From: Gemmatimonadota bacterium
GTDB taxonomy: Bacteria; Gemmatimonadota; Gemmatimonadetes; Gemmatimonadales; GWC2-71-9
Assembly: GCA_040388535.1 (NCBI GenBank)
Contig: JAZKBR010000008.1
Location: forward strand, 1 to 64,000
Direction: 5' to 3'
DNA: 64,000 nucleotides
The notes beneath the pieces are model-generated. The model was not told the DNA's origin and made no database searches. It saw nothing but the letters and a program-made list of their open reading frames with translations. Numbering within the stretch: position 1 is the stretch's first letter; each line of letters begins with the position of its first letter. The translations under genes and the position numbers were made by a program. Positions 1-64,000 of this stretch are shown here, piece after piece.

Positions 1-122
1 GATGACAGATGACAGATGACAGATGACAGATGACAGATGACAGATGACAGATGACGAGTCATTGATGGTCATCCAGGGATAGCGATCGCCGATCGATCAT
101 CTGTCATCTGTCATCCGTCATC
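1..122. repeat. Inverted heptamer repeat: (GATGACA)n facing (CATCTGT)n
   Basis: Bases 1-49 are seven perfect copies of GATGACA, followed by one GATGACG. After about 41 bp of unique sequence, bases 98-122 carry CATCTGT, CATCTGT, CATCCGT and CATC, the reverse complement of the same unit. The two arms could fold into a long hairpin upstream of etfB. The left edge is cut by the window, so the array may be longer. Confidence 0.95.
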
Positions 123-156
123 AAATGCACTGATCCACAACTTGTTTGGAGCGTCC

Positions 157-906
157 ATGAAGATCGCCGTCTGCTTACGCCGCGTCCCCGATACGACGAG
201 CAAGATCGTCATCGGCGCCGGTGGGAAGGCCATAGATGAAGCGGGGTTGAAGTTTGTCCCGAATCCGTACGACGAATACGCGCTCGAGGCCGCGATCGCG
301 TTGAAGGACGCCGCCGGTGCGGGGGAGACCGTCGTGGTCGCTTTCGGGCCGGACAATGTCCAGGAGACGCTGCGCACCGCCCTGGCAATGGGCATCGACC
401 GTGCAGTGCACCTGCAGGGCGCCCCATCGGCCGACGGGCTCTCGAATGCCCGCGTCCTGGCTGATCATCTGAAGGATGGCAGCTACGACCTCGTCCTCTT
501 CGGCAAGCTCGCCGTGGATGACTATGGTCAGCAGACCGGCGCGATGGTCGCCGAGCTCCTCGGCCTGCCGTGTGCCACTGCCATCACTGCGCTGGAGGTG
601 GCCGATGGTCGTGCCACCGTTGCTCGCGAAGTCGAGGGCGGAGTCGAGCACGCGGGCTGCTCGCTTCCCGCGGTCTTCACCTGCGACAAGGGACTCAACA
701 CACCGCGCCTGCCGTCGCTCAAGGGAATCATGGCGGCCAAGAAGAAGCCGCTGGACATCGTCCCGGTGACGGCGCCTGCGGGCAAGGTGGAGATCGTCTC
801 TCTCGCACTGCCGGCCGAACGCGCGGCAGGACGCATTGTTGGTGAGGGTGCGGCCGCGGTGCCTGCCCTGATCCAGTTGCTCACGACCGAAGCGAAGGTG
901 CTCTGA
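157..906 (+). CDS. etfB: Electron transfer flavoprotein subunit beta
   Basis: Small subunit of the soluble ETF heterodimer, which collects electrons from acyl-CoA and related dehydrogenases and passes them to ETF:quinone oxidoreductase. The 249-residue product begins MKIAVCLRRVPDT and has the usual ETF-beta length and layout. Recognisable stretches are NPYDEYALEAA and the adenine-nucleotide-binding region LFGKLAVDDYGQQTGAMVA. I chose ATG 157 rather than an ATG five codons upstream because the family starts with MKI and a GGAG lies just before it. The gene overlaps etfA as TGATG, so the two are translationally coupled. Its partner quinone reductase is encoded 7.5 kb downstream. Confidence 0.96.
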   Translation: MKIAVCLRRVPDTTSKIVIGAGGKAIDEAGLKFVPNPYDEYALEAAIALKDAAGAGETVVVAFGPDNVQETLRTALAMGIDRAVHLQGAPSADGLSNARVLADHLKDGSYDLVLFGKLAVDDYGQQTGAMVAELLGLPCATAITALEVADGRATVAREVEGGVEHAGCSLPAVFTCDKGLNTPRLPSLKGIMAAKKKPLDIVPVTAPAGKVEIVSLALPAERAAGRIVGEGAAAVPALIQLLTTEAKVL

Positions 907-1874
907 TGACGGCGATTCTTGCGATTCTCGAGCAGCGGAACGGCGCCCTCCGGAAGGGAAGCGTCGAACTCCTCGCGGCCGCGCGCCGCCTCGCCGATCA
1001 GGCCGGGACCACCGTCGATGCGCTGGTGTGCGGTGCGGGTGATGTCGCCGGCCTCGATGCGCTCGGTGCCGCAGGCGCCGACCGCGTGCTGGTTGCGACC
1101 GCGGCGGATTTCTCGGTGTACTGCCCCGACGGCATCGTGGCCACGGTGGCCGCCGTTGCGCCGCAGTATCGCGCGGTGCTCGTCTCGGCGACAGCGACCG
1201 GGAAAGACCTCGCGCCCCGCCTCGCCGCGCGACTCGGTGGCTGCTGCGGGATGGATGTCACGGCGGTGGATATCGACGGCGCCAACATTCGTGCGGTCCG
1301 ACCCGTCTACGCCGGCAAGGCAATCCAGACCGTGATGTTGAGCGGGACCGTGGTGCTCGCGGTGCGGCCTGGTGCATACGCCGGCGTCAGCGCAGCGAAG
1401 GCCGGAACTCGTGAGCCCGCCAACGTACCGACCTATTTCAAGCGGCTCACCGTGACCGGTATCCGTGCGCCCGAGAAGGCCAGCATCGATGTCGCCGAGG
1501 CACGGGTGATCATCGCCGGTGGCCGCGGGCTTGGCGATCCGAAGCATTTCGCGTTGCTCGAGGAACTCGCCGAGGCGTTTGGTGGCGAGGCGGCCGTCGG
1601 TGCGTCGCGTGCCGTCGTGGATGCCGGGTGGATCGAGCACGGGGCGCAGGTTGGCCAGACCGGCAAGACCGTCGCACCCGAGCTCTATATCGCGGTCGGC
1701 GTCTCCGGCGCGATTCAGCATCTCGCCGGGATGCGCACGAGCAAGGTCATCGTCGCCGTAAACCGCGACAAGGACGCACCGATCTTCAAGGTGGCCGACT
1801 ACGGAATCGTGGGCGACCTCTTCGAGGTGATGCCGGCGCTCACGGCAGCAGTGCGAGCGGCGAAGGCGCACTAG
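906..1874 (+). CDS. etfA: Electron transfer flavoprotein subunit alpha
   Basis: Large, FAD-carrying subunit of ETF (322 residues). The N-terminal half is the ETF alpha/beta-like fold. The C-terminal FAD domain is clear: IIAGGRGLGD, then VGQTGKTVAPELYIAVGVSG, IQHLAGM and the tail NRDKDAPIFKVADYGIVGDL are family signatures for flavin binding. The ATG overlaps the etfB stop. The stop codon is followed after 5 bp by nadB, so etfB-etfA-nadB is probably one transcript. Confidence 0.97.
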   Translation: MTAILAILEQRNGALRKGSVELLAAARRLADQAGTTVDALVCGAGDVAGLDALGAAGADRVLVATAADFSVYCPDGIVATVAAVAPQYRAVLVSATATGKDLAPRLAARLGGCCGMDVTAVDIDGANIRAVRPVYAGKAIQTVMLSGTVVLAVRPGAYAGVSAAKAGTREPANVPTYFKRLTVTGIRAPEKASIDVAEARVIIAGGRGLGDPKHFALLEELAEAFGGEAAVGASRAVVDAGWIEHGAQVGQTGKTVAPELYIAVGVSGAIQHLAGMRTSKVIVAVNRDKDAPIFKVADYGIVGDLFEVMPALTAAVRAAKAH

Positions 1875-1879
1875 CGCCG

Positions 1880-3370
1880 ATGCAACGCCCACTGGTCGTT
1901 GGCACCGGTGTGGCCGGACTCTGGTCGGCGTGGCGCCTCGCGTCCGAGGGCCACCACGTCCTGCTGGTCAGCAAGGAAACCCTCGCCGACTCCAACACGG
2001 CGTGGGCACAGGGGGGGATCGCCGTGGCAATGGATGCCGGCGATTCCCCCGCGTTGCATGCCGCCGATACCATCGCCGCGTCTGATGGCCTGGCCGATCC
2101 AGAGGCCGTCGACGTCCTCACGACCGAAGGCCCCGCGCGCGTACGCGAGTTGCTCGAGCTCGGGGCCGAATTCGATCGTGGCCCCGATGGCACCCTCCGC
2201 TTCGGTCTCGAGGCGGCACACTCGCGTGCCCGCATCATTCACGCGGAGGGCGACCGCACCGGCGCCGCACTGGTATCCGCACTGAGCCGCGTGGTGCGAC
2301 GCGATCCGCGCATCGAATTGCGCGAGCGCACCCGGGTCCGCCGCCTGGTGCTGCGCGATGGCAGGGTGGTCGGCGCGATTCTCGTCGGCGAGGATGGCGA
2401 GGGGACGGCGGTCACTGCGCCCGCCGTGATCCTCGCGACCGGCGGCGTCGGACAGCTCTTCGAAGTCACCACCAATCCGCCGGTGGCGACGGGTGATGGC
2501 TGGTCGCTCGCCCACGCGGTTGGCGCCCGGTTGCAGCACATCGAATTCCTGCAGTTCCATCCCACCGCGCTGCACGTCGCGGGAGTGAATCCTGCGCCAC
2601 TCCTGACTGAGGCGTTGCGTGGCGCGGGGGCGTGGCTGGTCGATGGCGCTGGGCGCCGCTTCGCCTTCGATGCCGATCCGCGAGGCGAGCTTGCGCCGCG
2701 TGACATCGTGGCCCGCGCGGTCGCGGGACGAGCGCTGCGTGGCGATGCGTTCCTCGATGCTCGCCACGTCGATGACGTCGAGGCGCGCTTTCCGGGGGTC
2801 GCGGCGCTGGTGGCGCAACACCACCTTTCCCTCGCGCACGATCTGCTGCCGATTGCCCCCGCAATGCACTATGCCATGGGTGGCATTCAGACCGATCTCG
2901 ATGGCCAGAGTTCGGTGCCAGGGCTGTGGGCCGCAGGCGAATGCGCCCAGACCGGGGTGCACGGCGCCAATCGGCTCGCGTCCAATTCACTGCTCGAAGG
3001 TCTGGTCTTTGCCGATCGTGCCGGGCGACAGGTGGGAGAAAGCATCACCGCGTCACCTCACGCACCGGTTGGTTTCTCTCCCGCGCCGGACGATCACGAC
3101 ACCGGAGCCGACCGCGGACCCGACGCCCAGGCGCTGCTGGTGAAGATGCGCTCGGTGATGACGCACGACGTCGGATTGCTGCGTACTGAACCCGGGCTGG
3201 CCGAGGCCGAACTCGCGCTCGCCGCATTGCTGGCCGCCGTGCCCGAAGGCGCCTGGCACACGGCCGACATGATCCGCCTCGCGGCGCTCATCGCCCGGAC
3301 CGCTCGTGGTCGGCGCGAATCGCGCGGCGGACATCGACGGACCGATTTTCCGAAACCGCGCCCCGAATAG
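1880..3370 (+). CDS. nadB: L-aspartate oxidase (quinolinate pathway, step 1)
   Basis: FAD enzyme that oxidises L-aspartate to iminoaspartate, which NadA condenses with dihydroxyacetone phosphate. The 496-residue protein opens with the dinucleotide-binding motif VGTGVAGL (residues 7-14). It then has NTAWAQGGIAVAM, QFHPTALHVAG and the C-terminal FAD-fold block GANRLASNSLLEGLVF, all diagnostic of NadB within the succinate dehydrogenase flavoprotein superfamily. ATG 1880 lies 5 bp after etfA and gives the expected MQRPLVVGTG start; an open frame runs further upstream but only inside etfA. It converges on the ADOP gene with a 4-bp gap. Its pathway partners nadA and nadC lie beyond the inserted PadR/ADOP pair. 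Confidence 0.95.
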   Translation: MQRPLVVGTGVAGLWSAWRLASEGHHVLLVSKETLADSNTAWAQGGIAVAMDAGDSPALHAADTIAASDGLADPEAVDVLTTEGPARVRELLELGAEFDRGPDGTLRFGLEAAHSRARIIHAEGDRTGAALVSALSRVVRRDPRIELRERTRVRRLVLRDGRVVGAILVGEDGEGTAVTAPAVILATGGVGQLFEVTTNPPVATGDGWSLAHAVGARLQHIEFLQFHPTALHVAGVNPAPLLTEALRGAGAWLVDGAGRRFAFDADPRGELAPRDIVARAVAGRALRGDAFLDARHVDDVEARFPGVAALVAQHHLSLAHDLLPIAPAMHYAMGGIQTDLDGQSSVPGLWAAGECAQTGVHGANRLASNSLLEGLVFADRAGRQVGESITASPHAPVGFSPAPDDHDTGADRGPDAQALLVKMRSVMTHDVGLLRTEPGLAEAELALAALLAAVPEGAWHTADMIRLAALIARTARGRRESRGGHRRTDFPKPRPE

Positions 3371-3374
3371 CGAC

Positions 3375-5966
3375 TTACTCGCGCAAGACTTCGACCGGAT
3401 TGGTCCGGGTGGCCCGATGCGCCGGCGCCCAGGATGCCAGGATCGCGATCAGGAGGAGGATCGTCGCCACACCGGCAAACGAGAGTGGATCGAAGGTCGG
3501 TATCCCGAACACCAGCCCGCGCATCAGCCGGGTGAGCACGAAGGCGGCCGGCAAGCCGATACCCACACCGAGCAGCGCGTAGCGCAGTCCTTCACGAACC
3601 ACCAGGCGGCGAATGGAATCGATGCTGCCCCCTAACGCGAGCCGGATGCCGATCTCCTTCCGGCGCTGGCGCACGCCGTACGCCACGACGCCATAGATCC
3701 CGACCCCGCTCAGCAGCAGTCCCAGCGTCGCAAAGACGCCCATCAGCGCCAGGACCATCCGCGGTCGCTGCAGGGACGCCGCGTACACATCGTCCATCGT
3801 GCGAATGTCGGAGATGGGAATGTCCCGGTTGATCTCGGCGATTCGCTGACGAATTGCCGGCGCAACGACGACCGGACTCACCGACGTGCGGACGATCAGC
3901 GCAGAGGCCCCGACCGGGCGCTGCCACATCGTGGCGTAGACCTCGGGAGTCGGCTGGACGTTCAGCGAGTCGTGGCGCACGTTGCCCACGACAGCGACGA
4001 TGGTCGCAATCTGATCGCGGGTTGCGTTGCCGGCGGCGACCCGCTTCCCGATCGGACTCTCACCCGGGAAGAGTCGCTCGGCGAACGCCGCATTCACCGC
4101 AATGACGCGCGGGGCGTTGGCGCCGTCGGCATCGCTGAAGGGCCGTCCGGCGATCAGGGGAATCCCGGCCACCCGGAAATATTCTGGCGACACTGATTGC
4201 CAGCCTGCGCGGGGAAGCGGGCTTCCGGCAGGCAGGTCGCGTCCTTCCACGCGAATATCGGCCATCCAGTTCCGGCCGCTCATCGGAAGGTGCAACACGG
4301 TGGCCGCCGCGGTCACGCCCGGCACGTTGGCGACCTGCTGCAGGATGGTGCGCCACAGCGTCGCACGGCCGCTGTCGGGCAGGTTGGGTGGCAACAGTTG
4401 CATGGTCAGCAGATGTTCGGAGCGGAGCCCGCGATCCACTTGCCGCAGCGACAACATCGTGCGGATCATCAGCGCGGCGCCGATGGTCAGCACAAGTGCT
4501 AGAGCGATTTCACACGCCACGAGCACTCCGCGCGCCTGCCGCCCGCCATGGGCGATGGAGCGGCCCTTCCGGAGCGAACTGCCGAGCGCATGAGACCGGG
4601 TCTGCCGGACGGCAGCCACGGTGCAGACGACACCCACGGCCGCGACGAGGAGGGCGACGGTACCCAGGACCCAGCCGTCGATAGCGATCTCCGATTGACG
4701 CGGCAGGGAAGGCGGCAGGATCAGCCGCAGCAGCGACAGCCCGGCGCTGGCGAGCGCGAGTCCTGCGAGCCCGCCTGCGGCACTCAGCAGCAGCGCCTCC
4801 ATCATCAGCAGGCCGGCCACCTGCCGAGTCGTCGCGCCGAGCGAGGCCCGGACGGCCATCTCCTGATTGCGCTCGAGGGTGCGGACGATCAGCAGATTGG
4901 CGACGTTGATCACAGCGAGCAGGAGCAATGAGCCGACGGCGCCGAGGAGGACGACAAGGGTGAGCCGGGCATCACCCACGAGGCTCTCCTGGAGTGATGA
5001 CACCGCCGCGTCACGTGCCCAGGTGTTGTTGCGCTTGAAGTCCTGTTGCATCTGCCTGGCGAGGCCCCCAAGCTCGGCGCTCGCGCTCGCCGGGGTGACG
5101 CCATCGCGCAATCGTCCGAGGCCCAGCGTCGTTGAGTACTCCCACGACATCGCGTTCGGGTCCATGGTCATTGGCACCCAGAGATCGGTCCCGCTGTCGA
5201 TCAAACCGAAACTGCCAGGCATGATCGCAACGACGCTGTACCGGGTGCCGTCGAGTTGAATTCCGCGTCCGATGATCGCCGGATCGCCACCAAATGCTTC
5301 GCGCCACAGCCGCTCGGTGAGCACGGCACGCTGCTCAGCGCCGACTGCCTCAGCATCGAGGCCGAAGGTCCTCCCCAGAAGCGGCGGCACGCCAAGCATC
5401 GGGAAGAAATTGCCTGACACCTTCGCGGCGTTGAGCAGACGCGGCGTCTCGATGCCGGTGAGCGGCATCAGCCAGCCGGGGGAGAAGCTGGCGACTTCCC
5501 GATAACTCTGTGACCGCACCCGAAGCGCTTCAACTTCACGATTGGCAAGCGTGTGACCAGGCCAGATCGCGACCAATCGCCCGGGATCGGCGTAGGGAAG
5601 GGGTCGGAGCAGCAGCGCATTGAAGACGGCGAGCACGGTCGCACTCGCCCCGAGGCCCAGCGCGAGACTCAGGACGGCGGTGAAGGTGAACGAGGGCCGC
5701 CGACGCAACGAACGCGCGGCGAATCGAAGGTTCTTCCATCCCTGCTCGAGCATCGGGATCGCGGCGCTGCTCCGGGCGTCCTCCTTGAGCAACGCGAAGT
5801 TCCCGAAGCCCCGTCGCGCGGCTGCATCGGCATCGTCGGGCGACATGCCACGCGCCCGGTTCCGATCCGCTTCTCGCGCCAGATGACCCTGGAGTTCTTC
5901 CTCCAGCTCCTGGTCGAAACGGCGGGGCCGCAAGAGGGCACGCAGGCGATACAAGAGGCGTGACAT
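3375..5966 (-). CDS. ADOP-type duplicated ABC permease (MacB/FtsX-like)
   Basis: Large inner-membrane protein (863 residues) of the acidobacterial duplicated orphan permease family. The soluble N-terminus, with RLRALLRPRRFDQELEEEL and RRGFGN, is the typical ADOP prefix. A first MacB-type periplasmic domain follows TM1 (about residues 95-117), then a three-helix FtsX block, then a second periplasmic domain and a final FtsX block, whose Q-R-R-K-E-I-G-I-R-L-A coupling motif lies near residue 785. There is no ATPase gene alongside, as is usual for ADOPs. It follows the PadR gene after 10 bp with GAGG as ribosome site. Substrate unknown; a role in efflux or envelope export is family-based inference. 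Confidence 0.93.
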   Translation of the reverse strand: MSRLLYRLRALLRPRRFDQELEEELQGHLAREADRNRARGMSPDDADAAARRGFGNFALLKEDARSSAAIPMLEQGWKNLRFAARSLRRRPSFTFTAVLSLALGLGASATVLAVFNALLLRPLPYADPGRLVAIWPGHTLANREVEALRVRSQSYREVASFSPGWLMPLTGIETPRLLNAAKVSGNFFPMLGVPPLLGRTFGLDAEAVGAEQRAVLTERLWREAFGGDPAIIGRGIQLDGTRYSVVAIMPGSFGLIDSGTDLWVPMTMDPNAMSWEYSTTLGLGRLRDGVTPASASAELGGLARQMQQDFKRNNTWARDAAVSSLQESLVGDARLTLVVLLGAVGSLLLLAVINVANLLIVRTLERNQEMAVRASLGATTRQVAGLLMMEALLLSAAGGLAGLALASAGLSLLRLILPPSLPRQSEIAIDGWVLGTVALLVAAVGVVCTVAAVRQTRSHALGSSLRKGRSIAHGGRQARGVLVACEIALALVLTIGAALMIRTMLSLRQVDRGLRSEHLLTMQLLPPNLPDSGRATLWRTILQQVANVPGVTAAATVLHLPMSGRNWMADIRVEGRDLPAGSPLPRAGWQSVSPEYFRVAGIPLIAGRPFSDADGANAPRVIAVNAAFAERLFPGESPIGKRVAAGNATRDQIATIVAVVGNVRHDSLNVQPTPEVYATMWQRPVGASALIVRTSVSPVVVAPAIRQRIAEINRDIPISDIRTMDDVYAASLQRPRMVLALMGVFATLGLLLSGVGIYGVVAYGVRQRRKEIGIRLALGGSIDSIRRLVVREGLRYALLGVGIGLPAAFVLTRLMRGLVFGIPTFDPLSFAGVATILLLIAILASWAPAHRATRTNPVEVLRE

Positions 5967-5976
5967 CGTAGCGTCC

Positions 5977-6309
5977 TCAGTCCGAGTGAAGGATATGTTC
6001 GAGGGCGGTGCTGAAGCGTTCCCACGCGGCCCGTTCTACCGCGAGCTGCCGATGACCGGCGCGGGTAAGCTGGTAGAAGCGTGCTCGTCGGTTGTTTTCC
6101 GAAGGGCCCCACTCCGCGGTGACCCAGCCTTGGCTCTCCAGTCGCCGGAGCGCCGGATACACGGAGCCGTAGTTCACATCCAGGGCCCCGCGAGAGGTCG
6201 CCTGAATCGCCTGGGTGACGTCCCAGCCGTTGGCGGGACCGGCCCGCAGCAATCTCAGGATGATCAGGTCGAGCGTCCCTTGCAACAGATCAGTCTTCGG
6301 GGTTGGCAT
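5977..6309 (-). CDS. PadR-family transcriptional regulator
   Basis: Winged-helix repressor of 110 residues with the PadR core: LLQGTLDLIILRLL, the recognition region GSVYPALRRLESQGWV and the wing/dimer stretch RRARFYQLTRAGHRQL. It is followed directly by the ADOP permease, a standard pairing, and presumably represses that operon. ATG 6309 is preferred to a GTG two codons earlier because a GGAG sits 7 nt upstream of it. The small-molecule signal cannot be read from sequence. Confidence 0.93.
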   Translation of the reverse strand: MPTPKTDLLQGTLDLIILRLLRAGPANGWDVTQAIQATSRGALDVNYGSVYPALRRLESQGWVTAEWGPSENNRRARFYQLTRAGHRQLAVERAAWERFSTALEHILHSD

Positions 6310-6315
6310 CGCCAC

Positions 6316-6441
6316 TCCAGGCTCTGGCGTTCCCTGTAATATCCAATAGGAAGAATGTACGCGGGCTCAATAGCTTTTGTGTCAGCCCGGGGCGATCGTA
6401 GCCCCCCGGACCCCGAAGGCGACCTTTCAGGAGAGAACATC
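6316..6441. promoter_or_regulatory. Divergent promoter region, PadR/ADOP versus nadA
   Basis: The 126 bp between two divergent genes hold an AT-rich island around 6330-6380, which contrasts with the very GC-rich surroundings and must serve the minus-strand PadR gene. A C/G-rich stretch near 6390-6425 precedes the nadA ribosome site AGGAGAG (6429-6435). No operator can be named with confidence. Confidence 0.45.
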
Positions 6442-7437
6442 GTGAGGCTCCAGCTGCCCGTCGTCGATCCACCGCTGGTCGACGCCGACGAGATTGCCAC
6501 TTTGCAGACCGAGATTCGTACCCTGGCCGCGGTGCATCGCGCCGTGATTCTGGCGCACAACTATCAGCGCCCCGAAGTGCAGGATGTCGCCGACTTCGTG
6601 GGAGACTCGCTCGGGCTGTCGCGCAAGGCCGCTGCGGCCGAGGGCGACGTCATTGTCTTCTGCGGCGTGCATTTCATGGCCGAGACGGCAAAGATCCTTG
6701 CGCCGACGAAACGGGTGCTCCTCCCCAATCTCGCGGCAGGCTGTTCGCTCGCTGACACCATCACCGCAGACGAGGTGCGCGGCTGGCGCAAGCAGTTCCC
6801 CGACTATATCGCGGTGGGGTACGTCAATACCACGGCCGAGGTGAAGGCCGAACTCGACTACTGCTGCACCAGCGGCAACGTGCTCGACGTGATCGACGCG
6901 ATCCCCGAGGATCGGGGCATCCTTTTCCTTCCCGACATGTTCCTCGGCGCGCACGTCCGCCGGATGCGGCCGAACCGCCGGGTCGAGGTCTGGATGGGGG
7001 AGTGCCACGTACACGCGGGGATCGACGTCGACACCCTGCAAGCCACGCGCGCGGCGCATCCTGGAGCGGAAGTGCTGGTGCACCCCGAATGCGGCTGCGC
7101 GTCACGACTGCTCTACCGAATGGCCGATGGCGACCTGGCGAGCGACGGCATTCACATCGCATCGACGGAAGGGATGATCAACCTGACCCGGAAACTCGAA
7201 GCCGATACCTTCATCGTCGCGACCGAGACCGGCATCATTCACCGGATGCAGCAGGCCGCGCCCACCAAGCGTTTCGTCGCCGCCGACGAGCGGGCGGTCT
7301 GCGCTTACATGAAGACGATCACGCTTCGTGACGTGCGAGATGCGTTGTTGCTGGGGCAGTTCGAGATCGAGGTGCCCGAGGCGATCCGCGAGCGGGCCCG
7401 CGGCGCGATCGATCGCATGGTCGAACTGGGCGCCTGA
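6442..7437 (+). CDS. nadA: Quinolinate synthase
   Basis: 4Fe-4S enzyme that condenses iminoaspartate with dihydroxyacetone phosphate to quinolinate. The 331-residue product has the three cluster cysteines in their family contexts: LAAGCSLAD, DYCCTSGN and HPECGCAS. It also has the substrate motif LAHNYQRPEVQDVADF and the late TETGIIHRM block. The start is set at GTG 6442 because AGGAGAG lies 7 nt upstream and the 29 extra residues of the longer frame look unlike NadA. nadC begins at the very next base after the stop, so the two are co-translated. Confidence 0.96.
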   Translation: MRLQLPVVDPPLVDADEIATLQTEIRTLAAVHRAVILAHNYQRPEVQDVADFVGDSLGLSRKAAAAEGDVIVFCGVHFMAETAKILAPTKRVLLPNLAAGCSLADTITADEVRGWRKQFPDYIAVGYVNTTAEVKAELDYCCTSGNVLDVIDAIPEDRGILFLPDMFLGAHVRRMRPNRRVEVWMGECHVHAGIDVDTLQATRAAHPGAEVLVHPECGCASRLLYRMADGDLASDGIHIASTEGMINLTRKLEADTFIVATETGIIHRMQQAAPTKRFVAADERAVCAYMKTITLRDVRDALLLGQFEIEVPEAIRERARGAIDRMVELGA

Positions 7438-8292
7438 ATGCTCACTCCAGACCTGATTGCGGCCGACGCGTTACGCGTGGCGCGCGTGGCCCTTGCCGAA
7501 GATGGCGATCGTGACATTACCTCCGAGGTGACCGTCGCGGCGGAGCAGACCGGACACGCCGAAATCGAAGCAAGAGAGAGCTGCATCCTTGCCGGTCGCG
7601 TCTATGCCGATGCCGTCGCCGCGATGTGTGGCCTTCCCGCCCCCGGCTGGCTCTTCACCGACGGCGCCGACGTGGCGGCCGGGCGCGTGATCGGGACAAT
7701 CGACGGCGGTCTCCGGGGTATCCTGCGGGCCGAGCGATCGGTGCTCAACCTGCTGCAGCGTGCAACCGGCATCGCCACGATGACGCGCCGGTACGTCGAG
7801 GCGGTGGCCGGCACCGGTTGCCGGGTACTGCACACCCGCAAGACGACGCCCGGTCTGCGCATCTTCGAGGTCCACGCCGTGCTGCTGGGCGGCGGCGCAC
7901 TCCACCGGCTCGATCTCGCCAGCACCCTGATGGTGAAGGACAACCACTGGCAGTCACTCGCGCGCAATGGCTGCCGCCTCGCCGATGCCCTGGCCGAAGC
8001 GAGGAGTCGGGGTGTCGTGTCGCTCCAGGTCGAAGTGGAATCCCTCGCGCAGCTCGACGAGGCCTGCGCCGCCGGTGCGACCCGCCTCCTCATCGATAAC
8101 CAGACCCCCGCGACGGTCGCGGAGTGGGCCGATCGCGCGCGCGCCCACGCGCCCGGCATCGAAATCGAAGCGACCGGCGGCATCACGCTCACCACCATCC
8201 GGAGCTTCGCCGAGGCTGGGGCGAATTTCGTGAGCACGGGGGCGTTGACGCATTCGGTGAGGAGCATCGACCTTGGCGTGGAAGTGCGATGA
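7438..8292 (+). CDS. nadC: Nicotinate-nucleotide pyrophosphorylase (carboxylating)
   Basis: Converts quinolinate and PRPP to nicotinic acid mononucleotide, the third step of de novo NAD synthesis. Of 284 residues, key family motifs are AERSVLNLLQRATGIAT, HTRKTTPGLR (quinolinate/PRPP-binding Lys and Arg), MVKDNH and the C-terminal phosphate-binding EATGGI and VSTGALTHS. The ATG abuts the nadA stop. The TGA stop lies inside the first unit of a heptamer repeat array that continues into the spacer. Confidence 0.96.
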   Translation: MLTPDLIAADALRVARVALAEDGDRDITSEVTVAAEQTGHAEIEARESCILAGRVYADAVAAMCGLPAPGWLFTDGADVAAGRVIGTIDGGLRGILRAERSVLNLLQRATGIATMTRRYVEAVAGTGCRVLHTRKTTPGLRIFEVHAVLLGGGALHRLDLASTLMVKDNHWQSLARNGCRLADALAEARSRGVVSLQVEVESLAQLDEACAAGATRLLIDNQTPATVAEWADRARAHAPGIEIEATGGITLTTIRSFAEAGANFVSTGALTHSVRSIDLGVEVR

Positions 8293-8333
8293 TGGATGAT
8301 TGATGACGGATGACGGATGATGGGTGATGGGGG
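8288..8333. repeat. GATGATG-type heptamer array at the nadC stop
   Basis: Six consecutive 7-bp units (GATGATG, GATGATT, GATGACG, GATGACG, GATGATG, GGTGATG) followed by GGGG. The nadC stop codon TGA (8290-8292) is part of the first unit. No inverted arm follows here. Confidence 0.9.
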
Positions 8334-8363
8334 ATTGAGAATCCTCCGCAAGCAAAGGTTCCG

Positions 8364-8413
8364 CCTTTATCCCAGCGTTCCTCGCCTATATTTGAGGTCA
8401 ACCTATCCCGGAG
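8364..8413 (+). promoter_or_regulatory. Possible promoter and RBS of ETF:quinone oxidoreductase
   Basis: An AT-rich TATATT (8387-8392) stands out in GC-rich DNA and could be a -10 element, with CTTTAT 17 bp upstream as a poor -35. The ribosome site GGAG (8410-8413) lies 8 nt before the GTG start at 8422, which supports that start over the ATG at 8317 located in the repeat. Confidence 0.4.
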
Positions 8414-8421
8414 ACCCGTTC

Positions 8422-10047
8422 GTGGGCCTCGTCCTTCCCGTCCGCCATCAGCCGCCCCTCCCGACCACCCTGATCCGTGCCGACCAGCCCAGCGCCGAGG
8501 CGATCGAGCTGGACGTGCTCATCGTGGGCGCCGGACCGGCCGGGCTGGCCTGCGCCATCCAACTCGCGCGGACCGCCCCGGATCTCGCGATCGGGGTGCT
8601 TGAGAAGGCCGGGGCCCTGGGCGAGCACTCCCTTTCCGGCGCGGTGATCAACCCGGTGGCCTTGCGCGCGCTCTTCCCGGGAATGAAGGACGAGGAGTTC
8701 CCCTTCCGTCAGTCGGTGAGCGGTGAGGCGGTCTACTTCCTCACCGAATCGAAGTCGATCCGGATTCCGACGCCGCCGACGATGAAGAACCACGGCAACT
8801 ACGTGGCGTCGCTCTCGGAAGTGGTCCGCTGGATGGGCGAGCAGGCCGAGGCCCTTGGCGTGAACCTCTTCCCGGGCTTCCCGGCAGAGTGCCTGCTGGT
8901 CGACGGCGACAAGGTGATTGGCGTGCGCACGGTGCCGGGTGGCCTCGATCGCGATTCGCAGCCGACCGATGTTTTCCAGGAACCGACCGACCTAACCGCG
9001 AAGGTGGTGGTGCTTGCCGAAGGAACCCGCGGGCCGCTTGCCGAAGCGTGGCGTGCGTGGCAGGGTGTCACCAGCGAGAATCCGCAGATCTTCGCACTGG
9101 GCGTGAAAGAAGTCTGGGAGGTCACCAAGCCGCTCGATCGCGTGATTCACACGATGGGATGGCCGCTGCCGACTGATGCCTTCGGTGGCTCGTGGTGCTA
9201 CCCGATGGGACCGAACCAGGTCTCGATCGGCCTCGTCGTCGGTCTCGACTATCACAACGCATCGCTCGATGTGCACGAGTCGCTGCAGCGGATGAAGCTG
9301 CACCCGCTCTTCCGAGAAATCCTCACCGGCGGAACGATGCTCGAGTGGGGCGCCAAGACGATTCCCGAGGGCGGCTTCTACGCCATCCCGAATCGGCTCA
9401 GCGGCAACGGGCTCGTGACCATTGGTGATACTGCCGGATTCGTCGACGTCCCGTCGCTCAAGGGCGTACACTACGCGATGGAATCGGGGATGCTTGCGGC
9501 GGCCGCGATTGCCGGTGCCTTGCAGGCGCATGGCGAGGCGACCGCCGCGATGCTCGCGAGCTATGATCAGGCGGTGCGGCAGTCACGGATTGTGAGTGAT
9601 ATGCACAAGACGCGGAACATGCGCCTGGCGTTCAAGGACGGTTTCGTGACAGGCGGCATCAAGGCCGGCCTGATGAGCCTGACCGGTGGTGCGTTTCCCG
9701 GTGGTCGGATCACCATGGCGCGCGACGCCGACACCCCGCGCGAAATTCACGCGGCAACACCATTCGTGCCCGACAACGTCCTCACCTTCAGCAAGGTGGA
9801 CGCGGTGTTCAAGTCGGGCAATGCAACGCGCGATGATCTGCCGTCGCACCTTGTGGTGGGTCGCGATATTCCTGGCGACGTGGCCGACTTCTATGCCCAC
9901 CTCTGTCCTGCCGGGGTGTACGAACGGATCGGCGATGAGCTGCGCGTGAACCCGCCCAATTGCGTCGACTGCAAGGCGACCGATGTGCTCGGCCCCCGCT
10001 GGACTCCTCGCGAGGGCGGCAGCGGGCCCAAGTACCGGTTGATGTGA
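8422..10047 (+). CDS. Electron transfer flavoprotein:ubi/menaquinone oxidoreductase
   Basis: Membrane-associated FAD and Fe-S enzyme that passes electrons from reduced ETF to the quinone pool. The 541-residue protein has an N-terminal FAD motif VGAGPAGLACAIQLA (about residues 37-51), the quinone-side region around GVLEKAGALGEHSLSGAVINP, and the FAD-fold block IGDTAGFVDVPSLKGVHYAMESG. The C-terminal ferredoxin-like domain is recognisable (CPAGVYE near 495, then NCVDCKATD). Only three of the usual four cluster cysteines are present: the last is Thr520. etfBA lies upstream in the window. GTG 8422 has GGAG at proper spacing. The end overlaps the GGDEF gene by 4 bp. Confidence 0.94.
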   Translation: MGLVLPVRHQPPLPTTLIRADQPSAEAIELDVLIVGAGPAGLACAIQLARTAPDLAIGVLEKAGALGEHSLSGAVINPVALRALFPGMKDEEFPFRQSVSGEAVYFLTESKSIRIPTPPTMKNHGNYVASLSEVVRWMGEQAEALGVNLFPGFPAECLLVDGDKVIGVRTVPGGLDRDSQPTDVFQEPTDLTAKVVVLAEGTRGPLAEAWRAWQGVTSENPQIFALGVKEVWEVTKPLDRVIHTMGWPLPTDAFGGSWCYPMGPNQVSIGLVVGLDYHNASLDVHESLQRMKLHPLFREILTGGTMLEWGAKTIPEGGFYAIPNRLSGNGLVTIGDTAGFVDVPSLKGVHYAMESGMLAAAAIAGALQAHGEATAAMLASYDQAVRQSRIVSDMHKTRNMRLAFKDGFVTGGIKAGLMSLTGGAFPGGRITMARDADTPREIHAATPFVPDNVLTFSKVDAVFKSGNATRDDLPSHLVVGRDIPGDVADFYAHLCPAGVYERIGDELRVNPPNCVDCKATDVLGPRWTPREGGSGPKYRLM

Positions 10048-11210
10048 GTCCGCCGACCGCGCGGGACTCCCGGGCAGCTCGACTCTGGCGCTGGCTGATC
10101 GCCGCGCCCGACGAAGCGCTGGCCGATGCCTCGCGCGACGGCGAACTGGTGGTGGCCCGGGTTCGGACCTGGCTCACCCTGCTGATCACGCTGAGTCCGC
10201 TGATTTCGCTGATCCTCGAGCCCACGCAATCGCAGCACTACGTCGGGCTCGCGGTGGCGCTGACCGCGGTGCTGATGGCGATCCTGCTCGAGCGCGCGCT
10301 GCAGACCGGCGGCTACAAGAGCGAAATCTCCTTCCTTTCCGCAGTACTCGATGTGTCGCTGGTGTCGTTCGGCCTCTTCGCCTTCTGGCTGATCGAAATG
10401 CCCCTCGTGACGACCAATTCCCGCGTCGTCTTCGAGGTGTATTTCATCGCGATCGGCGCCTCGGCACTACGCTACGACACCCGGGTCACCGTCGTGGCCG
10501 GTGTCGCGGCGGTCATCGAATACGGGCTCCTCTCGGAGCTCACCTGGTACCTGCACACGCCTGAGGAGATGCGCCGCGGTGTCGAGGAGTATGGCGTCTT
10601 CTCGGCGTCGACGCAGGTCTCGCGACTGATCATGCTGGTGGCCATGACGGCGGTGGCGCTGTCGATCGTCGGTCGCTCGCAACGGCTCCGCCGCCAGAGT
10701 ACCAGCGATCGTCTCACTGGCCTCTTCAACCGACCCTACGCCGAAGACTTCCTCGAAAACGAAGTGCTGCAGACTGCGCGCACCAAGACCACGATGGTGG
10801 TCGCGATGCTCGATGTCGATCACTTCAAGAACTTCAACGACACCTTCGGCCACGCGGCGGGCGATGCAGCGCTCAAGGAACTTGCGCGCGTGCTGAAGGC
10901 CGCACTTCGGCGTACGGACGTGGTAGCGCGGTATGGCGGCGAGGAGATCCTGCTGGTGATGCCAGGGACGGACATTGTACGCGGCATGGAGAAGCTCGAC
11001 GAGGTCCGGGTGCAGATCGGCCTGACCGACATTGCACTGCCGCGAGGCGGCACGTCGCGTATCACGGTGTCGATTGGTGTCGCCGGCTTCGGCGTCGATG
11101 GTCGTGACGTCGATACCCTGCTCGATATCGCCGACCGCCGACTCTACCAGGCGAAGGACGCCGGGCGCAATCGCGTCGTCGGCCCCGACGCGCTACCCCA
11201 GCAGGCCTGA
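10044..11210 (+). CDS. Membrane-bound GGDEF diguanylate cyclase
   Basis: Predicted c-di-GMP synthase of 388 residues. The N-terminal ~200 residues are hydrophobic, with about five to six membrane helices. The C-terminal GGDEF domain starts near RLTGLFNRPYAEDFLE and has the active-site loop RYGGEEI. The inhibitory-site motif RRTD stands five residues before GGEEI, so feedback inhibition is likely. GTG 10044 overlaps the ETF-QO stop (GTGA), suggesting co-translation; the longer frame upstream lies within ETF-QO. Its 3' end overlaps the convergent asd gene by 18 bp. The input sensed by the membrane part is unknown. Confidence 0.93.
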   Translation: MSPPTARDSRAARLWRWLIAAPDEALADASRDGELVVARVRTWLTLLITLSPLISLILEPTQSQHYVGLAVALTAVLMAILLERALQTGGYKSEISFLSAVLDVSLVSFGLFAFWLIEMPLVTTNSRVVFEVYFIAIGASALRYDTRVTVVAGVAAVIEYGLLSELTWYLHTPEEMRRGVEEYGVFSASTQVSRLIMLVAMTAVALSIVGRSQRLRRQSTSDRLTGLFNRPYAEDFLENEVLQTARTKTTMVVAMLDVDHFKNFNDTFGHAAGDAALKELARVLKAALRRTDVVARYGGEEILLVMPGTDIVRGMEKLDEVRVQIGLTDIALPRGGTSRITVSIGVAGFGVDGRDVDTLLDIADRRLYQAKDAGRNRVVGPDALPQQA

Positions 11211-12242
11211 GCTCACCGCGAGTTCGGCATTCTGCACCGCGGCGCCTGCCGCACCTCGCACCAGATTGTGTCCCAGCGCCACCAGTCGCAGATGATGCAG
11301 CGGGCACGGCCGCACCCGACCCACCGTCACCGTCATCCCGTTGCCGCGATTGAGGTCGAGTCGCGACTGCGGCCGATCCGCTCGGCGATCCACCTCGATC
11401 GGCAGCGCCGGTGAACTGGGCAGGGCCGCCACGGTCGCATCGCCGCGGAAGCCCTCGAGTACGGCGATCGCCTCTTCAATGCTCGGCTCACGCTCGAAGC
11501 CGAGCGATGCGCTCACCATATGACCATCAACGACCGGCACGCGATGCACCATCGCGCTGACGTTGATCGCGGCGTGATGAATCTCCTCGTTGTGCAGCCG
11601 TCCGAGGATCTTGGCGGTCTCAGCCTCGATCTTCTCTTCCTCGCCACCGATGTAGGGAATCACATTGCCGAGCAGGTCGAGTGATGGAACTCCTGGGTAG
11701 CCGGCGCCGCTGGCCGCCTGTAGCGTTGCCACGGCAGCAACCCGGAGCAGGAAGGCGTGGTGCAGCGGCGCGATAGCCGTCACCAGTGCCGCCGTTGAGC
11801 AGTTGGGATTCACGATAATGGCGCCGGTCCAGCCTCGTTCGCGACGCTGCCGCGGAATGAGCCCCAGATGCGCCGCATTCACTTCCGGAATGAGGAGCGG
11901 CACATCGGGCTCCATCCGGAACGCGGAGGCGTTGCTGACCACCACGGCGCCTGCGCGCGCGAAGGCGGGCTCGACCTCGCGGGCGATCGCGGCATCGAGC
12001 GCCGAAAAAGCGATCTTGGCGCCGTGACCGGGCTCGCAGGCCGTGAGCCTGATGTTTGCCACCGACTCGGGCAGCGGCGTCGACTCGCGCCAGCGGACCT
12101 CATCGCCGAAGCGCTTGCCGACGCGTTCGGCCGAGGCGGCGAGCTGGACGATCTCGAACCAGGGGTGCTCGGCGAGGAGGGTGATAAACTTCTGGCCGAC
12201 GGTGCCGGTGGCACCGAGAATGGCGACAGGAATCTTGGTCAT
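11193..12242 (-). CDS. asd: Aspartate-semialdehyde dehydrogenase
   Basis: NADPH enzyme reducing aspartyl phosphate to aspartate semialdehyde, the branch point to lysine/diaminopimelate, threonine and methionine. The 349-residue protein has the nucleotide motif GATGTVGQKF (residues 10-19) and the catalytic cysteine in VNPNCST (Cys148). The pattern HPWFEIVQLAAS resembles the archaeal/fungal type of Asd more than the short Escherichia coli type. ATG 12242 overlaps the terC stop as ATGA and has no clear SD of its own, so it probably depends on coupling. Last gene of the htpX-terC-asd set. Confidence 0.94.
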   Translation of the reverse strand: MTKIPVAILGATGTVGQKFITLLAEHPWFEIVQLAASAERVGKRFGDEVRWRESTPLPESVANIRLTACEPGHGAKIAFSALDAAIAREVEPAFARAGAVVVSNASAFRMEPDVPLLIPEVNAAHLGLIPRQRRERGWTGAIIVNPNCSTAALVTAIAPLHHAFLLRVAAVATLQAASGAGYPGVPSLDLLGNVIPYIGGEEEKIEAETAKILGRLHNEEIHHAAINVSAMVHRVPVVDGHMVSASLGFEREPSIEEAIAVLEGFRGDATVAALPSSPALPIEVDRRADRPQSRLDLNRGNGMTVTVGRVRPCPLHHLRLVALGHNLVRGAAGAAVQNAELAVSSGLLG

Positions 12243-13180
12243 TCGGGAAGGTAACTGGCCGTGCCGCTCTGCCGCATCGAGAGCCAGATGGCGCCGCTGA
12301 GCACGCCCACGATGACCCCGAGCGAAATCAGGATCGGGATATGTACCCACGCCGAAATCACCATCTTGACGCCCACGAAGACCAGGATGACGGCAACGCC
12401 CGGCTTCAGGTAGACGAAGGTTTCCATCGCGTGGGCGAGCAGGAAGAAGAGGGCGCGGAGGCCGAGGATCGCGAAGATGTTCGACGAGTAGACGATGAAC
12501 GGATCGCGGGTGATCGCGAAGATGGCCGGAATCGAGTCAATGGCGAAGACAAGATCGGCCCATTCCACCACCAGCAGGACGAGCAGGAGCGGCGTGGCAA
12601 GCCAGCCGTTTCGGGTGCGCGCGATGAATTTGTCATCGCGATACGCCTTCGAGACCGGCAGGAACTTGCGGACAATCCGGACCACCGGATTGCGCTCGAG
12701 GTCCATCGTGTCTTCGGCCTTCGCGAGGTACATCCGGATCCCGGTAAAGACCAGGATGCCGCCAAAGAGATAGATGATCCAGCTGAAGCGCTGCAGCAGC
12801 AGGGCGCCGAGGCCGATCATGATGGCCCGCATGACGATTGCGCCGAGGATGCCCCACTTGAGCACCTTGGGCTGGAGCTTCGCGGGCACATCGAAATACT
12901 GGAAGACGAGGATGAAAACAAAGAGGTTGTCGACCGAAAGCGACAGCTCGATCACGTAACCGGTGAGGAATTCGAGGCCGTGGCGCGAGCCTTCACTCCA
13001 CCAGAGAAAGCCGCAGAAGAGCAGGGCGAGGAGCACGAGGGAGCCGCTCCAGCGCGCGGCCTCCCCCGGGGTGAGCACGTGCGACTTGCGATTCAGGACG
13101 CCGAGATCGAGCACCAGCAGGACGAGAATGACTCCGCTGAAGCCGAGCCAGACTGTGGGCGAGTGCACGCTGCCGAGCAC
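12239..13180 (-). CDS. terC: TerC/Alx-family membrane protein, likely Mn exporter
   Basis: Polytopic inner-membrane protein (313 residues, roughly nine helices) of the TerC family. Conserved acidic membrane motifs are visible: LSVDNLFVF near residue 82 and VEWADLVFAIDSIPAIFA near 205. Alx/TerC proteins export manganese, and some load extracytoplasmic metalloproteins. GTG 13180 directly abuts the htpX stop, with GGAGG 7 nt before it inside htpX. The upstream leader matches a manganese-sensing riboswitch, which strengthens the metal assignment. Confidence 0.92.
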   Translation of the reverse strand: MLGSVHSPTVWLGFSGVILVLLVLDLGVLNRKSHVLTPGEAARWSGSLVLLALLFCGFLWWSEGSRHGLEFLTGYVIELSLSVDNLFVFILVFQYFDVPAKLQPKVLKWGILGAIVMRAIMIGLGALLLQRFSWIIYLFGGILVFTGIRMYLAKAEDTMDLERNPVVRIVRKFLPVSKAYRDDKFIARTRNGWLATPLLLVLLVVEWADLVFAIDSIPAIFAITRDPFIVYSSNIFAILGLRALFFLLAHAMETFVYLKPGVAVILVFVGVKMVISAWVHIPILISLGVIVGVLSGAIWLSMRQSGTASYLPE

Positions 13181-14014
13181 TTACCGTCCTCCGTCCATCG
13201 CGAGCAGGGCGCGGACGCGCTCTTCGGTCGGCGGATGGGTCGAGAAGAGCTTGGAGATCCCACCGACGCCGGCGAGCGGGTTGACCTGGGCGAGCGGCGC
13301 CAGTGAGGGCGACACATCCATCGGGATCTGCTGCGCGATGGCGTCGAGCCGGGTGAGCGCCTGCGCCAGCGGCTTCGCCCGGCCGGCGATCTCGGCGCCA
13401 ACGCGGTCGGCCTCGAACTCGCGCTGGCGCGAGATCGCGAGTTGCATGATCGTCGCGAGAATGGGTGAGAGCACCAGCAGGATCATCCCGCCCCAGCCGC
13501 CGCCTTCCTCGTCGTCCCGCCCGCGTCCGAACATCAGCAGGTAGGGCACTACCGACAGCATCGCGGCGATCCCTGCTGCGACGGTGCCGATGAGCATGTC
13601 ACTGTTCTTGATGTGCGCGAGTTCGTGCGCAAGCACGCCCTCGAGTTCGTCGGGCGGCAGCAGGCGCAGGGCGCCCTCAGTGACGGCAACAATGGCGTGG
13701 TGCGCGTTGCGTCCGGTCGCGAAGGCATTCGGCTGCTGATTGGGAACAATCGCGAGGCGCGGCATCGGCAGGCCGGCGCGCGTGCGCAGCCGATCGACCA
13801 TCGCGAAGAGATCGGGTGCCTCTACCGCGGTCACCAGCTTCGCCCCGTATCCCTTGAGCACCATCTTGTCGGAGAACCAGTACGAGCTGAAGGTCATGAT
13901 CAGGCCGAGGCCGCCGCCGATGACGAGCCCGCCGGCACCACCGAGCAGTTGCCCGACGACGAGGCAGAGGGAGAGCAGTCCGGCGAGCAGGACGAAGGTC
14001 TTGATGTTGTTCAC
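13181..14014 (-). CDS. htpX: M48 family zinc protease HtpX
   Basis: Inner-membrane metalloprotease for quality control of membrane proteins (277 residues). Two N-terminal helices (about residues 5-20 and 26-45) precede the zinc motif HELAH (130-134), followed by two further hydrophobic segments; the third zinc ligand is probably the Glu of QREFEADRVGAEIA. GTG 14014 is set by GGAGG 9 nt upstream; the longer frame would run through the structured leader. First gene of the operon with terC and asd. Confidence 0.95.
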   Translation of the reverse strand: MNNIKTFVLLAGLLSLCLVVGQLLGGAGGLVIGGGLGLIMTFSSYWFSDKMVLKGYGAKLVTAVEAPDLFAMVDRLRTRAGLPMPRLAIVPNQQPNAFATGRNAHHAIVAVTEGALRLLPPDELEGVLAHELAHIKNSDMLIGTVAAGIAAMLSVVPYLLMFGRGRDDEEGGGWGGMILLVLSPILATIMQLAISRQREFEADRVGAEIAGRAKPLAQALTRLDAIAQQIPMDVSPSLAPLAQVNPLAGVGGISKLFSTHPPTEERVRALLAMDGGR

Positions 14015-14023
14015 GATGCGATT

Positions 14024-14091
14024 CCTCCAAAAACAGCGAAGGCGAGACTTCGTCGCCCCCGGCAGTCCGGGTTGCAACGAAGGTCTCGCCT
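14024..14091 (-). promoter_or_regulatory. Expression platform: switchable hairpin, U-tract and SD of htpX
   Basis: On the minus strand AGGCGAGACCTTCGT (14091-14077) can pair with ACGAAGTCTCGCCT (14053-14040), a 14-bp stem with one bulge and a nested CCCGG/CCGGG hairpin. It is followed 6 nt later by TTTTT (14033-14029) and then GGAGG (14028-14024). The 5' arm is also the 3' strand of the aptamer. Aptamer folding would therefore compete with this terminator-like hairpin, consistent with metal-induced read-through. Confidence 0.7.
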
Positions 14092-14193
14092 GAAAAACCC
14101 ACCCGGGTTCCTCGATGGCACCGTGCACGCGAGAGGCGTACAGTGTTGACGATGCCGCCGGCCGCTTGGTGCGGCTTGGCTACTCCCCTTCTT
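14076..14193 (-). ncRNA. yybP-ykoY (manganese) riboswitch aptamer
   Basis: Read on the minus strand, the leader starts AAGAAGGGGAGTAGCC (14193-14178) and ends with GCGAGACCTTCGTT (14089-14076). These match the two conserved internal loops of the yybP-ykoY aptamer: GGGGAGUAGC on the 5' side and GCRAGACC on the 3' side, closed by a GAAGG/CCTTC P1 stem. A GCCGC/GCGGC hairpin directly follows the first loop as P2, and TCGTCAACA (from about 14152) resembles the conserved central segment. The downstream operon holds terC, a classic target of this riboswitch. The assignment is by eye. Confidence 0.82.
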
Positions 14194-14211
14194 ACCGGAT
14201 AAAGCTAATCG

Positions 14212-14281
14212 GGTGATGGGTGATGGGTGATGGGGAAGGGGGAAGGGGGAAGGGGGAAGGGGGAGCGGGGAGGAGGGGAGT
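14212..14281. repeat. GGTGATG and GGGGAAG heptamer arrays
   Basis: Three GGTGATG-type units are followed by four GGGGAAG units and a degenerate GGGGAGC/GGGGAGG tail. The array lies between the stop codon of the SARP gene (14283-14285) and the htpX riboswitch. It therefore abuts the 3' end of the SARP gene. Confidence 0.88.
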
Positions 14282-14282
14282 G

Positions 14283-17200
14283 CTAGCGCGGTTTGGGGTT
14301 CGGCGGGAGCTTGGACCAGTCAATGTCGCCCGGGACGCCGGACCAGACTTTCAGGGGGCCGACGAGCAGCTGCGAGCCCACGGTCTGGCCTTCGATGGAG
14401 ACTGCGACCGAATCACGTGGCGCAACGGCGGTCTCGCTCCGACCCACCGGAATGCCATTGATCGCCATGCCGCAGGTTCCATCGGGGAAGATCTGGACCC
14501 GCACGTCATACCAGTCGCCGGATCGCAACGTGTTGCCAACCACCACGACACCCGCGGGTGAAATCGCCTGGGTGCGCGCTTCCCACCCCTCACCGCTCGG
14601 GTAGGCGAAGGTGCAACTGCCTTTGCCCGTCAGCCCGCCGCGAGAAGCCCCCGTTACCGCCGAGAGGCCGACACGAATCACCTGCCACTTGGATTGGGTG
14701 ATCGGGGTGGTCAGTCGGACATCGAGCGCCACTCCGGGCCGCGGATCAAATCGTCGCGACGAAGCGCCCGAGCTAGAGTAGACCCCATCACCGTTGACGA
14801 GAAATGCCGCGGGACGACCCGGGGCGCTCGGAACCGTGACGGGTGTTGGGTCGCCATATAAATGCCATCGGGCCGCCCAGTCACCCGACCATTCCTCGGT
14901 ATAGACCACTGTCGGCGCGAGCTCGACGATGATCAGGTGCACCTCCCCCGCCCGCCAGCCCCCAGCGGATCCGTGGATGGTCACCGCCCCGGTGCGCAGA
15001 GGATGGACCATCCCGTTTGAATCCACTTGCGCCACAGTGGTGTCTTCCGATCGCCACGACACGACTGCGGGCGGAATCGCCACCGCGGCTCCCGCCTGGT
15101 CTTCACCGCGGAGTTCGAGCTGATAATTCGAGCCGACATTGACCGTATCGCCCTGATGGCGGACACGCACCTGAGCGAGCCAATGCGTGCGCCACGGCCC
15201 CTGCCAATAGGTGGCCATTTCTCCAGTCGAGTTGGTGGGCAAGGCGATCTCGGTGGTCTTCGCGACTCCGGTGATGGAGCTGATCGCGACTCGAGAGGGG
15301 CCGGGATTTGTGCCATTCGTCAAGGGCCACGCGAGCCAACTCCCGTCGGGCGAGAGCGTGGCATTGCACTGTCCCTGTGGCAGTGGATGATCGATGATTC
15401 CGGAGTCGAGATTGAGCGCCGGGAGTTGGCACCGAGTCCCCGACCCCGCGGCCACGACAACCGTCGCCGCATCCAGCCAGCCGAGCACGGCACCGATGGC
15501 GCGGTCACTCACGCTCCGGCACACCCCGCGTCGCCCGTCGACGCCGATCCAGCAGACCGAGTCTCCGGCGGCCAGGGCGGAGCGTTTGACGTAGGCGATG
15601 CGAGAGCCGTCAGGCGACCAGCTCGGGGTGACCTCATCGGCTGCGTCGGCAGTGAGGCGGCGGACGTGATTGCTCGTGAGGTCGACGATGCTCAAGTCGA
15701 AGTTGGCGCTGGGGCCGGTGGTCCAGCGATTCGACTGGAAGACCACGAAGCGTCCGTCTGGCGACCAGGCAGAGAGTGCGTCGTCTCCGGGCGCTGAGGC
15801 GATCACGCGTTCCGTCGCTCCGGACTGCAACACCAGCTCGGTCGGGCCGTTTGAGTCTGACCGCGTGCGCGCGAAGATCCATCGCTCGCCTGAGGGGTCT
15901 CCGATCGGGCCGTTACTGAGTGACTCGGCCGGGGTGCTCCCCCACGGCGCGAGTTCCTTGTCCGAGCGCGACGAAATCGTGAAGCCGGCGGGCGTGCCCC
16001 AGCCGTCGTGACGCAGGGCGAGGCGGTGATCGACCGGCCGACCCGAGGCTGCCACGCCATAGACGCCCAGTGTTGCGTCGGGTATCGGGGTGCGCTCGAA
16101 CACGGTGAATGCGGCGAGCGCCACCGCCGCGCCGGCGACCGCCCAGATCGGCGCGAGCCGTCGTGCCGACCATGGGCGTCGGCGCAGATCGCCGGGGAGA
16201 TTGCGAGTGAGCGCCCGGATCGCGGACGACGGCACTTCGGGGGGGAAGACTTCCGTCAAGAGGCGGGGCGCTGAATCAGTAGCTCTGCCTGCGCGACGAT
16301 ATCGCAGCCACCGCAATGCGACTTCGTGTTGCAACGCGTGGTCACCCGATTCGATCGCGTGCTTGGCGACCTGGAGGAGCAGCGCCGGCTGGTCGCCGCG
16401 TTGCAGCACAAGGCGCCCGGCATCGCGATGTGCCGCGCGGAGGGCCGCGTGATCGGCCGTGTTCTCGATAGCCTCACCGATCGCGTCGTGGGCGATCTTC
16501 CAGCCGCAGGCACTTGAGGAGAGGAAGCCCAGCCGTTCGAGTTCCGGCAACATGGCGTGCGACGCATCAGGGTCGATGGTGGCGTGTTCGCTCTCGGTGA
16601 CTTCCGATTCCAGCAGCCAGACCATCAGCAGGAGATGACGTTGCCGCGGCGTGAGCGTCGATGCGCGTTCGCGAAGCAGTTGGCCCGGACGCAGCAGCGT
16701 GAGAAAGTCATTGAGATGCTCGAAGTGCCACCGCTGATCACGCAGACTGATGAGGGCGCGATCGAGGCCGAGACGGATGGCTTCGAGCACGAGCAGCGGC
16801 ACGCCTTCGGCGGCGACACAGAGCGCCGAGGCGACGGTGATGGTAACCTCGGATTCGTCGATCCTTCCGATGCTCTGCAACAGCGTACCGACCTCGGCGT
16901 CGGTCCAACGCAACAGTTCGATGCGCTCATGGCCGAGGCCGGTGCTGATTTCGCTGGCGCCGGGTCGCGATGCGGTCACCACCAGGATGGGGCGTTCGCC
17001 GAGTCGTTCGATCGCCGCTTCGATCACGCGCCGCGAGAGGTCGTCCCACCAGTGGGCGTCGTCGAAGATGAGGCAGACGGGGCCGTTGTGGCTGGCGTTG
17101 TCGAGCAGATCGTGGATCGCCTCTCCCGCGATCGGGTCACTTGCCCGGGCGGGGCTCGAGGTCGGCGCGGCAGCAGCGGGGAAGCGTGCGGACACGGTCG

Positions 17201-18263
17201 GCTGCAGGTCGATGAGTATGCGCGCCGACTCGGGCGTGATGCCACCAGTCCCCGACAGTTCAGCGAGGGAGCTGATGGCGGCAGCGAGCATCGCGCCCGG
17301 AACGAAGTGCTGCCGGGGGTACGCCCCAACCACGGCGACGCGTCCGCGCTCGCTCTTGAGTCGGACCGCAAAGTCGTCGAGCACCCGTGACTTGCCGAGC
17401 CCTGCGCCGCCGACGAGATGGATGTGCGCGCCACCGTGGCGGGCAACCCCCTTCCACTGCTCGTACATCGCGGCCATCACTGCTCCGCGTCCCACCAGGT
17501 CCGCCTCGAGCAGCACGCCGCCACTCGCATCGTGTGAGCTGCGTCGGATCTGCTCGAGTGAAGCCACCAGCTGCAGCGTGCGTGGCTGCGGCTGCCACCC
17601 CTCGGCGGCGAAGCGGCGACGCAGTTCGGCGATGCTCGCGGCGAGGTGGATGCTGCTGCCGGCCAGTTGTTCCGCTTGTAGCCGGAGACGCCAGCCGCGT
17701 TCATCGAGGGGGTAATCGTCGAGTACGCGCCTTGCGAGCGCGCTTGCCTCCGCGGCGTGCCCCGCCGCGAGGGCCCGCTCTCCGGCCACGTCGACGGTGT
17801 TGGTAAAGAGATCGTGGAGCCGATCCTGCTCCTGATCGCGCCACTGTTCGAACTGCGAGGTGCCGCGCGAGACGAACTGGGTGACGTAGGCGCCTTGGTA
17901 GAGGGCCAACGCGGGCTCGAGTTGCCCCTGTTCCAGCGCGCAGAGAAAGCTGTCGCGATCGGTATGGAGTTCCTGAGTCAGGCGGAGGTCGGTGCCATCG
18001 TTGGCCAGGGCCGCATCGCCAAGTACCTCACGGAGGCGGTAGACCACCTGACGGAGTGATGCGCGGCCCTGTTCGAGCGCGGAATCGCCCCAGAAGAGAT
18101 CGACGAGCCGCTCGCGTGAACAGCGGCGGCCAGGCGCGGCGGCGAGGTACGCCAGCAGGGCGAGCGGCTTGGCGACGTCGCGGGGGAGGAGGTCACGCCC
18201 CTCGTGGTCGAGCAGGGCGAGGCGGCCAAGGGTGATCAGTTGAAAGGGCGGTACCGCGGGCAT
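14283..18263 (-). CDS. SARP/BTAD-type regulator with membrane span and sensor-like C-terminus
   Basis: A 1326-residue multidomain protein. Residues 6-95 form a winged-helix DNA-binding domain of the OmpR/SARP type; 100-240 a bacterial transcriptional activator (BTAD) helical domain. A STAND-like ATPase follows, with Walker A GGAGLGKS (285-292) and Walker B-like VCLIFDDAHWWDD (396-408). One hydrophobic helix at about 704-722, flanked by arginines, should cross the membrane. After it come TolB/WD40-like propeller repeats (WSPDGRFVVF, WSPDGSRIAY), an Ig-like domain (SEDTTVAQVDSNGMV) and a LamG-like C-terminal domain. It thus looks like a one-piece transmembrane regulator. ATG 18263 has GGAG 5 nt upstream. 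No target is known; the divergent secreted-protein gene is a candidate. Confidence 0.85.
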   Translation of the reverse strand: MPAVPPFQLITLGRLALLDHEGRDLLPRDVAKPLALLAYLAAAPGRRCSRERLVDLFWGDSALEQGRASLRQVVYRLREVLGDAALANDGTDLRLTQELHTDRDSFLCALEQGQLEPALALYQGAYVTQFVSRGTSQFEQWRDQEQDRLHDLFTNTVDVAGERALAAGHAAEASALARRVLDDYPLDERGWRLRLQAEQLAGSSIHLAASIAELRRRFAAEGWQPQPRTLQLVASLEQIRRSSHDASGGVLLEADLVGRGAVMAAMYEQWKGVARHGGAHIHLVGGAGLGKSRVLDDFAVRLKSERGRVAVVGAYPRQHFVPGAMLAAAISSLAELSGTGGITPESARILIDLQPTVSARFPAAAAPTSSPARASDPIAGEAIHDLLDNASHNGPVCLIFDDAHWWDDLSRRVIEAAIERLGERPILVVTASRPGASEISTGLGHERIELLRWTDAEVGTLLQSIGRIDESEVTITVASALCVAAEGVPLLVLEAIRLGLDRALISLRDQRWHFEHLNDFLTLLRPGQLLRERASTLTPRQRHLLLMVWLLESEVTESEHATIDPDASHAMLPELERLGFLSSSACGWKIAHDAIGEAIENTADHAALRAAHRDAGRLVLQRGDQPALLLQVAKHAIESGDHALQHEVALRWLRYRRAGRATDSAPRLLTEVFPPEVPSSAIRALTRNLPGDLRRRPWSARRLAPIWAVAGAAVALAAFTVFERTPIPDATLGVYGVAASGRPVDHRLALRHDGWGTPAGFTISSRSDKELAPWGSTPAESLSNGPIGDPSGERWIFARTRSDSNGPTELVLQSGATERVIASAPGDDALSAWSPDGRFVVFQSNRWTTGPSANFDLSIVDLTSNHVRRLTADAADEVTPSWSPDGSRIAYVKRSALAAGDSVCWIGVDGRRGVCRSVSDRAIGAVLGWLDAATVVVAAGSGTRCQLPALNLDSGIIDHPLPQGQCNATLSPDGSWLAWPLTNGTNPGPSRVAISSITGVAKTTEIALPTNSTGEMATYWQGPWRTHWLAQVRVRHQGDTVNVGSNYQLELRGEDQAGAAVAIPPAVVSWRSEDTTVAQVDSNGMVHPLRTGAVTIHGSAGGWRAGEVHLIIVELAPTVVYTEEWSGDWAARWHLYGDPTPVTVPSAPGRPAAFLVNGDGVYSSSGASSRRFDPRPGVALDVRLTTPITQSKWQVIRVGLSAVTGASRGGLTGKGSCTFAYPSGEGWEARTQAISPAGVVVVGNTLRSGDWYDVRVQIFPDGTCGMAINGIPVGRSETAVAPRDSVAVSIEGQTVGSQLLVGPLKVWSGVPGDIDWSKLPPNPKPR

Positions 18264-18532
18264 GGCACTCCAGGGGAGGGCGCCAGGGGCGATCTGTTGT
18301 GAGAGAGAAGGTGTAGCGGGGTTCGGCAGGCGGCAAGGAGGGGGCGTGAATTGGGCGTTATATGGGTTGAATCCGGTGGCTGGGCGCGGGCTGCGGGTTT
18401 CTGCGAAGCCGAGCGAGTGCACTCTGGGAGGCATCGCCTATTGACGTGGATGACGGGTGGATCACGGAGACATGGCAGCCTTAGGGATCAGCACGGCACC
18501 GCCCTGCTCCCCGAAACCGGACCGAAATCGCG
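18264..18532. promoter_or_regulatory. Divergent intergenic region, SARP gene versus secreted protein gene
   Basis: This 269-bp spacer must hold promoters for both neighbours. On the minus strand TATAAC (18360-18355) is a fair -10 for the SARP gene. On the plus strand TTGACG (18441-18446) could be a -35 for the secreted protein but no good -10 follows. No RNA gene or repeat seen. Confidence 0.35.
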
Positions 18533-19525
18533 ATGTCACGACGCCTATCGATGCTGCTGCTGTCCTCAACGTGCTTCGTCCTTCCGATGGCCAGTCAGGA
18601 GCAAGCACTCTCGAATCAGTCAGTCATTGATATGGTCGTCGGGAAACTTCCCAAGGACTTGATCCTCCAGAAAATGAAGTCGAGTCCGGCCGCTTACGAC
18701 GTGAGTCCCACGGGTTTGGTGAAGTTGAATGAGGCAAAGGTGCCGAAGGAGATCATCAAGTTGATGCTGTCAGCGCCGCGTGGGGGGGAGGCCGTACCGC
18801 CAGCGGCGACCGTCGTTGCGCCGCGAGCCTCGGCCCCCGAGGAGGAGCCGGCACCGCAAGCGCCCCCTGCCAGGGAACCGCGGCCCATGGCCAAGGGTGG
18901 GCCGGCGGAGAACACTGCGGCGACTGCTTCGCCAACCTCATCGCTGCGTGCCCGGAAGCCGAAGCCACTTCTGACACGCCTGCCTGGCGAGCCGGGTATT
19001 CACCTCCATGGTGATGACAACGACGACTTGATGCTGGAGCCGAACGGCTACGACGGCAGCAAGACCAGTAACATGCTCGGTTCTGCGCTGACTGGGGGGC
19101 TCTCCAAGGCGAAGATGAAGGCCGTCATCGGGGGTTCAGAGGCGGCCCTCCGCACGACCGATGCGGACGTCGAGTTCTACTTCGTCTTCGAAAAATCCAC
19201 AGCCTCGCTCGGGGGCTCAAACAACTCCTGGTATGCGGCCCTGACCAGCCCCAACCAATTCAAGCTGCTGAGACTCGACAAGAAGACGAGCAACCGGGAA
19301 GTCACCACAGCATCCGTTGGGGCGTTCAGCGCTCAGTCCGGAACCGATGAAAAGGCTGTCGTGCGCTTCACATTCGTGCGGCTCAGAGCAGGTGTCTATC
19401 GCGTCATCCCGAAGGAACCACTCCTTCCTGGCGAGTACGCCTTCTTCCCGGCAGCCATGGGCGGGCAGGGGACGGCGGGAGCTGGAATGTCCCAGATCTT
19501 TGATTTTGGGGTAGATCAACATTGA
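18533..19525 (+). CDS. Secreted protein of unknown function
   Basis: I do not recognise the family. The 330-residue product has a signal peptide (MSRRLSMLLLSSTCFVLPMAS) followed by a short helical region with repeating IDMVVGKLPKDLILQKMKSS and EAKVPKEIIKLMLSAP. A Pro/Ala/Glu-rich linker (about residues 85-135) leads to a globular C-terminal domain. That domain contains KTSNMLGSALTGGLSKAKMK and the aromatic strand DVEFYFVFEKS. It is transcribed divergently from the SARP-type regulator, so that regulator may control it (inference). Confidence 0.75.
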   Translation: MSRRLSMLLLSSTCFVLPMASQEQALSNQSVIDMVVGKLPKDLILQKMKSSPAAYDVSPTGLVKLNEAKVPKEIIKLMLSAPRGGEAVPPAATVVAPRASAPEEEPAPQAPPAREPRPMAKGGPAENTAATASPTSSLRARKPKPLLTRLPGEPGIHLHGDDNDDLMLEPNGYDGSKTSNMLGSALTGGLSKAKMKAVIGGSEAALRTTDADVEFYFVFEKSTASLGGSNNSWYAALTSPNQFKLLRLDKKTSNREVTTASVGAFSAQSGTDEKAVVRFTFVRLRAGVYRVIPKEPLLPGEYAFFPAAMGGQGTAGAGMSQIFDFGVDQH

Positions 19526-19750
19526 CGATTATCGCAAAGGTGGAGTCCGTGCCCAATCGGCAAGGACTCGGCCTTTGTCTGTTGCTCGCGGCATGCTCGA
19601 CCGGTGATCGGGGGCACTTCAACCGCCCCCTAATGTCACCAGCATAGCCGTCATGCTTATTTCGACCTTGCTGGAGGTGGGTCAGAACACCATCGCGGGT
19701 GGGACGGTATTCGATGCGACGGGCGCCGCTGCTCCCCGGATGAAGCGCGG
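19526..19750. other. Intergenic spacer between convergent genes
   Basis: 225 bp between the secreted protein gene and moeA, which converge. I see no gene, hairpin terminator with T-run, or repeat. It is slightly less GC-rich than the flanks. Confidence 0.5.
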
Positions 19751-20977
19751 TTAGAAGCGGATTGCAACTAGGTCAGCGACCGCATTCGGGCCTGATTCTA
19801 CCACCACCAACCCCTCCGCTCGCGCCATACTCGTCAGCATCCCCGAGCCCTGCGGCCCGGTCAGCTTTGCGTGCGGCATCCCGCCATCCTCCGACCAGGT
19901 GAAGGTCACTCGCAGGTAGAGATCCAGCGCCGGATCCGGTTGTACCACGTCATCCAGCACCACCCGAATCATCCTGCGATACACCTCGGAGTGCCCCATC
20001 ATCTTCCGGATCGCCGGCCGGCCGAACAACTCGAACGTCACCATCGCGCTCACCGGATTGCCGGGGAGTGCCAGCCAGCCGCGGCCATCGGGGAGCACGC
20101 CGAACGCGGTCGGCCCACCCGGGCGAATCCGCACCCGCTGTACGATCGGCCTGACGCCCAGCGCCTGCATGACCTCGCGGACGTAGTCGTGATCGCCGAC
20201 ACTCACACCACCAGCAGTAATGATGAAGTCGACGTCCTGCGCCGCTTCGATCCGCGCGCGCAATGCCGCCGGATCGTCGGCGACCAGCCCCAGCGGCACC
20301 GCGATGCCACCAGCCGCCTCGATCAGCGCACGCAACGCCGGGCCGTTCACATCGCCGAGTCGTTCGCCACTGAGGATCTCCTCGCGACGATCGAGCGAGA
20401 CCAGCTCATCGCCTCCCGCAAGCACGCCGACGCGTGGCTTCCGATAGACCACCGGATGCGCCACGCCGAGCGCCGCGAGCAACCCGAGCTGATGCGGACC
20501 AATGACCGTGCCAGCGGTGAGTGCCACGGCGCCGAGCGCGAGATCGCCGCCAGCGGGGCGGACATTCGTGCCGGCGTCGCGATGGTCGAGGATCACCACC
20601 TCGTCGATGCCGCGATCGCTGTCCTCCTGTCGGATGACGCTATCCGCTCCAGGCGGCACCGGCGCGCCGGTGAAGATGCGCATCGCCTCGCCCTGCTGCA
20701 GTGGACGCATCACCGCGTCTCCTGCAGCAATCACTTCGACTACCCGTAAAGATTTCGGTGTGGCCGCGCTCGCGCCGCGCACGTCGGTCGCCCGGACGGC
20801 ATAGCCGTCCATCGCGGCGTTGGTCCAGGGTGGCAGGGGGATCGGCGCGCGGATGTCTTCGGCGAGAACGTGCCCGATGCTGTCAGCCAGCGGCACGCGG
20901 AGCGACGGCTGTACGGCCAGTACCGCGATGATGGCATCCGCCGCCTCGCGCACCGAATGCCGCCGGGGAGGGGTCAC
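19751..20977 (-). CDS. moeA: Molybdopterin molybdenumtransferase
   Basis: Inserts molybdate into adenylated molybdopterin to make Mo cofactor (408 residues). Family signatures are PLPPWTNAAMDGYAVRA near residue 50, RIFTGAPVPPGADSVI near 100, the nucleotide-binding FIITAGGVSVGDHDYV and the C-terminal LPGNPVSAMVTFELF. The GTG start follows the upstream barrel gene by 11 bp with GAGGCGGAG just before it. No other molybdenum cofactor gene or molybdoenzyme is in the window. Confidence 0.95.
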   Translation of the reverse strand: MTPPRRHSVREAADAIIAVLAVQPSLRVPLADSIGHVLAEDIRAPIPLPPWTNAAMDGYAVRATDVRGASAATPKSLRVVEVIAAGDAVMRPLQQGEAMRIFTGAPVPPGADSVIRQEDSDRGIDEVVILDHRDAGTNVRPAGGDLALGAVALTAGTVIGPHQLGLLAALGVAHPVVYRKPRVGVLAGGDELVSLDRREEILSGERLGDVNGPALRALIEAAGGIAVPLGLVADDPAALRARIEAAQDVDFIITAGGVSVGDHDYVREVMQALGVRPIVQRVRIRPGGPTAFGVLPDGRGWLALPGNPVSAMVTFELFGRPAIRKMMGHSEVYRRMIRVVLDDVVQPDPALDLYLRVTFTWSEDGGMPHAKLTGPQGSGMLTSMARAEGLVVVESGPNAVADLVAIRF

Positions 20978-20988
20978 CTCCGCCTCGA

Positions 20989-21795
20989 TCAGTAGCGCCG
21001 TCCTCGGCGCTTCTCGAGCACGACATCGAAGCCGAGCGTGATGGTGGGGAGAGCGAAGTACTTCGCCTTGGCGTTGGCCGGCATGTTCTCCTTCTCGGTC
21101 GGGCCAGTCACGGTCAGGAGACTCACCCAGGTATTCCGCGCCTCGAGTCGCACCTGATACCCGGAGCGCGGTGCCGTCGCGATGCCAATCCCGATGGCGC
21201 CCGTGGGGCGGACTTCGTGAGCCTTGTTGCCGAGATAGATCGGCAGGGCACCCTCATTGACCGTGCCGAACGACGCCACCAGTTCGACCGTGCTGCGCGG
21301 CACCAGCGAAAGCCCGCCGAGCGCGCGGAGATAGGGCTGGAAGAGCGATCGCGACAACGGTCGCAACACGATACCGCCCATCAGGGCCACGCCCGACGCC
21401 GACCGGTCCTTGCCGTTGATGGAAAAGCAGGCAAGCTCGTTGACGAAGTCGTTGGTCGGATTGATCCGCGAGCAGCGATCGTGCGTCCCGATGCCGAGAT
21501 AGGTGGCCTCGCCCGTGAGTCCGAAGTGCGGCGTCGAGAAGTAGGTCATCTGGCCCGACAGCGTGATGTTCGATCGCAGCGAACGATGGAGATCGAAGAG
21601 ATCATTCGTCGCGGCGGCTGCGGTCACCGGTTGCTGCACCGACCAGAGATCCTTCGCGCCGATCCACCCGCCCGCGACGCCGATGACCAGTCGCGACTCG
21701 TCGTGCGTCCGCTGAGCCGTCAGCGGCGCGACGAATCCGGTGAACAATGCGGCAAGCGGGACAAGGACGCGGATGGTGCGGGAACGACGGGGCAT
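20989..21795 (-). CDS. Predicted outer-membrane beta-barrel protein
   Basis: A 268-residue exported protein; family not recognised. The signal peptide (MPRRSRTIRVLVPLAALFTGF, cleaved near LTAQ) is followed by alternating amphipathic strands such as LRSNITLSGQMTYFS, FGLTGEATYLGIG, and later GAIGIGIATAPRSGYQVRLEA. Two cysteines (HDRC and LACFS) may form a disulfide. It ends in ITLGFDVVLEKRRGRRY, so the terminal aromatic signal is imperfect. ATG 21795 has GGAGG 5-6 nt upstream. Confidence 0.72.
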   Translation of the reverse strand: MPRRSRTIRVLVPLAALFTGFVAPLTAQRTHDESRLVIGVAGGWIGAKDLWSVQQPVTAAAATNDLFDLHRSLRSNITLSGQMTYFSTPHFGLTGEATYLGIGTHDRCSRINPTNDFVNELACFSINGKDRSASGVALMGGIVLRPLSRSLFQPYLRALGGLSLVPRSTVELVASFGTVNEGALPIYLGNKAHEVRPTGAIGIGIATAPRSGYQVRLEARNTWVSLLTVTGPTEKENMPANAKAKYFALPTITLGFDVVLEKRRGRRY

Positions 21796-21827
21796 CGGAG
21801 CCTCCGGCCAACGGAGCGAGTGGGGAA

Positions 21828-22199
21828 TCAGGTCGGGCCGGTGCACTCGGCCCAGAGCGTATTGTCTTCCGCCACGCGAACTCGCTCGAGGCGGGAGGTA
21901 GCAGGGAGACGGCCGGCGATCTCCCGCCAACACCACGCGGCGATCGCTTCACACGTTGGCCAGCGCGCACCGGAGGCGAACTCCGCAATGGCGTCGTTAA
22001 GATGGCGACCCCCAAGAGGAGTAGTGATCGCCATCGTAAGGATCTCGTCAAGAGTCGCGAGGTCGATCACCGACTGGGTGACCGGATCGAGGGTCCCCGT
22101 GACGGTAACCGCGACCTGATACAGGTGCCCGTGCGCGGTACTTCCCGGGTACTGATGCCTGGCGTAGAACGACACCACCCGGGTCAGCGCGCAGTGCAT
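21828..22199 (-). CDS. 6-pyruvoyl-tetrahydropterin synthase/QueD-like protein
   Basis: Small T-fold protein (123 residues) of the PTPS/QueD family, whose members act on dihydroneopterin triphosphate in queuosine, folate or biopterin synthesis. Zinc histidines can be placed in FYARHQY and AHGHLY, the RHLND motif matches the HHYLND region, and VAEDNTLW holds the conserved glutamate. The cysteine normally a few residues before HGH is absent (GSTAHGH), so canonical QueD chemistry is doubtful. It lies 5 bp after a barrel gene with no clear SD. No other queuosine gene is nearby. Confidence 0.82.
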   Translation of the reverse strand: MHCALTRVVSFYARHQYPGSTAHGHLYQVAVTVTGTLDPVTQSVIDLATLDEILTMAITTPLGGRHLNDAIAEFASGARWPTCEAIAAWCWREIAGRLPATSRLERVRVAEDNTLWAECTGPT

Positions 22200-22204
22200 G
22201 GCGG

Positions 22205-22912
22205 TCAGAACGAATAGCCGAAGCCGAACTGCAGCGCCGGCACGGGGACGTAGCTGCTGCGCTTGCCAGTCGCGTTGACCGCGTTGATGACATCGCCCGT
22301 GCCTGGTTGCTTCGAGGGTTCATCAGAGTAGCTGACGGGATACTTGAGGCTCCAGAAGTACGCCTTGGCTTCCACCTTGACGAAGGTGCGCTCGCTGAGG
22401 ATGAGGCGGGTCCCGATGTTCGGCGCAAAGAAGAGCTTGGTGCCGAAGGTGTATCCCGACGTGTCGGCCGCCGGTGTCTTCTGCCCTTTCACGACGCCGA
22501 TCCCTACCCCGGCGTACGGTGCAATGCCGCGCCACGACTTGCCACCGGTCAGATTGAACTGCAGCGAGATCTCGCCGCCGAGCAGGTGATGATCGATCGC
22601 CGGCTTGACGCGCGTCGCGACCGAGTCGTCGGCATCGACAATGTTGCGTACGGTGCTGGCGTACCAGGCTCCAAAGGCGACCTGGACCGTGTTCTTCGCC
22701 CGGAAATCCACGCGGGCGCCCATGACGGTGCCATCGCGCGGGCCGACGGGAATCGAGCCGCCACTGCCGAACATCCGTCCGGCAAAGAGCTCGAGATAAC
22801 GACCGTGGCGAACATCACGGAACGGCGAGAGCGACGGATCGTAACCGACCTGCGCCGCAGCAGGCACGGCCGCCAGGAGAGTCAGCACGACGGGAAGCAG
22901 GAACCGACGCAT
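22205..22912 (-). CDS. Predicted outer-membrane beta-barrel protein
   Basis: A 235-residue exported protein with signal peptide (MRRFLLPVVLTLLAAVPAAAQ). Its barrel-like strands include RYLELFAGRMFG, TVQVAFGAWYAS, GIAPYAGVGIGVV and FVKVEAKAYFWSLKY. The C-terminus FGFGYSF ends in Phe, the usual outer-membrane assembly signal. I chose ATG 22912 over a GTG three codons earlier. It follows gpmI by 12 bp. Function unknown; it resembles general opacity/OmpA-barrel-like proteins only in architecture. Confidence 0.75.
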   Translation of the reverse strand: MRRFLLPVVLTLLAAVPAAAQVGYDPSLSPFRDVRHGRYLELFAGRMFGSGGSIPVGPRDGTVMGARVDFRAKNTVQVAFGAWYASTVRNIVDADDSVATRVKPAIDHHLLGGEISLQFNLTGGKSWRGIAPYAGVGIGVVKGQKTPAADTSGYTFGTKLFFAPNIGTRLILSERTFVKVEAKAYFWSLKYPVSYSDEPSKQPGTGDVINAVNATGKRSSYVPVPALQFGFGYSF

Positions 22913-22924
22913 CACAGACACCTG

Positions 22925-24472
22925 TCAGAGCAGCAGGGAACGCCCAGTCATCTCGGCCGGCTGCTCGAGGCCAAGAAGGGCAAGAATGGTCGGAGCGACA
23001 TCGCACAGCGCACCACCGGTGCGCAGGGCGTTGACACCGTCGCCCACAGTCAGGAACGGGACCGGATTCGTGGTGTGCGCCGTATGGGGGCCACCAGTGA
23101 CCGGGTCGATCATCATCTCGGCATTGCCGTGGTCGGCGGTGATCAGCATCCGCGCCCCGGCCCGTTCTGCGACCGGGAGAATCCGGCTCAGGGCGAAATC
23201 AACGGTTTCCACCGCACGAATCACCGCCGGAATGACGCCGGTGTGTCCCACCATGTCGGCGTTGGCGAAATTTACCAGATAGAAGTCGTGGTGATGCTGC
23301 GCGATTGCCCGGGTCAGCACATCGGTAATTCCAGCCGCGCTCATCTCGGGGGCAAGGTCGTAGGTCGCCACCTTCTGCGACGGCACCAGTTCGCGCTCCT
23401 CCCCCGGCCACGGCGGTTCGTGCCCACCATTGAAGAAGTACGTGACGTGCGGGTACTTCTCGGTCTCGGCCGTGCGAAACTGCGTCTTTCCCACGACGCT
23501 GAGAACCTCGGCCAGGATTCGCGCCATCGAGAAAGGCGGGAATGCCTGGGGAATCGGGAAGGTCTGGTCGTACTGGGTCATCGTGGCGGCCGGTAGCGGG
23601 GCCACGGTACCCACGTCAAAGCCATCGAAGCCGGGGACGCAGAGCGCCGCCACAATTTGGCGCATCCGATCGGAGCGGTAATTGCAGAAGAAGATCGCAT
23701 CGCCCGGCCGGATCGAGGCGACCGGTTCCGTGCCGGCCATCAGGACGAGTGGCTTGATGAATTCGTCGGTCTCGCCGCGCGAGTAGGCGTCGCGAATCCC
23801 GGCGACCGCATCGGTAATCGGCGCGCCTTTGCCATGGAGCATGGCATCGGTGGCGAGCCGGATGCGCTCCCACCGCTTGTCGCGATCCATCGCGAAGTAC
23901 CGGCCGGTAAGGGTCGCGAGCACCGTCCGACCACCACCGACCCGGGCGATCTCCTGCTGCAGGCGCGCCACGACATCAGCGGCCGAAGTCGGTGCCGAGT
24001 CGCGGCCGTCGAGGAAACCGTGGATCGCGACGCGAGTGACACCGAGCCCGATGAAGGCAGCGATGGTCGCCACCAGATGGCTGTCGATGGCGTGGACGCC
24101 GCCGTTGCCCAGCAGCCCGGCGAGGTGCAGGGTGCCCCCGGTGCGCTTGACCTGCTCAGCGAGCCCGGTAATGGCATCGAGGCCGGCAAACGCGCCGCTG
24201 GTGACGGACTGATTGATGCGCACGAGGTCCTGAGGCACCACCCGACCGGCGCCGAGATTGAGATGCCCCACCTCGGAGTTCCCCATCTGGCCTTCCGGGA
24301 GTCCGACGCGAAGGCCGCTCGCCTCCAGCAGGGTACGCGGCGCCCCCGCGACCAGCTTGTCCCAGGTGGGGGTGTTTGCCATCGCGATCGCATTCCCTTC
24401 GCGCTCTTCGCGCCAGCCCCAGCCGTCGAGCACGGCGAGGATGACCGGGGAGGATGATCGGGATGAGGCCAC
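22925..24472 (-). CDS. gpmI: 2,3-bisphosphoglycerate-independent phosphoglycerate mutase
   Basis: Manganese-dependent glycolytic enzyme interconverting 3- and 2-phosphoglycerate (515 residues, normal size). The alkaline-phosphatase fold is clear: VILAVLDGWGWREEREGNAI at the start, the phospho-serine motif QMGNSEVGHLNLGAGR, the transferase block IHGFLDGRDSAPTSA and the late metal motif ITADHGNAEMM. GTG 24472 is used because CGGAG lies 5 nt upstream and it gives the family length; a TTG start 12 codons earlier is less likely. Confidence 0.95.
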   Translation of the reverse strand: MASSRSSSPVILAVLDGWGWREEREGNAIAMANTPTWDKLVAGAPRTLLEASGLRVGLPEGQMGNSEVGHLNLGAGRVVPQDLVRINQSVTSGAFAGLDAITGLAEQVKRTGGTLHLAGLLGNGGVHAIDSHLVATIAAFIGLGVTRVAIHGFLDGRDSAPTSAADVVARLQQEIARVGGGRTVLATLTGRYFAMDRDKRWERIRLATDAMLHGKGAPITDAVAGIRDAYSRGETDEFIKPLVLMAGTEPVASIRPGDAIFFCNYRSDRMRQIVAALCVPGFDGFDVGTVAPLPAATMTQYDQTFPIPQAFPPFSMARILAEVLSVVGKTQFRTAETEKYPHVTYFFNGGHEPPWPGEERELVPSQKVATYDLAPEMSAAGITDVLTRAIAQHHHDFYLVNFANADMVGHTGVIPAVIRAVETVDFALSRILPVAERAGARMLITADHGNAEMMIDPVTGGPHTAHTTNPVPFLTVGDGVNALRTGGALCDVAPTILALLGLEQPAEMTGRSLLL

Positions 24473-24597
24473 GCATACTCCGGAGAAGGGCCAGTCGGGA
24501 CGTGTCAAACTAGCCGTGCCCCGGCGGGGGGGCCAATCGCCGGGGTCGGTGGTAAACTTGGCGCCAGATTCCCACCCAAGTCGCCTGGAGTCGCTGG

Positions 24598-27500
24598 ATG
24601 CCCCGTTTGTGCAGCGCTCGACTGCTCGTCCTGGCCGCGACTCTCGCGGTCACCCTCCCCGGCATCCTCCCGGGGCAGACCGCACCGTACCGACTCGGGC
24701 GCTGGAATGCCGATTCGCTGGGCAACCAGCGCGTGGTACTTCACGTCGACTCGACCTTCGATATCGCGGCGGTCCGGGCGCGGATCGCATGGCGGCGTCG
24801 GGATCCCCTGCCGGAACGGAAGCGGATCATCGTGACGGACGCTCTGGGCAATCGGGTGAGCGACCTGGTGGCGCTTGCCGTGCGCGCTGATTCGGGCGAC
24901 GTGGTCTTCCGTCCACGCGCCGGGATGGGCGAGTACTACCTCTACTATATGCCGTACACCGGATCGGTCCGCTCGAACTATCCGAAGATCAGCTACCCCG
25001 CGCCCGACTCGAGCAGCAACGGCGAATGGTTGCGGGATGTGCACACCCGGCGCGATCGGCTCCCCGCGGCGCAGACGGTCGCCTTCGAATCGGCCGACTC
25101 GATGTCGCTCATCTGGCCGATGGAAGTGACGGCGACTGCCAGTGAAGTCGCGGCCCGGCGCACGGCGGCGGGGCGCGCACCGTTCGTGGTGTTCGCCGAG
25201 GATCGCACCCGCCCGATCAAGATGACTGACGCACTGCCGCAGCGCTGGATCGGGAATGGTGCGCCGACCGGCGTGCAGGGAACGGCACAGCGCGACGAGT
25301 ATTTCGCCTTCCAGTTCGGCGTCTGGGCGCTGACCTCACTCGACTCGGTCCGAGTGGAGTTCGCTGCATTGCGCGGTCCGGCCGGGCGCACCATTGCCGC
25401 TCGCGCCTTCAACTGCATCACCACCGATGGCCGCGACTGGATCGGACGCCCGTTTCATCGTCGGGTGCAGGTCCCGGCCGGTGCGGTCGGCGCCGTGTGG
25501 TGCGGTCTGATGGTGCCGCGCGACGCGACTCCCGGTCGCTACACCGGAGGTGCGGTCGTCACTGCCGCAGCCGGGAAGCGCGTGTCGGTGCCGATTGCGC
25601 TCGATGTGGCGAAGTCGATGGCCGTGCGGCACGGCGACGATGAACCGTGGCGCCTCTCACGACTTCGCTGGCTCGATTCCCGCCTTGCGGCTGAGGGCGC
25701 GCCGACACCGCCTTACGCACCGGTGCGTGGGACACCGACGGGCGGCTTCACGCTCACGGGCCGCCGGGTCGTGATTGGTGCCACTGGTTTTCCACGGCAG
25801 ATCAGCTCGTACTTCGATGGTGCGATGACCGGCCTCAGTGCACGCGCTCGGCCGATGCTCAGCGGACCAGTGGCCCTCGAGGTCGCGGATGCTCAGGGTG
25901 CAGTGCTGCCCTGGCGCAGCAGTCCGGTCCGTGTCGTCTCGCAGACCGCATCCCGGGTCAGCTTTGCGGCGGCGAGTCGCGCCGGTTCCCTCGCGCTCGC
26001 CGTGCGAGGCGAACTCGAGTTCGACGGCAATCTCGAGTACACGGTGGCGCTCACGGCCGATCGCCTCACCGCACTTGGTGATGTGCGGCTCGTCCTGCCG
26101 ATGCAGCGAGATGTGGCGCGCTATCTGATGGGAATGAACAGCCCGGGCGGCGCGACACCCGAGCAGTACCAGTGGGCGTGGGACGTCAAGAAGAATCAGG
26201 ACGCTGTCTGGCTCGGTGATGTCAACGCAGGTGTGCAGCTCACGCTCAAGGATGAGCGATACGTCCGCCCGCTCAACACCAACTTCTACCAGCTGCAGCC
26301 GCTGGTGATGCCGCGCTCGTGGTCCAACGGCGGCAAGGGCGGCTGCACCTTCGCCACCGCCGGTACCAGCTACCGGGCGACCTGCTTCGGCGGCGCACGC
26401 ACACTCGCTCCGGGCGATACCCTCTTCTTCAACTTCCGTCTGCTGATCACGCCGTTCCACACCCTCGATCCCGATACGCACTTCGGCACCCGCTACTACC
26501 ACGCCTTCAAGCCGGTCGACACGGTGCGTGCCGCCGGTGCCAACCTGGTAAACGTCCACCACGCGACCAGCATCAATCCGTGGATCAACTATCCCTTCCT
26601 TCGCCCTGAGGCGATGAAGGCCTACGCCGATTCGCTCCACGCCGCCGGAATGCGCTTCAAGGTGTACTACACCGTGCGCGAGCTGACCTACCACGCGCCG
26701 GAGCTCTGGGCGCTGCGCACCCTCGGCAGCGAAGTGCTGGCCTCCGGACCGGGCGGCGGGCATTCGTGGCTGCAGGAGCACGTGCAACGCGACTACATCA
26801 CCGGCTGGGTGGTGCCGGAACTCCGCGACGTCGCGCTGGTGACGAGCGGTGTCTCGCGCTGGCACAATTTCTATGTCGAGGGAATGCAGTGGCTGACCGA
26901 ACATGCCGGCGTCGATGGCATCTATCTCGATGATGTGGCGTTCGACCGGACGACGATGCAGCGGATCCGCCGCGTGCTGACCTCGCACGGAACGCCGGGT
27001 GAGCGGATCGATCTCCACTCGGCGAATCAGTTCAACAACAACGATGGCTTCGCGAGCTCCGCGAATCTCTACCTCGAGCATTTCCCCTACATCGACCGGC
27101 TCTGGTTCGGCGAATATTTCAACTACGACTCGCCGCCCGACTACTGGCTGGTCGAGCTCTCGGGCATTCCCTTCGGCCTGATGGGTGAGATGCTGCAGGG
27201 TGGTGGCAATCCGTGGCGCGGGATGCTCTTCGGGATGTCGGCCCGACTTCCGTGGGCCGGCGATCCTCGGGCGCTCTGGCAGGCCTGGGATGACTTCGGC
27301 ATTGCTGGTGCGAAGCTCCGCGGCTGGTGGGCGCCCGATACACCGGTGCGAACCGGACGCCCCGACGTACTCGCGACGACGTACCAGCGCCCGAAGGGGT
27401 CGCTCGTTGCTGTCGCGAGCTGGGCCAAGGACACCGTCGATGTCCGGCTGCAGATCAACTGGCGCGCACTCGGCCTCGATTCCACCAGGGTGCGCATCGT

Positions 27501-27627
27501 GGCCCCGGCGATCGAGGGATTCCAGCCTGCCGCCACCTTCTCTCCCGGGGAGTCGATCCCGGTGGTGCCCGGCAAAGGGTGGTTGCTCCGGCTCCAGCCC
27601 TTTGACGCGCACGCGCGGCCCCGGTAG
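24598..27627 (+). CDS. Large secreted glycoside-hydrolase-like protein
   Basis: A 1009-residue exported protein. The signal peptide (MPRLCSARLLVLAATLAVTL) precedes a beta-rich N-terminal half. A middle region VKKNQDAVWLGDVNAGVQLT and the TIM-barrel-like C-terminal half (FKVYYTVRELTYHAPELWAL, VDGIYLDDVAFDRTTMQRIR, DRLWFGEYFNYDSPPDYW) recall the glycosidase-like DUF6067 proteins. The acidic pair in YLDDVAFD and the E in WFGEYF are possible catalytic residues (inference). ATG has GGAG 8 nt upstream. It is followed after 8 bp by the SH3-like gene. Substrate unknown. Confidence 0.72.
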   Translation: MPRLCSARLLVLAATLAVTLPGILPGQTAPYRLGRWNADSLGNQRVVLHVDSTFDIAAVRARIAWRRRDPLPERKRIIVTDALGNRVSDLVALAVRADSGDVVFRPRAGMGEYYLYYMPYTGSVRSNYPKISYPAPDSSSNGEWLRDVHTRRDRLPAAQTVAFESADSMSLIWPMEVTATASEVAARRTAAGRAPFVVFAEDRTRPIKMTDALPQRWIGNGAPTGVQGTAQRDEYFAFQFGVWALTSLDSVRVEFAALRGPAGRTIAARAFNCITTDGRDWIGRPFHRRVQVPAGAVGAVWCGLMVPRDATPGRYTGGAVVTAAAGKRVSVPIALDVAKSMAVRHGDDEPWRLSRLRWLDSRLAAEGAPTPPYAPVRGTPTGGFTLTGRRVVIGATGFPRQISSYFDGAMTGLSARARPMLSGPVALEVADAQGAVLPWRSSPVRVVSQTASRVSFAAASRAGSLALAVRGELEFDGNLEYTVALTADRLTALGDVRLVLPMQRDVARYLMGMNSPGGATPEQYQWAWDVKKNQDAVWLGDVNAGVQLTLKDERYVRPLNTNFYQLQPLVMPRSWSNGGKGGCTFATAGTSYRATCFGGARTLAPGDTLFFNFRLLITPFHTLDPDTHFGTRYYHAFKPVDTVRAAGANLVNVHHATSINPWINYPFLRPEAMKAYADSLHAAGMRFKVYYTVRELTYHAPELWALRTLGSEVLASGPGGGHSWLQEHVQRDYITGWVVPELRDVALVTSGVSRWHNFYVEGMQWLTEHAGVDGIYLDDVAFDRTTMQRIRRVLTSHGTPGERIDLHSANQFNNNDGFASSANLYLEHFPYIDRLWFGEYFNYDSPPDYWLVELSGIPFGLMGEMLQGGGNPWRGMLFGMSARLPWAGDPRALWQAWDDFGIAGAKLRGWWAPDTPVRTGRPDVLATTYQRPKGSLVAVASWAKDTVDVRLQINWRALGLDSTRVRIVAPAIEGFQPAATFSPGESIPVVPGKGWLLRLQPFDAHARPR

Positions 27628-27635
27628 ACTGACGA

Positions 27636-28778
27636 GTGCACCTAACCCGCCCAGCCACCCCATTTCGCCTCTTCCTTGTCCTGGGAATTCTCTCGGGTCG
27701 TGTAGCTGCGCCGCTCGCGGCGCAGTCCAATCCGGCGAAGCCGGCAGCGGCGCAGTCCAATCCGGCGAAGCCGGCAGCGGCGCAGTCCAATCCCGCGAAG
27801 CCGGCAGGGGCGCAGGCCAACCGTCGGGTCATCACCACCGACACCGAGTTCCTCAAAGAGCCGGGCGGGACCGGCCTGGTACGACTCGGTCGCACAACGC
27901 CGGTGATCGCGGGCACGACCAAAGGGACCTGGACCGAAGTCACGGTCGAGGGCTGGATCATCGGTAACGCGATGCGCGACGACAAACGCGATGGCTTTGA
28001 TGTCGCGGTCAATCTCGCCGTCGGCTCGCCCCTTCGCGCCGTGATGGGTGGCGGCGCCACGCTCGGCCTCGCCCGCGCCGGCGCGCTCTTCAATCGGGTC
28101 GAAGTGAAATCGGGATGGGTTCACGTGCGGCGCACCGGCTGGGTGCCGAAGAGCGCCGTGGGGAACGCCGACAAGCCCGCGCCACCACCGCCGCCTCCGC
28201 CGCCACCCCCGGCTGCAGCCAAGCCCGACGCGTCGAAGCCGACCGCCTCGAAGCCGGAGGCCGCACCAACGGCCGGGACCGCCAACGCTTCCGGCGTAAC
28301 TGTCGCTGCAGGGACGTCGCTTACCGCCCAGCCGAATGGCCCACCGATCGGCTCACTCGAAACGCCGGTGCACGCCGAAGTGCTGGAGCACCGCGCGGGG
28401 TGGAGCCGGGTCCGGATCGAGTCGTGGGTGCGCGATGCGGCCATTGGCGTCGCCAGCAGTGGCGGCATCACGGCGGCCGATATCCGGGCCGAGCCTGACA
28501 AGTTTGTCGGGCAGACGGTGGACTGGTCGCTGCAGGTCATCGCGGTACAGAAGGCCGATGAGCTCCGGCCGGAACTGCCACTGGGGCAGCCCTATGTGCT
28601 GGCGCGCGGACCGCTCCCCGAAACCGGCTTCGTCTATCTCACCGTAAGTGCGGATGACGCAGAGAAGTTCCGGGTGCTGCCACCACTCGCGCGGGTTCAG
28701 GTGCGCGCTACCATCCGCGCCGGAAAGACCCGTTTCCTTCCGACACCGGTCCTTACCTTCGTGCGCCGGCTCGATTGA
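27636..28778 (+). CDS. Secreted SH3-like domain protein with repeat and proline-rich linkers
   Basis: A 380-residue exported protein starting at GTG 27636. After the signal peptide come three copies of a 10-residue repeat (AAQSNPAKPA type) encoded by a 30-bp tandem repeat. Two bacterial SH3-like modules follow: about residues 65-170 (TWTEVTVEGWIIG, VRRTGWVPKS) and 225-275 (AGWSRVRIESWVRD). They are separated by a Pro10 run and Lys/Pro/Ala-rich linker. The C-terminal ~110 residues contain FVGQTVDWSLQVIAVQKADE. Likely binds cell-wall or envelope polymers; function unproved. Confidence 0.75.
   Translation: MHLTRPATPFRLFLVLGILSGRVAAPLAAQSNPAKPAAAQSNPAKPAAAQSNPAKPAGAQANRRVITTDTEFLKEPGGTGLVRLGRTTPVIAGTTKGTWTEVTVEGWIIGNAMRDDKRDGFDVAVNLAVGSPLRAVMGGGATLGLARAGALFNRVEVKSGWVHVRRTGWVPKSAVGNADKPAPPPPPPPPPPAAAKPDASKPTASKPEAAPTAGTANASGVTVAAGTSLTAQPNGPPIGSLETPVHAEVLEHRAGWSRVRIESWVRDAAIGVASSGGITAADIRAEPDKFVGQTVDWSLQVIAVQKADELRPELPLGQPYVLARGPLPETGFVYLTVSADDAEKFRVLPPLARVQVRATIRAGKTRFLPTPVLTFVRRLD
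27721..27810 (+). repeat. In-frame 30-bp tandem repeat, three copies
   Basis: Units at 27721-27750 and 27751-27780 are identical; the unit at 27781-27810 differs at a few bases. A partial fourth copy (CGCAGGCCAAC) follows. Each unit encodes ten residues of an Ala/Pro/Lys/Asn linker after the signal peptide of the SH3-like protein. Confidence 0.95.
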
Positions 28779-28793
28779 GCCAGTGGAGGCGCC

Positions 28794-29174
28794 GTGAATG
28801 AACAATTGAAGGAGCGGTTGCTGCGGCGCCTCGAGACCCTCTCCGACGAGCGCGGCTTCCAGGTACTCGACTATGTCGAGTTTCTCGAAAGCAAATACGC
28901 CGAGCGTGCCGCGCCCAGCAACGTCTTCTCGAAGATCACTGACACGGTGACCGATGCGATGCGTGCGGGGAAGCTCTCTGCCGATGCGATCTCCGGCACC
29001 GTGGGTCTCTTCGATGGCGCGTCCAAGGTGATGAAGGGTGTCGCATCTGCCGCGCAGGCTGTGGTGGCCGAGGCTTCGAAGACCGCCCAGACCATCACTG
29101 CACCAAAGCCGGCTGCACCGGTAACTCCACCCGACGCGACTCCACCCAACGACAGCACCGGGAGCACGACGTGA
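28794..29174 (+). CDS. Small hypothetical protein, helical N-terminus
   Basis: A 126-residue cytoplasmic protein with no family that I can name surely. The N-terminus (LKERLLRRLETLSDERGFQVLDYVEFLESKYAER) resembles the short DUF2281-like helical motif. The middle is amphipathic (VTDAMRAGKLSADAISGTVGLF; GASKVMKGVASAAQAVVAEA) and the tail is Pro/Thr-rich. The start is GTG with GGAGG 5 nt upstream. The stop overlaps the GTG of the permease gene (GTGA), so the two may be co-translated. Confidence 0.72.
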   Translation: MNEQLKERLLRRLETLSDERGFQVLDYVEFLESKYAERAAPSNVFSKITDTVTDAMRAGKLSADAISGTVGLFDGASKVMKGVASAAQAVVAEASKTAQTITAPKPAAPVTPPDATPPNDSTGSTT

Positions 29175-30630
29175 GCGAGAAGTCGACCACCGAATTCGTC
29201 CGCGGCATCGGCCCGTGGCAGGCCATCTCCCTGGTGGTCGGGACGATGATCGGCTCGGGCATCTTCATCGTCTCGGCCGGGATCGGTCGCGAGGTGAACG
29301 CGTGGGGACCTGGCGGCCTGATGCTGGTGTGGATCCTCACCGGCTTCATGACGGTAGCCGGTGCGCTGGCCTATGCCGAACTCGCGGCGATGATGCCGAA
29401 GGCGGGTGGTCAGTATGTCTTCCTGCGCGACGGCCTCAGTCCGGCGGCGGGCTTTCTCTTCGGGTGGACGCTCTTCGCCGTGATCCAGACGGGTACCATC
29501 GCCGCGGTCGCGGTCGCGATGGCCAAGTATCTCGGCATCTTCTTCCCCGCGCTCACCGATACCATCACGGTCTCGCTCGGCAGCATCCATCTTCCCGGCA
29601 CGACTGACGCGATTCCGATCGGCATCTCGGCGCAGCGCATCGTCGCGATCGCAAGCATCGTGATCCTGACTGCGATCAACGCGCGCGGTGTCTCACTCGG
29701 CGCGCGGTTGCAGACCTTCCTGACCGTGATCAAGTTCGCCGCACTGGCAATGCTGGTCGTGCTCGGCCTGCTCTTCTTCCGCAATGCCAGCGTGGCGTCG
29801 GCGAACTTCGGCCAGTTCTGGGGCACGGGTGACTGGAGCATTGCCATGCTGCCCGTGATCGGCGCGGCGATGGTCGGTTCGCTCTTCTCGAGTGACTCGT
29901 GGAACAACGTCACCTTCGCTGCGGCCGAAGTTCGCGAGCCCACGAAGAACCTGCCGCGCGCGCTGGCGCTGGGCACCGGGATCGTGACGCTGCTCTACAT
30001 CCTCTCCAATGTGGCGTACCTCAACGTGCTGCCATTCGTTGGCGATGCGGCCGGTGCCGACGCGGTGTCGCGCGGGATTCAGCACGCCACGCAGGACCGG
30101 GTCGGTGCGGCCGCGGTCGAGGCCATGCTCGGTTCGGTCGGTGGCCTCGTGATGGCAGGCTTCATCGTGATCTCGACGCTGGGTTGCAACGCCGGCCTCG
30201 TACTCGCGGGTCCGCGCGTCTACTACGCGATGGCCAAGGACGCGCTCTTCTTCCGCAAGGCGGGTGAACTGCACCCGGTGCATCGGACCCCGATCTTCGG
30301 CCTCGTGACGCAGGCCACCTGGGCGTCGGTGCTCTGTCTGTCGGGCACGTACAACCAGCTGCTCGACTACGTCATCTTCGCGTCGGTGCTCTTCTACTTC
30401 CTGACCACGCTGGCCCTCTTCCGGCTCCGGAAGATCCAGCCCGACCTGCCGCGCCCGGTGAAGGCCTGGGGATACCCGGTGGTCCCGGGGCTCTACCTCG
30501 TGGCGGCGGCCGGCCTGATGGTGGTCCTGCTGCTGAAGAAGCCGCTCTTTACCTGGCCGGGTCTGATCATCGTGGCCCTGGGGATCCCGGTCTACCTGAT
30601 CTGGCGCAAGAAGGAGTTCCCCGCCGCCGG

Positions 30631-30634
<4 letters not shown>
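29171..30634 (+). CDS. APC-superfamily amino acid permease
   Basis: Inner-membrane transporter of 487 residues with about 12 helices. TM1 has the APC signature GTMIGSGIFIVSAGI; the loop before TM3 reads YAELAAMMPKAGGQYVFLRDG. The region SLFSSDSWNNVTFAAAEVREPTKNLPRAL is the conserved TM6/loop. It resembles the LAT/SteT-like branch more than the two CAT-like permeases downstream. Substrate specificity is not predictable from motifs. GTG start coupled to the preceding small gene. Confidence 0.88.
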
Positions 30635-32167
<1,533 letters not shown>

Positions 32168-32176
32168 CTAACCGGG

Positions 32177-32205
32177 GGCGATCGGGCTGATCTGGCCTGA
32201 TCGCC
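32177..32205 (+). terminator. Stem-loop after guaB
   Basis: GGCGATCGGGC (32177-32187) pairs with GCCTGATCGCC (32195-32205) with one G-U, loop of 7 nt, 9 bp after the guaB stop. No T-run follows, so it is a terminator candidate or an RNA-stabilising stem. Confidence 0.5.
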
Positions 32206-32285
32206 TTCCGGCGCTTACGCTTAAGTCCTGTTCCACCCCCGTACCGCTTTACCACCCAGTTCAATGCCCTGCCTGTAACCTCAAC

Positions 32286-32304
32286 GGGAGGAGTTCTCTC
32301 CTCC
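32286..32304 (+). promoter_or_regulatory. GGAGGAG/CTCCTCC hairpin before the first CAT-like permease
   Basis: GGAGGAG (32287-32293) and CTCCTCC (32298-32304) form a perfect 7-bp stem with a TTCT loop, ending 12 nt before the GTG start. The stem contains the only strong SD-like sequence of the leader, at a distance that would normally be too far, so it may control translation. Confidence 0.5.
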
Positions 32305-32316
32305 GGGGTCAAAGCC

Positions 32317-33876
<1,560 letters not shown>

Positions 33877-33899
33877 CCGCTGCCTGACGTAGTTCCCTT

Positions 33900-33947
33900 C
33901 CGGGGCCAGTGCCCTCCGAGCACTTTTCGGAGCGTCACTGGTCCCGG
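33900..33947 (+). promoter_or_regulatory. Long hairpin between the two paralogous permeases
   Basis: CCGGGGCCAGTG (33900-33911) pairs with CACTGGTCCCGG (33936-33947) as 12 bp with one G-U. A nested CTCCG/CGGAG stem (33914-33918, 33928-33932) closes an AGCACTTTT loop. No T-run follows at once. It could terminate copy 1, stabilise its mRNA 3' end, or regulate copy 2. Confidence 0.6.
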
Positions 33948-33974
33948 CAGTCTTTCACCCTCCGGAGTTCCGCC

Positions 33975-35480
33975 ATGAGCATCTGGGCGACCAAGTCCAT
34001 TACCGCACTCCGTGCCGAAGCCGACGAGGTCGGCGAACACTCCCTGAAGCGATCGCTAAGCGCGACCAACCTCACGGCGCTCGGCATCGGGGCGATCATC
34101 GGCGCGGGCATTTTCGTCCTGACCGGACAGGCCGCAGCGCTGCACGCCGGTCCGGCCGTGCCGATCTCGATGATCCTCGTCGGCATCGCCTGTGCCTTCG
34201 CCGGGCTCTGCTACGCCGAGATGGCGAGTGCGGTGCCGGTGGCCGGCAGCGCCTACACGTACTCCTACGCCACGATGGGCGAACTGATCGCCTGGATCAT
34301 CGGCTGGGATCTGGTGCTCGAGTACGCCGCTGGCGCAGCCACGGTCGGGGTGGGCTGGTCGGGACACCTGGTCGATCTCTTCAAGAACTTCGGCATCGTG
34401 TTGCCGGCGAATCTCACCAACTCGCCGACGCAGTGGTGCACTTCTGCGGAAGTGACCGCGGCAGTGGCCGGCTGCGTGCATTCGGGATTGAATCTCACCG
34501 GCGCGCTCGTCAACCTGCCGGCGGTCTTCATCGTCGCGCTGATGTCCACCATTCTGGTGATCGGCATCAAGGAATCAGCGAGCGTCAACAACTTCATCGT
34601 GGTGCTCAAGCTCCTGATCGTGATGCTGATCATCTTCGTCGGGCTCGGGCATATCACGCCGGCCAACTGGCATCCGTTCATTCCGGCGAACACCGGTCAG
34701 TGGGGCACCTTCGGTCCGTCCGGCGTGCTGCGCGGCGCGGGGATGGTCTTCTTCGCGTACATCGGCTTCGATGCCGTCTCGACGGCGGCGCAGGAAGCGA
34801 AGAACCCGCAGCGTGACCTGCCGATCGGCATCCTGGGTTCGCTGGCGATCTGCACGCTGCTCTACGTCGCGGTCTCCGCGATCCTCACCGGCATGGTGCC
34901 GTACACCGAACTCAACGTGGCGGCGCCGGTTGCCTACGCGATCGAGAAGGTCGGCGCACCGGCATGGATCCGCATCCTCATCGATGTTGGTGCCGTGCTC
35001 GGCCTCGGCTCGGTGATTCTGGTGATGCTCCTGGGTCAGTCGCGGGTGTTCTACTCGATGTCGCGCGATGGATTGCTCGGCAAGTGGGCGGCTGCGGTGC
35101 ATCCGAAGTATCGCACGCCGTACCTCTCGACCATCTTCACCGGTGTGGCCGTCGGCCTCGCGACCGGCGTGCTGCCACTGCAGTTGCTGGGGCAGTTGGT
35201 GAACATCGGCACGCTGCTCGCATTCGTGCTGGTCTGCTACGGCGTGATGGTGCTGCGGAAGACTCGCCCCGATCTCGAGCGTCCGTTCAAGACGCCCTGG
35301 GTCCCGTTCGTGCCGATCATGGGCATTGTCTGCTGCCTGGGCCTGATGGCGACGCTGCCGGGCGATACCTGGATCCGGCTGATCGTCTGGTTGATCATCG
35401 GCTTTGCGATCTACTTCGGGTACGGCAAGAAGCACAGTGTGCTGCAGCAGCAGCGCGAAGCGGGGACTGTCCCGAAGTGA
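33975..35480 (+). CDS. APC-superfamily amino acid permease (CAT-like), copy 2
   Basis: Paralogue of the preceding gene (501 residues), very similar through TM1-TM3, the IGFDAVSTAAQEAKNPQRDL block and the last four helices, and different in the loop after TM4 (TQWCTSAEVTAAVAGC) and the termini. ATG 33975 has GGAG 8 nt upstream. Tandem duplication with divergence in the extracytoplasmic loop suggests different substrate ranges (inference). Confidence 0.9.
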   Translation: MSIWATKSITALRAEADEVGEHSLKRSLSATNLTALGIGAIIGAGIFVLTGQAAALHAGPAVPISMILVGIACAFAGLCYAEMASAVPVAGSAYTYSYATMGELIAWIIGWDLVLEYAAGAATVGVGWSGHLVDLFKNFGIVLPANLTNSPTQWCTSAEVTAAVAGCVHSGLNLTGALVNLPAVFIVALMSTILVIGIKESASVNNFIVVLKLLIVMLIIFVGLGHITPANWHPFIPANTGQWGTFGPSGVLRGAGMVFFAYIGFDAVSTAAQEAKNPQRDLPIGILGSLAICTLLYVAVSAILTGMVPYTELNVAAPVAYAIEKVGAPAWIRILIDVGAVLGLGSVILVMLLGQSRVFYSMSRDGLLGKWAAAVHPKYRTPYLSTIFTGVAVGLATGVLPLQLLGQLVNIGTLLAFVLVCYGVMVLRKTRPDLERPFKTPWVPFVPIMGIVCCLGLMATLPGDTWIRLIVWLIIGFAIYFGYGKKHSVLQQQREAGTVPK

Positions 35481-35522
35481 GCCCGTCGCGGCGAACGGGT
35501 CAGGCCTGATTACGTTTCCGGA

Positions 35523-36533
35523 ATGACGTCAACACCTCCTACCACGACGAGCGCTGCGGCCCAACAGGTCGCGGCGCTCGTTCGTTCCGGCAGGCTCTGC
35601 CTCACGACCCATGTGAACCCCGATGGTGACGGCCTCGGCTCGGAAGTCGGGCTGGTGCATATCCTCAGGGCACAGGGGATCGAAGCCATCATCACGAACC
35701 CCACGGCGACCCCCGAGCGCTTCGACTTCCTCTTCGCTGACCTCAAGGGCGTCGACAAGTCGCAGCAGGGCGTCAAGGAACTTCGTCGCGCCGATGCGAT
35801 CCTGGTGCTCGACATCGCCGACCTGAGTCGACTCGGCGGGCTCGCTGACACGGTGCGCGATCGTGGCGTTCCGGTGGGGTGCATCGACCATCACGCCAGC
35901 GCCGGAGTCCTGCCGCCCGGGCCGCGGTATGTGGACGACAGTGCGGCCGCCACCGGCGAGCTGATCTACCTGCTCGCTCGCGAGCTCGGCTGGGCGGTCC
36001 CGCTCGAAGCTGCGCGTGCGCTCTATGTGGCACTGGTGACCGACACCGGCGGCTTCCGCTTCTCGAACACCCGGCCCCGCACCCTGCAGATTGCCTCCGA
36101 GCTGCTCGCCCTCGGTGTCGACACCGAGCAGATCTACCTCGACGTCTATGCCAGTGCGCCGATCGGTCGGCCACGACTTCTCGCCGAAGTGCTGCAGACC
36201 CTCGTGGTGGAGATGCCACTGGGGCTCGCATGGGTCACCGTGCCGCCTGGCGCCCTCGAACGTCACGAGGTCGACCCCGATGACCTCGACGGGGCCGTGG
36301 AGCACGCACGCTCGATTCGCGGGGTGCGGATGGCACTCCTCTTCCGCGAGATGTCGGGGGGCCGGGTCAAGGTCTCCCTGCGCAGCGTGGGGCAGGTCGA
36401 TGTGGCCGCGCTGGCCAAGCAGTTCGGTGGCGGCGGGCACACCAAGGCCGCCGGCGTGGCGATCCACGGCTCACTCGCCGAGGTGCAGGCCACGGTGCTC
36501 GCGGGAGCCCGGAAGTACCTGGCCGGGGCCTGA
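35523..36533 (+). CDS. nrnA: DHH/DHHA1 phosphoesterase, NrnA type
   Basis: Bifunctional oligoribonuclease and pAp phosphatase candidate (336 residues). It degrades nano-RNA dinucleotides, including pGpG from c-di-GMP turnover. DHH-domain motifs: THVNPDGDGLGSE, VLDIADLSRLG, CIDHHAS and the late ALVTDTGGFRFSNT. The DHHA1 substrate motif FGGGGHTKAAG is near the C-terminus. It starts 42 bp after the permease. A relation to the GGDEF and HD-GYP genes of the window is possible by function only. Confidence 0.92.
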   Translation: MTSTPPTTTSAAAQQVAALVRSGRLCLTTHVNPDGDGLGSEVGLVHILRAQGIEAIITNPTATPERFDFLFADLKGVDKSQQGVKELRRADAILVLDIADLSRLGGLADTVRDRGVPVGCIDHHASAGVLPPGPRYVDDSAAATGELIYLLARELGWAVPLEAARALYVALVTDTGGFRFSNTRPRTLQIASELLALGVDTEQIYLDVYASAPIGRPRLLAEVLQTLVVEMPLGLAWVTVPPGALERHEVDPDDLDGAVEHARSIRGVRMALLFREMSGGRVKVSLRSVGQVDVAALAKQFGGGGHTKAAGVAIHGSLAEVQATVLAGARKYLAGA

Positions 36534-36592
36534 GATCCCCTTGTATGACCCGCTGCCCGGACTAGCTTCCCGGCACGAAAGGGAAGGTGTTC

Positions 36593-36841
36593 ATGACGAC
36601 GGAATCAGCGGTGGACGTTTTCGAGCGAATCGAGCAGGGGCTGCAGACGATCCGGCCCTATATCGCTTCCCATAAGGGGACGCTCGAGGTCATCGACTTC
36701 GACCCCCTCGAAGGGAAGCTGTTCGTGCGCCTCGGTGGCACCTGCAAGGGGTGCGCGGCCTCCACCATCACGCTTAAGCAAGGCATCGAGACCAGGCTTC
36801 GGCAGTCGGTACCAGAGGTCAAGCTGGTCGAAGCGGTCTAG
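36593..36841 (+). CDS. NifU C-terminal-domain (Nfu-like) Fe-S scaffold
   Basis: An 82-residue stand-alone Nfu domain. The cluster-binding CxxC is in GGTCKGCAASTITLKQGIE, and the N-terminal helix reads VFERIEQGLQTIRPYI. It should carry or hand over 4Fe-4S clusters. ATG 36593 has GGGAAGG 5 nt upstream; a GTG two codons before is less good. Mrp follows after 14 bp, a natural partner in Fe-S trafficking. NadA and ETF-QO in this window are potential clients. Confidence 0.93.
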   Translation: MTTESAVDVFERIEQGLQTIRPYIASHKGTLEVIDFDPLEGKLFVRLGGTCKGCAASTITLKQGIETRLRQSVPEVKLVEAV

Positions 36842-36855
36842 AGGGATATCGCATC

Positions 36856-37953
36856 ATGAGTGGCACCCGTGAGGCGCAGGTTCGCGCCGCGCTCGACTCT
36901 GTGTCCAATCCGCGCACCGGCACCGGCCTCGTGGCCGCCGGGATGATCAGCGACCTGGTGGTCGACGAATCCAGCGGCGAAGCCTCCTTCACCTTCCTGC
37001 TTCGGCGCGAAGATCCCGCCACGCTGGTCCGGCAGGCTCGGCAGGCGCTCACCACGGCCGGATTGCCGCAACCCAGAATCCAGGTCACCGATCCGGCGGG
37101 TCCACCCGCAACCACGCACGGCGCGCCGCAGAGTGCCGCGACGGGCGTCCCCGCGCCGACGCCAATGGAGATCGCCGGGCTGGGCAAGGTGATCGCGGTA
37201 TCGTCGGGGAAGGGCGGGGTCGGCAAGAGCACGGTCGCGGTGAATGTCGCGGTGGCACTGGCGGAGCGCGGCTTCAAGGTCGGCATCATGGACGCCGACT
37301 TCTACGGACCGAACCTGCCGCGAATGATTGGCGTCTACGAGCGCCCCACGGTGCAGAACGGCCGGATCATTCCACTCGAGGCCTATGGACTCAAGCTGAT
37401 GTCGATCGGCTTCCTCGTCGATCGTGATGCGCCCGCCATCTGGCGCGGGCCGATCATCACCAAGGTGATCCACCAGTTCCTGCACGATGTGGAGTGGGGC
37501 GAGCTCGACTTTCTCTTTGTCGATATGCCGCCGGGTACCGGCGACGCCCAGCTCTCGCTGGTGCAGCAGGTGCTCGTGAATGGCGCGATCATCGTGACCA
37601 CGCCGCAGGAAGTCGCCGTGGGCGATGCGCTGCGCGGGGCGAAGATGTTCGAGCGGGTGAACGTGCCGATTCTCGGTATCGTCGAGAACATGAGCGGCTT
37701 CCTCGATCCGATCACCGGCATGCGTCACGATCTCTTCGGGGTCGGCGGTGGCGAGCGCCTCGCCGATGAGATCAGTTCACCACTGCTCGGCATGGTGCCG
37801 CTGCAGCAGGGGCTGGCTTACTCGGCCGACCAGGGCGAACCGATCGTGGTGGCCGCGCCGAACTCGGCGGCGGCGGTGATGCTGCGGGAGATTGCCGACA
37901 AGGTGGTCGATCGAGTTCGTGCGGTGGGAATGGTGTTGCCAGTGCTCGAGTAA
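36856..37953 (+). CDS. Mrp/NBP35-family P-loop ATPase, Fe-S carrier
   Basis: Cytosolic Fe-S cluster carrier of the Mrp/ApbC family (365 residues). The N-terminal ~90 residues are a MIP18/DUF59-like domain. The deviant Walker A SSGKGGVGKSTVAVNVA starts near residue 116, followed by IMDADFYGPNLPRM and FVDMPPGTGDAQLS. A CxxC that many Mrp proteins carry near the C-terminus is not seen here, the text being VENMSGFLDPITGMRHDLFG. Cluster ligation may therefore differ. Operon with the Nfu-like gene. Confidence 0.92.
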   Translation: MSGTREAQVRAALDSVSNPRTGTGLVAAGMISDLVVDESSGEASFTFLLRREDPATLVRQARQALTTAGLPQPRIQVTDPAGPPATTHGAPQSAATGVPAPTPMEIAGLGKVIAVSSGKGGVGKSTVAVNVAVALAERGFKVGIMDADFYGPNLPRMIGVYERPTVQNGRIIPLEAYGLKLMSIGFLVDRDAPAIWRGPIITKVIHQFLHDVEWGELDFLFVDMPPGTGDAQLSLVQQVLVNGAIIVTTPQEVAVGDALRGAKMFERVNVPILGIVENMSGFLDPITGMRHDLFGVGGGERLADEISSPLLGMVPLQQGLAYSADQGEPIVVAAPNSAAAVMLREIADKVVDRVRAVGMVLPVLE

Positions 37954-37972
37954 AGGCGCAGGCGGGAGTGGG

Positions 37973-38830
37973 TCAGCGCGCTCCGACCCACTCCACGTTC
38001 ACGCCGGCCATCGAAGTCTTGAGCTCGATGGTGAGTTTCCGCGGCGCGATGGAAAATCCTTCGGTGCTCCAGACGTTACCGCGCTTTATCAGTCCTTCGA
38101 CATCGAGCGAGGTAAGGAAACGCCCTGCGGTAATCTGCAGACCCACGCCACGCGGCACTCGCAGCGTGAGCGTTCCCATGGACAGCGCGACCGCCACGGC
38201 AGAGTTCCGGCGCCACTCCCCTTCAAAACCAAGCGTCGCGCGGCCAACGCCGCCCTCGACCGTGATCTCGTCGCAGCCAGCGTTGGCGAGTTGGCGGACG
38301 TCGAGTTCTGACGCGCCGACCGTGAAAGACGCCTTGCGGCATTCACCCTTCGTCGGCCGCGAAAAGGTGAGCGAGCTGCGAGTGGCGCCGCTCCAGATGG
38401 CGAGATCGACGAGCGTGGTGCCGCCGAGATCCATGGTGGCGTCGGCAGCGCCGAGATTGGCAGTAAACGAGAGCGGAATGTCGGGAGAGAACTCGAAACG
38501 CCCGGTCTGATCGAGCTGCGCGCGCGAGGTGACGCGCACTCCGCCGCCGCCGACCGCCTCCAGGCCGAGATGCAGGATCCCGGTGCGCGCGTCGTAGTCC
38601 TGCACCGGGGCGGCGCGCTCGGCATCGTAGCGCAAGACGGCGCGGTAGAGACTCCCTGACGAACCGGGCTGGACCACCACACGCCCTGCCCCGAAGTCGA
38701 GGGTCGCTCGCAACATTCGCTCGCCAGCGGCGGGGCGGGTCGCGTTGAAGCTCCGCATCGTCTGCGCCGAAAGCGTGTTGGCGGTCGCAACCACCATTGC
38801 CAGCACCAGCGCGCGCTGAGGCAGCTTCAC
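37973..38830 (-). CDS. Exported DUF4097-like beta-solenoid protein
   Basis: A 285-residue exported protein with signal peptide (MKLPQRALVLAMVVATANTLSAQ) and repeated short beta strands, e.g. RATLDFGAGRVVVQPG, ATMDLGGTTLVDLAIWSGA, ELDVRQLANAGCDEITVEGG and MGTLTLRVPRGVGLQI. This pattern matches the DUF4097/LiaF-C ('toast rack') adhesin-like fold. GTG start overlaps the stop of the bactofilin-like gene (GTGA). Last gene of the sigma-factor operon; probably an envelope component under its control. Confidence 0.78.
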   Translation of the reverse strand: MKLPQRALVLAMVVATANTLSAQTMRSFNATRPAAGERMLRATLDFGAGRVVVQPGSSGSLYRAVLRYDAERAAPVQDYDARTGILHLGLEAVGGGGVRVTSRAQLDQTGRFEFSPDIPLSFTANLGAADATMDLGGTTLVDLAIWSGATRSSLTFSRPTKGECRKASFTVGASELDVRQLANAGCDEITVEGGVGRATLGFEGEWRRNSAVAVALSMGTLTLRVPRGVGLQITAGRFLTSLDVEGLIKRGNVWSTEGFSIAPRKLTIELKTSMAGVNVEWVGAR

Positions 38831-40059
38831 GCCTCGGGCTCCGTGCTCGGCCGCTTCACCGCCGGCACACCGAACTGTGGTGTGGCCCAGAGGTATTCAT
38901 CAGTGAGCATCTCGGGCGGCACGATCCGGCCGGCGAAGTGTTCCCGAATTCCGCCGCGCGAAAGCAGCGCCGCACCGAACCCGACCGTACCGACGAACCA
39001 GGTTCCGATAGCGGCGGCGGAAAGGATCAGCCCGCCAGCAATCGGCACCCAGCCAAAGAGCACCCACGCGAGCCAGCTGACGCCGAGCGCCATCAGGCCA
39101 GTGAGCAGGTAGCGGTAGGCATTGGGTGAAACCCGCAGCCCTGCCGCCATCCGACGCCTCGTGATGGTCTCGCCCATTGCGTGCGCTACGGCGAGAACGC
39201 CACCAAGCACCGAGACGATCGCCAGCAGGGTGTAGACGACGATTCCGAAGGGCACCAGCAGCGCGCCGGCCACCGTAAGCACGAGCCCGACCACCAGCAT
39301 CCCGAAGGTCGGGAGAATCAGGACCTCGCCGAGCAGCCCTACCACGAAGGCCCTCCCGAACGAGTGCATCACCGTATCGGAGACGATCTCGAGGTTAGGT
39401 CGCCCGAAGGTCACGAGTCCGAAGCCAAGCGTGAGGAGCACGAGGAAGACACCGACAAATCCGGCCGCACGACGTGCAATGACCGAGGCGATCGACGGCG
39501 TATCTGCCGGCGTCGTGATCGGAACCGCTTCGAGTGATTGCTGGGCGCCGGTGATATTGCCGCCGACCTCACGCACGTGCCCGCCGATCGCGAGCACATC
39601 GCCCACCACCGAGCCGCCGGGGTGCACGATGATGTCGCCATCGAGTGCGACGATGTTCCCTTCCACCCGGCCGTGCACGTCGACATCGCCCTCGAGTACC
39701 ACGACGTGTCCGTGAATATTCTCGGCGGAGCCAACGGAGTAGTGCCCCAGGCGAGCGGTACCGCCGACGACGGTGAGCCGGGTTTCGTCGATCGGACGCC
39801 GCAATGCCGTGCGCAACTGGCGCTCGAGCGCGGCTGGCTGATCGAGTTTTGCGGGATTGACGGTGGGACCCTGAGGATCGGCCACCGCCACGGCCTGTGG
39901 CGCGACGTCCGGTCCTGGAATCAGGATCGAGGGGAGGAGATTCTTGACCCGCCCGGACAGCTCGCCCACCACACCACGCCGATCGGCCGCCTCGAGGCGG
40001 CTTGCGGAGATCAGCGCAATGACTAGGAGGAGGGCGGCTGCTCCCTTACCAGCCCGCAT
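38827..40059 (-). CDS. Bactofilin-like polymer-forming membrane protein
   Basis: A 410-residue protein with a signal sequence (MRAGKGAAALLLVIALISASR). A central beta-helix of the polymer-forming/bactofilin type follows (HGHVVVLEGDVDVHGRVEG, IVALDGDIIVHPGG, VVGDVLAIGGHV; about residues 115-165). The C-terminal half has about five to six membrane helices. ATG 40059 overlaps the anti-sigma gene by 14 bp. The very long open frame upstream is an antisense shadow of that gene. Role in envelope organisation is inference. Confidence 0.8.
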   Translation of the reverse strand: MRAGKGAAALLLVIALISASRLEAADRRGVVGELSGRVKNLLPSILIPGPDVAPQAVAVADPQGPTVNPAKLDQPAALERQLRTALRRPIDETRLTVVGGTARLGHYSVGSAENIHGHVVVLEGDVDVHGRVEGNIVALDGDIIVHPGGSVVGDVLAIGGHVREVGGNITGAQQSLEAVPITTPADTPSIASVIARRAAGFVGVFLVLLTLGFGLVTFGRPNLEIVSDTVMHSFGRAFVVGLLGEVLILPTFGMLVVGLVLTVAGALLVPFGIVVYTLLAIVSVLGGVLAVAHAMGETITRRRMAAGLRVSPNAYRYLLTGLMALGVSWLAWVLFGWVPIAGGLILSAAAIGTWFVGTVGFGAALLSRGGIREHFAGRIVPPEMLTDEYLWATPQFGVPAVKRPSTEPEA

Positions 40060-40633
40060 CGGTCGCGGGCTCGGTGAGGAGGCGACGCAGTCCGACGAGC
40101 GCGAGGGCGTAGGTGCCGAGGGCACCGACCAGCACCGGGAAGGCACGGGTCGGGGTGGCGAGGGCGTCGCGGACGCCGCCGAACCACGGCTGCTCTGCCG
40201 TGTTCGCGGCGATGGTCTGCAAGGTGATCCAGAGCGACTGCCCGGCGTCGGCGACAGTAGGAGCCGACCAGCCGAGGGCGGCGGCCGGATGCGCGACCGC
40301 CCAGGCCAGACAGGCGGCCAGCGCGCCACCCGTGGCGACCGAGGCGACCAGGACCCGCCGACGAGCCGAGCGCTCCCGGGCCGAAAGGACCCAGGGGAGA
40401 TCGGCCAGAACCGGCCGGACCTGGACTTTCGCCATCACGTGATCGGCGAACTCGGAGGAAGGCTCCCAAGTGGGGAGGCCGCCCAGCGCCGTGACCAGAC
40501 GGGCGTCGAGTTGACCGAGCGCGACGCACGTCGGGCATGTCGCAAGGTGCGACATCGCCCGCGGCGAGCCGGCACCCACCAGCAGGGCGTCGAGTTCGTC
40601 TTCGGTCAGGTGATCCAGAATTACATCGCTCAT
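40046..40633 (-). CDS. Zinc-finger anti-sigma factor
   Basis: Membrane anti-sigma factor (195 residues) that should hold the adjacent ECF sigma. The N-terminal domain has the ZAS zinc motif HLATCPTC (His plus CxxC, about residues 29-36) and LTEDELDALL. A single membrane helix (VLVASVATGGALAACLAWAV) lies near residue 105, followed by an extracytoplasmic tail. I prefer ATG 40633 with GAGGG upstream; a GTG at 40681 overlapping the sigma stop would add 16 residues. Confidence 0.87.
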   Translation of the reverse strand: MSDVILDHLTEDELDALLVGAGSPRAMSHLATCPTCVALGQLDARLVTALGGLPTWEPSSEFADHVMAKVQVRPVLADLPWVLSARERSARRRVLVASVATGGALAACLAWAVAHPAAALGWSAPTVADAGQSLWITLQTIAANTAEQPWFGGVRDALATPTRAFPVLVGALGTYALALVGLRRLLTEPATDAGW

Positions 40634-40673
40634 AACAGGGCCCTCGTACGTCGATTTGGTAGTACGGGTTTCA

Positions 40674-41282
40674 TCACTCACGGGTATCAGCCAGCAGGAT
40701 CCGGAGCTCGTTACGGGCCCGGTGGATATAGGTCTTCACAGTGCCCAGCGGGAGATCGAGCATCTCGGCGATCTCTTCATACGGACGGCCATCGATGTGA
40801 CGCAGGATGATGCAGCTGCGGTATTCGGGGCGGAGCTGATTGATCGCGACTTCGATCTGGGAGCCGAGTTCGCGCGAGGCGACCTCATCGAGTTGATTCT
40901 CGGCGCCATCGCCGATCTGAAGCGTGGTGGCCTCGATGGCGTCGGCGCTCTCCGCGTGGGGCGAGCCATCGAGCGAGAGGGTGTTGAGGCCACGGCGCCG
41001 GAGATGATCGATCGACGCGTTGTTGGCAATCTTGAAGATCCAGCTCGAGAACTTGTATTCGGGGCGATAGCTGTCGATGGCGTTGAGGACCTTGATGAAG
41101 GTCTCCTGAGTCAGGTCCTCGGCCAGTTCGCGGTCACGGACCATCCGGTACACCAGCGAGAAGACGGGACGCTGATAGCGGCGGATGAGCTCGCGGTAGG
41201 CCGACTCGCGCCCCTGAACCGCGTGGCGAACCACGTCCTGGTCGGAGAGGACCTGATAGGCGGCAGGCGACAGGCCGCTCAC
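40674..41282 (-). CDS. ECF-type RNA polymerase sigma factor
   Basis: Group-4 sigma factor (202 residues). Region 2: RRYQRPVFSLVYRMVRDREL, EDLTQETFIKVL and YKFSSWIFKIANNASIDHLR. Region 4: LRPEYRSCIILRHIDGRPYEEIAEML, LPLGTVKTYIHRAR. RpoE-like type with cognate zinc anti-sigma directly downstream and two envelope genes in the same run. GTG start with GAGG upstream within a GCGAGGCCTCGC palindrome. The 51-bp gap to divergent menG must hold both promoters. Confidence 0.94.
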   Translation of the reverse strand: MSGLSPAAYQVLSDQDVVRHAVQGRESAYRELIRRYQRPVFSLVYRMVRDRELAEDLTQETFIKVLNAIDSYRPEYKFSSWIFKIANNASIDHLRRRGLNTLSLDGSPHAESADAIEATTLQIGDGAENQLDEVASRELGSQIEVAINQLRPEYRSCIILRHIDGRPYEEIAEMLDLPLGTVKTYIHRARNELRILLADTRE

Positions 41283-41333
41283 GCGAGGCCTCGCGTTGCC
41301 ACGGCGTTCGCGAAACCGGTAGCTTTGAGGACA
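41283..41333. promoter_or_regulatory. Divergent promoter region, ECF sigma versus menG
   Basis: A 51-bp spacer. It carries GCGAGGCCTCGC next to the sigma start and, toward menG, TTGCCA and TAGCTT about 18 bp apart, a weak sigma-70-like pair. No typical ECF -35 (GGAAC) is clear, although GAAACCGG is present. Confidence 0.35.
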
Positions 41334-42068
41334 ATGCCTGTCATCGAGCAGCCCTTACCGGTCACCGGTGGTGACGCCAAGCGCGAATACGTCCGCGAGG
41401 TGTTCACCGGGATCGCGCCACGTTACGACCAGCTGAACCATCTTCTCTCGCTCAACGCGGACCGGCGCTGGCGCCGAGCCGCCGTCAATCTCCTGGGCTG
41501 GGAGGCGGAACCGGGCGGCAGGTATCTCGATCTCTGTGCGGGAACGCTCGATCTCGCCGCCGAGCTGGGGAATCGCCCCGGCTTCGAAGGAGAGGTCATC
41601 GCGGCGGATTTCGTGCCGGCAATGCTGGTGCGCGGGGCGGGGAAATCGGCCCGGGTTCGGCCCGCTGCCGCCGACGCGCTGCGCCTCCCGTTTGACGACG
41701 GGATCTTTGCTGGAGCCACCGTTGGCTTTGGCGTGCGCAATCTGATGGACCTGGATGCCGGGCTCCGGGAAGCGGCGCGCGTTCTGGCGCCTGGCGCGCG
41801 ATTCGTGGTGCTGGAATTCACGGTGCCGCACTGGCAGCCGCTGCGGGCACTCTATCTCGGCTATTTCCGCCACGTGCTGCCGCGCATCGGCCGGCTCGTG
41901 TCGAAACATACGAGCGCCTACGACTGGCTACCAGCGTCGGTGCTCGCCTTTCCCGATCCACCGGCCCTCGCCGCCCGGATGGAGGCCGCCGGCTTCGCGT
42001 CGGTACGCTGGGAACTCCTCTGGGGCGGGATTGTCGCCCTCCACGTCGGGGTCCGGAAACCACTATGA
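41334..42068 (+). CDS. menG: Demethylmenaquinone methyltransferase (MenG/UbiE)
   Basis: SAM-dependent C-methyltransferase for the last step of menaquinone synthesis (244 residues). UbiE motifs: VFTGIAPRYDQLNHLLSLNADRRWRR, the SAM-binding YLDLCAGTLDLAAEL, GVRNLMDLDAGLREAARVL and the C-terminal GIVALHVGVRK. ATG has GAGG 4-5 nt before it. The stop overlaps the ubiD-like ATG (ATGA), and ubiA- and ubiX-like genes follow, so the run is a menaquinone operon. Confidence 0.95.
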   Translation: MPVIEQPLPVTGGDAKREYVREVFTGIAPRYDQLNHLLSLNADRRWRRAAVNLLGWEAEPGGRYLDLCAGTLDLAAELGNRPGFEGEVIAADFVPAMLVRGAGKSARVRPAAADALRLPFDDGIFAGATVGFGVRNLMDLDAGLREAARVLAPGARFVVLEFTVPHWQPLRALYLGYFRHVLPRIGRLVSKHTSAYDWLPASVLAFPDPPALAARMEAAGFASVRWELLWGGIVALHVGVRKPL

Positions 42069-43543
42069 CACTTGAGTCCCTCCCTGAGTTCATTGCGGCG
42101 ATTGACCGCCTCGGTCACCTGGTCCGGATTCGCCAGCCCGTGCGCACCCACCTCGAGATTGCCGAGATCGCCGACCGGACGATGAAGCTTCCCGGTGGCG
42201 GGCCAGCGTTGCTCTTTGAACGCCCGGTGATGCCCGATGGTCGCGAGAGCAGCATCCCGGTGGCGATCAATCTCTACGGCTCTCACGAACGGATGCGGCT
42301 GGCCATGGGTGTCGGCGCGCTCGACGAGATCGGCGACCGGATCAGCGAGATGGTCAACATGAAGGTTCCCGACGGGCTGATGGGAAAGCTCTCGATGCTG
42401 CCGAAGCTGGCGGAAATGTCGAAGTTTCCGCCGCGCACCAGGTCGGGTCGGCCGCCCTGTCAGGAGATCGTGCTGCAGGGAGATGAGATCGACCTCGACA
42501 CTATTCCCTTCCTTCAGACCTGGCCCGACGACGGCGGCCGCTACATCACCCTGCCGATGGTGATCACCCGCGACCCGGGTCGGGGCACTCGCAATGTCGG
42601 GATGTACCGGGTGCAGGTGCAGGGAAAGCGCGAACTCGCGATGCACTGGCAGCGCCACAAGACCGGCGCCGCGCACTGGCGCGAGATGGCCGAGCGGGGC
42701 GAGACGATGCCGGTGGTGATTGCCCTCGGCGGCGACCCGGTGAGCGTCTATTCGGGTTCGGCGCCACTGCCGCCCGGGATCGACGAATTTCTCTTTGCCG
42801 GTTTCATTCGCAAGCAGCCGGTGGAACTTGCGCGAGCGGTCACGTGCGACCTCGAGGTCCCGGCCGAAGCGGAGATCGTGATCGAGGGCCACATCGACCC
42901 GCGCGAGGCGCTGGTGATGGAAGGGCCATTCGGGGATCACACCGGCTTCTATTCGCTCGCTGATCTCTATCCGCGAGTGCACGTCACGGCCGTGACGATG
43001 AAGAAGAAGCCGGTGTATGCGGCCACGCTCGTCGGCCGGCCGCCGATGGAGGATTTCTACCTCGGCCACGCCACCGAGCGGATCTTCCTGCCGTTGCTGA
43101 AGCTCACGGTACCCGAGATCGTCGACTACCACATGCCGGCCGCCGGCATCTTCCACAATCTGGTGTTTGTGAGCATCAACAAGCAGTATCCCGGTCAGGC
43201 CTACAAGGTGATGCACGCGCTCTGGGGTCAGGGACTCATGTCGCTGTCCAAGGTGCTGATCATCGTCGATCACGATGTCAATGTGCAGGACAGCGAAGAA
43301 GTCTGGTGGATCGCCCTCAACAACATCGACCCGAAGCGGGATACCGAATTTGCGCGCGGGCCGGTGGACGTGCTTGACCACGCCTCGCAGGCGTTCACCT
43401 TCGGCAGCAAGATGGGAATTGACGCGACGCGGAAATGGCCAGAAGAAGGCTTTACCCGGGAGTGGCCCGAGAAGATCGTGATGGACGACGAGACCAGGGC
43501 GAAGATTGATGCGATCTGGTCGACGCTCGGCATCACGGGATGA
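42065..43543 (+). CDS. UbiD-family decarboxylase (menaquinone pathway, MqnL-like)
   Basis: Prenylated-FMN-dependent decarboxylase (492 residues). UbiD landmarks: ITRDPGRGTRNVGMYRVQV, MHWQRHKTGAAHW, and the catalytic E-x-x-x-R-E-D region here as EGHIDPREALVMEGPFGDHTG. Later come FYLGHATERIFLPLLK and FVSINKQYPGQA. Between menG and a UbiA-like prenyltransferase, with the cofactor enzyme UbiX downstream, a role in the futalosine menaquinone pathway (MqnL) is likely; a 4-hydroxybenzoate-type UbiD is the alternative. The stop codon lies inside a GGATGAT repeat. Confidence 0.9.
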   Translation: MTLESLPEFIAAIDRLGHLVRIRQPVRTHLEIAEIADRTMKLPGGGPALLFERPVMPDGRESSIPVAINLYGSHERMRLAMGVGALDEIGDRISEMVNMKVPDGLMGKLSMLPKLAEMSKFPPRTRSGRPPCQEIVLQGDEIDLDTIPFLQTWPDDGGRYITLPMVITRDPGRGTRNVGMYRVQVQGKRELAMHWQRHKTGAAHWREMAERGETMPVVIALGGDPVSVYSGSAPLPPGIDEFLFAGFIRKQPVELARAVTCDLEVPAEAEIVIEGHIDPREALVMEGPFGDHTGFYSLADLYPRVHVTAVTMKKKPVYAATLVGRPPMEDFYLGHATERIFLPLLKLTVPEIVDYHMPAAGIFHNLVFVSINKQYPGQAYKVMHALWGQGLMSLSKVLIIVDHDVNVQDSEEVWWIALNNIDPKRDTEFARGPVDVLDHASQAFTFGSKMGIDATRKWPEEGFTREWPEKIVMDDETRAKIDAIWSTLGITG

Positions 43544-43571
43544 TGGATGATGGATCATGGATGATGGATCT
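43539..43571. repeat. GGATGAT heptamer array across the ubiD stop and ubiA start
   Basis: Units GGATGAT, GGATGAT, GGATCAT, GGATGAT, then GGATC. The ubiD stop TGA (43541-43543) lies in the first unit and the ATG at 43557 in the third and fourth. Confidence 0.9.
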
Positions 43572-44465
43572 GTGAGCAGGGAGGGGCAGACGTTTGCCGG
43601 CGGTTCGGCGCTGGCGCGCTGGGCGAGCTTCGTCAAGCTGCCGCACACGCTCTTCGCGTTGCCTTTCGCGCTGGTCGGTGTGCTCGCGGCGTCGCAGGTA
43701 GCTACCATCACGGCGCCGGTGGTGCTCTGGGTCGTGGTCGCCTTCTCAGCTGCCCGCTTCGCGGCGATGGGATTCAACCGCATTGTCGATCGGCGATTCG
43801 ATCACGAAAATCCGCGCACTCGCGCCCGCGAGATACCGGCAGGGAGCATCAGCGTGGCTCAGGCCTCGATCGCCGTGGCTGCGGCGGCAGCGCTCTTCGT
43901 CTTCGCCGCATGGCAGCTCAATCCGCTCTGCTTTGTACTCGCTCCGGTGGCCCTCTGCTGGGTGCTCTGTTACAGCTATGCCAAGCGGTTCACCCACTGG
44001 CCGCACCTCTGGCTCGGGCTGTCGCTCGCGATCGCCCCGGTGGGTGGCTGGCTCGCCGTGGCGGGCGCGTGGAGTGAGCCGTGGTGGCTCCTCGCGCTGA
44101 TCACGATCGCGGTGATGACCTGGGTGGCCGGCTTCGACATCTTCTATGCCCTCCCCGACGAAGGGTTCGACCGCGACCAGGGGCTGCGCAGTGCCGTGGT
44201 GCGGCTCGGCGTCCCGCGCGCGATCTTCCTTGCCAAGCTTCTCCACGGGATCACGATCCCCGCGCTCGGCATCTTCGGCTGGTTTGCCGGGTTCGGGATC
44301 TGGTACTTCGTCGGCGTCATCGTCGCCGCCGGCATCCTGGCGTGGGAGCATCAGCTGGTGAAGCCGGATGACCTGTCGAATCTCGACGCCGCGTTCTTCA
44401 CGATGAACGGAGTGATGAGTCTTACCGTCTTCGGGTTTGCGCTTGTTGACGTACTGACACGATGA
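43557..44465 (+). CDS. UbiA-family prenyltransferase (menaquinone pathway, MqnP-like)
   Basis: Integral membrane prenyltransferase, 302 residues with about eight to nine helices. Both Asp-rich motifs are visible: NRIVDRRFD (about residues 78-86) and FDIFYALPDEGFDRDQGLRS. MqnP acts with UbiD/UbiX-type enzymes in the futalosine route. The start is uncertain: ATG 43557 lies in the heptamer repeat, and GTG 43572 would remove five residues and is equally possible. The stop again lies in the first unit of a heptamer array. Confidence 0.9.
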   Translation: MDDGSVSREGQTFAGGSALARWASFVKLPHTLFALPFALVGVLAASQVATITAPVVLWVVVAFSAARFAAMGFNRIVDRRFDHENPRTRAREIPAGSISVAQASIAVAAAAALFVFAAWQLNPLCFVLAPVALCWVLCYSYAKRFTHWPHLWLGLSLAIAPVGGWLAVAGAWSEPWWLLALITIAVMTWVAGFDIFYALPDEGFDRDQGLRSAVVRLGVPRAIFLAKLLHGITIPALGIFGWFAGFGIWYFVGVIVAAGILAWEHQLVKPDDLSNLDAAFFTMNGVMSLTVFGFALVDVLTR

Positions 44466-44600
44466 CAGATGACAGATGACTGATGACTGATGACAGATGA
44501 CTGATGACTGAGCATGGATGCTGGCACATCCGCCATCCACGTTTCGTCTCGGCCCAATATCCGTCATCCGTCATCTGTCATCCGTCATCCATCATCCTCC
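44461..44600. repeat. Inverted heptamer arrays between ubiA- and ubiX-like genes
   Basis: The left arm (44461-44512) is about seven units of GATGACA/GATGACT, starting inside the ubiA stop TGA (44463-44465). About 46 bp later the right arm (44559-44600) has six ATCCGTC-type units in opposite orientation, ending 11 bp before the ubiX ATG. The arms could pair into a hairpin of about 40 bp. Confidence 0.93.
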
Positions 44601-44611
44601 TGAGGATCTGA

Positions 44612-45196
44612 ATGCCGCAGCTACCCCTGGTTTTCGCCATCACCGGTGCCTCCGGCGCTCCCTACGCGGTTCGGCTGCTCGATATTCTTGCGCGCAACCA
44701 GGTTCCGACCGATCTCATCGTGTCGGGCCACGGCTGGCGGTTGCTCGAGACCGAATCGGGGATCGCCGATGAAGCGGCCTTGCGCGCAGCGACCGGCGGC
44801 GACTGGCGGAGCATCACGGTCCATCCCGACAACGATCGCGGCGCGAAACCGGCCTCGGGCTCCTATCGCACGCAGGGGATGATCATCTGCCCGTGCTCGA
44901 TGGGAACGGTTGCCGCCATTGCCGCGGGAACCTCGCGCTCGCTGGTGGAGCGTGCTGCCGATGTGATGCTCAAGGAGCGACGCAAGCTCATCCTCGTGCC
45001 ACGTGAGACGCCGCTCTCGCTGATTCATCTCCGTAACCTCACCACGGTGACGGAAGCGGGCGCCGTGGTGATCCCCGCCGCTCCCGGGTTCTACCATCGT
45101 CCCGCGGCGATCGCCGACCTGGTGGACTTCATGGTGCAGCGGATGCTCGATCAGCTGGGACTCGACATTCCTCTGGGCCCGCGCTGGGGAGGGTAA
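44612..45196 (+). CDS. ubiX: Flavin prenyltransferase UbiX (MqnM-like)
   Basis: Makes prenylated FMN, the cofactor of UbiD-type decarboxylases (194 residues). FMN/phosphate-binding motifs: FAITGASGAPYAVRLL at the start, IICPCSMGTVAAIAAGTS, and RKLILVPRETPLSLIHLRN, followed by PAAPGFYHRPAAIADLVDF. ATG has TGAGG nearby. Its presence three genes from the UbiD-like gene supports that assignment. Confidence 0.95.
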   Translation: MPQLPLVFAITGASGAPYAVRLLDILARNQVPTDLIVSGHGWRLLETESGIADEAALRAATGGDWRSITVHPDNDRGAKPASGSYRTQGMIICPCSMGTVAAIAAGTSRSLVERAADVMLKERRKLILVPRETPLSLIHLRNLTTVTEAGAVVIPAAPGFYHRPAAIADLVDFMVQRMLDQLGLDIPLGPRWGG

Positions 45197-45197
45197 C

Positions 45198-45692
45198 GTG
45201 CGACTGGGGATCATTGCCGACACGCATGGCCTGCTGCGACCCGAAGTCTTCGAGGTCTTCGCGGAGGTCGATCACATCCTCCATGCTGGTGATCTGGGGC
45301 CGCTCGATCTGCTCACCGAACTGGAGGCGATTGCGCCGGTCACTGCGGTCTTCGGGAACACCGATCTGCCCGAGGTACGCGCCCGGCTGCCGCGAGTCGC
45401 GCGCATCCAGCTCGACGGCTTCGAGATCGTGGTGACGCACGGTGATCAGTTCGGTCGCGGGGTACCCAGCGAGGAGTTGCACGAGGCGTTCCCGGATGCG
45501 GAGATCATCATCCACGGGCACACCCACATCCCGAAGCTGGAACTGGTCGATGTCGTGGTGACGGTGATGAATCCGGGAGGCGCGGGGCCACGCCGATATG
45601 ACATTCCGGCTTCGGTGGGAATCCTGGAACTCGAGGCGGGAATCCCGCCGCGCGGGCGACTGGTGCCGCTCACGGCGGCCGACGAGGACTGA
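45198..45692 (+). CDS. YfcE/MJ0936-type metallophosphoesterase
   Basis: Small calcineurin-fold phosphodiesterase (164 residues). Metal motifs in order: GIIADTHG, HAGDLG, VFGNTD, THGDQFG and HGHTH. GTG start follows the ubiX stop by 1 bp with GGAGG upstream, so it is co-translated, although no link to menaquinone is evident. Substrate unknown; family members cleave model phosphodiesters. Confidence 0.92.
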   Translation: MRLGIIADTHGLLRPEVFEVFAEVDHILHAGDLGPLDLLTELEAIAPVTAVFGNTDLPEVRARLPRVARIQLDGFEIVVTHGDQFGRGVPSEELHEAFPDAEIIIHGHTHIPKLELVDVVVTVMNPGGAGPRRYDIPASVGILELEAGIPPRGRLVPLTAADED

Positions 45693-45704
45693 ACGGAGCG
45701 GGCG

Positions 45705-48452
45705 TTACACCTGGTGGGTGATCTGCGCCGCCACCACCCGCGAGAGCATGTTGAGGTCGTACGGCTTCTGGATCACCTCCGAGAAGCCATCCGCGGTGAG
45801 TTCCTGCGGGGTCGTGCCATCCACGAAACCCGAAGCGAGCACGATCCGGAGATCGGGGCGCAATGCGCGGATCTTGCGGCACGCCTCACGCCCCGTCATC
45901 CGCGGCATGTTGCCATCCATGATGACGAGGTCGAATGGCGTCACGGCGTCCGTCACCTTTTGCAGCGCTTCCTCGCCATCGGCCGCGACGGTCACGCCAT
46001 AGCCCAGCCGCTCCAGCATTCTCCCGCCAACTACCCGGATCAGCGGTTCGTCGTCGACCAGGAGGATGTGACCCTTGCCGCGCGTCGGCTGGTCCAGCGC
46101 CACCTCCGGACTCGCGACGGCCTCGGAGTGGACCGGCAGATAGATCGTGATCGTGGTGCCTTCACCCATGGTGCTCTCCACTTCGATATGTCCCTGGTGA
46201 GATCGCACGGTGCCATAGACCATCGCGAGGCCCAGGCCCGTCCCCTGGCCTGGAGGCTTGGTCGTAAAGAACGGTTCGAAGAGTCGTGCCAGAACATCGT
46301 TCGACATTCCCGTGCCCGTATCGCGCACCTCGATGCCGACGTATTCGGTATCGAGCGTGAGTCGCGGGTTGCGTGCGAGGAAAGGGGCATCGGCCAGGAG
46401 ACGGTAGGTCCGGAAGGAGAGGGTGCCCCCGCCGGGCATCGCGTCGCGCGCGTTGATGGCGAGGTTGAGGAGCGCGTTCACCAGCTGATTGTGGTCGCAG
46501 TGAACGTTCACCGGCGGCGTCGAGAGTTCGAGCCGCACCGCGATCCGGCGATCGAGGGTACGCTGCATCAGGGCCGCCGCCTCGGTCACGACCCGGTCGA
46601 GCGACACCGGCCGGGCCTCGAGCGGTTCGTTCCGCGCAAAGGCCAGCAGGTTGCGGCTCAACCCGGCGCCCCGCTCAGCGGCCGAACGAATCGCGGCGGC
46701 GTCGTCGTGGATCGCCTGTGCACCCACGCCCGGCTCCTGCAACATGTCGGCATAGCCGATGATCGCGGTCAGGAGGTTGTTGAAGTCGTGGGCGATTCCC
46801 CCGGCGAGCCGGCCGACCGCTTCCATCTTCTGCGACTGACGCAGTTCCTCTTCCAGCAGTTTGCGGTCCGTGACGTCCTGCACGACCGTGATCGCGAACG
46901 AGGGCGCGCCCGGTGAAACCACCATCGCGGAGGTGATGTTGGCCCACGCGACGCTGCCATCCACACGGAGGTAGCGTTTTTCCCGCTGCATGACCGCTGT
47001 CTCGCCCTCGAAGAGCTGGCGCGCCTGTTCGGCATCGCCGGCGATATCGTCGGGGTGCGTGACCTCGGCAGTGCGACGACCGACAACCGCATCGGGCGTG
47101 GTGCCGAGGATTGCCGCGAAGGCACGGTTGACCTGCAGATAGCATCCTTCGGTCGAGACTTCCGCCATCCCGACCGCGGCTTGCTCGAAGGCGCCGCGAT
47201 AACGCGCCTCGCTGGCGGCGAGCGCGGCCTGGGCGCGCTGACGCTCGGTGATGTCCCGGAGAAAGACGCTGTACTCGGTGCCTTGCCCGGCTTCGTGCAG
47301 CGGGGTGATGGCGACCTCCACCGGGACCAGCGCCCCAGTACGCGTCCGGGCAAGGCGCTCGAATCTCTGGTTGATCGTCGAGCCTTCGAGCAGGGAGGGC
47401 GTCACCGCGAACTCGCCGGTGCCGGGGCTCGGACTGAGCAACTCGTTGAAGTTCTGCCCGACCGCGTCGGTCCGGCTCCAGCCCAGCACCTCCGTCGCCT
47501 GCGGATTCCATTCGCGCACGATGCCATCGGCATCGATCACGACGACGGCATCGAGTGCGGCCTCGAGGATGCGCCGAGTCCGGGCCGCGGTGCGCAACAG
47601 GGCGCGCTCTTCTTCCTCGGCGGCCCGCTGGCGCAGCAGCGCCGACATCCGGTTGAAGTGCTGTGTCAGCCGCCCGAGTTCATCCTCGTTGGGTGCCGAC
47701 AAGGTCACCGCGAGGTCGCCGTAGGCAATCCGCGCGAGCCCGAGGTCGAGCGACGCGAGCGGCGCATAGAGTCGGCGATGCAGGAAGAGGCCGACGACCA
47801 CGAAAAGAATGCAGCCACCGACCATCCAGAGCGCGACGAAGCGTGCGGCCGCACGCGCCGTGTCGGCGAGGAGGGCTTCGTGGCGATTGACGTTGCCGAG
47901 CGCGAGCATCGTGGCGTTCGCGAGATCGGCCGCCAGCGGCGCATCGAGCGTGTCGGCCTGCTTCATGAAGGCAGTGGCCGAAGGGACATCACCGAGTTCC
48001 ATCGCGGCAATGGCGGCGAGCATTACCGAACCGAGATTCCCCTCGTGTACCCCGGCACTGATCAGTGTGGCTCGGAACTCGAGCGGAACTCCCTCGGGCC
48101 ATGCCTGCGTGGTGAAGCCGCGCGGCGCCTCCAGCAACGCCTGCAGATTCAGGCGATGTCCCTCCAGCGTGTCCAGCGGCCCCGGGCCATGGCCGTCGCG
48201 TGTCACGCCGAGGAGCCGCCAGAGGTCGGTCATGATGTCGTCGAGGTGCTCGGCGCGGCGCGAGCTCTCGGTGAACTCCTGCAGGACCGTGGCGCTCTGC
48301 TGCTGCAGCCGCTGGGCCGCCGGGCCGAGGCGGAAGGCCACCACGAAACCCACGGCCGCGACATAGAGCAACGCGAGGACACCAATCGCGGACAGCGTCC
48401 AGCGAAGTGAAGGCGATCGACGGAGCAGTCGCGGCCGGGTCCCCGCGGTCAG
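45705..48452 (-). CDS. Hybrid sensor histidine kinase with two PAS domains and receiver
   Basis: A 915-residue kinase. TM1 about 17-40, periplasmic helical sensor 41-204, TM2 about 205-227, HAMP to about 280, PAS 295-405 and 412-530, and HisKA with H in [11 protein letters not shown] (about His555). HATPase motifs ([35 protein letters not shown]) and a C-terminal receiver with Asp in VIMDGNMP (about 846) follow. The frame is open back to the stop of the preceding gene without ATG, GTG or TTG. I place the start at CTG 48452, which overlaps that stop (CTGA) and has GAGG 8-9 nt upstream; TTG 48371 would cut TM1. Coupled to a binding-protein gene. Confidence 0.88.
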
Positions 48453-49552
48453 GGGATCGCCTCAAGCGTTGGACGCACCAGGTGAAGCAGCGAGCGCCGT
48501 TCGGTGTCGAAACTGATCGGGCCCGTCACGCCGGCGAAGGGCGGTCGGGTGCGGCCCAGCGACACCAGCCACTGACGCACCGCCTGACGGTTGGCCCCGG
48601 CTTCGCGCGTTGCGGCGATGAGCACCTGATAGGCGTCGTAATAGAGCGCGTCACCAGCGTCGGGCGGATGCCCGAGGTATCGCTCGGCTCGCGCGATGAA
48701 ATCGCGGTGCGAGGCGTCGCCATTGGACGGGTCCCAGAAGGTCACGCTGCCAAACTTCGCGCGAACATCGCGCGGCAGTCCCTGTACCTCCGCCGAATGG
48801 AGCGTGACGCCATCGCCAGCCAGAAACTGGACCTCCGGCAAGGCAGCGCTGATCGGCAAGATCAGGCAGTTCATGGTATTGCTGCGCAGCGCAAGCACAA
48901 CGACGTCGGGGCGGTGCCGGGCCAGTGCGGCGAGTGCCGTCGTGCGATGGAGCGGTTCAGCGCGGATATCGGTGCACGGCCGATCAGGGACCCGTACCTT
49001 GTCGACCTCGGTCACTCCGCGCCGCTGCAGCGCGGCACTGACGCCGTCGCGCAGCCCGACGCCGTACTCGTCGCCACCGTAGAGAATGAGCACCGAGCGG
49101 CTGTGGAGCGAATCAATGGCGACGTCGGCGAGGAAGGCGCCCTCGACCGAATCGTTGGGGACCATGCGAAAGGTCCATTCGCCGGCGCTGCTGAGCCGTC
49201 GACTGGTCCCGGTGGGAACGATCTGGGGGATGCCGGCAGGATTGTAGACGTTCGCCGCGAGCAGCGACTCTCGACTCCCCGAATGCCCGACCACGGCGAC
49301 AATGCGGTTGTCGGCGGCATAGGTCATCGCCTGCTCCGTTTCGCGACGAAGACCGCCCCCAAGGCTCGCCGACCACCGGACAACGGTGATCGGCGGGTTC
49401 AGGTGGAGCGAATCGAGTTCCTGGTCGACGAAGTCGACGATGCTGGGGTGGATCGCCGATCTCGGGTCGCCTGAACCGAGGAGTACGGGGGCCTGCATGT
49501 CACAGGCAGCGGCGCCGAGGAGCGCCAGCAGAACAGCAGGGAGGCGACTCAC
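48449..49552 (-). CDS. Lipoprotein substrate-binding protein (type I, Leu/Ile/Val-like)
   Basis: A 367-residue periplasmic-binding-fold protein with lipobox LGAAAC directly after the signal helix, so probably lipid-anchored. Fold landmarks: DNRIVAVVGHSGSRESLLAAN, YNPAGIPQIVPTGTSRRLS, SVLILYGGDEYGVGLRDGV, and PPFAGVTGPISFD near the end, as in LivJ-type proteins. No ABC permease or ATPase is nearby. The stop overlaps the start of the hybrid kinase, suggesting it feeds that sensor with ligand (inference). GTG 49552 fits the signal peptide. Confidence 0.85.
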   Translation of the reverse strand: MSRLPAVLLALLGAAACDMQAPVLLGSGDPRSAIHPSIVDFVDQELDSLHLNPPITVVRWSASLGGGLRRETEQAMTYAADNRIVAVVGHSGSRESLLAANVYNPAGIPQIVPTGTSRRLSSAGEWTFRMVPNDSVEGAFLADVAIDSLHSRSVLILYGGDEYGVGLRDGVSAALQRRGVTEVDKVRVPDRPCTDIRAEPLHRTTALAALARHRPDVVVLALRSNTMNCLILPISAALPEVQFLAGDGVTLHSAEVQGLPRDVRAKFGSVTFWDPSNGDASHRDFIARAERYLGHPPDAGDALYYDAYQVLIAATREAGANRQAVRQWLVSLGRTRPPFAGVTGPISFDTERRSLLHLVRPTLEAIP

Positions 49553-49592
49553 GCTGACTAACTTACCCCCGAACTGCGGCCCCGGGTATGCG

Positions 49593-50072
49593 CTAGTTCG
49601 GGTCCGGTGCCGGGGCCTTTGAGAGGGGGCCGGCGCCGACGCCAGTAATCTTTCCGTTCGCGTCGAGAATCCAGCGCAGCACCACCTGATCGTCCGGCAT
49701 CTCACTGAAGAGCCCAGCGTGCCAGAACTGCGGCCGACCGTTGCGACGCGTCATCTTCTCCTCGACGATGGCCGTTTCCACCCCGACACGCTCGGCGATC
49801 TGGTTCATCATCGTCCGGAGCCCGTCGATGCCGCCGACCTTTTCGATCGTCTCCGGCGCGATGACCTGGAGCAATGAGTCGGCCTTCCCAGTCAGGAACC
49901 AGCGGTTGTAGGTCTTGCCCAAGGCGAGAAAATGCGCCTCCTGTTCCGGAGTCAGCTTCGGCACCGGGGCTGGCTCGCTCGAGGCGGCCGGCGCCGTCGG
50001 GGTGGTCTGGGCGGTAAGTGGGAGAGCAAAGAGCGCGAGGCCGACCAAGGCCGGCAGGTAGCGTGCATTCAT
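49593..50072 (-). CDS. Exported hypothetical protein, NTF2/SnoaL-like
   Basis: A 159-residue exported protein. Signal peptide MNARYLPALVGLALFALPLTA is followed by a Pro/Ala linker. The compact domain (FLALGKTYNRWFLTGKADSLLQVI, VGVETAIVEEKMTRRNGRPQFWHAG, VVLRWILDANGKITGVGAGP) has the length and strand order of SnoaL/DUF4440-type folds, often stress- or lipid-related. No catalytic residue can be named. The longer upstream frame is rejected because the signal peptide starts at 50072. Confidence 0.75.
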   Translation of the reverse strand: MNARYLPALVGLALFALPLTAQTTPTAPAASSEPAPVPKLTPEQEAHFLALGKTYNRWFLTGKADSLLQVIAPETIEKVGGIDGLRTMMNQIAERVGVETAIVEEKMTRRNGRPQFWHAGLFSEMPDDQVVLRWILDANGKITGVGAGPLSKAPAPDPN

Positions 50073-50387
50073 CTGGTGTTCCAGGGTTCGGGTGACAGGC
50101 CCCAAACGAGAGAAGCCAAGGGATAGTTTCGTTTTGAAACCGGCCCCATTCTTTTGGTCCGTCGTCGGTCCACTACACGGTGTCGCGCAGTGACCTTTCC
50201 TAAAGATGGATTCGCCCTTCAATCCTCCGTCTAGGACTTTCGTAACTGCTTACTGCCAAATCATTTGTATTGCCCCATCCAGCGGCTTTTCGCGCTGGAT
50301 CGGGGCGCATAACTTGCCCATCCTCAAGGCACGGAGCAGTGTCGCTGAAGTGGCATTTCGGCTCCCTCTCGAAGACGGAGCACCCCA
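50073..50387. promoter_or_regulatory. Intergenic leader before the first PEP-CTERM gene
   Basis: 315 bp between divergent genes and the least GC-rich spacer in the window. It must hold both promoters; AT-rich runs are at 50100-50160 and 50230-50275. A strong hairpin, CCCCATCCAGCG (50273-50284) with CGCTGGATCGGGG (50292-50304), and a smaller GCTCC/GGAGC stem at about 50361-50382 precede the ATG. No known riboswitch consensus was recognised. Confidence 0.5.
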
Positions 50388-51122
50388 ATGATTCGAAGAC
50401 TCCTCACGGTAGCTGTCGCGCTGGTCGCCGTGACCGCACCTCTCCTCTCCCAGACGACCGGTCCGGTCGTCCCAGTCAGTGATTTCGGGCCACGCCCCGG
50501 TCTCACCTTTGGCGGCAGTGGCATCTCGACCGACGCAGTGATGGCCAATTCCGCGGCCAATCAGGTCGCGCTCGGCGGAGCCCACCTGTTTCTCTCGGCC
50601 ACGCCGCGTTTCGCCGACCCCGCGTTGACCAATGACGGCGCCGGGCGCTTCTTCGCGCTCGCCGGAACGGACCTCAATGCACCGAGCCCGGTGGACCCGT
50701 ATGCGATGTGGAATTTCGATTTCGCGATCGTGGGTGACAACGTGAACGCGTGGAACTACCGCCTGTACTACGACTTCAATCCGGCCGTCGGCAACTTCGG
50801 CGATTACGGCTACGTCGCCGTGACCCCGACGCAGGACTCGTGGAACCTCGGGATGAATTTCCTCACGGTCTCGCTGGCCGGGATTGTGGTCCCGCCCACG
50901 TTCGCAGCGTTCAATCCGAATGTCGCGGGCGAGTATGGCTTCGCGCTGGTCGCGTTCAACGGCAGCCAGGTCGAAATGGGCCGGGCCGCGATTCTCGTGA
51001 ACACTGCGTTGCCGGGCGGTCCTCAGGATGTCGTGCCGGAGCCCGCCACGATGGGGCTGTTGGCGACTGGCCTGGTTGGCATGGCCGCCGCGCGCCGCCG
51101 GAAGAAGATCACCCGGAGCTGA
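50388..51122 (+). CDS. PEP-CTERM sorting-signal protein, copy 1
   Basis: A 244-residue surface or secreted protein. N-terminal signal peptide MIRRLLTVAVALVAVTAPLLS; a single beta-rich domain with YDFNPAVGNFGDYGYVAV and FNPNVAGEYGFALVAFNGSQ. The tripartite PEP-CTERM ends it: VPEPATMGLLATGLVGMAAA, then RRRKK. Such tails are cut by an exosortase, which is not in this window. The adjacent gene is a near copy. Function of the domain unknown; a surface or matrix structural role is family inference. Confidence 0.9.
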   Translation: MIRRLLTVAVALVAVTAPLLSQTTGPVVPVSDFGPRPGLTFGGSGISTDAVMANSAANQVALGGAHLFLSATPRFADPALTNDGAGRFFALAGTDLNAPSPVDPYAMWNFDFAIVGDNVNAWNYRLYYDFNPAVGNFGDYGYVAVTPTQDSWNLGMNFLTVSLAGIVVPPTFAAFNPNVAGEYGFALVAFNGSQVEMGRAAILVNTALPGGPQDVVPEPATMGLLATGLVGMAAARRRKKITRS

Positions 51123-51141
51123 TGCCGGAGTGATCAAGTTG

Positions 51142-51177
51142 CACCCTGCATCGGGCCCAGACGCCCGATGCAGGGTG
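51142..51177 (+). terminator. Strong stem-loop between the two PEP-CTERM genes
   Basis: CACCCTGCATCGGGC (51142-51156) pairs perfectly with GCCCGATGCAGGGTG (51163-51177) across a 6-nt loop, 19 bp after the stop of copy 1. Only TTG follows, so termination may be partial. Confidence 0.8.
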
Positions 51178-51303
51178 TTGCTGCGTCAGCACGTCGCGTC
51201 GGTGTGCGGCCGATCGCATGCGAGTCGTCCCAACTTTCGGATCCTGAAACGATGACTTTCCTCGCGTTCGCACGATCCGGCAACCGTACTCTGAGGAGTT
51301 CCA

Positions 51304-52029
51304 ATGCACCGAAAACTGTTTCTCGCTGCCGCAGCGGCGATCGCTGTTGCTGCCGCCCCGCTCACCGCACAGACGACATCTCCCGTGGTTCCGTTGAGCG
51401 ACTTCGGCCCCCGACCCGGCCTCACCTTCGGTGGCAGTGGCATCTCGACTGATGCAGTCGAGGCCAACTCAGTGGCCAATCAGGTCGCACTGGGCGGCAC
51501 GCACCTGTTTCTGTCCGCAACGCCTCGGTTCGCCGATCCCGCCCTTGGGAACGACGGCGCGGGCACCTTCTTCGCCCAGGCCGGCACCGATCTGAATCCG
51601 CCGAGCCCGCTCGATCCCTACGCGCTCTGGAACTTCGATTTCGCGATCGTCGGTGAGAATGTCGAATCTTGGAACTACCGGCTGTACTACGACTTCAACC
51701 CCGCAGCCGGCAATTTCGGCGACTATGGCTACGTGGCGGTCACTCCGACCCAGGACTCCTGGAACCTCGGGATGAACTTCCTCGGAACCGCCATCGCCGG
51801 CATTGTGGTGCCGCCGACCTTCGCCGCGTTCAACCCGAACGCCGCGGGCGAGTATGGCTTCGCCCTGGTCGCATTCAATGGCAGCCAGGAGGAAGTGGGT
51901 CGCACAGCGATTCTCGTCAACACCGCCGCGACCGACGTGGTGCCCGAGCCGGCGAGCATGTCGCTGATGGCCATGGGTCTGGTCGGGATGGCCGCGGCGC
52001 GCCGCCGGAAGAAGGCCGCCCGCAGCTAG
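51304..52029 (+). CDS. PEP-CTERM sorting-signal protein, copy 2
   Basis: A 241-residue paralogue of the preceding gene, by eye about four-fifths identical, with the same order: signal peptide (MHRKLFLAAAAAIAVAAAPLTAQ), domain with SDFGPRPGLTFGGSGISTDA near its start, and the tail VPEPASMSLMAMGLVGMAAA plus RRRKK. GAGG lies 6-7 nt before the ATG. It has its own 126-bp spacer after the stem-loop. The last 4 bp overlap the stop of the convergent GIY-YIG gene, both stops sharing CTAG. Confidence 0.9.
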   Translation: MHRKLFLAAAAAIAVAAAPLTAQTTSPVVPLSDFGPRPGLTFGGSGISTDAVEANSVANQVALGGTHLFLSATPRFADPALGNDGAGTFFAQAGTDLNPPSPLDPYALWNFDFAIVGENVESWNYRLYYDFNPAAGNFGDYGYVAVTPTQDSWNLGMNFLGTAIAGIVVPPTFAAFNPNAAGEYGFALVAFNGSQEEVGRTAILVNTAATDVVPEPASMSLMAMGLVGMAAARRRKKAARS

Positions 52030-53114
52030 CTCCACGCCTCGAGCGGCTGGGTCCGGCGCCACGCATCGGGCCGGGTCCGGAACCAGCTCATCACCAGCAG
52101 CCGCTGGTGCAGTCGCTCCGCATCGACCCGTTCCCTGGGCGGTGCGGGGCGATTGCGTTCGGTCCGTACCACGGCCTCGAATGCTTCCCGCTCGATCGGA
52201 GAAACCGGGTCGGGATAGCAGGCGCGCACCTCGCCCCCGATGATGATGTACGCGCGCGCATCGCCGTTCGACCCCGGATCGCGGTAGACAAAGGTGAGCA
52301 GTTCGAGGGCCGTGCGCGCTCGGGTCGTCGCGGCGAGCAACCATTCGAGTGACTCGAATCGTTCACGCCAGCGGAGTGCTCCCTCGAAATCACCCGCATC
52401 GCTCCGCGTCGTCATCTCGGTGATGACCCGATCGACGGGTCGCACGCTGCGCCCGTCGCAGAACGCCGCCGCAATTTCAGCCTGCTCCCGATACGTCGAC
52501 TCTACCACGAGTCCCGCGCATGGTCCGAGGCAGGTGCGGAACTCGAATCGCGGGCAAGCGGCCCGCCTGGGCTCTGCGAAGAGGTCGCCCTGTTCGGCGT
52601 ACAGCATTGGCATGTCGGCGCGACAGTCGCGCAGGCCGAGGAGGTCGCTGAGAATCCGGGCCGCCTGTTGCGCGCGCCCCCGGGAGGGAATCGGTCCGTA
52701 TACTCGACCGGGGTGCCGTTCTGGCGAGGTGGTGGGGAGCAGGCGCGGGGCGGGCTCGTCGGTCAGCACAAGGAAGCCGTACTGCTTCGAGCGATTCATC
52801 GCGACGTTGAAGCTGGGTCGATGCTTGCGAATCAACTTCAGTTCGTTGAGTGCTGCAGCGAATTCACTTGGAGCGTAGTCGAAGACGATGTCGCTGGCCG
52901 CGTGCAGAATGCGCGCAGCTTTGTCGTGGGGATATTCGGCCCGGAAATAGGAGAGCAGTCGGGTCCGCAGCTGCTTCGCCTTGCCCACGTAGAGCACTCG
53001 CCCGGAGGCGTCGAGCATCCGGTAGGTGCCGGGTCGATCCTCGGCCAGCCGCCGGACCCGGAGGCGCAACGCCTCGAGGTCGGCAGCAGGGAGGGCGAGG
53101 GCGAGGGAGGCCAT
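52026..53114 (-). CDS. GIY-YIG nuclease, UvrC N-terminal-half-like protein
   Basis: A 362-residue protein matching the first part of UvrC. The GIY-YIG domain is at about residues 28-105 (PGTYRMLDASGRVLYVGKAKQL, then ELKLIRKHRPSFNVAM). It is followed by the UvrC cysteine cluster (RDCRADM, ACPRFEFRTCLGPCAG) and a UVR-like helix pair (DFEGALRWRERFESLEWLL). The RNase H-like 5' nuclease and helix-hairpin-helix domains of UvrC are absent, as in Cho-type proteins. ATG 53114 is chosen; the frame upstream is only translated heptamer repeat. SD is weak. A role in nucleotide excision repair is likely. Confidence 0.85.
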   Translation of the reverse strand: MASLALALPAADLEALRLRVRRLAEDRPGTYRMLDASGRVLYVGKAKQLRTRLLSYFRAEYPHDKAARILHAASDIVFDYAPSEFAAALNELKLIRKHRPSFNVAMNRSKQYGFLVLTDEPAPRLLPTTSPERHPGRVYGPIPSRGRAQQAARILSDLLGLRDCRADMPMLYAEQGDLFAEPRRAACPRFEFRTCLGPCAGLVVESTYREQAEIAAAFCDGRSVRPVDRVITEMTTRSDAGDFEGALRWRERFESLEWLLAATTRARTALELLTFVYRDPGSNGDARAYIIIGGEVRACYPDPVSPIEREAFEAVVRTERNRPAPPRERVDAERLHQRLLVMSWFRTRPDAWRRTQPLEAWS

Positions 53115-53126
53115 GCCGAAAGATAC

Positions 53127-53328
53127 GAGAAGGGAGAAGCGAGAAGGGAGAATCGAGAAGGGAGAAGGGAGAAGGGAGAAGGGAGAAGGGAGAAGGGAGG
53201 AGGGTCGAGAACGTGTCACCCTGAGCGTAGCGAGGGGGCGGAGTTCAGGCTCCCTCGACTCCGCCCGCTTCGCGGGCTGCGCTCAGGATGACAACCCCTT
53301 CTCCCTTCTCCCTTCTCGCTTCTCGTCT
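53127..53328. repeat. GAGAAGG heptamer arms enclosing a REP-like palindrome
   Basis: Eleven units of GAGAAGG (53127-53203, some degenerate) face four units of CCTTCTC/GCTTCTC (53297-53324). Between them, GTCACCCTGAGCG (53215-53227) and CGCTCAGGATGAC (53280-53292) form the ends of a REP-like inverted repeat with nested GGGCGGAGT/ACTCCGCCC and CCCGC/GCGGG stems. The right arm lies 4 bp after the mutM stop. The whole is a palindrome-within-palindrome. Confidence 0.93.
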
Positions 53329-54153
53329 TCAGCTCTGGCACCGCCAGCAAAACACCGTCCCGCGCGCATCGATATCGTGGGTCGCGGCGAGGCGGGTCCC
53401 GCAGATCCGGCATGCCTCCCCTTCGCGGCCATAGACGAAGAGCTCAAGCTGGAAATTGCCCGGCTCACCGGTGCTGGTGACATAATCCCGGAACGAGGTC
53501 CCCTCGCTCGCGATGGCCGCGGCGAGAATACGCTGGACGTGGCCATGGAGGCTGCGAAGCTGGGCAACTGGCACCCGGCTGGCGGCCTTCGAGGGGTCGA
53601 TCCCCGCGGCGAAGAGGGCCTCGGTCGCATAGATGTTTCCGACGCCAACGACGACCTTCTGGTCCATCAGGACTTTCTTGATCGCCGCGCGGGATTTCCC
53701 GAGCCGCTGAGCGAAGAGGTCGGCAGTGAACGCCGGGTCGAGCGGTTCCGGTCCGAGGCGGGCGTCGTAGGCGAGCCAGCCGGCTTCGTCGAGCCAGCGC
53801 AGCGTACCGATCCGGCGGACATCGCGATAAACCAGGGTCGCGCCGTCATCGAGGTCGCAACGGAGCACGGCATAGTGCAGTTCTTCGGCTGAGAGCGCTC
53901 GCTCGTATACCAGCAGTGACCCGGTCATCCCGGGCTGTACCGCGAGAATCTTCGTGTCGGTGCGCAGCAGCGCGTGCTTCGCGCGGCGATCGACCGCGGT
54001 GATCTGACGTCCAGGGAGTTCTCGCAGCAAGGTGTCCGCGCTCACGCCCTCGAGCACGTTGTCGTGCGACAGCGCGGCACTCACGATCCGTCGATCCACG
54101 AGTCGTGCCCGCAGCTGGCGGACGAGAGTCTCGACTTCAGGTAGTTCCGGCAT
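53329..54153 (-). CDS. mutM: Formamidopyrimidine-DNA glycosylase (Fpg)
   Basis: Base-excision repair glycosylase/AP lyase for oxidised purines (274 residues). The catalytic N-terminal proline and glutamate are in MPELPEVETL. Further signs are RRAKHALL, QPGMTGSLLV, VVVGVGNIYATEALF (H2TH region) and the C-terminal zinc finger (CRICGTRLAATH, FCWRCQS). ATG overlaps the purD stop as ATGA. The 3' end abuts a heptamer array. Next to the UvrC-like gene it forms a small DNA-repair neighbourhood. Confidence 0.96.
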   Translation of the reverse strand: MPELPEVETLVRQLRARLVDRRIVSAALSHDNVLEGVSADTLLRELPGRQITAVDRRAKHALLRTDTKILAVQPGMTGSLLVYERALSAEELHYAVLRCDLDDGATLVYRDVRRIGTLRWLDEAGWLAYDARLGPEPLDPAFTADLFAQRLGKSRAAIKKVLMDQKVVVGVGNIYATEALFAAGIDPSKAASRVPVAQLRSLHGHVQRILAAAIASEGTSFRDYVTSTGEPGNFQLELFVYGREGEACRICGTRLAATHDIDARGTVFCWRCQS

Positions 54154-55451
54154 CAGCCCTCCCTTCTCTCTTCTCCCTTCTCCCTTCTCGCAGCTTCCCG
54201 CCACCCAATGTCCCCGCGAAACTGCATCCCCTCGAAACGAATGCTCTCGGCGGCGCGCCGACTGGCGGACTGCGCCTCGGCGAACGTCGCGGCGACAGCG
54301 GTCACTGCGAAGACGCGCCCGCCGTTCGTTACGAGGGTGCCGTCCTCCCGGGAGGCCGTGCCCGCGTGGTAGACGGTGACGCCCTCGGCGAAGCGCTCGG
54401 GGAGCGTGATCGGGTCACCCTTTCGTGGCGCATCGGGGTAGCCTGCCGCCGCAACGACCGTGGTCACTGCGGCCGCGTCACGCAGGGTAAGCTCGGGCAG
54501 TGCTGCACCGCGAGCCGCGGCGTCGAGCAGCGCAGTCAGACCGGAGCCAACCAGCGGCAGGACTACCTCGGTCTCGGGATCGCCGAGTCGGCAATTGAAT
54601 TCCACCACGTTCGGTGTGCCGTCGGGATGGAGCATCAACCCGGCATAGAGCACCCCGCAGAATGGCGCACCGCGTCGTTCGAGTTCGGCGAGCGCGGGGA
54701 GCAGAACCTCTCGCTCCACGCGCGCGAGCAGGGCAGGGGAAGTAAGCGCGACCGGAGCGTACGCGCCCATCCCGCCGGTGTTGGGGCCGAGATCGCCTTC
54801 GCCGAGCCGCTTGTGGTCCTGGGCCGGCGGCAGGATGCGCACTTCGCGGCCGTTGGTGACGGCCAGCACCGAAAGCTCTTCTCCGACCAGAAACGACTCG
54901 ATCACGACGACATCGCCCGCGGCGCCGAATTGATGCTCACCCAGCATTGACCTCACCGTGTGAGCGGCTTCGTCGCGGGTCTCGCAGACGACGGCGCCCT
55001 TGCCGGCCGCGAGGCCTGATGCCTTCACGACCAGCGGCTCGGCATGCGTGTCGATGTACGCGAGGGCGGCAGCCAGATCGGTGAAGGTGGCGCTCGCCGC
55101 GGTGGGAATCCCGGCGGCCGCCATCACATCCTTCGCGAAGGCCTTCGACGCCTCTATTTGTGCTGCGGCGGCCCCCGGCCCGAACACGGCGATCCCCGCC
55201 GTGCGCAGCCGATCGGCGAGTCCGAGTGCCAGCGGGACTTCGGGACCGACGACGACGAGGTCGATCGAGAGGAACGCGGCGGCATCGGTGAGGCGGTCGA
55301 GATCATCGGCCGCGATCGGCAGGTTGGTAGCCAGCTGGGCCGTTCCCGGGTTGCCCGGGGCGACGTAGATCAGGTGGGACGGATCATCGGCAGCGAGGGC
55401 GTGGACGAGTGCGTGTTCGCGGCCCCCGCCGCCGACGATGAGCAACTTCAC
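54153..55451 (-). CDS. purD: Phosphoribosylamine-glycine ligase
   Basis: ATP-grasp enzyme of purine synthesis (432 residues): 5-phosphoribosylamine + glycine to GAR. Motifs: VGGGGREHAL at the start, VVKASGLAAGKGAVV, HKRLGEGDLGPNTGGMGAYAP and VVEFNCRLGDPETEVVLPLV. Its normal end should be near FRGDIGWREAA; beyond this the frame runs through four heptamer units and adds a charged tail (RREKGEERREG) up to the stop that overlaps mutM. The GTG start overlaps the M48 peptidase stop. Confidence 0.96.
   Translation of the reverse strand: MKLLIVGGGGREHALVHALAADDPSHLIYVAPGNPGTAQLATNLPIAADDLDRLTDAAAFLSIDLVVVGPEVPLALGLADRLRTAGIAVFGPGAAAAQIEASKAFAKDVMAAAGIPTAASATFTDLAAALAYIDTHAEPLVVKASGLAAGKGAVVCETRDEAAHTVRSMLGEHQFGAAGDVVVIESFLVGEELSVLAVTNGREVRILPPAQDHKRLGEGDLGPNTGGMGAYAPVALTSPALLARVEREVLLPALAELERRGAPFCGVLYAGLMLHPDGTPNVVEFNCRLGDPETEVVLPLVGSGLTALLDAAARGAALPELTLRDAAAVTTVVAAAGYPDAPRKGDPITLPERFAEGVTVYHAGTASREDGTLVTNGGRVFAVTAVAATFAEAQSASRRAAESIRFEGMQFRGDIGWREAARREKGEERREG
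54162..54189. repeat. Translated CCTTCTC heptamer array at the purD 3' end
   Basis: Four units (CCTTCTC, TCTTCTC, CCTTCTC, CCTTCTC as read on the plus strand) lie within the last codons of purD, just before the overlapping mutM start. Confidence 0.9.
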
Positions 55452-56473
55452 GCGGAGCCTTTCGCGCGCGCTTCCTGATAGGCTTCCTTCGCCTTCTCGC
55501 CGGCGCGCTTCGCGGCATTCTTGATGTGATCCACGGTGTCCTTGAACTCCGCCTTGTAGTGCGCCGCCGCGTCGCGCATATCGTCGCGCAGTGGGCGATC
55601 GGCCTCGGGCGTCCCGCGACGGATGTACTCGCCCCGGATGATCCGCTCGTATTCGCCCGCCTGCACCCAGCGCTGCACTTCTGCGGCGCGCACGACATTC
55701 ATCGGGTGCGTGAGCGCCAGCGTCGCGACAATCTTGTAGACGATGTCGAGCCCGTCGTTGGACGCGGCGTATTCATTCGCCTGCTGCATGAACGGTTCGA
55801 GATTCAGGTCGCCAGGGCGGATGTTCGCGGTGTTGCCGCCGCCAGCCATCTTCATGAAGAGCCGCATGGTGGCCGCGAGATCCTGCGAACCGAGCAGGCC
55901 CGCACGATCGGCCGAAAGCTCTGATTTCCGCGACCACTCGAGGAACGCCATCTTCACGGGCAGCAGGATGATGCTCGCGAGCACTGGCAACACGCCGAGT
56001 GACACCAGCAGCATGATCTCGGCGATGGTACGGTAGAGCGAGTGCCCGCTCATCACGTGACCAAGCTCGTGCGCGAGCAGGACTCGCTGCTCATCGATGT
56101 CGAGCAGCTCGAGCGCCGAACTGTGAATCACGATGAAGGGGTTGTCGATGCCGTAAGCGCCGGCGTTGAACACGGGAGTCTGGGTGACGTAAAGCTCGGG
56201 GATCACTTCCCAGCCGAAGGTCGAGCAGTTCTCGACGTGCAATCCCCAGAGCGTCGGGAACTGGGTCGGCCCCACGCGAACGGCGTTGCCCTGGAAGAGC
56301 AGCTGGATGCCTCGCTCACCACCAAGGATGCCGAGAATCTTGCGAATGATTTCGTCGACGCCAGGAATGGCGCGGAGCGATTGGAGGGCGGCGCGATCGG
56401 CTGGATGTTCCCACGAGACGGCAGCAATCTCGGGCAAGGCGACGCGCGGACGGGCGGCAGGCAACGAGGTCAT
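55448..56473 (-). CDS. M48 family zinc metallopeptidase
   Basis: A 341-residue membrane-associated M48 peptidase, distinct from HtpX above. The zinc motif HELGH in VLLAHELGHVMSGHSLYRTI lies near residue 135, followed by a hydrophobic hairpin (IMLLVSLGVLPVLASIILLP). The third-ligand region is SELSADRAGLL. The C-terminal third is helical and charged (HIKNAAKRAGEKAKEAYQEA). No signal peptide, so the topology is uncertain. ATG 56473 is preferred to the GTG one codon earlier. First gene of a run with purD and mutM. Confidence 0.9.
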   Translation of the reverse strand: MTSLPAARPRVALPEIAAVSWEHPADRAALQSLRAIPGVDEIIRKILGILGGERGIQLLFQGNAVRVGPTQFPTLWGLHVENCSTFGWEVIPELYVTQTPVFNAGAYGIDNPFIVIHSSALELLDIDEQRVLLAHELGHVMSGHSLYRTIAEIMLLVSLGVLPVLASIILLPVKMAFLEWSRKSELSADRAGLLGSQDLAATMRLFMKMAGGGNTANIRPGDLNLEPFMQQANEYAASNDGLDIVYKIVATLALTHPMNVVRAAEVQRWVQAGEYERIIRGEYIRRGTPEADRPLRDDMRDAAAHYKAEFKDTVDHIKNAAKRAGEKAKEAYQEARAKGSA

Positions 56474-56541
56474 CACGAGCTCGACAGTTGGGGACTCACA
56501 ATCCTACGCAGTCGGCCGGGGTTCTGTTTCACGATGCACCA

Positions 56542-57711
56542 TCAGACCGCCATCGCCTGATCGAGGTCGGCCATCAGGTCGTCGATGTCCTCGATCCCGA
56601 CCGAGAGCCGGACCAGGGAGTCGGTGAGCCCCATTTCGTCGCGCATCGCCTTGGGGACCGAAGCGTGGGTCATCGAGGCCGGGTGCCCCACCAGCGACTC
56701 CACCCCGCCCAGCGACTCGGCGAGCGAGAAGATCTTCGTGGCTTCCACCATCCGCTTCGCCTTGGCGACATCCCCCAGCTCGATCGACAGCATCCCGCCG
56801 AAGTCGCTCATCTGGCGGCTGGCGAGGGCGTGCTGCGGATGATCGGCCAGACCAGGGTAATAGACGCGCACCACATCCTTCCGTTCCGAGAGCCACTGGG
56901 CCAGCCGCCTGGCGCTGCGGCAGTGGGCCTTCATCCGCAGCGGCAGGGTCTTGACGCCGCGCAGGGCGAGCCAGCAATCGAACGGGCCCGGGACGCCACC
57001 AGCGGCGTTCTGGAGGAAGCCGAGCTGCTCGCCGAGGTCGTCGCGTCCGGTAATCAGGGCGCCACCCACCATATCCGAGTGCCCGTTGAGGTACTTGGTG
57101 GTGGAGTGCAGCACGATATCGGCGCCGAAGGAGAGCGGGCGCTGGAGGATCGGCGTCGCGAAGGTGTTGTCGACCACGAAGAGCAGCCCCAGGGCCTGCG
57201 CCAGGTCGCCCACGGCACGCAGGTCGGTGAGGAACATCATCGGATTCGTCGGCGTCTCGCAGAAGAGCATTTTCGTGGTCGGCCGCAGGGCGCCTTCGAT
57301 GTTCCGGATCTCGCGCATGTCGACAAAAGTGAACTCGAGCCCGAAGCGCTCATAAACGCGCTGCATCAGCCGATGACTACCGCCGTAGATGTTCGCGCCG
57401 ACCACGACGTGATCGCCCTTGTTGAGGAGCTTGAGGGTGGTGTCGAGCGCCGCCAGACCCGAGCCGAAGGCGAAGCCGTGGCTCCCCCCTTCGAGGGCGG
57501 TCAGGCAGCGCTCGAGGGTCTCGCGCGTGGGGTTCTGGGTACGGGCGTATTCGTAGCCCGCGTGGGGTGACCCGAGTGCGTCCTGGATATAGGTGGACGT
57601 CTGGTAGATCGGTGGCATGACCGCACCCGCCAGCGGGTCGGGCTGGTGACCCGCGTGGACCGCCAGAGTAGCGAGTCGGTGAGCGGGATCTGTATGTGCG
57701 AGTCGAGTCAT
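56542..57711 (-). CDS. PLP-dependent trans-sulfuration enzyme (cystathionine gamma-synthase/lyase)
   Basis: Cys/Met-metabolism PLP enzyme of 389 residues. The Schiff-base lysine is in HSTTKYLNGHSDMVGG; substrate and cofactor sites are YEYARTQNPTRETLE, FGSGLAALDTTL and ETPTNPM. The C-terminus has SLAESLGGVESLVGHPASMTH and RLSVGIED. It could be cystathionine gamma-synthase, gamma-lyase or an O-acetylhomoserine-utilising enzyme; motifs alone do not decide. ATG 57711 is chosen because the family start follows at once (LATLAVHAGHQPDP). Confidence 0.93.
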   Translation of the reverse strand: MTRLAHTDPAHRLATLAVHAGHQPDPLAGAVMPPIYQTSTYIQDALGSPHAGYEYARTQNPTRETLERCLTALEGGSHGFAFGSGLAALDTTLKLLNKGDHVVVGANIYGGSHRLMQRVYERFGLEFTFVDMREIRNIEGALRPTTKMLFCETPTNPMMFLTDLRAVGDLAQALGLLFVVDNTFATPILQRPLSFGADIVLHSTTKYLNGHSDMVGGALITGRDDLGEQLGFLQNAAGGVPGPFDCWLALRGVKTLPLRMKAHCRSARRLAQWLSERKDVVRVYYPGLADHPQHALASRQMSDFGGMLSIELGDVAKAKRMVEATKIFSLAESLGGVESLVGHPASMTHASVPKAMRDEMGLTDSLVRLSVGIEDIDDLMADLDQAMAV

Positions 57712-57774
57712 GGTGGTGCCCGGCGAAAGGAGGCGGAAGGTTATGCCCCGCCTCAAGTTGGGGCAACCCGCTGA

Positions 57775-57803
57775 TTGTCGGGACCGGCCGCCCCCGGTAC
57801 TTT
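57775..57803 (+). promoter_or_regulatory. Predicted promoter of the HD-GYP regulator, possibly leaderless
   Basis: TTGTCG (57775-57780) and TACTTT (57798-57803) are separated by exactly 17 bp. Transcription would begin near 57810, at or next to the ATG codons at 57808 and 57812; no SD is visible. Confidence 0.5.
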
Positions 57804-57811
57804 TTTCATGG

Positions 57812-58879
57812 ATGGCCTCCCTGAACCCTGCTGCCTCCGGACCCGAGACCGAGCGCATCCTCGTCGTCGACAACGATGAGTACGTTCGGCGCGTCCTGAC
57901 CCGGGCTTTGGCCATCGACGGCTATGAGACCTACGAGGCCGAGGGGACCGAGCAGGCCCTGGCACTGCTGGAGGAGCTGGGCGGAGTACCGCTGGTGCTG
58001 AGCGACATCCACATGCCGGGGCGCGATGGCGTCGCCTTGCTCGTGGATGTGATGGCCAAGTACCCCGATACCGCCGTAGTGATGCTCACCGGCGACGCCG
58101 ACGTCGCCATGGCGGTGGAAAGTCTCAAACTCGGCGCACTCGACTATCTCGCCAAGCCGGTGCTGGTCGAGGAGCTGCAGCAACGGGTTCGTCGCGCGCT
58201 CGACAAGCGCCGGATGACAATCCAGTTCCGCGACCTGCAGAAGAACTACCAGGAAGATCTCGAGCGACAGGTCAGCGAACTCTCCCGCAAGAACCAGGAG
58301 ATGTTCCTCGCCCAGGTCCAGATGGCAGTGCGGATGCTGGAAGCCAAGGACCAGTACACCCGCGGTCACTCCCACCGCGTCGCCATGTACGCCGAGGCGA
58401 CCGGCCGGATGATGGGCCTCGATGAAGAACTGGTGCAGCAGATCCGCCTTGGCGGCGAGTTGCACGACGTGGGCAAGATCGGGACGCGCGATGCCGTGCT
58501 CAACAAGCCGGGCGCGCTCACCGACGAGGAATTCGCCGAGATCCGGCGGCACACCACCGACGGTGAGGAGATGCTCTCGGTGCTCCGCGAAGATCACCCC
58601 GAGGTGCTGCACATTGTGCGCTGGCATCACGAACGCCTTGATGGCTCAGGCTTTCCCGATGGGCTGCACGCCGCCGACATTCCGATGACGGCGCGAATCG
58701 TCGCCGTGGTCGATGCCTTCGACGCGATGACCACCACGCGCGCCTATCGCGAGATGCGGAAGCCGGAGCTCGCATTCGAGGAACTCGAGCGTTTTCAGGG
58801 AATGCACTTCGACCCCGACGTGGTGAAGGCGTTCCGCGCGGCCTTCCCCGATCCTTCCCTGTTGCCCTTGCCCACGTGA
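57812..58879 (+). CDS. Response regulator with HD-GYP c-di-GMP phosphodiesterase domain
   Basis: A 355-residue two-domain protein. Receiver: ILVVDNDEYVRRVL, phospho-Asp in VLSDIHMPGRDG, and the Lys in YLAKPVL. After a coiled-coil linker (about 135-175) the HD-GYP domain has HSHRVAMYAEATG, the metal motif ELHDVGKIG, and the GYP loop as HHERLDGSGFP (F in place of Y). Expected to hydrolyse c-di-GMP on phosphorylation. Opposes the GGDEF cyclase at 10 kb. Start at MASLNP; MD- two codons earlier in another frame is not used. Confidence 0.93.
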   Translation: MASLNPAASGPETERILVVDNDEYVRRVLTRALAIDGYETYEAEGTEQALALLEELGGVPLVLSDIHMPGRDGVALLVDVMAKYPDTAVVMLTGDADVAMAVESLKLGALDYLAKPVLVEELQQRVRRALDKRRMTIQFRDLQKNYQEDLERQVSELSRKNQEMFLAQVQMAVRMLEAKDQYTRGHSHRVAMYAEATGRMMGLDEELVQQIRLGGELHDVGKIGTRDAVLNKPGALTDEEFAEIRRHTTDGEEMLSVLREDHPEVLHIVRWHHERLDGSGFPDGLHAADIPMTARIVAVVDAFDAMTTTRAYREMRKPELAFEELERFQGMHFDPDVVKAFRAAFPDPSLLPLPT

Positions 58880-58910
58880 GCCCGCGCTCCAGTCGTGAGA
58901 CCAATCGCCG

Positions 58911-60272
58911 ATGAGTGATACCCTGATGATCTCCGTGTCCGGAATGCGCGGACACGTCGGTACCGACCTCACGCCCGAGCTCGTGGCACGGCACGCCGCG
59001 GCACTGGGCGCCTGGGTGCGCTCCCGTGGCGGACACCGGGTCGTGCTCGGTCGTGATGCCCGGACATCCGGGCCGATGTTCTCGCTCGCTGCAACGGCAG
59101 GATTCCAGTCGGTCGGCGTCGACGTGATCGACATCGGTGTGGTGCCGACCCCGACGGTGCAGATGGCGGTCGAGCATCACCGCGCCGGTGCGGGACTGAT
59201 CATCACGGCGAGTCACAACCCGATCGAGTGGAACGCGCTCAAGTTCGTCGGGCCCGACGGCATCTTCCTCGACGCCGAATCTGGCGCCGTGGTGCGCCGG
59301 CTCGCGGAAGACGGACCGGATCGTGCCGGTTGGGATACCATCGGCAAACTGCTGGCTGATCCCGATGCGATCTCGCGGCATCTCGATGCGGTGCTCGCCT
59401 TGCCAGTGATCGACGTGCCGCTGATTCGCTCGCGCAATTTTCACGTTGCGCTCGACTGCGTGCGCGGCGCTGGTGGTCCGACGATGCTCGCGCTCTTCGA
59501 GCGCCTCGGCGCGCGGGTCAGCGGCATCAACCTCGAGGCCGACGGGCGCTTCCCCCGGGAGCCCGAGCCGATCCCCGAAAACCTCGGTGAACTCGGTGCC
59601 TTCGTGGTGAAGAGTGGCGCCGACCTGGGGATGGCCGTGGACCCTGACGTGGACCGCCTCGCGCTGGTCGACGAGCGTGGCCACCCGATCGGCGAGGACT
59701 ACACCCTCGCCCTCGCCGTTCGCGCCGTGCTCGCCCGGCAACCCCGGAGCGCGGCGACGCCAGCCGTGGTGGTCAATCTTTCGACCTCGCTGGTCGTGGA
59801 AGACGCGGCGCGCGACGGCGGCGCGCGATTCGTCAGGGCGCCGGTGGGCGAGGCCAATGTTGCCCGGAGCATCGTGGCGGAAGGCGCTGTTATTGGCGGA
59901 GAAGGGAATGGCGGGGTGATCCTGCCCGCGCTCCACGTCGGGCGGGATGCCCCGCTGGGGGCGGCCCTCATCTTGCAACAGCTGGCGGCATCCGGACTGG
60001 GGCTGGCAGCACTCGTGGCCGCCTCCCCACGGTACGTAATCGTCAAGGCCAAGTCTCCCCGTGGGGGCGACCTCGAGGCACAGTACGCCGCCCTGCGGGG
60101 GATTTTCCCGGATGCGGCGGTCGATACCCGCGACGGGCTGCGGCTCTCGTGGCCCGATCGCTGGCTGCACGTTCGTCCGTCGGGGACGGAACCTATCGTT
60201 CGACTCATCGCCGAAGCGCCGACTGGTGCCGAGGCCGAAGCTTTGGTGGCGAAGGCCCGCGGGGCGCGCTGA
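58911..60272 (+). CDS. glmM: Phosphoglucosamine mutase (phosphohexomutase family)
   Basis: Alpha-D-phosphohexomutase of 453 residues. The catalytic serine is in ITASHNPIEWNALK, the metal loop in VDPDVDRLAL, the sugar loop in GEGNGGVI and the phosphate loop in RPSGTEPIVRL. The N-terminus (ISVSGMRGHVGTDLTPELV) is of the archaeal-like/ManB type rather than the FGTDGIRG bacterial GlmM type. Function as GlmM is inferred from glmS 31 bp downstream; phosphomannomutase/phosphoglucomutase activity is the alternative. Confidence 0.88.
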   Translation: MSDTLMISVSGMRGHVGTDLTPELVARHAAALGAWVRSRGGHRVVLGRDARTSGPMFSLAATAGFQSVGVDVIDIGVVPTPTVQMAVEHHRAGAGLIITASHNPIEWNALKFVGPDGIFLDAESGAVVRRLAEDGPDRAGWDTIGKLLADPDAISRHLDAVLALPVIDVPLIRSRNFHVALDCVRGAGGPTMLALFERLGARVSGINLEADGRFPREPEPIPENLGELGAFVVKSGADLGMAVDPDVDRLALVDERGHPIGEDYTLALAVRAVLARQPRSAATPAVVVNLSTSLVVEDAARDGGARFVRAPVGEANVARSIVAEGAVIGGEGNGGVILPALHVGRDAPLGAALILQQLAASGLGLAALVAASPRYVIVKAKSPRGGDLEAQYAALRGIFPDAAVDTRDGLRLSWPDRWLHVRPSGTEPIVRLIAEAPTGAEAEALVAKARGAR

Positions 60273-60303
60273 ACGCGCCTCGCCCGAGAGGAGAATCACG
60301 CGC

Positions 60304-62130
60304 ATGTGTGGAATCGTCGGATACGTCGGACCGCGGCAGGCCGCGCCCATCCTGATGGAAGGGCTGCGACGGATGGAATACCGCGGCTATGACTCGGCTG
60401 GCATCGCCGTGCTCAACGGAGATCTGCTCGACGTCCGCAAGGCTGCCGGAAAACTCGGCGTGCTGGCGCAGGAGCTCGTCGGCAAGATGCCAGTGGGTAC
60501 CACCGGCATCGGGCACACGCGCTGGGCGACCCACGGCGGGCCTACCACTCCGAATGCGCATCCGCACCTCGACCAGACCGGCCGGATCGCCCTGATCCAC
60601 AACGGCATCATCGAGAATGCGCCCGCGATCAAGAAGGCGCTGCTCGCGCGCGGTCACACCTTCACTTCCGAGACGGACACCGAGGTGCTGGCGCACCTGG
60701 TGGGCGAGTTCTACGACGGGAACATCGAGGAAGCGGTCGCGGCGGCGCTGCGAGATGTCGATGGCGCCTACGGGATCGCGGTGATCTGCACCGAAGAGCC
60801 GAACACGCTCATTGCGGCGCGCAACGGCTCGCCGATCATCCTCGGCATCGGCGAGGGCGAGAATCTGGTCGCGTCGGATCAGTCGGCGCTGGTGGAGCAC
60901 ACCCGCTCGGTGATCTACCTCGACAACGGCGAAATGGCGGTGGTGACCCCCGAAGGCTATCGGGTCCGCACCCTCACGACGCGTGAAGTCGACAAGCCGA
61001 TCAATCAGATCGAATGGGATCTCGCGACGATCGAGCGCGGCGGCTACGAGCATTTCATGCTCAAGGAGATCTTCGAGCAGCCGGAAAGCCTTGCCAACAC
61101 GATGCGTGGGCACCTGCTCGAGGAGAGCGGCAACGTCCGCGTCTTCGGCCTCAAGATTTCCGACGAGCAGGCGAAGGGAATCAAGCGGATCATCATCACC
61201 GCGTGCGGGACGTCGTGGCACTCGGGGCTGATCGGCAAGTACATGATCGAGGAACTCGCGCGCATCCCCACCGAGGTGGAATACGCCTCGGAATTCCGCT
61301 ATCGCAATCCGATCGTTGACGAACACACGCTGGTCATCGCCATTTCGCAATCGGGCGAAACGGCCGACACCCTCGCCGCGCTGACCGAGGCGAAGAGCCG
61401 TGGCGCGCGCACGGTGGGGCTGGTGAATGTGGTGGGTTCGACCATTGCACGCGAAGTCGATGGCGGACTCTTCCTGCGCTGCGGCCCTGAAGTTGGCGTT
61501 GCGAGCACCAAGGCGTTCACGTCGCAGGTCGCAGCACTGGCGATGGTCACGCTCCGCTTCGCCCGGCTGCGCAACATGTCGCTGCTCGATGGGCAGCGCT
61601 ATGTCGCGGCGCTCAACAAACTGCCGTCACAGATCGCCGAGATCCTCTCCCGCGCCGACGAAGTGAAAGTGCTGGCCGATCGCTTCGCGGATGCGACCAA
61701 CGCGCTCTACCTCGGCCGCGGCGTGAACTTCCCGGCGGCGCTCGAAGGGGCGCTCAAGCTCAAGGAAATTTCCTACGTGCACGCCGAGGGATATCCGGCG
61801 GCCGAGATGAAGCACGGGCCGATCGCGCTGATCGACGAGAATATGCCGGTGGTGGTCGTGGCGCCGCGGGATGCGGTGCACGCCAAGATCGTCTCGAATG
61901 TGCAGGAAGTCCGGGCGCGCGGCGGCAAGGTGATCGCGATCGTGAACGCGGGCGACGAGGAGATCTCTCGCCTGGCCGAGGCCACGTTCATCGTGCCGGA
62001 GACGCTCGACCTGTTGACGCCGATCCTGACGGTGATTCCGCTGCAGCTCTTTTCGTACTATGTCGCGCTGCGTCGCGGGTGCAACGTCGACCAGCCGCGG
62101 AACCTGGCGAAGAGCGTGACGGTCGAGTAA
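60304..62130 (+). CDS. glmS: Glutamine-fructose-6-phosphate aminotransferase (isomerizing)
   Basis: First enzyme of UDP-GlcNAc synthesis (608 residues). The Ntn glutaminase domain begins with Cys1 of CGIVGYVGPRQAA and has HTRWATHGGP. Two SIS domains follow (ACGTSWHSGLIGKYM, SQSGETADTLAAL, VASTKAFTSQV; LGRGVNFPAALEGALKLKEI). C-terminus PRNLAKSVTVE is canonical. AGAGGAGA precedes ATG 60304 by about 9 nt; the longer frame lies in glmM. No glmS ribozyme leader fits in the 31-bp gap. Confidence 0.97.
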   Translation: MCGIVGYVGPRQAAPILMEGLRRMEYRGYDSAGIAVLNGDLLDVRKAAGKLGVLAQELVGKMPVGTTGIGHTRWATHGGPTTPNAHPHLDQTGRIALIHNGIIENAPAIKKALLARGHTFTSETDTEVLAHLVGEFYDGNIEEAVAAALRDVDGAYGIAVICTEEPNTLIAARNGSPIILGIGEGENLVASDQSALVEHTRSVIYLDNGEMAVVTPEGYRVRTLTTREVDKPINQIEWDLATIERGGYEHFMLKEIFEQPESLANTMRGHLLEESGNVRVFGLKISDEQAKGIKRIIITACGTSWHSGLIGKYMIEELARIPTEVEYASEFRYRNPIVDEHTLVIAISQSGETADTLAALTEAKSRGARTVGLVNVVGSTIAREVDGGLFLRCGPEVGVASTKAFTSQVAALAMVTLRFARLRNMSLLDGQRYVAALNKLPSQIAEILSRADEVKVLADRFADATNALYLGRGVNFPAALEGALKLKEISYVHAEGYPAAEMKHGPIALIDENMPVVVVAPRDAVHAKIVSNVQEVRARGGKVIAIVNAGDEEISRLAEATFIVPETLDLLTPILTVIPLQLFSYYVALRRGCNVDQPRNLAKSVTVE

Positions 62131-62171
62131 ACGGACGGCGGCTGAAGTCGCGGCTCGGCTGCCGTTCATCC

Positions 62172-63344
62172 TCATTTCACACTGCGCAAGACGTCAATCC
62201 CCGCCTTCATCGTCGACTGGAATCCCTGTTGATACGCCATCCCGTTGACATCGGAGTCGGTGTTCACGACACCGATGATGGCGGTGTGACGCTCCGGGTC
62301 GAGGTAGAGAAAGGCACGGAAGCCGGCCTGACTCCCCGTGTGACCCACGAAGCGCCGCTCGCCTTCCTTCTCGATGAAGAAGGAGAGCCCCATCCCTTCG
62401 GTGCCGGCCTGCACGATCGGCGTCCACATCCGTTCAAGCGAGGCGTGTGGCAGGATCTCGGCGTACGTTGCCGCGTGCGCGCTATCGCCCGCCGCCGCTC
62501 CCATCAGGAAGCCGGTCCACTTCGCGAGGTCACCTATCGGCGCGTTCCAGCCGCCGTTCGGGATCGTGACCCCGGGGTTGAAGTCGCGACCGTTCGCCTT
62601 GACCGAGCCGTCTTTTTGCACCGTGTAATTGTTCGAGCGCCAGCGCGCGAGGTGATACGGCGTGCTCCCGAAATAGCTCGTGGTAATCCCCAGCGGCGAG
62701 AAGAGATTCTTGGTGACGTAGCTCTCCCACGGATCTCCCGTGATCTGCTCGACGACGCGCGCGAGATAGATGAATCCCGGATTGCTGTAGCCGTACCGCG
62801 AGCCCGGCGCGAACACCAGCTGCATATAGGGCATCATCGCGACCAGCTGCGACCATTCGGTCGGTTCGAACGGCTCCCACGATTCTCCCTTGGTCCACGG
62901 CCAGGTCGGATTCTGCAATCCGGAGGAATGCGACAGCAGCATCCGGATGGTGATCTGGTCCATCGACCCGAAGGTGCTGTGCACCTTGCGCAGATCGGGA
63001 ATCCATTTCGTGATGGCGTCGTCGAGTGTCACCTGATTCCGCTCGATCTGCTGCATCACCGCAATCGCCGTGAGCGTCTTGGTGATCGAGCCCCAGTGCC
63101 AGATCGTCGCGGCCTCGGCCTTCTCGCCGCGCTCCTTGTCGCCGAACCCCACGTAGTGCTCGGCCACGACCTTGCCATCGCGCACGAAGGCGATCCCGCC
63201 ACCCACGAGATGACTCACGGAGGCGAACGAGTCGAGGGCCTGCGTTGCTGCAGGCCAGGCATCGGGAAGGGGCATTGTCGGCTTCTGGCGCTGGGCGCCG
63301 AGCGAGATCGGAAGGAGGGCAAGTGCGACAACGAGGCGGCGCAT
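62172..63344 (-). CDS. Exported serine hydrolase, class C beta-lactamase-like
   Basis: A 390-residue exported protein with signal peptide (MRRLVVALALLPISLGAQ). Catalytic motifs of the beta-lactamase/DD-peptidase-like family: SITK in HWGSITKTLTAI (about Ser86), the YSN triad in YGYSNPGFIYLA and HTG in FVGHTGSQAGFR. WNAPIGDLAKWTGFL is typical of esterase-like members. It could be an esterase, D-aminopeptidase or peptidase; true beta-lactamase activity is unlikely to be the main one. Confidence 0.88.
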   Translation of the reverse strand: MRRLVVALALLPISLGAQRQKPTMPLPDAWPAATQALDSFASVSHLVGGGIAFVRDGKVVAEHYVGFGDKERGEKAEAATIWHWGSITKTLTAIAVMQQIERNQVTLDDAITKWIPDLRKVHSTFGSMDQITIRMLLSHSSGLQNPTWPWTKGESWEPFEPTEWSQLVAMMPYMQLVFAPGSRYGYSNPGFIYLARVVEQITGDPWESYVTKNLFSPLGITTSYFGSTPYHLARWRSNNYTVQKDGSVKANGRDFNPGVTIPNGGWNAPIGDLAKWTGFLMGAAAGDSAHAATYAEILPHASLERMWTPIVQAGTEGMGLSFFIEKEGERRFVGHTGSQAGFRAFLYLDPERHTAIIGVVNTDSDVNGMAYQQGFQSTMKAGIDVLRSVK

Positions 63345-63385
63345 CGGCTGTCCTGGAATGAAGTGGAGTCCACTCCAAGATCCGC

Positions 63386-63991
63386 TCAGCGGGGGCTGCC
63401 GGCAAGCGCGACCCCAAGCAGGAGGCCCGCCCGGTAGCCATGTCGACTACTGTATCCCTCGGGGAGTTCTTCTTCGCGGAAGAGGGATTGCCCCGCGATC
63501 CCCTCGGCCCGCACCAGCGCACTCCAGCGCCGGGTGAGCGGTACGTCGAGCTCGAGTGAGGCGCGTGCCGCAGCGCGCCAGCGCGCCTCGCCGTCGGCCA
63601 GTGCAAATGCCCACCGTTCATAGATCGCTCCGGCGCCGGCGTAGAGAGCTGGCCCCGCGGTGCTTGCCGCGATGCGACGCGACAGCTCGGCCCCGACGCC
63701 CGAGGCCGAGAGGGCGCCGCGAGTCACGACCGACGCGCTCGCTCCTCGCACCGCGAGATCGCTGGTGATGCGGTGCCCTTCGACGGCCACTCGCCACGGC
63801 CCGTGTTGCCGCGCGACACCGGCGACCAGGTTGACTGGATGGTCGGGGAGAATGGCGGGCCGATCGGGGTCGACGGCATCGAGGGAATGCCCGGCCGTGA
63901 CCGCCGGCCCGGCGGCGAGGGAGAAGCGCCACTGGGCGGTGAGTCGCGGCGTGATGCCAACGGCAAGGAGAAGGAGCAGGGTAGAACGCAT
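63386..63991 (-). CDS. Exported hypothetical protein, small barrel-like
   Basis: A 201-residue exported protein; no family recognised. Signal peptide MRSTLLLLLAVGITPRLTAQ; the rest alternates in barrel-like strands (WRFSLAAGPAVTAGH, PWRVAVEGHRITSDL, GPALYAGAGAIYERWAFAL, YRAGLLLGVALAG). GAGG lies 5 nt before the ATG. It precedes the serine hydrolase by 41 bp and is probably co-transcribed with it. The gene is complete, ending 9 bp from the window edge. Confidence 0.7.
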   Translation of the reverse strand: MRSTLLLLLAVGITPRLTAQWRFSLAAGPAVTAGHSLDAVDPDRPAILPDHPVNLVAGVARQHGPWRVAVEGHRITSDLAVRGASASVVTRGALSASGVGAELSRRIAASTAGPALYAGAGAIYERWAFALADGEARWRAAARASLELDVPLTRRWSALVRAEGIAGQSLFREEELPEGYSSRHGYRAGLLLGVALAGSPR

Positions 63992-64000
63992 CGTGACCTC

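Follow-up and report, generated by a model that had tools for sequence, protein, structure and literature searches.

Heptamers are over-represented as long tandem repeats in many bacteria. Inverted pairs of such arrays have been described from Xanthomonas, in which GGGAATC repeats form 70-75 pairs per genome; compared with control repeats, the G4-forming heptamer repeats there are more frequently the place where a transcript begins or ends (PMC4692102). Within the open-access literature, we regard the Xanthomonas pairs as the closest precedent for the element reported here. Both are intergenic heptamer arrays in facing pairs with the G-rich strand first. The Xanthomonas repeats likewise occupy the sense strand at most 50 bp from stop codons, some of them overlapping these, and are under-represented between divergent genes, and their prominent repeats are likewise not common to related species (PMC4692102). 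All of these traits of pairing, strand order, position after stop codons and depletion between divergent genes were found in the genome studied here. Abundant intergenic heptamer arrays are likewise known from Beggiatoaceae, but their TAACTGA repeats are direct, stand mainly upstream of start codons and comprise one heptamer with a single inverted case (PMC4679880), whereas ours are paired, inverted and situated after stop codons.

The palindrome between the arms resembles the REP/REPIN elements with their RAYT transposases (PMC3116915, PMC3733652), with which it shares two inverted REP-like halves, complementary stems and many dispersed intergenic copies. The large REP super-families are defined by a GTAG or CGTC tag, and CGTC-tagged REPs are likewise without a dedicated transposase (PMC3733652).

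A nested inverted structure between mutM and a GIY-YIG gene

The window, i.e. the whole stretch of 64,000 nucleotides analysed from a Gemmatimonadota genome, harbours a nested inverted structure within 53127-53325, in which a heptamer array, a palindrome and a reverse-complement heptamer array follow each other between a GIY-YIG gene and mutM (Table 1). The description in the earlier note, a palindrome framed by eleven GAGAAGG and four CCTTCTC, is borne out with substitutions included. TRF returns period 7 and 11.1 copies of GAGAAGG with 90% matches for the left arm; for the right arm, which it delimits at 53296-53324, it gives the CCTTCTC class a copy number of 4.1 with 95% matches. 8 GAGAAGG and 3 CCTTCTC units are letter-perfect, while the remaining units carry substitutions.

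Table 1. Features of the element and its neighbouring genes, with positions in the window.
Feature	Position	Strand	Basis or remark
Left arm: purine-rich array of the GAGAAGG class, ~11 units with substitutions	53127..53204	+	repeat finding
Spacer, non-repeated, left arm to palindrome	53205..53213	none	
REPIN-like core, 80 bp: a pair of inverted REP-like halves with TGTCACCCTGAGCG and CGCTCAGGATGACA at the ends	53214..53293	+	many genome copies
Variable stem-loop within the right REP half (minus-strand sequence GCCCGCGAAGCGGGC)	53263..53277	-	varies among copies yet stays complementary
Right arm: pyrimidine-rich array of the CCTTCTC class, ~4 units, inverted relative to left arm	53296..53325	+	repeat finding, arm pairing
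Downstream neighbour: gene for a UvrC/Cho-like endonuclease with a GIY-YIG domain	52026..53114	-	start codon 12 nt from left arm
Upstream neighbour: formamidopyrimidine-DNA glycosylase (mutM)	53329..54153	-	stop codon 3 nt from right arm

The arms pair with each other at 97% over 30 nt, and one long hairpin is predicted from each strand of the element. Its RNA folding energy is -122.9 kcal/mol, and comparison with dinucleotide shuffles gives z = -7.4 for both strands. The two flanking genes are co-directional. Intrinsic (Rho-independent) terminators combine a GC-rich hairpin with a T-run; at the element the hairpin is followed by a tail of CCTTCTC repeats, a U-tract past the pyrimidine arm is absent, and the terminator scan returned no site here. 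Rho utilisation by the C-rich arm was considered as well and thought unlikely, as in each transcript the pyrimidine arm comes last, after the purine arm with which it would be base-paired. Rfam yielded just eukaryotic microRNA models, matched trivially by the long hairpin and in every case far below the gathering score.

The pattern is a real and recurrent gene-end hairpin of two layers, heptamer arms and palindrome, each of which also occurs alone. Elsewhere in the window, 50388-51122 and 51304-52029 encode adjacent, very similar PEP-CTERM-type proteins, which by eye represent a recent tandem duplication.

The palindrome and its relation to the arms and to Y1 transposases

The palindrome has several properties of REPs and REPINs. 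Two inverted REP units lie in one hairpin, and many extragenic copies of the short palindrome exist, those of our sample being intergenic. Genome-wide there are 145 occurrences of its end GTCAYCCTGAGCG, compared to 0 of the reversed control, and the end motif is present in 84 copies in the relative G001 and 57 copies in the relative G009. The stem varies yet remains complementary: halves of the same copy are paired at 95% in this genome and at 100% in G009 and G001, against 68-75% when halves are swapped. Unlike in the REP/REPIN-RAYT systems, the end reads TGTCA, the copies begin with TGTCAYCCTGAGCG and a GTAG or CGTC tag (as defined in PMC3733652) is absent, as is an association with Y1/RAYT genes. 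The same end motif was also found in Acidobacteriota, Hymenobacter, Clostridia MAGs and others, so that the palindrome is not specific to this lineage. A scan of the collection in which GAGAAGG had to precede the palindrome end likewise matched in many phyla; a heptamer array was nearby in just 2 of 80 loci, both of them different, which makes the single-heptamer pattern uninformative.

For a wider comparison of arms and loops, 50 distinct two-armed loci were available, collected partly by similarity to the element and by heptamer patterns, such that proportions among them are approximate. Their loops contain the palindrome in 22 of 50 cases by the strict motif and in about 26 when variants are counted, the others holding terminator-like hairpins or unrelated sequence. 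The frequent presence of a REPIN-like palindrome in the loop is a difference from Xanthomonas: a nested palindrome is not reported in the accessible part of PMC4692102. Several palindrome-free loops form stable hairpins such as GGCCGACATC..GATGCCGGCC. This terminator-like hairpin is common to the loops at C8 211675-211722, L213, L219, L227 and L231, and its one occurrence in a 444 kb sample lies within a heptamer pair. The palindrome-free loops were also considered as one mobile family, which we rejected, since nearly all of them are unrelated.

The earlier note had suggested that arms and palindrome are a single composite element, perhaps moved by a RAYT-like transposase. The nested arrangement does recur: other copies of the palindrome have arms in mirror arrangement, often with another heptamer. 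In the unbiased sample, arrays are present in 5 of the 9 intergenic regions that contain a palindrome, compared with 15 of the 118 that do not (p = 0.005). However, the two layers are also found separately, and the arms vary among copies of one palindrome. Palindromes lack arms in the other 4 of 9 regions and at L147 (G009:C8:750001-770000), where eight REPIN-like palindromes occupy almost every intergenic space of 12 kb; their stems differ from copy to copy, each being complementary. Conversely, arms enclose no palindrome in about half of the loops and at the orthologous junction in the relative G004. Repeats that are readily taken for one mobile element can thus be two independent layers.

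The proposed mover fares no better. Two Y1_Tnp genes do exist in the genome, as the search for a tnpA-REP gene suggested in the earlier note had envisaged, one matching IS200/IS605 above the cut-off and the other REP_Tyr_transpos, the REP-associated tyrosine transposases, below the curated cut-off; the latter match could be held in favour of a RAYT. Neither gene has a copy of the element's palindrome nearby. Both are flanked by different and unrelated palindromes: the Y1 genes at L058:1180-1900 and L057:1290-2030 carry families of their own, GGTGGTGCCGCGC..GCGCGGCACC and CGGCTTCAGCCGCG, which look like distinct REP systems, and copies of the GGTGGTGCCGCGC type were additionally seen at L051 and L019. 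Among the Y1 loci of relatives, 0 of 29 have the palindrome within 1.5 kb, and G009 (98% complete) has no Y1 match at all despite its 57 palindrome ends. A REPtron, in which a RAYT gene has copies of the REP in question at its borders, is accordingly absent from the 2 own and the 29 relatives' Y1 loci. In distant motif-rich genomes the palindrome lies within 1.5 kb of 6 of 30 RAYT-like loci, about the chance level given 41-228 motif copies per genome. We consider it highly improbable that arms and palindrome were moved as a unit by such a transposase; the palindrome would rather have arrived at heptamer hairpin sites as an independent repeat.

Words, polarity and position of the paired arrays

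Apart from the collected loci, our statistics are based on 444 kb of contiguous sequence (the window with its C8 neighbours, and C9); gene calls come from a simple script based on codon usage. This sequence contains 24 period-7 runs, compared to 0 in a Markov shuffle and at most 1 for each other period from 2 to 13, so the arrays are not due to chance; enrichment of tandem runs is restricted to period 7 and its multiples. The pattern GATGRNNGATGRNNGATGR has 445 matches in the genome and its reversed control 0; another control pattern also matches GAGAGAC arrays, and its counts serve for presence or absence only.

The arms of the 50 paired loci fall into the classes GATGAC/T, GAGACT, GAGAAG, GGGGAAG and GGGTGAT. 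From locus to locus the heptamer changes among GAGAAGG, GAGACTA, GATGACA, GGGTGAT and GGGGAAG, with GATGACA, GAGACTA and GAGAAGG the commonest classes. This contrasts with Xanthomonas in that a single genome uses several heptamer classes side by side and these differ by species, and in that none of the commonest classes is the G-quadruplex unit GGGANTN; many classes here, for instance GATGACA and GAGACTA, are not G4-forming (comparison with PMC4692102).

The correspondence between the arms of a locus is strong at the level of the class. Both arms share the heptamer class in 45 of 50 loci, while permutations gave a mean of 15 and a maximum of 29 in 10,000. The polarity is likewise strict, the purine arm coming first and the pyrimidine arm second in 46 of 46 informative pairs (46:0), and in 11 of 11 pairs (11:0) in G009 and G001. 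Arms of one locus show no extra likeness compared to class-matched arms of other loci (p = 0.135), and the lengths of left and right arms of paired loci are not correlated; fine-scale coevolution of the arms is therefore not supported. Locus-specific mirror copying was rejected on the same test: L004, L005 and one G009 locus look mirrored, but class-matched swaps align equally well.

Paired arrays are concentrated where genes end. Of 49, 25 occupy convergent-gene junctions, whereas just 19 of 127 intergenic regions in the background are of this kind (p = 3e-6). Divergent junctions are under-represented (3 of 49 against 29 of 127, p = 0.009); about 40%, this element included, lie at co-directional junctions. 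Of the 70 arms facing a stop codon, 66 start at most 25 nt away (the median distance is 1 nt) and 29 overlap the stop codon, while arms facing a start codon keep a minimum distance of 12 nt (median 44).

This position bears on the function of the structure. A transcript continuing past the stop codon would meet first a purine tract, then a strong hairpin and finally a pyrimidine tract. Owing to its symmetry the structure would read alike from both sides, as suits convergent genes. We interpret this as favouring a two-way transcript-end hairpin, the most likely function, by which polymerase may be stopped or slowed and mRNA 3' ends protected. The co-directional sites speak against it, as full termination would there cut off the downstream gene unless this has a promoter of its own. 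The lack of a U-tract and of a predicted terminator at the element, and the absence of extra likeness or length correlation between the arms of a locus, count against it as well.

A serious rival explains the arrays as mutational by-products without cellular function. Hairpin-prone intergenic DNA would acquire heptamer arrays via polymerase slippage, template switching would copy arm to arm, recombination would disperse favoured words, and selection would merely exclude arrays from genes, promoters and ribosome-binding sites. Taken whole, we think this less likely than not. The uncorrelated arm lengths agree with it, as do the arms filling the space between stop codons and the prevalence of heptamers among the longer repeats of many bacteria, for which an origin by slippage has been proposed (PMC4679880, PMC4692102). 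The strongest point against it is the strict purine-first polarity across unlike heptamers and species, which is unexpected from slippage alone; moreover, the enrichment between convergent genes requires selection or a transcription-linked process.

Turnover of the arrays in relatives

The same junctions in relatives differ in arms as well as in loops. Between mutM and the GIY-YIG gene, G006 lacks the element and the genes almost touch, G001 retains a short remnant, G004 has inverted arms of the GGAGAGA class around an 18-nt loop without the palindrome, and G009 has a partly duplicated palindrome with a right arm of the GAGAGAC class; in other genera of the family both genes are adjacent and the element is absent. 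Likewise, the junction at 44461-44597, in the window a GATGACA/GATGACT array with inverted partner, carries GAGACGA arms in G001 and nothing in G006. Each species has a dominant vocabulary of its own: GTGAGAC, GTAAGAG and GAGAGAC dominate in G009, GAGAGAC and GAGAGAG in G001, while no arrays were found in the 110 kb sampled from G006. Orthologous junctions that are empty or hold other heptamers and other loops show that the site is occupied repeatedly and that both layers turn over independently. One genus with many paired arrays of fixed polarity and position, and with sister species that have other words or empty sites, thus offers a natural experiment in which selection acting on transcript ends can be told apart from an origin by mutation.

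Such fast turnover, in which a site is empty in one species of the genus and occupied in another and heptamers differ by species, agrees with a mutational by-product. Another alternative is that the arrays are multivalent sites for a sequence-specific RNA- or DNA-binding protein; each heptamer would bind one copy, and the specificity of the protein would coevolve with the words of the species. Few words per species genome-wide, the constant 7-nt unit and the fixed strand polarity would agree with this, and CspB is reported to bind heptamer direct repeats with one protein per heptamer (cited in PMC4679880). Yet at least five heptamer classes occupy the same positions in one genome, the sampled part of G006 is devoid of arrays and a candidate protein was not identified, so we regard protein binding as quite improbable.

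The explanation we prefer is a gene-end hairpin with heptamer satellites and a two-way transcript-end role, in which the palindrome is an independent repeat. The arrays may behave as satellite DNA, altering by slippage and being homogenised within a genome through recombination or template switching across the hairpin, which would give each species its own words. They would persist where harmless or somewhat useful, i.e. just past stop codons, with convergent junctions as the preferred place. The restriction to period 7, the polarity, the class-matched arms, the position at stop codons, the convergent bias, the stable hairpins in several palindrome-free loops, the complementary variable stems of the REP halves, the independent occupancy in G001, G004, G006 and G009 and the transcript ends at comparable Xanthomonas repeats all argue for this explanation, which as a whole we judge about evenly balanced between right and wrong.

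A bolder version is rather unlikely in our estimate. Here the arrays would be two-way gene-end elements in which pairing and purine-first polarity are selected and the sequence is free, such that satellites swap wholesale between close species while the unit of 7, the polarity and the stop-codon site are kept. They would act as brakes in both directions, the purine-rich nascent RNA possibly favouring an RNA:DNA hybrid ahead of the hairpin, and their loops would provide safe landing sites for mobile palindromes.

Heptamer arrays also coincide with contig ends. Contig C8 starts within a GATGACA array (window 1-122) with its inverted partner at 97-122, contig C9 terminates within a GAGAAGG array (L015), and contig C1 of G001 opens in a 127-bp GAGAGAC array; assemblies seem to be broken by them. 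At 14211-14272 of the window, GGGTGAT continues into GGGGAAG, with a partner that is not clear. Finally, a CTCCCTT array at 54159-54189 encodes the C-terminal residues REKGEERREG of the purD product, beyond the end of the Pfam domain, and stops at the purD stop codon. Arrays can hence furnish protein C-termini, and probably stop codons too.
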